Shown here one piece after another: positions 1-32,098 of a stretch of DNA of 32,098 nucleotides. The notes below the pieces were generated by a model. The model saw only the letters and a list, made by a program, of their open reading frames with translations, did not search any database and was not told where the DNA came from. Made by a program: the position numbers and the translations under genes. Position 1 is the first letter of the stretch. The number at the start of each line of letters is the position of its first letter. The stretch is from an uncultured Spirochaetaceae bacterium (GTDB taxonomy: Bacteria; Spirochaetota; Spirochaetia; Sphaerochaetales; Sphaerochaetaceae), in NCBI GenBank assembly GCA_944389075.1, contig CALXLA010000029.1, forward strand, positions 1 to 32,098. Direction: 5' to 3'.

Positions 1-479
1 AGTATCACGCGGATCTGGTTATCATTCTCCTTTCCCCATTTTTCATGGAAACGATTTTTCGCATCAGCAATTGCGGTTTCCATGGATTCCCTCCAGATGA
101 CATTCTGCATTGCGGAAAAGAAGCAATCGATTTCTTTATTCAAATGCAGTCTATTCTTCAGAAGCTTTGAAACCAGATCCCTGTATAATGCAGATGACTG
201 AAGATTATATTTGCTTCTGAATATAGAGAGCTTCTTCCTTGCAACAATGCACTGGAATGTAAAATCAAGATCATTAAGAGCTTTGAATACTTTCTCTCTT
301 ACCTCTGCACAGTCCTTATTTGCATGAAACATTCTTTTTGTACTTGAAATTGATGGTACCGATGCAAGATATGGATCATCTGCTATCTGATCATGAATAA
401 TACGCAATATAGAAGTAGAGATAGAAGATTTCCCGGTGACAGATGCAAGGCTCCGCATTGCCTGGCCTGATATGCTCTA
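1..479 (-). pseudogene. DUF3800-family protein, 5'-degraded, runs off left edge
   Basis: An open frame on the minus strand runs from a TAG at 477-479 to the left edge. Its product reads MRSLASVTGKSS (ATG at 458), then IIHDQIADDPYLASVPS, FHANKDCAEVREKVF, FQCIVARKK and LYRDLVSKLLKNRLH. The FHA-x-KD-x-x-EVR-x-x-VF block followed by a Y-x-DLVSKLL segment is how I recognise DUF3800, a family of unknown function often found in defence or mobile contexts. The usual N-terminal acidic 'DESG' strand is missing. The same frame continues upstream of the TAG to an ATG at 566, with unrelated-looking sequence, and residues seem to be lost after the SSIS segment. I infer a decayed gene. The C-terminus lies outside the window. 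Confidence 0.6.
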
Positions 480-556
480 TCGCTCACTCATAAAAATAGG
501 CAAAAATGCATCCTGGACTATATCATTCAAATAGATAAAAGCCATATCTCCAATCA

Positions 557-712
557 ATGAAAGCATTTATTCAAGCAGAACATCATCATATGGATATGTT
601 GTACATTATGCTTGACATATATGCTTCCCATGATAGGATGAAATCAGATAAAGGCAGAAGCAAGGTAAGCTTCCAGAGGCTTGCAAAGTACCCTGATGAG
701 GAGAATGCCTAA
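557..712 (+). CDS. possible short ORF, 51 aa, unknown
   Basis: ATG at 557 to TAA at 710-712 gives 51 residues starting MKAFIQAEHHHMDML and ending KYPDEENA. I do not recognise it. It has no clear Shine-Dalgarno sequence, and its first bases overlap the upstream remains of the DUF3800 frame on the other strand. It lies immediately before the structured-RNA candidate and reads in the same direction. It may be a chance ORF, a leader peptide, or a remnant of a deleted gene. Confidence 0.2.
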   Translation: MKAFIQAEHHHMDMLYIMLDIYASHDRMKSDKGRSKVSFQRLAKYPDEENA

Positions 713-717
713 GGAAG

Positions 718-943
718 GAAAGCCGGACGAGAGGAATCAGAAAAAAGGAGAAAGGCTCCGTCGGCGAATAAACCAAGCAGGCCTTTAAGCAAGTACGCAG
801 GAGAGTAATCCTGCTGAAAAGAGGGGAAAGCCATAACCCCTATAAAAGAGGCAGTCGTGTGGACGACTCTAAAGAAACACTTGCTCTGTAATAGTCATAA
901 CTTCAGAGCGTAGAAAAGACAGCTATCGCTAGCTGTCTTTTTT
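718..943 (+). ncRNA. candidate structured RNA of unknown family with 3' terminator
   Basis: This gene-free, purine-rich stretch holds a string of self-complementary elements on the plus strand. They are GGAG-AAAGG-CUCC (nested in a GCC/GGC plus GACG/CGUC outer stem), GCAGGA-GAGUAA-UCCUGC, GGGG-AAAGCCAUAA-CCCC, AGUCGU-GUGG-ACGACU, CUCUG-(15 nt)-CAGAG, and finally a 12-bp stem with a U-run. The joining segments are A-rich (AAAAGA, UAAAGAAA), as is common in folded RNAs. It lacks the signatures I know for tmRNA, RNase P, SRP, 6S, T-box, TPP, cobalamin and group II domain V. There is no plus-strand gene just downstream, so it does not look like a riboswitch. The 5' end is uncertain. Confidence 0.4.
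914..943. terminator. bidirectional Rho-independent terminator
   Basis: AAAAGACAGCTA (914-925), loop TCGC, TAGCTGTCTTTT (930-941): a 12-bp stem with a T-run on the plus side (to 943) and TTTT on the minus side. It can end both the RNA candidate on the plus strand and the malic enzyme operon (stop at 957) on the minus strand. Confidence 0.85.
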
Positions 944-956
944 CTATCAGAACTAA

Positions 957-2240
957 TCAGTTCCAGTACTTCTCCATTCTCTTTCTGAGGGATTCCCTGT
1001 AGCTGTCCCAGTCAGCAATAGGAGCTGCTGCGACGCCATCCTCACATGCGGCCTTGGCTACGGCCACTGCCTCATACTCTATCACCCTCGGGTCAAACGG
1101 CTTGGGCACTATGTACTCCCTTCCGAACTCGAAATCCTTCCCACCGTATGCTTTCCTCACCTCTTCGCATACAGGCTCCTTCGCAAGGTCCCTCAATGCC
1201 TCGGCAGCTGCCATCTTCATATGCTCCGTTATCTGCGATGCCCTCACATCCAGCGCTCCCCTGAATATGAACGGGAACCCAAGCACGTTGTTTATCTGGT
1301 TCGGGTAGTCTGACCTCCCCGTCGCCATTATCACATCAGGCCTTGCCGCCATAGCTTCCTCATACCCTATCTCCGGGTCAGGGTTTGCCATGGCGAATAC
1401 TATGGGATCCGCATTCATCGTCTTCAGCATCTCTGGCTTCAGGCATCCTGCCACTGACAGCCCCATGAACACATCCGCGCCGTCCACTGCCTCCGCAAGC
1501 GTCCTCTTCTCTGTTTCGCATGCAAGCTCGGCCTTCTCTTCTGTCAGCCCTGGCCTTCCCTTGTAGATCACTCCCTTGCTGTCCAGCAGCATCAGGTTCT
1601 CCTTCCTCACACCTGCCGCGATGAACATCTTCGCGCAGGAGATCCCCGCTGCCCCTGCACCATTCACGACAACCTTCGCCTCTGAGAGCTTCCTTCCTGT
1701 TATCTCCGCAGCATTCATCAGCCCCGCCGTCGCTATTATCGCGGTGCCATGCTGGTCATCATGGAACACTGGGATCGGGCATCTCTTCTTCAGCTCCCTC
1801 TCTATATAGAAGCATTCAGGCCCCTTTATGTCCTCAAGGTTTATCCCACCGAACGTCGGGGACAGGCTCCTGATGATATCCACAAGCTTCACAGGGTCCT
1901 TCTCGTCTATCTCTATATCGAAGACATCGATATCCGCGAAGCGCTTGAAGAGCACTCCCTTGCCTTCCATCACGGGCTTTGAGGCAAGCGCTCCCCTGTC
2001 GCCAAGCCCGAGGATCGCCGTACCGTTCGAAATGACTGCAACGAGATTGCCCTTCGACGTGTATCTGTATGCGTTCTCTGCATCTTCCTCAATCTTCAGC
2101 ACGGGCTTCGCGACTCCCGGCGTGTATGCAAGCGCAAGGTCCTCCGCAGTCGCGCATGGCTTCGTCGGTACCACAGATACCTTCCCCGGAACCCCACCCA
2201 GGCTATGATACTCCAATGCCCTCTTCTCTAAATCATCCAT
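957..2240 (-). CDS. NAD(P)-dependent malic enzyme
   Basis: It converts malate to pyruvate and CO2 with reduction of NAD(P)+, in the cytoplasm. The 427 aa match the short bacterial malic enzymes that lack a phosphotransacetylase domain. Visible motifs are YTPGVAKP (Tyr39, catalytic), GNGTAILGLG-like SNGTAILGLGDRG (71-83), EGKGVLFK (Lys94 region, general base), INLEDI and FHDDQHGTAI (acidic metal ligands, 133-168), GAGAAG dinucleotide fold (about 194-199) and MANPDPE. The start is supported by AAGGAGG 6-7 nt upstream. It lies 11 nt after the ribokinase gene and ends at the terminator, so it is probably the last operon gene. Its sequence is visibly more GC-rich than the neighbouring carbohydrate genes. 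The NAD or NADP preference cannot be read from sequence here. Confidence 0.95.
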   Translation of the reverse strand: MDDLEKRALEYHSLGGVPGKVSVVPTKPCATAEDLALAYTPGVAKPVLKIEEDAENAYRYTSKGNLVAVISNGTAILGLGDRGALASKPVMEGKGVLFKRFADIDVFDIEIDEKDPVKLVDIIRSLSPTFGGINLEDIKGPECFYIERELKKRCPIPVFHDDQHGTAIIATAGLMNAAEITGRKLSEAKVVVNGAGAAGISCAKMFIAAGVRKENLMLLDSKGVIYKGRPGLTEEKAELACETEKRTLAEAVDGADVFMGLSVAGCLKPEMLKTMNADPIVFAMANPDPEIGYEEAMAARPDVIMATGRSDYPNQINNVLGFPFIFRGALDVRASQITEHMKMAAAEALRDLAKEPVCEEVRKAYGGKDFEFGREYIVPKPFDPRVIEYEAVAVAKAACEDGVAAAPIADWDSYRESLRKRMEKYWN

Positions 2241-2251
2241 TACATGCCTCC

Positions 2252-3130
2252 TTACTGGAAAATCTCATCTTTTACAGGTACTGACTGCATAGCTCCATGA
2301 CGTGAAACAGCAATGCCAGATGCTTTTGACGCATAATACAGAGCATCTTTCACGCACAGGCCCCTGATGCAGGATGCAAGATAATATCCAATGAAAGTAT
2401 CACCTGCAGCAGTCGTATCGACAACAGGATAATCGATAATCGGCTGATAGATAAATCCCTCTCTACCGGCATAATATGCTCCCATGGAACCAGCTGTCAT
2501 TATTATCTCCTGTTTAGGATAAAGCGATGCAAGGCGCTTTGCTATCTCCTCATAGTCACCTTTTGTACCTGCAAGTCCCGCACCTTCTATCTCATTCACG
2601 ATAAGGAGCTCTACGAGATTCAGCGGAAGAGATCTTACGGAATCTTCAAATGGTGCTGGATTGAAGCAGATTCTCATATTTCGCTCTGCAGCTTTCTCCA
2701 TGATATATCCAATCTGATTGATTTCATTCTGAAGGACGATCCAATCGCCTGCCGAGAACTTTCCAAGAACATTGTCAATCTCATCTTTCTTTATATTCTT
2801 ATTCTCACCCGGCAGAAGGATTATCGCATTCTGGTTATTCGAAGCAAGCTGTATTATAGCCTGGCCAGAAGGATTATCCGTGACCATGACATTACTGCAA
2901 TCAACAGAAAAATTATCAAGAATATCAACTAGGAACTGTCCATCCTTCCCGACTTTTCCTGCCATGTATGTCTCACAGCCAGCCTTTGCAAGAGCTGCGG
3001 CCTGATTTGCGCCTTTTCCGCCAGCACTGCGTGTCATGGAAGATGACGAGAGCGTCTCACCAGCTTCCACAAAATGCGGAACAGTGAAAATCATATCAAT
3101 ATTGAGCGAGCCATAGCATAAAATCCTCAT
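2252..3130 (-). CDS. rbsK: ribokinase-type PfkB sugar kinase
   Basis: A PfkB-family kinase of 292 aa, the usual ribokinase length. The N-terminal signature GSLNIDMIF is followed by GGKGANQA (37-44, substrate binding), and the C-terminal DTTAAGDTFIGYY carries the catalytic Asp at about 244 with its anion hole. It most likely phosphorylates ribose, here supplied by the two nucleoside hydrolases upstream, to ribose 5-phosphate. The ATG overlaps the TGA of the SBF-like gene by 4 nt and has AGGAGGG just upstream. Another pentose or deoxyribose is possible, since PfkB specificity is hard to read from sequence. Confidence 0.85.
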   Translation of the reverse strand: MRILCYGSLNIDMIFTVPHFVEAGETLSSSSMTRSAGGKGANQAAALAKAGCETYMAGKVGKDGQFLVDILDNFSVDCSNVMVTDNPSGQAIIQLASNNQNAIILLPGENKNIKKDEIDNVLGKFSAGDWIVLQNEINQIGYIMEKAAERNMRICFNPAPFEDSVRSLPLNLVELLIVNEIEGAGLAGTKGDYEEIAKRLASLYPKQEIIMTAGSMGAYYAGREGFIYQPIIDYPVVDTTAAGDTFIGYYLASCIRGLCVKDALYYASKASGIAVSRHGAMQSVPVKDEIFQ

Positions 3131-4089
3131 ACGCGAACCCTCCTATCCGCTTTGAACAGCAGATCAACTGAGAAGATGGAGAAAATCATAGACAAGACAT
3201 AATAGACGATTATAAGAAGCGTTGTATTCAAAGCCACTTCCTCATTGTCTGGGAAAAACAGCACAGCAAGCGGAATCCCCATGCCAATCGTCTTCTGCGT
3301 GCATGTGAAAAGAAGACTTATCCTGTCCTCCCTGGCAAATCCCAAAAGTCCAGTTGAAAATATGCCAAGAGCAAGAACAAGAAAGAGGAAGATGATCAGC
3401 GCGGCTCCTGGAAGCATCAGCGAAGAGACGAGTTTTGCCATATAACCTTCCGCCACAGCAAACGAGACATATGAATAGAGTATGACGAATATGCTGTAGT
3501 CCGTGCATGCTTTTGCAGGGCGCTTTATCTTTTCCCTGAAGCGGAAACACAGCTGACCAATGGCAAAAGGAAGAAGCATCTTCAGTGCAAGCTCAGCGAC
3601 AATCGATGAGAATGATACTGCCATCTCGAACTGTGTCTTCAGGAATACCGAGAGAATAAACGGAGTTACGAATATACCAAGGAACTGGGAAAGCACGACA
3701 TTGTACATTGACAGAACGCTGTTGCCATGCTTGCTTTCTGTAAGCATTATTCCCGATGAAATCGGTGTTGCAAGAGATGAGACGAACATCAGCCCGATCA
3801 TCGCTTCCTTTGATGAATATGGAAGGAAAACCGCATATAGGATACTCGCAGCCAGCGGAGAGACGATGAACAGGAAAAACTGCGCAAACAGCATCTCCCG
3901 CCATTTCGCGGCACCTGCGATAACCCTGGAGATATCCATATTCACACCAATGCCGAAATACATAGCCATGATGAGGGCAGTGATTATCCATCCATGTTCT
4001 TTGATATATACGCCAGGAACAGGCATGACCGCACCAAGAACCAGTGTGATTGCAAGGATTGCATAGAATGATGGCTTCTTCAGCTTCAA
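3127..4089 (-). CDS. SBF-like (bile acid:Na+ symporter superfamily) membrane carrier
   Basis: A hydrophobic protein of 320 aa with about ten membrane segments. The stretch SSGIMLTESKHGNSV followed by LSQFLGIFVTPF, and later the TCTQKTIGMGIPLAVLFFP block, fit the SBF-like branch of the BASS superfamily. Members move organic anions with Na+; the substrate here is unknown. The start is TTG at 4089: GGAGG lies 6 nt upstream, and the nearby ATG is two codons from a stop in the DapA-family frame. It overlaps that gene by 4 nt and the ribokinase by 4 nt, so it is translationally coupled. In this operon it could export or import a product of the lyase or the nucleoside hydrolases. Confidence 0.8.
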   Translation of the reverse strand: MKLKKPSFYAILAITLVLGAVMPVPGVYIKEHGWIITALIMAMYFGIGVNMDISRVIAGAAKWREMLFAQFFLFIVSPLAASILYAVFLPYSSKEAMIGLMFVSSLATPISSGIMLTESKHGNSVLSMYNVVLSQFLGIFVTPFILSVFLKTQFEMAVSFSSIVAELALKMLLPFAIGQLCFRFREKIKRPAKACTDYSIFVILYSYVSFAVAEGYMAKLVSSLMLPGAALIIFLFLVLALGIFSTGLLGFAREDRISLLFTCTQKTIGMGIPLAVLFFPDNEEVALNTTLLIIVYYVLSMIFSIFSVDLLFKADRRVRV

Positions 4090-4982
4090 ACCATACCTCC
4101 TTCCTCGAGAGAAGCAGCAAGCTCAGAAAGCCGCATCGCAGTATCTGCAGGAAGTGCTTCCAGTGGCGGAACAGGATTCCCGAAATCATATCCCTGAGCA
4201 TTGAGCACTCCTTTTATGCAAGCTGCAAGATCATACTTAGCAAAAGCTGCATTAACTGCCCACATCCTGCGCTGCAGAGCCAAAGCCTCATTCAGTCTTC
4301 CTTCTTTTGCCAGCTCGAAAAGCCTGACAGATGATTTCGGCACTATGCAGGCAGGTCCCGCCATCCAGCCGACCCCACCAAGTTCAAAAACGAAAAGCGG
4401 GATATGCGCGCTTGCGCTGAATATCCTGAATCTATCTCCATAGCGTTCCTTGATCGAGAGAAGGAATCCTGTATTCCCCGAAGCATCTTTATAGCCATCA
4501 ATATTGCTACATTCATTGATATTTTCGAAGAGCTCAATAGGAAATGAATAATGCATATACTTAGGATTTGAATACAATATAATTTCCTTATCCGGAATAT
4601 TATTACCAACTTCTATTATCATAGATGCTAGCTGTTTCACAGAAAGAGGGAAATACTGCTCAATCATCAAGACCAAAGCATCAACACCAATCGAAGAATA
4701 AAGTTCTGACTGTTCAATGAGATCCCTCACTGAAAAACCAGCAACGCCAGCTACAACATCAAGGCCAGACGCATGCCCTGCTTTGACTGCAGCATTTACA
4801 AGTGCCCTCTTCTGTTCCGGAAGGAGATAGGGAAACTCCCCTACGCTTCCAAGAACACATATTCCAGATACTCCGCAGTCTGACAGATGAGAGACAAGAG
4901 CTGAAACAGATTCCTCTATGATGTTCCCTTTATCATCAACAGGTGTCGGAAGATATGGGATGATTCCCCCTACTTGCTTCAT
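4086..4982 (-). CDS. DapA/N-acetylneuraminate lyase-family aldolase
   Basis: A Schiff-base class I aldolase fold of 298 aa, typical for the DHDPS/NAL superfamily. GSVGEFPYL (45-53) replaces the common GTTGE signature, Tyr137 sits in ILYSNP, and Lys165 in IDGYKDASGN is the Schiff-base lysine. These enzymes condense or cleave pyruvate with an aldehyde. Its place between nucleoside hydrolases and an SBF-like carrier argues for sugar-acid catabolism, not lysine synthesis. The altered GSVGE motif also speaks against a standard DHDPS. It overlaps both neighbours by 4 nt, and its Shine-Dalgarno GAGGTAAGG lies in the end of the upstream gene. The true substrate is not predictable from the sequence. 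Confidence 0.85.
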   Translation of the reverse strand: MKQVGGIIPYLPTPVDDKGNIIEESVSALVSHLSDCGVSGICVLGSVGEFPYLLPEQKRALVNAAVKAGHASGLDVVAGVAGFSVRDLIEQSELYSSIGVDALVLMIEQYFPLSVKQLASMIIEVGNNIPDKEIILYSNPKYMHYSFPIELFENINECSNIDGYKDASGNTGFLLSIKERYGDRFRIFSASAHIPLFVFELGGVGWMAGPACIVPKSSVRLFELAKEGRLNEALALQRRMWAVNAAFAKYDLAACIKGVLNAQGYDFGNPVPPLEALPADTAMRLSELAASLEEGGMV

Positions 4983-5899
4983 AGCCTTACCTCAAAATCA
5001 GAAGCAAGATGCTGCCTTGCTTTTCCAACATCAACAGCTATACCATACATATCGCACAGCCTGTCTGGTGATGATAGCACCATCATACCTCTGCATATTG
5101 AATCAGATGTTTCAATCGAAATATCATAATTGCTGTACGATATTATCGATTCATCAGCCAATGCAAGATATGCAAGATAATCATGCATAGGCATAATTGA
5201 CGAACCTCCATGTCTGCACTCATGTGAGCGGCAACATGAAAGGGCTGTCTGAGAGAAGAATTCATCTTTGATTGCGGCAGCTTCTTCTCCTGTGAGCAGT
5301 ACCTGCATAGTAATATCATATGGAATCACATGGATACCGGGAATCGAACGGAATACAATGGATGCAGCTTCCGGGTCGTTTCTCACATTAGACTCAGAAA
5401 CGGGCGAGCTATTTCCCTGTATAGCATGGACGCCTCCCATGAAATAAAGATCTTTGACATGGGAAGCAAAATCAGAATCCAGCAATATCGCAAGTGCAAT
5501 ATTCGTGAGAGGACCAGTACATAGAAGCGTTATGCTTCCGAGTTCTCTTGCCTTTCTCACAAGATAGGATGCTGCAGATTCATCAGCCAAAAGCACGGAA
5601 CGATATCTCCTGTCTGCATCCCATTCATTTCGAAGCCATTTCATCTGCTCATCGCAGAATGTGCAGCTTTTTCTGACATCAAGCATCATAGGCTTATCTG
5701 CACCTGGCACTATATCAACAGACGCTGCATTGTGCATATCAAGGAAGACCTGCGCCATCTTCGCGCGTTCAATGGCCCTGACACGCCTACCAAAGGATGT
5801 TATCCCGCAAAGATGGATATCCTTGTTTCTTATAAGAGCATACAAAGCAAAGAAATCATCACCGAGAAGATCTGAATCAAAGAATACATTCTCAATCAT
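4979..5899 (-). CDS. nucleoside hydrolase (IunH family), copy 1
   Basis: This hydrolyses the N-glycosidic bond of a nucleoside, giving base plus ribose, in the cytoplasm. In 306 aa the Ca2+-binding N-terminus reads FFDSDLLGDDFFAL (Asp8, Asp10, Asp14, Asp15), matching DTDxGxDD spacing. Further family motifs are GPLTNIALA, FMGGV, SNVRNDPEAASIV (canonical EFNxxxDPEAA, here with Ser in place of Phe), and MHDYLAYLAL near the C-terminus with the metal-site Asp. No signal peptide is seen. It overlaps nucleoside hydrolase copy 2 by 4 nt (ATGA). The two paralogues are clearly diverged, so they probably cleave different nucleosides. Confidence 0.85.
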   Translation of the reverse strand: MIENVFFDSDLLGDDFFALYALIRNKDIHLCGITSFGRRVRAIERAKMAQVFLDMHNAASVDIVPGADKPMMLDVRKSCTFCDEQMKWLRNEWDADRRYRSVLLADESAASYLVRKARELGSITLLCTGPLTNIALAILLDSDFASHVKDLYFMGGVHAIQGNSSPVSESNVRNDPEAASIVFRSIPGIHVIPYDITMQVLLTGEEAAAIKDEFFSQTALSCCRSHECRHGGSSIMPMHDYLAYLALADESIISYSNYDISIETSDSICRGMMVLSSPDRLCDMYGIAVDVGKARQHLASDFEVRL

Positions 5900-6837
5900 A
5901 TTGCGCCGAACCTCTCCATGATACGTTTATCAACAAAATCAAAGACTGCATCTGAATCAGCATCAGTAGCTATACTCATGCCTGAATCTGCCATGTCGAC
6001 AACTGTAACACCTCTTGTTGCATTTCCTACAAGATTCACGGATATCCTGCATTCTCTCATTGTAAAAAGCGAAGGTTCAGCAAGATATGCTAGCGGCAGA
6101 ACATCATGAAAGAATGAATATGGAGGAAAATAACCATCTCGTTTCGCTCTATATTCCATAAATGCAAGAGATGCCTCCCTGAGCTTTCTTGCAAGAGGTC
6201 CCTTCCCAGACCATGATGCGATTGTCTCAGGATAGATTTTCTTCTTTTTCGTCACATCCAGAGGAAACAGACATACAGGAATCCCTGATGAGAATATAAT
6301 CGAAGCAGCTTCCGGATCTGCTTTGATATTGAATTCAGCTGGACCTCCTGAAACTCCTTCCATATGGATGCTTCCACCCATTGATACAATCCTGTCAATC
6401 TTTCTGCTATCCTCAGGATACTGAAGAAGCAGAAGCGCAGCATTAGTCATAGGACCTATCGTCACGATAGTCATCGGAAAAGGAGATGATGAGAGCACGG
6501 AATGCATGAGACTGACAGAATCAGGAAGATGCTGATACACCTGCCTGCTGACAGGTTCTTCCTTTGAAGCCGACCATCTCCCATCCACCCAGAACCATGG
6601 ATCCAAAGGTCTGCTTGCTGAAAATGAATGCGGGACATCCTCTGAGATTGTCGATAAAAGCATGTCTATATTCCGGCTGACCCTGTCAGGTGGAGCATTT
6701 CCTCCTGCTGCAGAAACAGCTTTCACGCACAGTTCCGGCGAAGAGAATGCGAAAAGCAATGCAACAGCGTCATCTATATCTGCGCAAGGTGATCCGAAAG
6801 CCATATCAGTATCGATAATCAGAGGAATCCTTTCCAT
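5896..6837 (-). CDS. nucleoside hydrolase (IunH family), copy 2, variant metal motif
   Basis: A nucleoside hydrolase of 313 aa. I place the start at ATG 6837 (MERIPLI) because AAGGAG lies 5 nt upstream; an in-frame GTG at 6843 has no usable spacing. The metal site is IIDTDMAFGSPCADIDDAVAL: the two Asp pairs of the usual DTDxGxDDA are separated by about seven extra residues, a variant I know in one branch of the family. Other motifs are GPMTNAALLLL, MGGSIHMEG, AEFNIKADPEAASIIF and FFHDVLPLAYL. It follows the ABC permease with no gap and overlaps copy 1. This ties hydrolysis directly to uptake of the nucleoside-like substrate. Confidence 0.88.
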   Translation of the reverse strand: MERIPLIIDTDMAFGSPCADIDDAVALLFAFSSPELCVKAVSAAGGNAPPDRVSRNIDMLLSTISEDVPHSFSASRPLDPWFWVDGRWSASKEEPVSRQVYQHLPDSVSLMHSVLSSSPFPMTIVTIGPMTNAALLLLQYPEDSRKIDRIVSMGGSIHMEGVSGGPAEFNIKADPEAASIIFSSGIPVCLFPLDVTKKKKIYPETIASWSGKGPLARKLREASLAFMEYRAKRDGYFPPYSFFHDVLPLAYLAEPSLFTMRECRISVNLVGNATRGVTVVDMADSGMSIATDADSDAVFDFVDKRIMERFGAI

Positions 6838-6839
6838 AA

Positions 6840-7688
6840 TCACTCCTTAACGCCAGAACTTGAGATACCCATGATGTAATATTTCTGAAGTGGGAGAACT
6901 ATTGCGACAGGAACAACGATGGATATCGTACAAGCTGCGAATATCTGATTCCAGAATATCTCGTTGTCCTGCGAAAGATCTGCGATAGCAACCTGTATCA
7001 CCTTCATAGCTTGAGAACGACCAGCAATCAAAGGCCACAGGAAGGCTTCCCACTGATCCATGAATATTATGATTCCAGCAGATATGATGATCGATACGGA
7101 CATCCTCATATAGACACTGAAATATATGCGTGGCCAGGAGGCACCATCAAGCCTTGCAGCTTCAAGATACGAAGAAGGGATATCCATGAATGCCTGACGG
7201 AACAGGAATATCGAAAGTCCATTCGCTACCGCAGGAAGTATAAGTCCCCAATATGTATCTACCATATGCAAGCCGCTGACTATCTGATAAAGTGGCAGGG
7301 CAATCGCTGAGAACGGTATCATGAAAGTCACAAGGACTATTCCGAAAAGGATCTTCTTACCCTTGAAATCAAAAACAGAAAAGGAGAAAGCACAAAGAGA
7401 TGTGACAACAACACCCAGAAATACCGTGGAGAAGGTCACGAAAAAGCTATTGAATATAGCTCTTCCGAAATTCCTGTGTATTATTATGTCCCTGAATGCC
7501 CCGAGATACATCTCGACATCAAACCACAATGCTTTCCCTGAGAATGGCATAAGCGCCGCAAATATCGATTGATCACGCTTGAAAGATGATACGATGACCC
7601 ACCATATCGGAAGCATGAAAACAATAGCGAAGAAAGCCAATACAATATACTTTAATACCTTAGATGGTGTGACCTTTGCTAATTTCAT
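6840..7688 (-). CDS. carbohydrate-type ABC transporter permease (MalG/UgpE class)
   Basis: Inner-membrane permease of 282 aa with about six membrane segments. The start LAKVTPSKVLKYIVLAFFAI and MLPIWWVIVSSFKRD fit the CUT1 MalG class. The EAA loop reads EAARLDGASWPRIYFSVY, ending MRMS where LP is common. It contacts the ATPase, which is not encoded in this operon; a shared MsmK/UgpC-type ATPase elsewhere is likely, as is usual for CUT1 systems. AAAGGA before the ATG lies within the end of the partner permease gene, 3 nt away. Confidence 0.9.
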   Translation of the reverse strand: MKLAKVTPSKVLKYIVLAFFAIVFMLPIWWVIVSSFKRDQSIFAALMPFSGKALWFDVEMYLGAFRDIIIHRNFGRAIFNSFFVTFSTVFLGVVVTSLCAFSFSVFDFKGKKILFGIVLVTFMIPFSAIALPLYQIVSGLHMVDTYWGLILPAVANGLSIFLFRQAFMDIPSSYLEAARLDGASWPRIYFSVYMRMSVSIIISAGIIIFMDQWEAFLWPLIAGRSQAMKVIQVAIADLSQDNEIFWNQIFAACTISIVVPVAIVLPLQKYYIMGISSSGVKE

Positions 7689-7691
7689 AAC

Positions 7692-8564
7692 TCAATCCTT
7701 TGTCTTCACGAACTTGAATTCAACAAAGACGACAACCAGTATCATCAGCAGCAATATCATGACCATTGCATTGCCAACACCTCTGTCTGCATAAATGAAT
7801 ACATTCTTATATGCTTCATACATAGCTACATTCGTAGAGCCTTCAGGCCCGCCGCCTGTAAGAATATACATAGGCGTGAACATAAGGAAATTCTGAGTTG
7901 TATCTGCAACAATGACAAAGAGAATTGTCTTCTTCATCATTGGCAGCGTGATCTTGAAGAAAGTCTGAAGAGGATTTGCACCATCCATCCAGGCAGATTC
8001 ATACAGACTTATCGATATATTCTGAAGACCACCGATGAGGAATATCATCCAGTATCCAACACATCTCCATGATACAAGGAAAACTATAGAGAAAAGCGAC
8101 TCATCGCTACTCGTAAGGAACTGGAAAGGCCCTATTCCCGCAAGCCCAAGAATGGAATTGATGAATCCGCCATTCGGGTTGAGCATTATTCCCCATATCG
8201 TCGAAGTGATTGCAAGTGATATCGTAAATGGTATGAAGAAGATCGTCCTGAAGACACCCATTGCCGGAGCCGGCCTGTAGACAAGCAGAGCCAAAGCAAA
8301 AGCCCAGATGATCTGAAGAGGAATGACCTCTATAGAGAAAAGGAGCGTATTCTTAAGGGAATTCAGGAATGTCGGATCTGTAAGAGCGAATACATAGTTC
8401 TCAAGTCCACTGAATTCCGTATGCATACCGCCTGCATAGCTTACGGTATGAAAACTATCCCAGAGAGATGAGATAATCGGGGAAACCCTGAAGATTATCA
8501 GACCGATAAAAGCAGGGATGATGAAAAGATAAGGAACATAGCATTCCTTCCGTGTGCATTTCAT
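7692..8564 (-). CDS. carbohydrate-type ABC transporter permease (MalF/UgpA class)
   Basis: Inner-membrane permease of 290 aa with about six membrane segments, forming the heterodimeric channel with the adjacent gene. The N-terminus YVPYLFIIPAFIGLIIFRVSPI and the EAA loop ESAWMDGANPLQTFFKITLP are typical of the MalF/UgpA class. I set the start at ATG 8564 (MKCTRKECY) because GGAGG lies about 7 nt upstream; a longer reading from 8600 would run into the 25-nt palindrome. It is separated from the binding-protein gene by that hairpin, as often seen where the binding protein is made in excess. Confidence 0.9.
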   Translation of the reverse strand: MKCTRKECYVPYLFIIPAFIGLIIFRVSPIISSLWDSFHTVSYAGGMHTEFSGLENYVFALTDPTFLNSLKNTLLFSIEVIPLQIIWAFALALLVYRPAPAMGVFRTIFFIPFTISLAITSTIWGIMLNPNGGFINSILGLAGIGPFQFLTSSDESLFSIVFLVSWRCVGYWMIFLIGGLQNISISLYESAWMDGANPLQTFFKITLPMMKKTILFVIVADTTQNFLMFTPMYILTGGGPEGSTNVAMYEAYKNVFIYADRGVGNAMVMILLLMILVVVFVEFKFVKTKD

Positions 8565-8581
8565 TGGAAATCCTCCATACA

Positions 8582-8606
8582 CATGCCATGCACCGTGCAT
8601 GGCATG
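8582..8606 (-). promoter_or_regulatory. perfect hairpin between binding protein and permease genes
   Basis: CATGCCATGCAC (8582-8593), one central base, and GTGCATGGCATG (8595-8606) form a flawless 12-bp inverted repeat. It lies 18 nt past the binding-protein stop and about 17 nt before the permease ribosome site. No U-run follows on the minus strand, so it is unlikely to be a simple terminator. A role as an mRNA 3'-end stabiliser for the binding-protein transcript is the likely reading. Confidence 0.7.
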
Positions 8607-8624
8607 CTAGGAAAAATCAATTAA

Positions 8625-9950
8625 TCAGAGATATCTGCTGATTGCTCTGTCTATTCTTACTTCTGCCTGTTCCAGAGTTGACTGGATATCCGCACCATTC
8701 CTTATATCCTCAAATGCAGTAGTAAGCATGTTCTCATATTCCAGATAGCCAGGAGAAAGCGGTCTGGCAACAGCCGTATTCTGCGATTCATACTGAAGCA
8801 GATCGAAAATAGTATTCGGCCATTCATCATACTCTGGATTGCTGTTTACATACTCAAGGGTCGTCTTGTTCGAAGGAAGATGTCCATCCATCTTGAACCA
8901 TTCGATACAAACAGGATTGAGTGTCAGGAACCTGATAAGTCTTGCAGCAGCATCCTTATACTGGGAATTCCTGTTTATACCAAGGCTCCAGCTTCCTGTA
9001 GGAGTTACAGGGACTCCATCCTCGAAATATGGATATGGAGCATAATCCCATGTCATTCCATCAGTCTGGCTATATGAGAGATAGTTGTAATCTGGTCCGA
9101 TAAGCATAGCGACTCTTTCTGAAACGAAGTATGCAAGCATGTCGGATGCGGAAACTCCCTTCGGAGATACATTCCATGTATTGAAGAGATCCTGAATGAA
9201 CTGGCAAGCCTGGATCCATGCGTCTGTCGTAAATACACCCTTTACTGTGCCATCATCCCCTATTGGCTGTCCACCAAGAGACTCTGGCATGGTAAGCATC
9301 TGGAATGGACGGCTGATCTGAGCGATACCAAGACCAAATACCTCAGGATTTCCGTCGCCATCCTCATCAATCGTAAGCTTCTTGGCAAGTTCAACAACCT
9401 CTTCCCATGTAAGCCTATCAGCAGGATCTTTTGAAAGAGGAGGAAGTCCGGCTTCCTCGAACATTCTTGTATTGTAATAAAGGACCTGGCTCGAATTGAC
9501 AAACGGGATTGCATACAGTGTACCATCCACGGTGCAGTAATTGCGGCATACATCAACAAACTGAGCAAGCTCTTCTTCCGTGAAATACTGTCCAAGTGGT
9601 TCAAGATACTGCTTCACAGAATAAGCCATTACCATCGGCGCATCGACAAAGAATACATCAGGAACTTTCTCGCCGCTTCCCAGTCTTACTTCAACGACTT
9701 CAAGAAGATTTTTCGTCGGAAGCATTTCGATATTAACCTTGATGTCAGGATTCTGAGCTTCGAACTCCTCGATGATGGCAGGAATCGCTGTGTCGTATGG
9801 CTTAACAGAATTGCTCAGCAATGTTATCTCTACAGGACCCGATGATGTTGAAGAAGAAGTCTCTGCAGGAGCTGCTGTCTCTGAGCTTCCACCTGCGAAA
9901 AGCATTGCAGCACACATCAGAATGCTGACAAAACCAATCATCTTTTTCAT
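8625..9950 (-). CDS. extracellular solute-binding protein, family 1 (CUT1 ABC uptake)
   Basis: The periplasmic or surface substrate receptor of the ABC transporter, 441 aa. I choose ATG 9950 (MKKMIGFVSILMCAAMLFA) because GGAGG lies about 9 nt upstream. It has a signal peptide with cleavage after the FA/GG region; there is no lipobox cysteine. The mature part starts GGSSETAAP, a style common in spirochaete binding proteins, then a low-complexity Ala/Ser/Thr linker and VEITLLSNSVKPYDTAIPAI, typical of the MalE/UgpB family. The substrate is unknown; the downstream nucleoside hydrolases suggest a nucleoside or other N-glycoside, which would be unusual for this class. It is the first operon gene, divergent from the LacI regulator. 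Confidence 0.88.
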   Translation of the reverse strand: MKKMIGFVSILMCAAMLFAGGSSETAAPAETSSSTSSGPVEITLLSNSVKPYDTAIPAIIEEFEAQNPDIKVNIEMLPTKNLLEVVEVRLGSGEKVPDVFFVDAPMVMAYSVKQYLEPLGQYFTEEELAQFVDVCRNYCTVDGTLYAIPFVNSSQVLYYNTRMFEEAGLPPLSKDPADRLTWEEVVELAKKLTIDEDGDGNPEVFGLGIAQISRPFQMLTMPESLGGQPIGDDGTVKGVFTTDAWIQACQFIQDLFNTWNVSPKGVSASDMLAYFVSERVAMLIGPDYNYLSYSQTDGMTWDYAPYPYFEDGVPVTPTGSWSLGINRNSQYKDAAARLIRFLTLNPVCIEWFKMDGHLPSNKTTLEYVNSNPEYDEWPNTIFDLLQYESQNTAVARPLSPGYLEYENMLTTAFEDIRNGADIQSTLEQAEVRIDRAISRYL

Positions 9951-10270
9951 TTCTCTAACCTCCAAGGATGACACCGACGAAACCTGTCAATCATGGATAC
10001 ATAACATGCTTCCCAGCTGAATCTCATTGCCACCCTTAATCAAACATTACCATTGAATCTGAAGTGCACAAACAAAAATCTTTCATTTATTTTTTCAATA
10101 TACTGCTCATTTCTGAAAACATTAAAATCACGTTTAAATTATTATAAATTAATAAATTAATATATGGATATCCAATGATTTAATGAAAATTTATCACCTG
10201 AAATAACAATTTATAATGAAAATAAAAGAAAAGAATTGTGAATACATGGAAATAGGCTATCATCTGAAAT
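9951..10270. promoter_or_regulatory. divergent control region between LacI regulator and ABC operon
   Basis: This gene-free, strongly AT-rich region of 320 bp separates the regulator from the transporter operon. It must hold the operon promoter and LacI operators, but I could not pick one convincing palindrome. The most regular element is TGACA (9969-9973)/TGTCA (9985-9989), just upstream of the binding-protein Shine-Dalgarno sequence. The AT-rich core spans about 10080-10220. Confidence 0.5.
10236..10263 (+). promoter_or_regulatory. predicted promoter of the lacI-type gene, leaderless
   Basis: TTGTGA (10236-10241), 16-nt spacer, TATCAT (10258-10263), then only 7 nt to the ATG at 10271. There is no Shine-Dalgarno sequence. 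The transcription start would fall on or next to the start codon. Confidence 0.5.
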
Positions 10271-11257
10271 ATGAGCATAAAACCGACACTCAAGGAACTT
10301 GCATCAATGACAGGAATGTCGATAACGACTGTATCGCGTGCGCTGTCTGACCCGAAGAAGGTGAAATATTCCACGCGCCTGAAAATTGAATCAGCAATGA
10401 AAGAACTCCAGATTCAGTCCCGCAATGAGAAAAGCGGAATCATCGGCATAATCGTCCCTGATATCTTCAACCAGTTCTTCCCTCTTATGCTTGCAGGAAT
10501 CGACAGCTTCTCATCAAACTATGACAGCACAATCATGCTGTGCAACTCAAATGGCGATATGAAGAAGGAAGAGAAGATACTGAAGAAGCTTATAGATATA
10601 AAGGCAGATGGAATCATATACATAACCGCAGGAGAAACACCTGCCCTGCTTAAGGAAATCATAAGCGATTCAATCATTCCTGTAGTGTTCCTTGATAGAG
10701 ATCCGGGGCTGAGCGACATCAATCTGATAACAACTGACAACAAGAATGGCATGTATCAGGCTACGCGATATCTCATCACGCTGGGGCATAAGAAGATCAT
10801 TTATCTTGGCGGAAAGAAAGGAACATCAACTGACAATGACAGACTCGGCGGATTCATGGCAGCGCTCAATGAATCAGGCATATCCGAATACGGAATACTG
10901 CATGCAGATTTCTCCAATACTGAGGCAAGAAGAATCATCAGAGAGGAACTCAAAGGCAAAAAGCCGGGATTCACAGCAATAGCCGCTGCGAATGATGCCA
11001 TGGCACTGGGCGCAATCAGCGCTCTGAATGAGACAGGGATAAAAGTACCTGAAGATGTCTCGATCATAGGATATGATGATGTTCCTTCAGCAGCTCTTGC
11101 CGACCTCACTACGGTAAGGCAGCCATTCATCGAGATGGGCAGATCCGCTATCATGCGCCTATTCGCATCAATCGCAGAACCTCATACGCCAAACAAAGTG
11201 ATAGTACTGCCAAGCAGCATCGTATTCAGGAATTCATGCTATATCTGCAGAAGCTGA
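10271..11257 (+). CDS. LacI-family transcriptional regulator
   Basis: A sugar-responsive DNA-binding protein of 328 aa. The N-terminal helix-turn-helix reads PTLKELASMTGMSITTVSRALSD (6-28), followed by a shortened hinge and a periplasmic-binding-like core: GIIGIIVPDIFNQFF, AAANDAMALGAISAL and IIGYDDVPSAALADLTTVRQP. It is divergent from the binding-protein gene, which makes that operon, and itself, the likely target. The ligand is unknown. No ribosome site precedes the ATG; a promoter ends 7 nt upstream. Confidence 0.93.
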   Translation: MSIKPTLKELASMTGMSITTVSRALSDPKKVKYSTRLKIESAMKELQIQSRNEKSGIIGIIVPDIFNQFFPLMLAGIDSFSSNYDSTIMLCNSNGDMKKEEKILKKLIDIKADGIIYITAGETPALLKEIISDSIIPVVFLDRDPGLSDINLITTDNKNGMYQATRYLITLGHKKIIYLGGKKGTSTDNDRLGGFMAALNESGISEYGILHADFSNTEARRIIREELKGKKPGFTAIAAANDAMALGAISALNETGIKVPEDVSIIGYDDVPSAALADLTTVRQPFIEMGRSAIMRLFASIAEPHTPNKVIVLPSSIVFRNSCYICRS

Positions 11258-11263
11258 GGTTAT

Positions 11264-11343
11264 ATTAATCGCGGATTTATCCATCTTATAAGTAAAATTA
11301 ATCGCGGATTACTGCCAAAACTGGCATTTATTAATCGCGGATT
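11264..11343 (+). repeat. three 14-bp repeats ATTAATCGCGGATT at exact 33-bp spacing
   Basis: Identical copies start at 11264, 11297 and 11330, so the period is 33 bp, about three helical turns. Each core AATC-GCG-GATT is itself a palindrome. Copies 1 and 3 share the further flank TTATCCAT. Between copies 2 and 3 lies a small hairpin TGCCA-AAAC-TGGCA (11313-11326) followed by TTTATT, which may end the lacI transcript. The last repeat abuts the -35 element of the ATPase promoter. This arrangement suggests cooperative binding of a dimeric protein on one face of the helix. Confidence 0.8.
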
Positions 11344-11351
11344 TATCCATT

Positions 11352-11379
11352 TTGCTGTAATAACAGGATTTATTATGAT
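11352..11379 (+). promoter_or_regulatory. predicted promoter of the DUF4143 ATPase gene
   Basis: TTGCTG (11352-11357), 16-nt spacer, TATGAT (11374-11379), then 12 nt to the ATG. The leader would be about 6 nt and contains no Shine-Dalgarno sequence. The repeat array lies directly upstream. Confidence 0.55.
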
Positions 11380-11391
11380 ACACTTCTTTAC

Positions 11392-12738
11392 ATGAGACGA
11401 AAGATCTATGACAAGATGCTGAAGTGGAAAAAGGAATCACAGGGAAAGACCGCCTTGATGATTGAAGGCGCAAGAAGAGTCGGCAAAAGCTGGATATGCA
11501 GGGAATTCGGGAAAAACGAATACGAATCCACTATCTTCATTGATTTCAATGAGGAATCAGATGATTTCATCAGGCAATTCAACTCTTTCAAAGGCAATCT
11601 TGATGGACTGTTCTTTTTTCTGCAAGCATATTTCGGAGTTTCGCTTGTCTCAAGAAATTCCTTGATTGTTTTCGATGAGGTCCAGAAAAATCCAACTGCA
11701 AGAGAGATGATCAAATATCTTGTCCAGGATATGCGATATGACTATATCGAAACGGGATCTTTGGTCAGTATTGAGAGTTCTGTCGAATCAATCACAATCC
11801 CATCAGAAGAAGTCCCCCTGGAACTTTGCCCGATGGATTTCGAGGAATTTCTCTGGGCTTGCGGTGATGAATTGCTATTCAATGCTACAAGAATAGCTTT
11901 CGAAAGCAAAGCTCCTGTTGGCCAGAGCCTGCACAGAAAACTCATGACACGTCTTAATCAGTACATGACTGTAGGCGGCATGCCACAAGCTGTTGCAGCT
12001 TTTATCGGTACCAACAACCTGACAAATGTCGAAGATGCCAAGAAAGCAATCATACACCTATACAGACAAGATATCGGCAAGTCTTCTCTCAGTACAAGAA
12101 TCCGGCTTGCATTCGATCTGATTCCAAGCGAACTCTCACGTACAGAAAAACGATTTGTATTCTCTGATATCGAAAAAGGTTCCACTGCCAACGATAATGA
12201 ACTCGTATTCGCATGGCTCAATGATGCAAAACTTGTAAACCTGTGCTTCAATTCAGCTGATCCGAATATCGGATTGCGGCTCTCATTGGAGAAAACGAAA
12301 TTCAAATGCTACTTGTGTGATACAGGGCTCCTGCTCACGCTTGCCTTCGATGATAATGAAGCAGCAAAAGCCGAGATTATGAGAAAACTGGCCCTTGGCA
12401 AACTTGAAGTCAACAAAGGTATGCTTATGGAAAATCTCGTTGCACAGATGTTCAGGGCAAATGGACGTAAGCTTTACTACTATTCAAGCTATGATAAAGC
12501 CAACGCTTCAAACAGGATGGAAGTCGATTTTCTTACCACGAAGAACAGCATCACAAACAGACACAATATCTGCCCAGTCGAAGTGAAATCAACAGATAGA
12601 TATACATTCACCTCCATCAGGAAATACATCTCGAAATTCTCAGAATATACAGGCACACCTTATATTCTCCATACCAGAGATGTGGAGGTGAAAGATGGCT
12701 TCATATTTCTTCCGCTGTATATGGCTGGGCTGCTGTAG
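11392..12738 (+). CDS. AAA+ ATPase with C-terminal DUF4143 nuclease-like domain
   Basis: A solitary ATPase of 448 aa. The Walker A is IEGARRVGKSW (24-34), the Walker B is NSLIVFDEVQ near 88-97, and the C-terminal domain carries MEVDFLT and CPVEVKSTDRYTF, an E-VDF...VEVK pattern like PD-(D/E)XK nucleases. This is the AAA_14/DUF4143 architecture, common in many copies in gut anaerobes and spirochaetes. The function is unsettled; a role in DNA processing or mobile-element defence has been proposed. It stands alone between convergent and co-directional neighbours, with its own repeat-preceded promoter, and has a more AT-rich look than the genes around it, consistent with acquisition. Confidence 0.88.
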   Translation: MRRKIYDKMLKWKKESQGKTALMIEGARRVGKSWICREFGKNEYESTIFIDFNEESDDFIRQFNSFKGNLDGLFFFLQAYFGVSLVSRNSLIVFDEVQKNPTAREMIKYLVQDMRYDYIETGSLVSIESSVESITIPSEEVPLELCPMDFEEFLWACGDELLFNATRIAFESKAPVGQSLHRKLMTRLNQYMTVGGMPQAVAAFIGTNNLTNVEDAKKAIIHLYRQDIGKSSLSTRIRLAFDLIPSELSRTEKRFVFSDIEKGSTANDNELVFAWLNDAKLVNLCFNSADPNIGLRLSLEKTKFKCYLCDTGLLLTLAFDDNEAAKAEIMRKLALGKLEVNKGMLMENLVAQMFRANGRKLYYYSSYDKANASNRMEVDFLTTKNSITNRHNICPVEVKSTDRYTFTSIRKYISKFSEYTGTPYILHTRDVEVKDGFIFLPLYMAGLL

Positions 12739-12752
12739 AGATTAATGAGCCC

Positions 12753-12778
12753 TGATTCCCTGCCTCAACAGGGAATCA
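12753..12778. terminator. hairpin between convergent genes
   Basis: TGATTCCCTG (12753-12762), loop CCTCAA, CAGGGAATCA (12769-12778): a perfect 10-bp stem. It lies between the ATPase stop and the oppositely transcribed oxidoreductase stop. No strong T-run follows on either side, so termination efficiency is uncertain. Confidence 0.6.
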
Positions 12779-12786
12779 TCGACAGC

Positions 12787-13932
12787 TCAATTTACGGAAG
12801 CCAGGAAGCTTTCCAGACTCTTGCCGATAGCGCCCTTTGCCTTCGCGAGCAGCTGCTTAGCTTCCACAAGTATTATGCCAGTGATTGTCTCACCCTTTTC
12901 GAAAATTACAGCCTTGCCGTTCCCTGCAGCAATCTCATGCCTGTTGCCTTCCTTAGAACCAAATACCGCAAGGCTGATTCCTGCGACCTTAAGCTGAGTC
13001 ATCACATCTGATGGCTTATAGCCTTCACCTGCACCCCTTATCTCAGAAGCGACATAGCTTCCCATCTCACGGGCATGCATGGCAAGGCCGAATGTACGTC
13101 CATCAAGCTCGACAGCATCACCTATAGCAAACACATCAGGCATTGAAGTCGAAAGATGGTTGTCAACGATAATGCCTCTGCCTGTCTTTATACCACTGGC
13201 AGAAGCCAATGATATATCAGGAATGACACCTGCTGAAATGCAGAGGATATCAGAAGGGAAAGCACGGCCATCGGAAAGAATGACAGAATCATCTGACGCT
13301 TCCTCTGCCCTTGCGCCTGTGACTATCTCAATGCCTTTCTCAGCAAGAAGCGACTGGATATATCCTGAAGTCTTCGCATCGAGCTGGTTCGGAAGGATGA
13401 AATCAGCAGTCTCAAGCACAGTCATCCTGACATCGAAATGCTCCCTGACCGCAGCCGCAGCCTCAAGACCAAGAAGACCACCGCCTATTATTGTCATTGA
13501 CCTGGCACCGCCTTCAAGCTTTTCCTTCAAGACCAGGACATCATCTATGCGCCTTATCGCAATGATATCATCGCGATTGCCTTTCAACGGAAGGATTCTC
13601 GGCTCAGCACCGGTTGCTATGACAGCCTTTTCGAAAGGAATACTCTCGCCAGTCTCCATATAAACCTGATGGTCCTCTATCCTGACAGCCCTGCCATGAA
13701 TCAGCCTGATGCCCTTCCCGCAGTACCAGTCATCCGGATGAATCGCAATCGACTCAGGACCAGCAGAACCGAGAAGCTCCTCAATCCTCATCCTGTAGTA
13801 AGGGGTTTCGTCTTCCCCATTTATAAGCGTCACGCAATATTGGTCAGCAAGCGAAGAGGCTGCCTGCACGCCTCCGATTCCGGCTCCGATGATAACAATC
13901 CTGTCCATATAGACAGGATAGCACGAAGTCAC
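12787..13932 (-). CDS. FAD-dependent NAD(P)H oxidoreductase, NirB/rubredoxin-reductase type
   Basis: A pyridine nucleotide-disulphide oxidoreductase-type flavoprotein of up to 381 aa. The FAD fold reads RIVIIGAGIGGVQAA near the N-terminus, the NAD(P) fold is TIIGGGLLGLEAAAAV in the middle, and PDVFAIGDAVE is the second FAD motif. Like NirB N-terminal regions it has YYRMRIEELL and a C-terminal QLKVAGISLAVFG segment, but no Fe-S or sirohaem domain follows. It would pass electrons from NAD(P)H to an unidentified partner. GTG 13932 overlaps modC by 4 nt but lacks a ribosome site; ATG 13908 (MDRIVIIGAG, 373 aa) matches the family start and sits inside a perfect inverted repeat. Its place after modABC suggests service to a molybdoenzyme. 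Confidence 0.85.
   Translation of the reverse strand: MTSCYPVYMDRIVIIGAGIGGVQAASSLADQYCVTLINGEDETPYYRMRIEELLGSAGPESIAIHPDDWYCGKGIRLIHGRAVRIEDHQVYMETGESIPFEKAVIATGAEPRILPLKGNRDDIIAIRRIDDVLVLKEKLEGGARSMTIIGGGLLGLEAAAAVREHFDVRMTVLETADFILPNQLDAKTSGYIQSLLAEKGIEIVTGARAEEASDDSVILSDGRAFPSDILCISAGVIPDISLASASGIKTGRGIIVDNHLSTSMPDVFAIGDAVELDGRTFGLAMHAREMGSYVASEIRGAGEGYKPSDVMTQLKVAGISLAVFGSKEGNRHEIAAGNGKAVIFEKGETITGIILVEAKQLLAKAKGAIGKSLESFLASVN
13898..13919 (-). promoter_or_regulatory. inverted repeat spanning the probable ATG of the oxidoreductase
   Basis: ATCCTGTC (13898-13905), six central bases and GACAGGAT (13912-13919) form a perfect 8-bp inverted repeat. On the minus strand its centre is TATATG, which includes the ATG at 13908. 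TATCCT, a possible -10 element, ends 6 nt before that ATG, though I see no good -35. It resembles the repeat at the MoeA-like gene. Confidence 0.5.
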
Positions 13933-14933
13933 TCAGAAAGCATCAGGATGGATTCCTTCCTGATTGAGACCCTGGGTTTTTCAGGAACAGGAGTTTCCGG
14001 AGGTATCCTCATCCAGAAAAAGCTTTCCGTCCTGAAACGCAGAAGGACAAGAGTCGAATTGACATCCCTGATTATCTTGAAGACAGAGGCCTCTAAGCCA
14101 TCTTCGGAGAATGCTGCGGCATCATCAGCCACGGCTACGGCATAAGGGCTGGCATCGGCATCGACAGCAATGCCCCACTTCTCAAGATAAAGCCCATCGC
14201 TGTGCCTTTCGGCCCGGGAGATATTATGATAGCCGACAAGCTTCGCAGCCCGGAGAGATCCCGGATTACTGAAAACCGCAGAAGGAGAACCCTGCCTTAT
14301 GATTTCACCTTTATCCAGGACATATGTGATATCTGAAAGACTGAAAGCCTCATCCTTGCTGTGAGTTACGAGTATGTATTCCTTGCCGATTCTCCCAAGA
14401 AGATCCGCAAGTTCCATCTGAAGCTCAGAACGCAGATGCACATCAAGCGCAGAGAATGGCTCATCGAAAAGAAGCAGACAAGGTCTGTTGACAAGCATTC
14501 TGGCAAGCGCAGTACGCTGTGCCTCCCCGCCTGAAATCTTTGAAGGCCTGCTATCAAGGATGTGATCGATTCTGAGCATCCTGGCCATCTTCACAGCTTC
14601 ATCATGCTTCTTCTGTCTATCCTTCTCCCAGTTGAGACCTGCAAGGATATTCTCCTTCACGGTCATATCAGGAAAGAGCGCATAGCTCTGGAACATATAC
14701 CCTATATGTCTTTCCTGAGGAGATAGGTTTATCCGCTTCTCGGAATCGAAGAGAACCTTTCCATCAAGGATTATATAACCGCTATCTGGTTTCATTATCC
14801 CGGCAATGCACTTAAGCAGCACGCTCTTGCCGCTCCCGGAGACTCCGAGAATCGATACAGAACCTGATTCTGTCATGAATGAGAGATCCAGCGTGAATGA
14901 CGAGAGCTTTTTCCTTATCGAGACTTCAAGCAT
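13929..14933 (-). CDS. modC: molybdate ABC transporter ATP-binding protein
   Basis: The ATPase of the molybdate importer, on the cytoplasmic face of the membrane, 334 aa. Visible motifs are Walker A GVSGSGKS (about 34-41), the Q-loop in YMFQSYALFPDM, the signature KISGGEAQRTALARML, Walker B PCLLLFDEPFSALD and the switch His in LVTHSKDEAF. The C-terminal roughly 100 residues correspond to the molybdate-responsive MOP/TOBE-like region, though no clean MOP repeat is visible. Its ATG overlaps the modB stop by 1 nt and the next gene by 4 nt. Identification as ModC and not another importer ATPase rests on adjacent modA and modB. Confidence 0.92.
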   Translation of the reverse strand: MLEVSIRKKLSSFTLDLSFMTESGSVSILGVSGSGKSVLLKCIAGIMKPDSGYIILDGKVLFDSEKRINLSPQERHIGYMFQSYALFPDMTVKENILAGLNWEKDRQKKHDEAVKMARMLRIDHILDSRPSKISGGEAQRTALARMLVNRPCLLLFDEPFSALDVHLRSELQMELADLLGRIGKEYILVTHSKDEAFSLSDITYVLDKGEIIRQGSPSAVFSNPGSLRAAKLVGYHNISRAERHSDGLYLEKWGIAVDADASPYAVAVADDAAAFSEDGLEASVFKIIRDVNSTLVLLRFRTESFFWMRIPPETPVPEKPRVSIRKESILMLSE

Positions 14934-15586
14934 CAGCGTTTCCTCCTTTCAAGGAAATTCACTGCAAGAAGCACCGTTGCGGAAATTGCAAGATTGACGA
15001 GGACCCACATATACGCTTCCCTGTCATTTCCTGTTCGCCACAGCTGATAGACGGTCGTCGAGATAGTGGCAGTACGCCCTGGAGTGTAGCCGATGAGCAT
15101 GCTTGTCGCTCCGTACTCGCCCAATGCACGCGCAAATGACAGCACAGTGCCTGCAAGTATGCCATCCCTGCAGTACGGCATCGTTATATGCCAGAAGATA
15201 TATGAACCTGAAAGCCCAAGAGTACGGCCAGCTTCCGCAAGATCCTCATTGAATGACTCGAAAGCTCCACGTGCCGTCCTGTACATAAGCGGAAAAGAGA
15301 CCACGAAAGCCGCAGCGACACCGCCAGGCCATGTCATGACAAGCCGTATGCCATGTTCTGCGAGGAACATGCCAACAGGGCGTTTCAGACCAAACACCAT
15401 AAGAAGAAAATAGCCGACAACTGTCGGTGGCAGAACCAGCGGCAGTGTCAGCACAACATCGAGAACGCCTTTCGCTACACGAGGAAGCCTGCGCGCATAA
15501 TATGCCGCGATTATCCCGGCGAAGAATACCAGCACAGAGCTTATCAGAGCTATGCGGACTGAATTGAAAAGCGGGAACAGATCCAT
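14933..15586 (-). CDS. modB: molybdate ABC transporter permease
   Basis: Inner-membrane channel subunit of 217 aa with about five membrane segments, the ModB length. Diagnostic are LTLPLVLPPTVVGYFLL and the coupling loop DLAEAGRTLGLSGSYIFWHITMP, then SFARALGEYGATSMLIGYTPGRT, which is characteristic of molybdate and sulphate permeases. Start and stop codons of neighbours overlap by one base on both sides. Confidence 0.94.
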   Translation of the reverse strand: MDLFPLFNSVRIALISSVLVFFAGIIAAYYARRLPRVAKGVLDVVLTLPLVLPPTVVGYFLLMVFGLKRPVGMFLAEHGIRLVMTWPGGVAAAFVVSFPLMYRTARGAFESFNEDLAEAGRTLGLSGSYIFWHITMPYCRDGILAGTVLSFARALGEYGATSMLIGYTPGRTATISTTVYQLWRTGNDREAYMWVLVNLAISATVLLAVNFLERRKR

Positions 15587-16401
15587 CAGAATGCCGGTGA
15601 GAAACCTACAGCGCCAAAGCAGGCAAGTGCTTCATCTGTCTGAAGGAAATCAAGGAGGGCCTTTGCCTCTTCCTGATGTGCAGATGTATTAATCACAGCT
15701 GCAGGATAGATGACCTGGCCGCACATTTCGGCTGTCGCCTCATCAGCAGACTCAAGACCTGCACTGAAAGCATCGGTCGCATATACAATTCCACAGTCCA
15801 CACTGCCTTCAGCAACCTGTGTCGTGACTTCCTTCACATTCGAGCCATATGTCAGTACGCCTTTTGATGCAAGCTCAGCTTCTTCAAGGCCATAATATGC
15901 GAAGATCTTCTGCGTATACTGCCCGACAGGAACATCGCTGTTGCCGATTGCAAGGAAGACATTGCCTTCCGCAAGCATTGAGGCAAGATCATCAAAGCTC
16001 TCGATGCCGGCAGGATTACCTTCAGCTACAGCCAGAACGACCTTGTTCTCAAGAAGATCGAGCCTTGTTCCCTGAAGAACGAAGTCAAGCTTGTCAGGAT
16101 TCGCATCCGATGTGATATCAAGTTCATTCATCTGCTTGGGAGCTGCGGAGATGAAGAGATCACATGGAGCTCCTTCTTCTATCTGGGTCTTCAACGTTCC
16201 TGAAGAATCGAAGTTGAATACTATCGAGATATCAGGATTGGCAACCATGTAGATATTCCCGATTTCAGTAAGGGATTCCGTGAGGCTGGCAGCACCGAAT
16301 ACGATGAGCTCTGTCTTTCCTGAATCCTCCTGCGCAGCCTGTGCCATGAGCCCTGATGCTGCGAAAAGTAAAGCAAATGCAATGATTGCGATCTTCTTCA
16401 T
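15586..16401 (-). CDS. modA: molybdate-binding protein of the ABC importer
   Basis: Exported molybdate or tungstate receptor of 271 aa. The N-terminus KKIAIIAFALLFAASGLMAQAAQ is a signal peptide. The mature protein starts ELIVFGAASLTESLTEIG, the ModA motif for oxyanion binding by Ser and Ala backbone, and later VNFDSSGTLKTQIEEGAPCDLF (family SSG and GAPxDLF motifs; here preceded by FNF) and CGIVYATDAF. AGGAGG lies 6 nt before the ATG, 9 nt after the MogA stop, so it is translated strongly within the operon. Confidence 0.95.
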   Translation of the reverse strand: MKKIAIIAFALLFAASGLMAQAAQEDSGKTELIVFGAASLTESLTEIGNIYMVANPDISIVFNFDSSGTLKTQIEEGAPCDLFISAAPKQMNELDITSDANPDKLDFVLQGTRLDLLENKVVLAVAEGNPAGIESFDDLASMLAEGNVFLAIGNSDVPVGQYTQKIFAYYGLEEAELASKGVLTYGSNVKEVTTQVAEGSVDCGIVYATDAFSAGLESADEATAEMCGQVIYPAAVINTSAHQEEAKALLDFLQTDEALACFGAVGFSPAF

Positions 16402-16410
16402 AAATCCTCC

Positions 16411-16887
16411 TCAGCCATCTGCCTTCACGCCTTTGGCGATGGCAGATGCATGTCCTATGCAGTCAATGAATACGGAAGCTGACTCAACAGCACCACGGCA
16501 GCTTCCCGGGAGATTGACGACTGTACAGCTGCCAATCATCCCAGCAACACCTCTGGAAAGCATTGCATTTACAGTCTTCTCAAGGCTCTTCATGCGTATA
16601 GCCTCAGCGATACCAGGAAGCTCCTTATCAAGAAGAGGCTTTGTCGCCTCCGGAGTGACATCGCGCGGAGACACGCCTGTTCCGCCCGTTGTCAGAATAA
16701 GCTCATACTCTCCGGAAGATGCAGCCTCATTGATAGCCCGGGCTATCGCATCTTCCTCATCAGGGACAAGTGTCCTTGAACAGAGCCATCCGCGCTCGCT
16801 CAGGAAAGTCTCAAGCGCAGGACCGCTTCTGTCCTCCATCTCGCCCTGAAAGCATCTGTCAGATACGGTGATGATCATCGCCCTCAT
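16411..16887 (-). CDS. MogA/MoaB-family molybdopterin protein
   Basis: A molybdopterin adenylyltransferase-type protein of 158 aa, single-domain. ITVSDRCFQGEMEDRSGPAL at the start and LTTGGTGVSPRDVTPEAT in the middle are the family signatures, and NLPGSCRGAVES is the C-terminal loop. The family activates molybdopterin by adenylation before molybdenum insertion. MogA and MoaB are too close to separate by eye. It shares one base with the MoeA-like stop and precedes modA by 9 nt. Confidence 0.9.
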   Translation of the reverse strand: MRAMIITVSDRCFQGEMEDRSGPALETFLSERGWLCSRTLVPDEEDAIARAINEAASSGEYELILTTGGTGVSPRDVTPEATKPLLDKELPGIAEAIRMKSLEKTVNAMLSRGVAGMIGSCTVVNLPGSCRGAVESASVFIDCIGHASAIAKGVKADG

Positions 16888-17894
16888 CAGTTTCTCCCTT
16901 TCGTGTAATCAGGGAATGCTGGCCCGAGACCTCCGTTTCCGAAGCTGACAATAAGTTCCTTAGTCACCTCAATCCCTGCTTCGATATAAGGAAGGACAAG
17001 GTCGAAGACTGTGCGCTTCGCATACATGACACATCCAGGAAGCCCGACAATCGGCCGTCCATCAGGCAGATACGCCATCAGGAACATAGCACCTGGCAGA
17101 ACCGGGGAGCCATAGCTTACTATCCTTGCGCCTGATTCCCTGATTGCCGCTGGAGTCCTGTCATCAGGATCCACGCTCATGCCTCCTGTGCATATGATCA
17201 TCTCGGCATCAGAAGAGACGGCCCGTCCTATTGCTTCCACAATATGAGCTTTATCATCGTCGACAGTCTCATGGGACACCATCCCGGAGCCATAGTATGA
17301 AAGCTTTTCCTCAATAACAGGAGTGAATGTATCCTCAATCCTCTTCCTGAAGACCTCGGTACCTGTAGTCACTACGCTGTACCGTAACGATTTGTACTTT
17401 CTGACAGAGAATAAAGGCTTATCGCCTGCAGCTTTCCTTGCCTCATCAAGGACAGACTCCGCCATCACAAGGGGAATCACCCTCATCCCTGCAACCTTCG
17501 TATCCTTCTCGACAGGAAGACCTGCGAAAATAGTCGCAATGGAAATGCCTTCAACAGAATTGACCCTGTTCAGAGCTGCGACATCAGAGATGAAAAGACC
17601 TCTATGTTCAGCGACAAGCTCGATCTTTCCCTCCGACGCTTCGGTACGACGCAGGCCTTCTCCCTGAGTGATGTCCCCAAGAACCGCTGCTGCATCGTCT
17701 TCATGCAGCATCCCCTCAGGGCATTCATAGATGTAAATATGATCTTTCCCTATCCTCAGCAGCACAGGGATATCGTCTTCCGTGATTATATGTCCCTTGC
17801 GGAAAGCAGGACCTTTCCTGACACCTCTGACAATCTCAGTCACATCATGTGCCAGGACCATCCCTGCTGCATCTTCTGTTCTGATTTCCTTCAT
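16887..17894 (-). CDS. MoeA-like molybdopterin-binding protein
   Basis: A cytoplasmic protein of 335 aa with a MoCF-biosynthesis domain in its C-terminal half: SVVTTGTEVFRKR, IICTGGMSVDPDDRTPAAI, VLPGAMFLMAYL and IVGLPGCVMYAKRTVFDLVLP. The N-terminal part (VRGVRKGPAFRKGHIITEDDI) matches the shorter MoeA-like branch, not full-length MoeA, which has about 400 residues and extra domains. It may insert or sense molybdenum cofactor. It is the first gene of the molybdenum block and has no Shine-Dalgarno sequence. Its ATG lies inside an inverted repeat, 7 nt after a -10 element, so tight control at initiation is likely. Confidence 0.85.
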   Translation of the reverse strand: MKEIRTEDAAGMVLAHDVTEIVRGVRKGPAFRKGHIITEDDIPVLLRIGKDHIYIYECPEGMLHEDDAAAVLGDITQGEGLRRTEASEGKIELVAEHRGLFISDVAALNRVNSVEGISIATIFAGLPVEKDTKVAGMRVIPLVMAESVLDEARKAAGDKPLFSVRKYKSLRYSVVTTGTEVFRKRIEDTFTPVIEEKLSYYGSGMVSHETVDDDKAHIVEAIGRAVSSDAEMIICTGGMSVDPDDRTPAAIRESGARIVSYGSPVLPGAMFLMAYLPDGRPIVGLPGCVMYAKRTVFDLVLPYIEAGIEVTKELIVSFGNGGLGPAFPDYTKGRN

Positions 17895-17911
17895 ATAGTG
17901 AAGGATAAATC
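17883..17911 (-). promoter_or_regulatory. inverted repeat overlapping start codon and -10 of the molybdenum block
   Basis: TCCTTCA (17887-17893), five central bases, TGAAGGA (17899-17905): a perfect 7-bp inverted repeat, extended by GATT/AATC with a 2-nt bulge to 17883-17911. On the minus strand it reads TCCTTCA-CTATA-TGAAGGA, with the ATG (17892-17894) inside. It covers the predicted -10 and transcription start, so it could be an operator of a ModE-like repressor or an mRNA hairpin that hides the start codon. Confidence 0.6.
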
Positions 17912-17930
17912 ACGGAAACCCATTATTCAA
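17902..17930 (-). promoter_or_regulatory. predicted promoter of the MoeA-like gene, leaderless
   Basis: On the minus strand TTGAAT (17925-17930), 17-nt spacer, TATCCT (17902-17907), then 7 nt to ATG 17894. It overlaps the last codon of avtA, so the molybdenum genes can be transcribed separately from avtA. Confidence 0.5.
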
Positions 17931-19210
17931 GCAAAAACATAATGGGAATATTCCCTGTACTTCCTTCCGATTATCTCAAGCCCTTTCTCTGTAACATGAT
18001 CGGAACCAGAGTAGTTGAGTCTAAGGCATTTGTCATAATGCTCATGAGGATAGCGTCCGCTTCCGTTTCCGAAGAAGAAGTACTCCCCTGGCACTGTAAT
18101 CACCCCTTCTTTCATCAGAACCGAATAGAATTCAAGCGTAGGAATTTCAAGTGATGGGAGATAGAGCCATACGAAGATAGAGCCTTCAATCCTGTGGTAA
18201 TAGTAATCAGTACCATCGAGGCTTCTCCTTATACACTCTTCCATATGCTCGGCTTTCTTCTTATAGAAAGGCCGGACCTCTTCTCTTGCGAGGCGTACAA
18301 GCTCTCCTGTCCTGATGAGATTGTCTGCAAGAACAGGCCCCATTGAACCGGATGCAAGTGCCGCGATTGCATTCATACCTGAAAGAGCTGATGCAATCTC
18401 CTTAGATGCAATAACTATTCCCGTCCTGATTGATGGGAGCCCGATCTTCGAAAGGCTCATAGAGATTATGATGTTCTCATTCCATACAGGCTCCGCATTC
18501 TCCGCGAAGATGATATCTGGGAAAGGAAGGCCATAGGCGTTATCGACGATAAGAGGGATCGAATGCTTCTCGGCAAGCTCTGAGAGAATATGGATCTCAT
18601 CATCCGTAACAACATTGCCGGATGGATTGGTAGGACGGGAAAGCGCTATGGCACCTACATCATCATGCTCATCAAGGTATTTGCTGACAGCATCTGTATC
18701 AAGAGAATACTTGAAAGTCCTGTCATCGAAGTATGTGCATTTCGAAGGAACGGATACGAATATATCTTCCTCGATTCCCTGATCCCTGTATCCGATGTAC
18801 TCAGGCATCAGAGGTATGAGGATCTTTCTGAGACGTCCGGAGGCAGTTCCTCCGAACATATTGAAAAGATAGAACATCGCGCTCTGGCTGCCATTGGTGA
18901 CAGCGACATTCTCTTCCGTGATATCCCAGCCATATGTTGCATGGAAATAATCAGCGACTGTTTTCAGGAAGCCTACTCTTCCCTGCGGCGAATCATAATG
19001 CGCGATGACATCCTCGAATCTGTCACCATCAGAAAGAAGGGACTCAATCTCCCTCCTGTATGCTTTCTCAACCGCACTCACACGTGCAGGATTGCCTCCG
19101 CCAAGCGCGAGTGGCTCAACACCTGGCGGAAGAGGACGGGAAATATCATCCATGAGCTGAAGGATGCCTGAATGCGATGAAAGCTTTCTGCCGAAATCTG
19201 AGAATTCCAT
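17927..19210 (-). CDS. avtA: valine-pyruvate aminotransferase
   Basis: A PLP-dependent class I/II aminotransferase of 427 aa, the AvtA length, cytoplasmic. The start EFSDFGRKLSSHSGILQLMDD and PLALGGGNPARV are the AvtA signature. NGSQSAMFYLFN is the PLP phosphate region, SRPTNPSGNVV the Asn/Gly loop, VDNAYGLPFP the Asp and Tyr pair, and SMSLSKIGLPSIRTG holds the Schiff-base lysine; RLNYSGSD near the end carries the substrate Arg. It transfers amino groups between alanine/pyruvate and branched-chain 2-oxo acids. It has its own promoter 6 nt upstream and no Shine-Dalgarno sequence. It sits 32 nt before the molybdenum block without obvious functional link. Confidence 0.92.
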   Translation of the reverse strand: MEFSDFGRKLSSHSGILQLMDDISRPLPPGVEPLALGGGNPARVSAVEKAYRREIESLLSDGDRFEDVIAHYDSPQGRVGFLKTVADYFHATYGWDITEENVAVTNGSQSAMFYLFNMFGGTASGRLRKILIPLMPEYIGYRDQGIEEDIFVSVPSKCTYFDDRTFKYSLDTDAVSKYLDEHDDVGAIALSRPTNPSGNVVTDDEIHILSELAEKHSIPLIVDNAYGLPFPDIIFAENAEPVWNENIIISMSLSKIGLPSIRTGIVIASKEIASALSGMNAIAALASGSMGPVLADNLIRTGELVRLAREEVRPFYKKKAEHMEECIRRSLDGTDYYYHRIEGSIFVWLYLPSLEIPTLEFYSVLMKEGVITVPGEYFFFGNGSGRYPHEHYDKCLRLNYSGSDHVTEKGLEIIGRKYREYSHYVFA

Positions 19211-19216
19211 ATCGCT

Positions 19217-19245
19217 ATCATAAGAAGATAGGAATGTCTTGTTAA
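19217..19245 (-). promoter_or_regulatory. predicted promoter of avtA, leaderless
   Basis: On the minus strand TTAACA (19240-19245), 17-nt spacer, TATGAT (19217-19222), then 6 nt to ATG 19210. Both boxes match consensus at five of six positions. This is the clearest leaderless promoter in the window. Confidence 0.7.
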
Positions 19246-19261
19246 TGGCAGAAAGGCCATA

Positions 19262-20341
19262 TCAGTTAAGATAGTTCACATCCTGCACCATAGGAATCTT
19301 TATTGTCTCAAATGTACTTTCTCCCATTTCCTCAAGCAGCTTAGGCACATCTATGGCGGATATCCTCCTGTCTGAGAATGGCGAGAAATAGTATATCTTC
19401 GAATCAAGGCACATGACTGTGGTGCAGAGAGTCATCTCATACTGCTCATGATCTGGTGATTCCTTGAGCATCCCATCAGGGATGGTGACAGGTGCGAATG
19501 CATTGAACATCCTTGTCACTCCATCGATCTCATCCGTTCCTTTAGGAGTGAATTCCTTGACGAATGCCATGCGGACAAAGCGTGATGGGGACGAATAACT
19601 GCCGGGAAGTCCGAAAAGGCCTCCTGTCCCTTGCCCGAATGGGGTGAAATTCATTCCTGCGATATCACGAGGAGGAGTGTCGAGATTCGAAATCGCCACG
19701 TAACCTTTGAGGTTTGTAAGATGCCACTGATAACCGGGAGCATTGGCCAGAACGCCGATGGTATTCCTGTAGACCTTTATGCCATCTTCCTCAGGTTCTA
19801 CTACTATGGCCTCGCCTGTCGCATCAGAGAGGATATAATGGCACATCATCTCAGAACCCATGATCAGCTCATCGGTGAGATTCATCGACTTGACAGCATC
19901 CTCAACCTCATCAACAGATGCACATGTCCCAAGGATATAGGTCAGGAAGAATGCAGGATGGACATCTGTCTGTCCTTCTCCCTGCTGCGTTTCGTAGTAT
20001 GCATATCCAGGGAAGTTCAGAAGACATCCGGCAAGTCCTTTCTCATTCATTCCATCTACCATTATAGGAGATGGGAAGCCTAAGATCGCCATGCCTACAT
20101 AGCCATATTCAGCTTCAGCAGTCTTTGTACCCTCAAGATCCAGGGCGATGTCATAGCCTTCATTCACCACGGCAATGGCATTCTGCTCAAGCTTTCCGAA
20201 AAAATCATATGTACGTCCAAGATAATGGATGGAGCCATCCTCGGTTTCCCAGGAGAATGACGTACAATTTCCGATAGGTGCAGCAGCGAATACAGCTGCG
20301 GAGGCAAGAATCAATATCATTGCCAAAGCGCTTTTCCTCAT
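19262..20341 (-). CDS. exported linear amide C-N hydrolase (choloylglycine hydrolase family)
   Basis: An Ntn-hydrolase of 359 aa. I choose ATG 20341 (MRKSALAMILILASAAVFA) because GGAGG lies 7 nt upstream. A signal peptide directs it to the periplasm. The nucleophile is the Cys in APIGNCTSFSW; about five residues between the signal cleavage site and Cys must be removed, as known for penicillin V acylases. GRTYDF carries the Arg and Asp, NAPGYQWHLTNL the Asn, and SPSRFVRMAF the Arg of the family. The family cleaves conjugated bile salts, penicillin V or N-acyl amino acids; which one is unclear. It is divergent from two NSS amino-acid symporters, which could take up the amino acid or taurine released. 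Confidence 0.88.
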   Translation of the reverse strand: MRKSALAMILILASAAVFAAAPIGNCTSFSWETEDGSIHYLGRTYDFFGKLEQNAIAVVNEGYDIALDLEGTKTAEAEYGYVGMAILGFPSPIMVDGMNEKGLAGCLLNFPGYAYYETQQGEGQTDVHPAFFLTYILGTCASVDEVEDAVKSMNLTDELIMGSEMMCHYILSDATGEAIVVEPEEDGIKVYRNTIGVLANAPGYQWHLTNLKGYVAISNLDTPPRDIAGMNFTPFGQGTGGLFGLPGSYSSPSRFVRMAFVKEFTPKGTDEIDGVTRMFNAFAPVTIPDGMLKESPDHEQYEMTLCTTVMCLDSKIYYFSPFSDRRISAIDVPKLLEEMGESTFETIKIPMVQDVNYLN

Positions 20342-20406
20342 AGAAGCCTCCACTATAAGGATACTACCGGAAATGCATCATGGCCATATAATCCGTGAAA
20401 AGGCTG

Positions 20407-20435
20407 TTGCTGAGAGGTATCCAAAGACTTAGAAT
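20407..20435 (+). promoter_or_regulatory. predicted promoter of NSS transporter 1, leaderless
   Basis: TTGCTG (20407-20412), 17-nt spacer, TAGAAT (20430-20435), 7 nt to ATG 20443. It shares TTGCTG with the ATPase promoter and TAGAATCG with NSS transporter 2. Confidence 0.65.
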
Positions 20436-20442
20436 CGAATGC

Positions 20443-21819
20443 ATGGCTGAAAGAGAAACTCTCGCATCGCGTCTTGGCTTCATCCTCCTTTCCGCAGGAT
20501 GCGCCATAGGCCTCGGAAATGTCTGGCGCTTTCCGTACATAACAGGAGCTTATGGCGGAGCTGCCTTCGTACTTATCTATCTTATATTCCTCGTCATCAT
20601 AGGAATGCCTGTAATGGTCATGGAATTCTCATTGGGAAGGGCCTCGGGAAAGAATATCTCGCTTGCATTGCGGACACTTGAACCGAAGGGTACGAAATGG
20701 CATCTGTATGGACCAATAGCCATTGCCGGGAACTATCTACTGATGATGTTCTATACATGCATAACGGGCTGGCTTATCTATTACTTCTTCGCATCACTTC
20801 AGGGAAGGCTTTCGAATCTCGATGCGGATTCATCGGCGGCATTCTTCTCAGCATTGCAGTCAGAACCCATGACGATGTTCATCTGGACAGCAGTATCCAT
20901 AATCATCGCATTCCTGATCTGCCTCGGAGGCCTCCAGAAAGGCGTTGAGAAAGCATCGAAGATCATGATGATCTGCCTTATCGTCCTCATGGTGGTCCTT
21001 GCATTGAATTCGATACTCCTCCCGGGAGGCAGCGAAGGGCTGAAGTTCTATCTTGTCCCCGACTTTGGCAGAGCCATGGAAGCAGGACTGTCCGAAGTCA
21101 TATTCGCAGCTATGAGCCAGGCGTTCTTCACGCTCAGCATCGGAATGGGTGGAATGACGATCTTCGGCTCATACATCGGAAAGGATCAGTCTCTCACCGG
21201 AGAATCAGCGAGGATCATCGCTCTTGATACATCTGTCGCGCTGATGGCGGGTCTCATCATCTTCCCTGCATGCTTCGCATATGGTGTCAATCCAGGCTCC
21301 GGGCCCGGGCTTCTGTTCGTGACGCTTCCGAATGTCTTCGCGAAAATGTCTGGCGGAAGGATCTGGGGTTCCCTGTTCTTCCTCTTCATGACATTCGCGG
21401 CAATGACAACGCTGATAGCCGTATTCGAAAACATAATCGCATACTGGATGGACAATCATGGATGGTCAAGGAAGAAGGCCGTAGCTGTGAACATGCCCCT
21501 TATTATAGTCCTTGCGATTCCCTGCATCCTCGGCTTCAATCTGCTCTCGTCATTCCAGCCGCTTGGTGCTGGCACAGGAGTCCTTGATCTCGAGGATTTC
21601 CTGATCTCATCGACCATAATGCCGCTTGGCTCCCTTCTCTTCGTGATATTCTGCTCTCACAGATGCGGCTGGGGCTGGAAGAACTTCATAAAGGAAGCTG
21701 ATGAGGGCAAAGGCGTGAAGTTCCCTTCCTGGCTGCGGGTCTATGTCAGATGGATACTTCCTATCGTAATCATCGCGATATTCGCTAAAGGCTACTGGGA
21801 CATATTCTCAAAGCTTTAG
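20443..21819 (+). CDS. neurotransmitter:sodium symporter (NSS) family transporter 1
   Basis: Na+-coupled symporter of the LeuT fold, 458 aa, inner membrane, about eleven or twelve segments. I choose ATG 20443 (MAERETLASRLGFILLSAGC), which aligns exactly with its tandem copy; a longer reading from 20395 lies across the promoter. GCAIGLGNVWRFPY is the NSS TM1 signature with the sodium-site Gly and Asn, followed by YGGAAFVLIYLIFL and VMVMEFSLGR. SQAFFTLSIGMGGMTIFGSY is TM6, and FAAMTTLIAVFEN is TM8. Substrates of bacterial NSS are amino acids or related amines. About three quarters of its residues look identical to copy 2. Confidence 0.93.
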   Translation: MAERETLASRLGFILLSAGCAIGLGNVWRFPYITGAYGGAAFVLIYLIFLVIIGMPVMVMEFSLGRASGKNISLALRTLEPKGTKWHLYGPIAIAGNYLLMMFYTCITGWLIYYFFASLQGRLSNLDADSSAAFFSALQSEPMTMFIWTAVSIIIAFLICLGGLQKGVEKASKIMMICLIVLMVVLALNSILLPGGSEGLKFYLVPDFGRAMEAGLSEVIFAAMSQAFFTLSIGMGGMTIFGSYIGKDQSLTGESARIIALDTSVALMAGLIIFPACFAYGVNPGSGPGLLFVTLPNVFAKMSGGRIWGSLFFLFMTFAAMTTLIAVFENIIAYWMDNHGWSRKKAVAVNMPLIIVLAIPCILGFNLLSSFQPLGAGTGVLDLEDFLISSTIMPLGSLLFVIFCSHRCGWGWKNFIKEADEGKGVKFPSWLRVYVRWILPIVIIAIFAKGYWDIFSKL

Positions 21820-21822
21820 AGA

Positions 21823-21851
21823 TTCCACAATCGCGATACTGATGATAGAAT
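21823..21851 (+). promoter_or_regulatory. predicted promoter of NSS transporter 2, leaderless
   Basis: TTCCAC (21823-21828, weak -35), 17-nt spacer, TAGAAT (21846-21851), 7 nt to ATG 21859. The gene could also be read through from copy 1, 39 nt upstream, but then it lacks a ribosome site. Confidence 0.5.
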
Positions 21852-21858
21852 CGCCATT

Positions 21859-23223
21859 ATGAAAGAGAGAGAAACACTTGCATCCCGGCTTGGTTTCATC
21901 CTGCTCTCTGCCGGGTGTGCAATCGGACTGGGGAATGTATGGAGATTCCCATACATAACAGGTCAGTACGGAGGCGCGGCTTTCGTGCTGATTTATCTTA
22001 TCTTCCTTGTCATGGTCGGTCTTCCTGTAATGGTGATGGAGTTCGCTATAGGCAGGGCATCAAGGCAGAACATAACGCTTGCGCTCAGCACCCTTGAGAA
22101 GAAGGGCACGAAATGGCATCTCTATGGCCCAGTCGCTGCAGCAGGCAACTATATCCTGATGGCATACTACACAGTCGTGACAGGCTGGCTCATCTACTAC
22201 TTCTTCGCAATGCTCACCGGAAACATAGACAGCAATAACATATCAGCTGAATTCGCGGGACTCAGAAGCGATACGGCCATGCAGGTCATATGCACATCAG
22301 CTGCAATCATCATCGGTTTCGCGATCTGCCTAGGAGGCCTGAGGAAAAGCGTCGAGAAATCATCAAAGATCATGATGGGCTGTCTCATCGTGCTCATTGT
22401 AATACTTGCGATAAACTCGATAATCATCCCTGAAGGCGGAAAGGGACTCAGGTTCTATCTCGTTCCTGACTTCGGAAAGATGATCGAATCAGGCTTCTCG
22501 ACAACTGTATTCGCGGCCATGAGCCAGGCATTCTTCACCCTTGGTCTCGGAATCGGAAGCATGGAGATATTCGGTTCCTATATCGGCAAGGAACAGTCCC
22601 TTCTCGGCGAATCCGTGAGGATAATAACCCTTGATACATTCGTAGCACTCTTCTCCGGACTGATCATCTTCCCTGCATGCTTTGCCTATGATATAAATCC
22701 GGGAGCAGGCCCCGGCCTTATATTCGAAACACTTCCAGCAGTCTTCGCGAAGATGGCAGGCGGCAGGATCTGGGGTGCCCTGTTCTTCCTCTTCATGACA
22801 TTTGCGGCAATGACAACGCTTGTGGCTGTGTTCGAGAACATACTCTCATTCTGGATGGACAGAGGATGGTCAAGGAAGAAAGCCGTAGCTCTCAATCTTC
22901 CTCTAGTCATCCTCCTGTCGCTTCCATGCATACTCGGCTACAGCATATTCACATCATTCCAGCCGCTGGGGCCAGGGACTTCCGTCCTCGACATAGAAGA
23001 CTTCCTGATCTCATCGACAATCACGCCGCTCGGCTCAACGATACTTGTGCTGTTCTGCGCTCATCGTTATGGCTGGAGCTGGGACAGCTTCAAGAAGGAA
23101 GCGGATGAAGGAAAAGGACTGAAGATCCCGTCATGGATGAAAATCTATGTGAAGTACATCCTTCCGGCAGTAATCATCGCGATCTTCATCAAAGGCTACT
23201 GGGATATCTTCTCAAAGCTCTAG
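21859..23223 (+). CDS. neurotransmitter:sodium symporter (NSS) family transporter 2
   Basis: A tandem paralogue of the previous gene, 454 aa with the same topology: CAIGLGNVWRFPY in TM1, YGGAAFVLIYLIFLV, SQAFFTLGLGIGSMEIFGSY in TM6 and FAAMTTLVAVFEN in TM8, ending GYWDIFSKL in both. Differences cluster in loops (for example the extracellular segment after YYFFAML) and in TM6 (LGIGSME versus IGMGGMT), so substrate preference may differ. The last 12 nt overlap the convergent UPF0303 gene. The pair arose by duplication, and both copies remain intact. Confidence 0.93.
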   Translation: MKERETLASRLGFILLSAGCAIGLGNVWRFPYITGQYGGAAFVLIYLIFLVMVGLPVMVMEFAIGRASRQNITLALSTLEKKGTKWHLYGPVAAAGNYILMAYYTVVTGWLIYYFFAMLTGNIDSNNISAEFAGLRSDTAMQVICTSAAIIIGFAICLGGLRKSVEKSSKIMMGCLIVLIVILAINSIIIPEGGKGLRFYLVPDFGKMIESGFSTTVFAAMSQAFFTLGLGIGSMEIFGSYIGKEQSLLGESVRIITLDTFVALFSGLIIFPACFAYDINPGAGPGLIFETLPAVFAKMAGGRIWGALFFLFMTFAAMTTLVAVFENILSFWMDRGWSRKKAVALNLPLVILLSLPCILGYSIFTSFQPLGPGTSVLDIEDFLISSTITPLGSTILVLFCAHRYGWSWDSFKKEADEGKGLKIPSWMKIYVKYILPAVIIAIFIKGYWDIFSKL

Positions 23224-23673
23224 GTCTTTCCTTATTGAATCGACAACAAGCTGATGGTCTTCCTCGCCTTTCATTCCAGAGACAGTTATGCTTCCGATGC
23301 ATAACCCGGATGAAAGGAGAATCGGGAAAGAACCTCCGGAAATCCCATAATCATGGTAATTAAGCCCCTGCTCTTCCAGAGAGCGGGGGTCTTTCTCTGC
23401 CCTTGCCGACACTCTCAGGGAACTCTGTCCGTATTGCTCTGCAAGACGTGCCTTCTTCTCTGCCCATATCGTATTGTTGCGGGATGCGGTACCTGTCGAT
23501 GATGAATAGAGGACAAAGCCATTCACCCTTGCGAGTATGTAGATGCTCTTCCTGTTCTCAAGTGCCCATTCCCTGATGGACGTGCAGATCCTGTTGATGA
23601 CCTCAACGCTCCAGTCATCTCTTCTGATTGTCATTTCCTGTTCTTCCACAGGGATGTTTCCTACGATTTCCAT
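23212..23673 (-). CDS. UPF0303/HbpS-like (DUF336) protein
   Basis: A small cytoplasmic protein of 153 aa in the UPF0303 branch of the GlcG/HbpS fold (PF03928). Recognition rests on WAEKKARLAEQYGQSSL, GISGGSFPILL near residue 115, and the C-terminal SITVSGMKGEEDHQLVVDSI, all conserved in the family. The role is unsettled; some relatives bind haem or have been called haem-degrading, but nothing here proves that. No Shine-Dalgarno sequence; TATATT lies 7 nt before the ATG. It is convergent with and overlaps NSS 2 by 12 nt, and is divergent from the ADP-ribosylglycohydrolase. Confidence 0.85.
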   Translation of the reverse strand: MEIVGNIPVEEQEMTIRRDDWSVEVINRICTSIREWALENRKSIYILARVNGFVLYSSSTGTASRNNTIWAEKKARLAEQYGQSSLRVSARAEKDPRSLEEQGLNYHDYGISGGSFPILLSSGLCIGSITVSGMKGEEDHQLVVDSIRKDLEL

Positions 23674-23680
23674 ACAGAAG

Positions 23681-23719
23681 AATATAACACAGCGAAAGAC
23701 GCCTGCGTCATGATATATT
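23681..23719. promoter_or_regulatory. divergent -10 elements for UPF0303 and ADP-ribosylglycohydrolase
   Basis: Minus-strand TATATT (23681-23686) lies 7 nt before ATG 23673, and plus-strand TATATT (23714-23719) lies 6 nt before ATG 23726. No good -35 is visible for either. A GACGC-CT-GCGTC inverted repeat (23699-23710) sits between them and might serve a shared regulator. Confidence 0.4.
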
Positions 23720-23725
23720 ATCGAT

Positions 23726-24850
23726 ATGGGAATGCTTGACAGATACAGAGGATGCCTTATCGGTGGTGCCGCAGGCGATGCGCTTGGCTATCCTGTGGAA
23801 TTCATGAGCCTTGATTCGATAATCAGCAGATACGGCCAGTCCGGAATAATCTCATACGAGCTTAAGAATGGAATCGCGGAAATCTCCGATGATACCCAGA
23901 TGACGCTTTTCACGGCTACAGGCCTGCTTCTCGGCATAACACGAGCAAGAATGAGGGGCATTTCCGCAAATCCATGGGACTATGTGAGGTACAGCTACAA
24001 GGACTGGTACAGGACTCAGACAGAGAGATATCCTCTCGATGGATACCATTATTCCTGGTTAGATGATGTTCCAGCATTATTCTCCCGCAGAGCTCCGGGG
24101 AATACCTGCCTCAGTGCGCTTGCATCTGATAAACCAGGAACAATCGAAGAGCCTATCAACAACAGCAAAGGCTGCGGAGGTGTGATGAGAGTCGCGCCTG
24201 TAGGACTCTATTGCGGCAGACTCTATGATGATATAAGTACTGCGGACTACATAGGCGCGGAAACCGCAGCGCTCACACATGGCCATCCTCTCGGCTACAT
24301 CCCGGCGGCTGCCCTTACGCATATCATCGCAGTTATCGTGCACTATGATTACTCCATCGAAAAAGCTGTGAACAGCATGATGGAGGAAATGAGAATCAGC
24401 AAATATCCCGATGATACCCATACAAATGACTTCCTTTCGCTGATCGTCACGGCAATGCAGCTTGCAAAGGACAGGAACATCAAGGATGCAGAGGCAATCA
24501 GCATACTTGGGGAGGGATGGGTAGCTGAAGAGGCACTTGCGATTGCGGTCTTCTGCTCCTTGCGCTACAGCGATGATTTCTCAAAAGCGATAACAGCTGC
24601 CGTGAACCATAGCGGGGACAGCGATTCAACAGGGGCCATCACAGGGAATATCGTGGGAGCATATCTTGGATTGCATGGGATTCCTGATAAATACATGAAG
24701 GATCTGGAGCTTAAGGACATCATCATGGAAATCGCAGACGATCTCTTCCATGACTGCCGGATTTCGGAAGATGGATACAATGAAGATCCTGAATGGTATG
24801 AGAAATACTTCTGTAATCATTCCATCCATTCCGGCAATGGCATCGGATAG
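23726..24850 (+). CDS. ADP-ribosylglycohydrolase family protein (DraG-like)
   Basis: A macro-metal hydrolase of 374 aa, cytoplasmic. YRGCLIGGAAGDALGYPVEF (8-27) and SDDTQMT (54-60) form the first metal-binding motif, and NHSGDSDSTGAITGNIVGAYLG, near residue 295, the second. GCGGVMRVAPVGL and ALTHGHPLGYIPAA are also typical. The family removes ADP-ribose from proteins, nucleic acids or small molecules using Mg2+ or Mn2+. It is five nt upstream of the cyclo-ligase gene, so the two are probably co-transcribed. The target is unknown; no ART partner is encoded nearby. Confidence 0.9.
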   Translation: MGMLDRYRGCLIGGAAGDALGYPVEFMSLDSIISRYGQSGIISYELKNGIAEISDDTQMTLFTATGLLLGITRARMRGISANPWDYVRYSYKDWYRTQTERYPLDGYHYSWLDDVPALFSRRAPGNTCLSALASDKPGTIEEPINNSKGCGGVMRVAPVGLYCGRLYDDISTADYIGAETAALTHGHPLGYIPAAALTHIIAVIVHYDYSIEKAVNSMMEEMRISKYPDDTHTNDFLSLIVTAMQLAKDRNIKDAEAISILGEGWVAEEALAIAVFCSLRYSDDFSKAITAAVNHSGDSDSTGAITGNIVGAYLGLHGIPDKYMKDLELKDIIMEIADDLFHDCRISEDGYNEDPEWYEKYFCNHSIHSGNGIG

Positions 24851-24855
24851 ACAAC

Positions 24856-25428
24856 ATGCATGTTTTCAGAGACACTCATGCTATGGAAAAGGCAAAGCTG
24901 AGAAAGAGAATGCTTTCAGCAATAAAGACAATAGACAGATTCTCTGAATCAGAAGCGATACAGAAAGCTCTTCTGTCGCTTCCAGAGCTTGATTTCTCAG
25001 ACACTCTTCTCGCCTATTCTCCGCTTCCATCAGAACCAGCCATCGATTGGAAGCTCCTTGGCAAGAAAATACTTTATCCATTTGTCTGTGATGATGTGAT
25101 GTGTTTCGGAGAAGGACCGCTTATCGCATCGGGGTCATTCGGGATAATGGAGCCTGAAAGAATAGAAGCAGAATACGATAAGGCACTGATGGCTGTACCG
25201 CTGCTTGGCTGGAGTCATGATATGCAGAGGCTTGGACGTGGCGGAGGATACTATGACAGATATATTGCTGGGAACAGGGACAGGCTTCTCACAATAGGCC
25301 TCTCATTCTCGGTATCATACATTCCTGATTTCGAAGGAGAGCCTCATGATGTTTCCCTTGATATCATCATAACGCCTTCGGCTGTGGTGAGAAATCCTGC
25401 GCTGAAAGCATTGAAAGGAACGTCCTGA
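24856..25428 (+). CDS. 5-formyltetrahydrofolate cyclo-ligase
   Basis: Converts 5-formyl-THF and ATP to 5,10-methenyl-THF in one-carbon metabolism, 190 aa or less. Signature LGRGGGYYDRYI near residue 130 and the IGLSFSVSYIP segment are diagnostic, and KAKLRKRML at the start contains the ATP-site lysine and arginine. ATG 24883 (MEKAKLRKRML, 181 aa) fits the family better than ATG 24856, but neither has a strong ribosome site. The C-terminal 62 nt overlap the convergent PTS IIA-like gene. Confidence 0.9.
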   Translation: MHVFRDTHAMEKAKLRKRMLSAIKTIDRFSESEAIQKALLSLPELDFSDTLLAYSPLPSEPAIDWKLLGKKILYPFVCDDVMCFGEGPLIASGSFGIMEPERIEAEYDKALMAVPLLGWSHDMQRLGRGGGYYDRYIAGNRDRLLTIGLSFSVSYIPDFEGEPHDVSLDIIITPSAVVRNPALKALKGTS

Positions 25429-25840
25429 CAGCATCGGAAGACCTGTCATTCATGAAAAGTTCGCGGAACTCAGGATCGTGCATCCAGCTCAATATGGAAG
25501 AGACTGTCTGAAGATAGTCAGCCTGGCACTCAGGAGATGAGGCCAGGACAAAAAGGAAATGCACAGGCTCTGCATTGCAATCATCATAGTCTATGCCCTG
25601 CTCTGATAAGCCAAGGGCAACATGAGTGGATATCAGTCCGGGGATCTTGCCATGGGCTATGGCAACGCCATGACCGACTCCCGTGGACATCTCCATCTCC
25701 CTTTTGTGTACAGCATCGGTAAACGATGGTATAGAAGGAAGATCCGAGAAGACTGTGCAGCTCCCGATTACCTCATCGATTGCAGCATACTTCTCGCTCT
25801 GTTCTATGATGCAGAATGCTTTACCTAGAATCTTCGTCAT
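25367..25840 (-). CDS. PTS EIIA-like protein (fructose/nitrogen type)
   Basis: A phosphotransfer domain of 157 aa. The fold is recognised from KREMEMSTGVGHGVAIAHGK (47-64), where His63 is the phosphorylated residue, followed by VHFLFVLASSPECQADYLQTVSSILSWM. It has no EIIB or EIIC domain, so it is more likely a regulatory IIA such as PtsN than part of a sugar permease. Its ATG overlaps the NfnB stop by 4 nt, tying its translation to NADPH-forming enzymes. The N-terminal half is weakly conserved. Confidence 0.8.
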   Translation of the reverse strand: MTKILGKAFCIIEQSEKYAAIDEVIGSCTVFSDLPSIPSFTDAVHKREMEMSTGVGHGVAIAHGKIPGLISTHVALGLSEQGIDYDDCNAEPVHFLFVLASSPECQADYLQTVSSILSWMHDPEFRELFMNDRSSDAVRTFLSMLSAQDFSPQPKAL

Positions 25841-27315
25841 TTCGATGCAAGATAATCGTTGATTGCCGCGGCGGCTTTCCGCCCCTGCCCCATGGCAAGG
25901 ATCACAGTAGCAGCGCCAAGAACGATATCACCTCCGGCATATACGCCTTTCATGGAAGTCTCATTTGTCTTCTCATCGACAATGAAATTGCCTCTCTTGT
26001 TCGTCTCGATTTCCGGTGTCGTCTTCTTGATAAGCGGATTAGATGCATTTCCGATTGCAACGATGACTGTATCATATTCGACAACGAAGTCGGAACCTTC
26101 GATCTCGACGGGACTTCTGCGTCCTGATGCATCAGGCTCACCAAGCTCGCACTTGCGGATCCTTACTCCTTTGACTGTGCCATTCTCATCGCCAAGGATC
26201 TCTACAGGCTGTGAGAGCGTACGGAGATTGCATCCCTCTTCGATTGCATGCTCAACTTCCTCACGGCGTGCTGGCATCTCATTGCGGGTGCGTCTGTAGA
26301 TGATATCCACAGTCTCTGCTCCAAGACGCAGCGCAGTACGTGCGGCATCCATAGCAACATTACCACCACCGAATACAGCAACTCTATGGGCATGGAAATA
26401 CGGAGTGAGCGAATGTTCCTCATCATAGGCCTTCATGAGATTTGAACGTGTGAGATACTCATTTGCGGAGAATACCGAGATATAATTCTCACCAGGAATG
26501 TTCATGAACTTCGGGAGTCCGGCACCAGAAGCGACAAATACAGCATCATAGCCATCTTCCTCCATAAGCTCTTTAATCGTCCTCGTGCGTCCGATAAGGA
26601 CATTCTTCTCGAACCTGATTCCCATCTTCTCAAGTTTCGAGAGCTCTTTATCGACAATGCGCTTCGGAAGCCTGAACTCAGGAATGCCATAGCTGAGCAC
26701 CCCGCCCATCTTATGAAGTGCCTCAAAGACTGTCACATCATGTCCTGCTCTCCTTACATCTGCCGCACATGCAATAGATGCAGGTCCTGAACCTACTACA
26801 GCGACACGCTTCCCGGTAGGAGCAGGAATCACAGGCAGCTCAATGCTGTCAGCCTGATCATCGGCAACAAATCTCTCAAGACGTCCGATGGCGACGGCCT
26901 GATCGATATCCTTCTTCATCTTGCCGACTGTACAGAACTTCTGGCACTGATTCTCCTGAGGACAGACTCTTCCGCAGATAGATGGAAGCAGGCTTGACTC
27001 CTGAATCACATCCATAGCGCCTTTATAGTCTCTCTCCGTTATCTTGTGGATGAACGACGGGATATCTATGCCGACAGGACAGCCCTGCACACATGGCTTT
27101 GTCTTGCACTGGAGACATCTCTCGGCTTCGACAAGTGCTTCAGCTTCAGTATAGCCAAGAGCAACTTCAGACATGTTATGGATCCTTTCCTTCGGATCCT
27201 GGACAGGCATCTCCTGATGAGGAATGGCAGCCCTGTCCTTCGCAGTCAGCTCCTTACCGCTGATCGATGAGAGAATCTCCTCCGCATTCCTGTTCATTTC
27301 CTCAGGACTCATCAT
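25837..27315 (-). CDS. nfnB: NfnB: large subunit of electron-bifurcating NADH-dependent ferredoxin:NADP+ oxidoreductase
   Basis: An FAD and two-4Fe-4S subunit of 492 aa. Start ATG 27315 has GGGGAGG 7 nt upstream and overlaps nfnA by 4 nt. Cysteine motifs are C67xxC70xxxxC75xxxC79P, and C114xxxC118xxxxxC124xxxC128. Then VAVVGSGPASIACA (about 172-184) and FGGGNVAMDAARTAL are FAD and NADPH folds, and GVYAGGDIVLGAATVI is the C-terminal FAD motif. It resembles the GltD-like glutamate synthase small subunit; the adjacent nfnA gene and the lack of a gltB gene decide for Nfn. The complex makes NADPH from NADH and reduced ferredoxin in anaerobes. Confidence 0.88.
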   Translation of the reverse strand: MMSPEEMNRNAEEILSSISGKELTAKDRAAIPHQEMPVQDPKERIHNMSEVALGYTEAEALVEAERCLQCKTKPCVQGCPVGIDIPSFIHKITERDYKGAMDVIQESSLLPSICGRVCPQENQCQKFCTVGKMKKDIDQAVAIGRLERFVADDQADSIELPVIPAPTGKRVAVVGSGPASIACAADVRRAGHDVTVFEALHKMGGVLSYGIPEFRLPKRIVDKELSKLEKMGIRFEKNVLIGRTRTIKELMEEDGYDAVFVASGAGLPKFMNIPGENYISVFSANEYLTRSNLMKAYDEEHSLTPYFHAHRVAVFGGGNVAMDAARTALRLGAETVDIIYRRTRNEMPARREEVEHAIEEGCNLRTLSQPVEILGDENGTVKGVRIRKCELGEPDASGRRSPVEIEGSDFVVEYDTVIVAIGNASNPLIKKTTPEIETNKRGNFIVDEKTNETSMKGVYAGGDIVLGAATVILAMGQGRKAAAAINDYLASK

Positions 27316-28151
27316 CTGACAACCTCCCCTGTAGCACGGCATCTGTGATAGGACTCGGTCTCCTGTGCCTTGTATGTCCTCTGCCTCATCATCATGTTAT
27401 CCCAATCGACAAGATGGCCATCGAATTCAGGACCATCGACACAGACGAACTTCGTCTCTCCGCCGACAACGACACGACATCCACCGCACATTCCTGTACC
27501 ATCGATCATTATCGTATTGAGCGAGACGACAATAGGAGTATTGTATGCTTCCGCAGTTTTAGTGCAGAACTTCATCATGATTGCAGGTCCGATTGCCACG
27601 ACGAGATCAACATCACCCTTCTCGAGCTCAGTCTTCAGAGGTTCCGTGACAACGCCCTTAAGACCATAGGAGCCATCATCAGTAATGATAGTGAGTTCCG
27701 GATCTATGGTTCTCATCATATCTTCCTCGATAACAAGATCCTTCGTCCTTGCACCGATTATGACCGAGACATCATTGCCTGCTTCCTTCATGGCCTTTGC
27801 AATCGGATAGAGAGGAGCAACTCCGATACCACCACCGACACAGACAACCCGTCCGAACTTCTCTATATGAGTCGGAGAGCCAAGAGGTCCAAGAATATTC
27901 TCAATCTCATCTCCTGCTTCCATCTCAGCAAGAAGATAAGTGCCGGTACCTACTCTCTGGAAAACAACCGAAATAGTCCCTTTCTCCGGATCTGCATCCG
28001 CAATCGTAAGAGGAATACGCTCATTGAAATCACCGCCACGCTGAATGATCACGAACTGACCAGCCTTGCGTTCACGGGCAATCATAGGCGCTTCGATTTC
28101 GAACATGAAGACTTCCTGAGAGAACTGCTCTTTTCTGATTATCCTATACAT
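27312..28151 (-). CDS. nfnA: NfnA: small subunit, FAD and 2Fe-2S
   Basis: A ferredoxin-NADP reductase-type subunit of 279 aa. Features are IQRGGDFNERIPLTIADAD (FAD site), GPLGSPTHIEKFGRVVCVGGGIGVAPLYPI (NAD-binding loop), and near the C-terminus DGTGMCGGCRVVVGGETKFVCVDGPEFDGH, with the cysteines that hold a 2Fe-2S cluster. Together with NfnB this is the electron-bifurcating transhydrogenase, also known as sulphide dehydrogenase SudBA. Order nfnA-nfnB-IIA is transcribed from 28151 downward. The start lies 8 nt after TATACT with no Shine-Dalgarno sequence. Confidence 0.9.
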   Translation of the reverse strand: MYRIIRKEQFSQEVFMFEIEAPMIARERKAGQFVIIQRGGDFNERIPLTIADADPEKGTISVVFQRVGTGTYLLAEMEAGDEIENILGPLGSPTHIEKFGRVVCVGGGIGVAPLYPIAKAMKEAGNDVSVIIGARTKDLVIEEDMMRTIDPELTIITDDGSYGLKGVVTEPLKTELEKGDVDLVVAIGPAIMMKFCTKTAEAYNTPIVVSLNTIMIDGTGMCGGCRVVVGGETKFVCVDGPEFDGHLVDWDNMMMRQRTYKAQETESYHRCRATGEVVR

Positions 28152-28159
28152 GGCTCTGA

Positions 28160-28165
28160 AGTATA
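28160..28165 (-). promoter_or_regulatory. predicted -10 of nfnA, near-leaderless
   Basis: On the minus strand TATACT lies 8 nt before ATG 28151. I see no good -35 at standard spacing. It is downstream of the Hsp20 terminator. Confidence 0.4.
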
Positions 28166-28189
28166 GCGATATTGCTCAAGAAGGACTAG

Positions 28190-28216
28190 AAGAAAAAGGC
28201 CAGCGATGAGCTGGCC
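28190..28216 (-). terminator. Rho-independent terminator of hsp20 gene 1
   Basis: GGCCAGC (28198-28204), loop GATGA, GCTGGCC (28210-28216), followed on the minus strand by a T-run at 28193-28197. It separates the Hsp20 gene from nfnA. Confidence 0.85.
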
Positions 28217-28235
28217 GTGTGCGTCTGTTCCGGAT

Positions 28236-28667
28236 TTATTTTCCTATTTTTATCTCTATTTTCCCAGGATCCGTCTTAACCATCTTCGGAATCCTGATTG
28301 AAAGTATGCCATTTCTGCTCTCTGCTTCGATTGCATTGCGATCCGCGTCTTCAGGAAGCGAGAATGAGCGTGAGAACTGCGGAGTCTCGATTTCAGAAGA
28401 AATCAGCGATCTTGCTTCCCTTCTCTTCTCGATTCTGGCCTTCAGCGTCTCCGTCGACGAGATTGTCAGCGTTCCATCCTTTGCATAGACTCTGATCTCA
28501 TCATCAGAATAGCCTGCAGTCTCTGCCTCAATCACATATGCATCTGCAGTTTCGTAGATATCCACAGGTGGGAACTTCTTTGCTGAAGAGCCTGCTGTGA
28601 AGAAATCGTCGAAGAACGATCCGATATCTGATATATATGGTGTTGTCCTTGAAATGTAGTATCTCAT
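28236..28667 (-). CDS. hsp20: Hsp20/alpha-crystallin small heat-shock protein 1
   Basis: A holdase chaperone of 143 aa that binds unfolding proteins. PPVDIYETADAYVIEAETAGYS opens the alpha-crystallin domain, SRSFSLPEDADRNAIEAESRNGILSIRIPK carries the A-x-x-x-GIL signature near residue 120, and the tail has IEIKI, an I-x-I that docks oligomers. The start has AAGGAG 8 nt upstream. The N-terminal arm, with FFDDFFTAG, is short and aromatic-rich. It is monocistronic between a terminator and a sigma-54 promoter. It is more diverged from the second copy than the shared promoter suggests. Confidence 0.93.
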   Translation of the reverse strand: MRYYISRTTPYISDIGSFFDDFFTAGSSAKKFPPVDIYETADAYVIEAETAGYSDDEIRVYAKDGTLTISSTETLKARIEKRREARSLISSEIETPQFSRSFSLPEDADRNAIEAESRNGILSIRIPKMVKTDPGKIEIKIGK

Positions 28668-28694
28668 AATGTTTTCTCCTTACACCAACCATAC

Positions 28695-28711
28695 TGCAAC
28701 TTGTGTGCCAA
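28695..28711 (-). promoter_or_regulatory. predicted sigma-54 promoter of hsp20 gene 1
   Basis: On the minus strand TTGGCAC-ACAAG-TTGCA: the GG and GC are 12 nt apart start to start, exactly the -24/-12 spacing, and most positions match consensus. The predicted start, about 28685, gives an 18-nt leader that holds AAGGAG. Confidence 0.75.
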
Positions 28712-28817
28712 GTTTTATATATATCTATAATACAAGAATTTAACTTATAAACATCAGTACAGATGAATGCACTGTTCAGGCTTATTTGACACATGACTGG
28801 AAAAAACTCTCCTTTGC

Positions 28818-28832
28818 GTGTCATAATGACAC
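28818..28832. promoter_or_regulatory. palindromic upstream activator site for hsp20 gene 1
   Basis: GTGTCAT-A-ATGACAC, a perfect palindrome of 15 bp, about 133-147 bp upstream of the sigma-54 start, a normal range for enhancer binding. A half-site TTGACAC lies 40 bp closer to the promoter (28786-28792). The same site is found, slightly altered, at hsp20 gene 2. It is also only about 50 bp upstream of the divergent ybaK start. Confidence 0.65.
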
Positions 28833-28869
28833 TTGATGAAAAACTCTGGCCCTGAATGTCCAAAAACGC

Positions 28870-28875
28870 TACACT
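28870..28875 (+). promoter_or_regulatory. predicted -10 of ybaK-type gene, leaderless
   Basis: TACACT lies 6 nt before ATG 28882. No Shine-Dalgarno sequence precedes the gene, and a -35 is not clear. Confidence 0.4.
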
Positions 28876-28881
28876 CTGGCT

Positions 28882-29352
28882 ATGTCAGTCAAAACAGTAA
28901 GGGAATATCTTGAGCCTTTTGGCTTCAGCGACAGGATAATAGAATTCAGTCAGTCGAGTGCGACTGTCAGGGAAGCTGCGGAAGACCTTGGCACAGAAGA
29001 AGGCCGCATTGCGAAATCAATGAGCTTTCTGACAGCTTCCGGCCCGATAATAATCGTGCTTGCAGGCGACAGGAAGATCGATAACAGGAAATTCAAGGAC
29101 ACATTCCATGAAAAAGCAAGGATGATTGGTCCCGATGATGTCGAAGAGCTTACAGGCCATCCCGTAGGTGGAGTATGTCCTTTTGCACCGAAAGCGGGAG
29201 TGAAGGTATATCTCGACAACTCGCTCAGGGACTTTGAGACAGTCTTCCCTGCGGCAGGTTCCAGGAACAGTGCCATCGAAATGACACCGGAAGAGCTTGA
29301 AAAAACATCCAGCCCCGAAAGCTGGATAGATGTATCGAAGAAGATTGAATGA
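28882..29352 (+). CDS. YbaK/EbsC-family aminoacyl-tRNA deacylase
   Basis: A stand-alone editing-domain protein of 156 aa. IAKSMSFLTASGPIIIVLAGDRKID (about 43-67) carries the conserved lysine that acts in deacylation, and HPVGGVCPFAPKAGVKVYLD (about 93-112) is the family hallmark. Family members hydrolyse mischarged tRNA such as Cys-tRNA(Pro) or Ala-tRNA(Pro). Which one cannot be told here. It is divergent from hsp20 gene 1, sharing the intergenic region with its activator site. Confidence 0.9.
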   Translation: MSVKTVREYLEPFGFSDRIIEFSQSSATVREAAEDLGTEEGRIAKSMSFLTASGPIIIVLAGDRKIDNRKFKDTFHEKARMIGPDDVEELTGHPVGGVCPFAPKAGVKVYLDNSLRDFETVFPAAGSRNSAIEMTPEELEKTSSPESWIDVSKKIE

Positions 29353-29374
29353 GAGGATGCCGAGAAGCATCCTC
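29353..29374. terminator. hairpin between convergent genes
   Basis: GAGGATGC, loop CGAGAA, GCATCCTC: an 8-bp stem directly after the ybaK-type stop and 11 nt before the phosphorylase-fold gene's stop. A TCTTTT run lies eight nt past the stem on the plus side. Confidence 0.6.
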
Positions 29375-29385
29375 CCAGAGTCTTT

Positions 29386-30399
29386 TCAGAATGTTCCTGC
29401 CAGAATGGCATCGATGAGAACCTTTCCGACTTTATAGTTGTTCTCCATGGCAATCGGGAAGATATCTGCGGTCTCCGGTCTTGAGCCTGGAGCGATAGGT
29501 ACCGTGTAGTCGCCCCATGTGCTCTCCGGGCCTGCGCCATTCATGAACACATCCATGTTAACGCTATCGCGGATGACGATATAGCGGTCAAGCATGCCAA
29601 GCCTGTCGAGCGCTACTGCGACTGCGATGTCTTCCATCTCTGTCACTGCATATGGATCAGGCACTCCATAAGTCTCAGCCTGAAGCTTTGCGTTTGCCTC
29701 ATCATACTCGCCTTTCCAGAAGTTGTCCCCAGATGTTGTGGTACCAAGAAGGACCTGAGGATCCCTTGTTGCCCACTCTTCACCAGGGAATGCCGCAGCC
29801 ATGAAGTTCTTTGTTCTCTCAGATGTCTCGATCTCTGTGTCCTTCACAAGATTATAGACCTTATGGGCAAGTTCCTGATTGAGGATCTTATATGATGAGC
29901 TGTCATATGTCTCAGCATGGAACCATGTCGTATCCGATGGGAATACGAGTTCCCTTGGATCCGCATGATGTCCAAGATCATAATCGATGCATGCTGTAGC
30001 GATGATGACATCTCCCATTACTGTCGTTTCACGTACGGAACCTGCGCTTCCTGTGCTGATGATGTATGCATCAGAGAAGTCAAAACGCGGATCTGTGAGT
30101 ATCAGAGCTGTGCTTATGGCTGTATTGACCTTGCCCATGCCTGTGACGTAGAGAGCAACTCCGTCCTTCACATAGAGCTTGTGACCTGGCATGCCGCCCC
30201 TGATCTCATACTCATCGCCACCCTGGACATAGCCCTCATAATAGTACTGGGCCTCTCCGGGGAAATCCCCTGCCATCTCACCATTCTCGAATTTCGGAAG
30301 GATCAGGACCTTGATATCGATTGGCTCAGCAGCATCAGCAGCTGCTACAGACGAAACGACTGCAAGAGCCATAAGAAGCCCGCAAACAAGTTTCCTCAT
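29386..30399 (-). CDS. exported nucleoside-phosphorylase-fold protein (purine nucleoside permease, NUP family)
   Basis: A NUP-family protein of 337 aa. I choose ATG 30399 (MRKLVCGLLMALAVV) because GAGG lies nearby; a longer reading from 30459 covers the promoter. A signal peptide (to about SVAAADA) marks it as exported. VLILPKFENGE and FPGEAQYYYE, TGMGKVNTAISTALILTDPRFDFSD, ISTGSAGSV, DLGHHADPRE and DIFPIAMENNY are family blocks; the core resembles nucleoside phosphorylases. It is known in fungi as a nucleoside permease, but here a soluble periplasmic binding or processing role is more plausible. It joins a nucleoside theme with the hydrolase operon at 4979-6837. A TATAAT at 30436-30441 leaves a 30-nt leader. 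Confidence 0.85.
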   Translation of the reverse strand: MRKLVCGLLMALAVVSSVAAADAAEPIDIKVLILPKFENGEMAGDFPGEAQYYYEGYVQGGDEYEIRGGMPGHKLYVKDGVALYVTGMGKVNTAISTALILTDPRFDFSDAYIISTGSAGSVRETTVMGDVIIATACIDYDLGHHADPRELVFPSDTTWFHAETYDSSSYKILNQELAHKVYNLVKDTEIETSERTKNFMAAAFPGEEWATRDPQVLLGTTTSGDNFWKGEYDEANAKLQAETYGVPDPYAVTEMEDIAVAVALDRLGMLDRYIVIRDSVNMDVFMNGAGPESTWGDYTVPIAPGSRPETADIFPIAMENNYKVGKVLIDAILAGTF

Positions 30400-30466
30400 T
30401 GTGTGTACCTCGCAATATGTTGATGCCCTTTTGTTATTATAAATTACGATATAGGTCAATAGATAT

Positions 30467-30496
30467 GAAGAAACCCTCCAGACAGCATCTGGAGGG
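30467..30496 (-). terminator. Rho-independent terminator of hsp20 gene 2
   Basis: CCCTCCAG (30474-30481), loop ACAGCAT, CTGGAGGG (30489-30496), followed on the minus strand by TTTCTTC. It isolates hsp20 gene 2 from the downstream phosphorylase-fold gene. Confidence 0.75.
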
Positions 30497-30522
30497 CCAA
30501 TGTCTTACTGAGGAAGCAGAAG

Positions 30523-30951
30523 TTACTTCCTAGAGATTTTCACCTCAATATGCCTTGGCTTCTCCTCAGGAAGCTTCGGGAGTGTCAGCGAGAGTATTCC
30601 ATTGCTGAACTCTGCGCCGATATTGCTCTCATCAAGTCCTTCAGGAAGCGAGAATGAGCGGCTAAATGAACTATGACGTCTCTCCCTTATGAGATACTTC
30701 CTGCCGCTCTCATCCTCTTCTTTCTTATTTCCTTCAATATAAAGGACATGCTTATCGACATAGATCTTCACATCATCTTCCGTATATCCTGGAAGTTCTG
30801 CCTTGATTACGAATGCATTGTCATTCTCTTCGACATCCATTGCAGGTGCCTTTGCTGAGTATGACCCCCACGCATCAAGCATCGAATCAAAGAAATCATC
30901 GAACATATCCCTTCTATTCCTATCATTATATCTTGTTACATCGTTAGCCAT
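30523..30951 (-). CDS. hsp20: Hsp20/alpha-crystallin small heat-shock protein 2
   Basis: A holdase of 142 aa. PAMDVEENDNAFVIKAELPGYTEDDVKIYVDKHVLYIEG begins the alpha-crystallin domain, SFSRSFSLPEGLDESNIGAEFSNGILSLTLPK has the A-x-x-x-GIL signature, and the end is IEVKIS (I-x-I). This copy is closer to the bacterial Hsp20 norm than gene 1, with ELPG and an RRHSSFSRSFSLP loop. AGGAGG lies about 8 nt before the ATG. It has its own sigma-54 promoter and terminator. Confidence 0.95.
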   Translation of the reverse strand: MANDVTRYNDRNRRDMFDDFFDSMLDAWGSYSAKAPAMDVEENDNAFVIKAELPGYTEDDVKIYVDKHVLYIEGNKKEEDESGRKYLIRERRHSSFSRSFSLPEGLDESNIGAEFSNGILSLTLPKLPEEKPRHIEVKISRK

Positions 30952-30993
30952 TTTAGTGCCTCCTATGGTTATTTTCTTTTACATAAATCATAT

Positions 30994-31010
30994 TGCATGA
31001 AGTATGCCAA
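30994..31010 (-). promoter_or_regulatory. predicted sigma-54 promoter of hsp20 gene 2
   Basis: On the minus strand TTGGCAT-ACTTC-ATGCA: GG and GC again lie 12 nt apart. The -12 box deviates at one position from TTGC. The predicted start, about 30984, gives a 33-nt leader with AGGAGG. Confidence 0.65.
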
Positions 31011-31075
31011 CTTTTATAAATTCATGTATTATAATTAATTATTAATTTCTAATTAATTAAGAGAAAATACATAAA

Positions 31076-31090
31076 GCGTCAAAATGACAC
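31076..31090. promoter_or_regulatory. upstream activator site for hsp20 gene 2
   Basis: GCGTCAA-A-ATGACAC matches the 15-bp palindrome upstream of hsp20 gene 1 at 13 of 15 positions. It lies about 92-106 bp upstream of the sigma-54 start. A weaker half-match (TCGTCAT, 31105-31111) lies beyond it. Confidence 0.6.
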
Positions 31091-31203
31091 AACAAGACGA
31101 ATCATCGTCATAATCTGAGCCACAAAAGGACTTCTCCACTGATACAGTATCAAAATGGAGTTGATTCCGGGTAATATCTGTAAAATCTCAGATATTCGCT
31201 GTT
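31091..31203. other. non-coding remainder of the hsp20 gene 2 upstream region
   Basis: No gene is visible. It holds an 11-bp palindrome GATAC-A-GTATC (31141-31151) and an 8-bp inverted repeat AATATCTG (31173-31180)/CAGATATT (31189-31196). Neither is followed by a T-run. Their role is unknown. Confidence 0.5.
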
Positions 31204-31233
31204 AAAAGCTCCATCCAGGACTCAGGATGGAGC
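31204..31233 (-). terminator. Rho-independent terminator after the Rpn-type gene
   Basis: GCTCCATCC (31208-31216), loop AGGACTCA, GGATGGAGC (31225-31233): a perfect 9-bp stem followed on the minus strand by TTTT. Confidence 0.8.
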
Positions 31234-31251
31234 ATATCACAACAGCCAAGA

Positions 31252-32093
31252 TCATTTATACATTGGCGTTTCTTCTTTCAGGCTCATTACTTCCTCAATG
31301 GAAAGACCTGAATACTCAGCAACCTTGTCAAGCGGAAGAATCCCATCAAGAATCATGCTCTGTGCATTCTTCTTACGCATTTCCATACGCCCTTCATTGA
31401 TTCCCTCAATACGGCCTTCCTCAAGCGCCTTTGCCCTTGCTTCCTTTGCTCCGATCTCTCTCGCCCTCTCAAGCGCTTTCTCGAATACTCCTGTCATGAC
31501 TGCCATTCCCTCCTTTGTCTCCTTGTATTTCCTCACTGCATTCCTGATCTCAGTATAGTGCATCTTGCAAGGCTCCGCGCACATCAAGTCTGCCATAAGC
31601 TTGCCAAGTGCAGTATCAGAGCCAGCATTCTCTGCATTCGCATATATGATATGAGACCCATCCCCGAATGACATCAGAGGCTCTGCCACCATCCTGTCTA
31701 TCCATAGAGGTCCTTCCCCTTTCCTATGGGGTCCTTATCTGTCAGGAATATCATATAGGACTCAGGAAGCTTCCTGTAGTCCTCGCCGCTTTCCAGAAGG
31801 GATGTATCTATCGATGAGCTGTAATATCTTGCCCGCTTTGGCTCTGCCTCGCTCTCATCATTCTGTATCTCGATATCATACACATCCCCATTGCTGTCCT
31901 CTGCGAGGATATCGAGGATGGCTGAATGCCTCCCGAGGTTCACAACCCATTCCTGCACGCTTGCTCTCATAACCTTGAGGTCATCCCTTCCAAGGATTAT
32001 CCTGAGCATGAGATCCACGCATTCAGGATTCTCGCTGAAGCACTTCGTGAAGAACAGATTATCAGTCAGCTTCATGCCACTGATGATCCTCAT
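31252..32093 (-). pseudogene. Rpn/PD-(D/E)XK nuclease-family transposase, split by a frameshift
   Basis: Two adjacent minus-strand frames together read as one Rpn/PDDEXK_2 protein of about 280 aa. The upstream part (32093 to 31698) has LTDNLFFTKCFSENPECVDLML, the nuclease core DILAEDSNGDVYDIEIQND (D-x(n)-E-I-Q) and YMIFLTDKD, then stops at TAG after KGKDLYG. The downstream part (31692 to 31252) begins in another frame; the bases before its first ATG read I-D-R directly, and it continues FGDGSHIIYAN to a charged tail, EARAKALEEGRIEGINEGRMEMRKK. Loss of one base near 31700-31704 (after CTCTAT) explains it. The family promotes RecA-independent recombination. The first ATG is five bases from the window's right edge, so the true start may lie outside. 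Confidence 0.8.
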
Positions 32094-32098
32094 CCTCT

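Follow-up and report, generated by a model that had tools for sequence, protein, structure and literature searches.

A probable sigma-54-dependent stress regulon of Spirochaetia comprising hsp20 genes and an RpoS-like sigma-factor gene

Introduction

The Rrp2-RpoN-RpoS cascade of Borrelia is well studied. A single enhancer-binding protein (EBP) occurs there, and the sigma-factor gene that it drives depends on sigma-54 (PMC2940757). Rrp2 is reported not to bind the 238 bp that precede rpoS and to need no enhancer for activation (PMC1976401); PMC3037356 cites Blevins 2009 for such enhancer-independent activation.

Another related system is the ZraSR pair of E. coli, an NtrC-family two-component pair that controls a chaperone (zraP). 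Its kinase, ZraS, is a periplasmic sensor of metal and envelope stress. As to small heat-shock genes themselves, ibpB of E. coli is transcribed by sigma-54, as cited in PMC4370416, and a survey of 2025 lists chaperone genes, including IbpA, among the predicted targets of sigma-54, for the most part in Planctomycetota and Bacteroidota (PMC12316311). That a small heat-shock gene should be under sigma-54 control is, in itself, not new.

Within the spirochaetes, TDE0937 of Treponema denticola has been proposed as a stress regulator, no upstream control being named (PMC2965109). In the same array experiments TDE0937 was up 2.8-fold upon heat, 21.8-fold upon exposure to oxygen and 14.0-fold upon osmotic downshift, while the Hsp20 gene TDE1029 was up approximately 9.5-, 8.5- and 6.7-fold, respectively (PMC2965109). 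In the openly searchable literature we found no description of the regulon considered below, of its site, or of TDE0937 as a sigma-54 target.

Results

The window, i.e., the whole stretch of 32,098 nucleotides that was analysed, corresponds to contig C29 in a spirochaete MAG of 2.23 Mb, whose closest named relatives are uncultured Spirochaetaceae and Spirochaetales MAGs. It carries two genes of small heat-shock proteins, both on the minus strand: hsp20-A (28236..28667; 143 aa; Pfam PF00011, E 2.9e-18) and hsp20-B (30523..30951; 142 aa; PF00011, E 1.1e-25). Ahead of hsp20-A, on the same strand, lie the Shine-Dalgarno sequence AAGGAGA (28675..28681) and the sigma-54 promoter TTGGCACACAAGTTGCA (28695..28711), which has no mismatches to TGGCAYNNNNNTTGCW; its reading TTGGCAC-ACAAG-TTGCA is a perfect TGGCAY-N5-TTGCW, and the ATG (28667) follows 28 bp further on. 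The activator palindrome GTGTCATAATGACAC (28818..28832) starts 121 bp upstream of this promoter, and a degenerate second activator site, GTGTCAAATAAGCCT (28778..28792, minus strand), follows the perfect palindrome at a downstream distance of exactly 40 bp, which is also the conserved spacing of tandem sites in relatives. The control region of hsp20-B consists of the Shine-Dalgarno sequence GGAGG (30959..30963, minus strand), the sigma-54 promoter TTGGCATACTTCATGCA (30994..31010, minus strand; TTGGCAT-ACTTC-ATGCA, one mismatch), from which the ATG (30951) is 43 bp away, and the palindrome GTGTCATTTTGACGC (31076..31090), a 13/15 match that starts 80 bp upstream of the promoter. The promoters and palindromes of both genes, recognised by pattern matching and recovered in the genome and composite searches, were thus found exactly where a preliminary description of the window had placed them, on the minus strand.

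Other modes of heat-shock control left no trace in the places where they were sought. No CIRCE-type repeat was seen in the upstream regions of hsp20-A and hsp20-B, and a search of 23 hsp20 regions from relatives for TTAGCACTC-N9-GAGTGCTAA, tolerating as many as 4 mismatches, retrieved nothing. No ROSE-type RNA thermometer was matched in the window at the Rfam gathering threshold, and sigma-70-like matches near the hsp20 genes were not commoner than in shuffled sequences.

Both rpoN (PF04552, E 2.3e-47) and NtrC-type activators were looked for in the genome and are present; the latter are encoded by three genes with a sigma-54 activator domain, each scoring at least 149 bits (EBP1, EBP2 and EBP3). 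The palindrome pattern GTGTCATWATGACAC, allowing up to 2 mismatches, has 7 matches in the whole genome versus 1 for the reversed pattern. The exact composite pattern (palindrome core, 63-123 bp, sigma-54 promoter, with the reversed pattern as the control) retrieved hsp20-A, hsp20-B and a sigma-factor gene on contig C20, and nothing in the control (3 matches versus 0). A strict scan for TTGGCAYN6TGCW across the genome yielded ten places, and palindromes are located upstream in only four of them: hsp20-A, hsp20-B, the sigma-factor gene and a third hsp20 gene. The latter, on contig C3, has a sigma-54 promoter and two degenerate sites 41 bp apart. Since the genome contains exactly three hsp20 genes, each of them has the promoter and palindrome layout; the consensus of the palindromes upstream of hsp20 genes is GKGTCAWWWTGACMC. 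The remaining strict matches were set aside: five are inside or between genes and lack palindromes, and one, on contig C16, precedes an unrelated ORF and is likewise without a palindrome.

The product of the sigma-factor gene on C20 is an RpoS-like protein of 293 aa, whose best NCBIfam match, RpoS, is below the cut-off. Its gene has the sigma-54 promoter TTGGCACACTTTCTGCA (C20:1683-1699, 1 mismatch). Upstream of this promoter, at 94 and 134 bp, stand two clear palindromes with a spacing of exactly 40 bp; both are among the 7 genomic matches mentioned above. The best explanation of these data is that it is a group-2, RpoS-like sigma-factor gene representing the second target family beside hsp20.

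Comparison of the upstream regions in related genomes demonstrated the conservation of both elements. At 49 sigma-gene loci of Spirochaetota, the promoter was found no more than 320 bp upstream in 45 (shuffled mean 0.36), at least one palindrome site in 42 (shuffled mean 0.39), and a pair of sites exactly 40 bp apart, which never occurred in shuffles, in 31; the spacings between sites at these loci are 40 bp (42 pairs), 80 bp (11 pairs) and two others. The picture is similar for 40 hsp20 regions from many families of Spirochaetia, where the sigma-54 promoter is found in 39 (shuffled mean 0.26) and the palindrome in 33 (shuffled mean 0.24). The single region without the promoter comes from a Borrelia. 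Some hsp20 regions that do carry the promoter lack a clear palindrome (seven of the 40), which tells against the reading preferred below. The distances from sites to promoters follow a period of 10.5 bp (Rayleigh p ~1e-6 for hsp20 and 2e-5 for the sigma gene, related loci being non-independent), which is what looping from a single face of the DNA should produce.

The exact composite pattern gave 77 matches in 100 related genomes versus 3 for the reversed-pattern control. Out of 30 composite loci that were fetched, 28 lead hsp20 or the RpoS-like sigma gene; as to the other two, one is cut off by the end of its contig after MAQDVTR, which resembles the start of an hsp20, and the other is a chance match. 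Within the limits of the exact pattern, this outcome means that the regulon has two target families. Some matches to the tandem core turned out to be a coding coincidence, produced by the motif T-H-x-P-T-G-(I/L)-V-V-x-C-Q-(D/N)-E of what appears, by eye, to be a peptide-chain release factor.

The preliminary description had overlooked the second site GTGTCAAATAAGCCT, the third hsp20 gene, the sigma-factor gene and the deep conservation.

EBP1 has a receiver domain (PF00072), an AAA+ domain (PF00158) and a Fis-type HTH (PF02954), all over the cut-off, and its sequence contains GAFTGA. In the adjoining histidine kinase Pfam recognises only HisKA and HATPase, and no membrane part is apparent. In many genomes the tandem sites and one EBP share a contig, a few kb apart; in numerous genomes 3-7 kb separate EBP1 and its kinase from the sigma gene, beside which they are encoded in most lineages examined. 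With variations, the neighbourhood reads holB - histidine kinase - EBP1 - dinG-like helicase - groES - small TPR/SEC-C protein - sites and promoter - sigma factor - ppdK, and in the genome of the window it is divided between contigs C18 and C20. A full-length EBP1 was recovered from each of the 14 additional genomes in which it was sought. Within the genus, the covariation of the site sequence with the recognition helix (LHRK versus IQRK/ITRR) was not clean when judged by eye.

The Borreliaceae genomes were assigned in this analysis by a Borrelia-type 16S primer site (two genera, one family), and their 16S gene is near 445 kb of a chromosome of ~0.9 Mb. In all five the best match of EBP1 has 49-52% identity over the full length and is located at ~805 kb. 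The gene order murG-cvpA-holB-HK-EBP is the same as here, with an rpoS-like gene ~7 kb away, an arrangement matching the published rrp2/hk2 pair and rpoS. Judging from this sequence and map evidence, EBP1 and Borrelia Rrp2 are orthologs, and the kinase next to EBP1 corresponds in position to HK2. Borrelia rpoS has kept the sigma-54 promoter TGGCACAATTTTTGCA, and no palindrome was found upstream of it, which matches the published enhancer-independent activation by Rrp2.

In T. denticola, the published primers for TDE0934-TDE0937 match our locus L265 with 0-1 mismatches, which identifies the sigma factor of this locus as TDE0937, adjoining groES, an ortholog of the sigma factor described here. 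The sigma-54 promoter of the T. denticola hsp20 is perfect, and a single imperfect site accompanies it. The promoter of TDE0937 is degenerate (TTAGCAT-N5-TTGCT) and its palindrome sites are weak or degenerate; other control may therefore have a share in its induction.

Discussion

From what is established above, namely the elements and how they are conserved, the targets, the linkage of the genes and the fact that EBP1 is an Rrp2 ortholog, we conclude with considerable confidence that Spirochaetia possess a small, deeply conserved stress regulon, in which a sigma-54 promoter and the enhancer sites of an NtrC-family activator control hsp20 and a sigma-factor gene. Sigma-54 control of the hsp20 genes of the window, suggested by the preliminary description, is supported by the presence of rpoN and of NtrC-type activators and by the conservation of both elements. 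The same description had predicted an enhancer-binding protein dedicated to protein-folding stress in this lineage. NtrC-type activators do exist, but "this lineage" proved too narrow for an architecture that extends across the class Spirochaetia, and a dedication to protein-folding stress is not shown, given that an alternative sigma factor is among the targets and that the probable activator is orthologous to Rrp2. The finding is larger than first described, namely a class-wide sigma-54 regulon of hsp20 and a sigma factor, most likely driven by the ortholog of Rrp2.

The mechanism could be as follows. The cytosolic histidine kinase would phosphorylate EBP1, which would then bind the GKGTCAWWWTGACMC palindromes, usually arranged in tandem 40 bp apart, the nearest of them mostly 80-145 bp upstream of the promoter. 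From there EBP1 may reach, by looping, the sigma-54 polymerase that waits at TGGCAY-N5-TTGC, and open the promoter by ATP hydrolysis. The predicted output is small chaperones at once and, as a second output, the alternative sigma factor, which could spread the response to further genes. The binding of the palindromes by EBP1, the looping and the trigger of the kinase are inferred; there are no binding, footprint, transcription-start or knockout data for this organism.

That EBP1 is the protein binding the palindromes is likely; we infer it from the gene linkage, the phylogenetic spread and the resemblance of the sites to those of ZraR. Since EBP2 and EBP3 are also present, the assignment had to be made by linkage and spread, and one may suppose that the sigma-54 promoters and enhancers are real, while EBP2 (on contig C57) or some lineage-specific EBP binds them and EBP1 is a mere neighbour. 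Three EBPs in one genome and the lack of any binding data leave room for this supposition, which we nevertheless regard as improbable: it is EBP1 that is linked to the sigma gene across families and is present in every genome tested, and the single EBP of Borrelia, which drives a sigma-54-dependent sigma-factor gene (PMC2940757), is the ortholog of EBP1. Moreover, the recognition helix of EBP2 is different (ISRRTLISK versus IGRKTLHRK in EBP1), and EBP3 has no visible HTH.

It is less probable still that the palindrome is an operator of an unrelated stress regulator, e.g., a repressor, which is upstream of sigma-54 promoters by happenstance. The size of the palindrome is typical of many dimeric regulators and its binder is unproven; however, the far-upstream position, the tandem repeats at 40 bp and the 10.5-bp phasing fit an enhancer rather than an operator, and near-identical sites occur in the control region of ZraR itself, an EBP whose HTH is similar. 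As for the coincidental layout of short elements matched by chance, GG-N10-GC by itself is indeed frequent in the window (at most 2 mismatches allowed: 50 matches versus 36 expected), but this reading is refuted and retains a practically negligible probability: the composite count was 3 versus 0 in the genome and 77 versus 3 in the 100 relatives, the targets falling into the same two families, and the architecture is conserved across the class. The earlier statement that the matched layout at two loci is hard to explain by chance therefore holds. EBP1 acting from palindromic enhancers remains our preferred reading.

The regulon resembles each of the systems mentioned at the outset only in part. 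Like ibpB of E. coli, the genes considered here are small heat-shock genes, predicted to be transcribed from a sigma-54 promoter; unlike ibpB, where it is one extra promoter inside a sigma-32 operon, the sigma-54 promoter is here the rule for hsp20 lead genes throughout the class, with a sigma factor coupled to it. With ZraSR it shares a chaperone target and a similar HTH of the activator, and the E. coli zraP-zraS intergenic region contains GAGTAAAAATGACTC and its inverse, close to GKGTCAWWWTGACMC; the spacing of the sites and the targets differ, and the kinase is without an apparent membrane part. In common with the Borrelia cascade are an orthologous EBP, an adjacent kinase and a sigma-54 promoter on an alternative sigma-factor gene, whereas the tandem palindromic enhancers and the hsp20 targets are peculiar to the system described here. 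Borrelia RpoS was considered as an ortholog of the sigma factor found here, and their placement in one clade was contradicted by the tree and rejected by the AU test (p 0.003, to be read with caution on account of long branches); as Borrelia RpoS is outside the sigma clade, the target sigma factor appears to have changed.

The stress response of an entire bacterial class, to which little study has been devoted, thereby gains a concrete regulon that can be tested, with a predicted DNA site for the relatives of Rrp2 and with the sigma factor as its second output. These results also account for the joint rise of TDE0937 and Hsp20 in T. denticola; this joint induction, in turn, supports the circuit, as far as a correlation can. 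In addition, they provide a possible evolutionary answer to the question why Borrelia Rrp2 has a DNA-binding domain though no enhancer can be found. We are inclined, by a narrow margin of belief, to regard the virulence switch of the Lyme disease bacterium (HK2-Rrp2-RpoN-RpoS) as an outgrowth of an older stress response, that is, as a rewired descendant of an ancestral spirochaete protein-stress circuit, in which the palindromic enhancers were lost, the activator helix changed from IGRKTLHRK to IGRKTLHNK, the hsp20 gene disappeared from the regulon or from the genome, and the role of target passed to a paralogous sigma factor. The helix is IGRKTLHNK in all five Borreliaceae and IGRKTLHRK in most lineages with palindromes; such changes, known from sequence comparison alone, may fit a loss of site specificity in a merely correlative way. 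In a T. pallidum-like genome, where neither an hsp20 gene nor a clear palindrome was found, the recognition helix is IGRKTLYLK.

A second group-2 sigma-factor gene of genome G036 (L272) is preceded by a perfect sigma-54 promoter (TGGCACGGTTGTTGCA), and the palindrome, the proposed activator site, is absent upstream of it. The sigma factor encoded there is a paralogue, which shares a clade with Borrelia RpoS in the tree. As to hsp20 in Borrelia, the gene is present in the relapsing-fever-type genomes L235 and L239 and missing from all three Lyme-type genomes; a near sigma-54 match (TGGTATGGTTTTTGCA) lies at hsp20 in one of the two relapsing-fever-type genomes, the hsp20 of the other is without a sigma-54 match, and neither gene has the palindrome (0/2). 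The T. pallidum-like genome (L223) lacks hsp20, and its kinase adjoining the Rrp2 ortholog is divided between two ORFs (L223:11138-12441).

The third activator-like protein of the window's genome (364 aa, L003:1087-2181) possesses the sigma-54 AAA+ domain and an unusual N-terminus, with no HTH visible.

Upstream of hsp20-B, a small heat-shock protein gene of the window, two adjacent ORFs of 131 and 146 aa (31252-32093, minus strand) look, by eye and without a domain scan, like a single Rpn/PD-(D/E)XK-type gene split by a frameshift. An ORF resembling this pair is located at the start of contig C20 (L198:3-701), near the RpoS-like sigma gene. Elsewhere in the window, at 20395-23223 (plus strand), tandem ORFs of 474 and 454 aa, highly similar to each other, look on visual inspection like transporters of the sodium:neurotransmitter symporter family and, judged likewise by eye, like a recent duplication.
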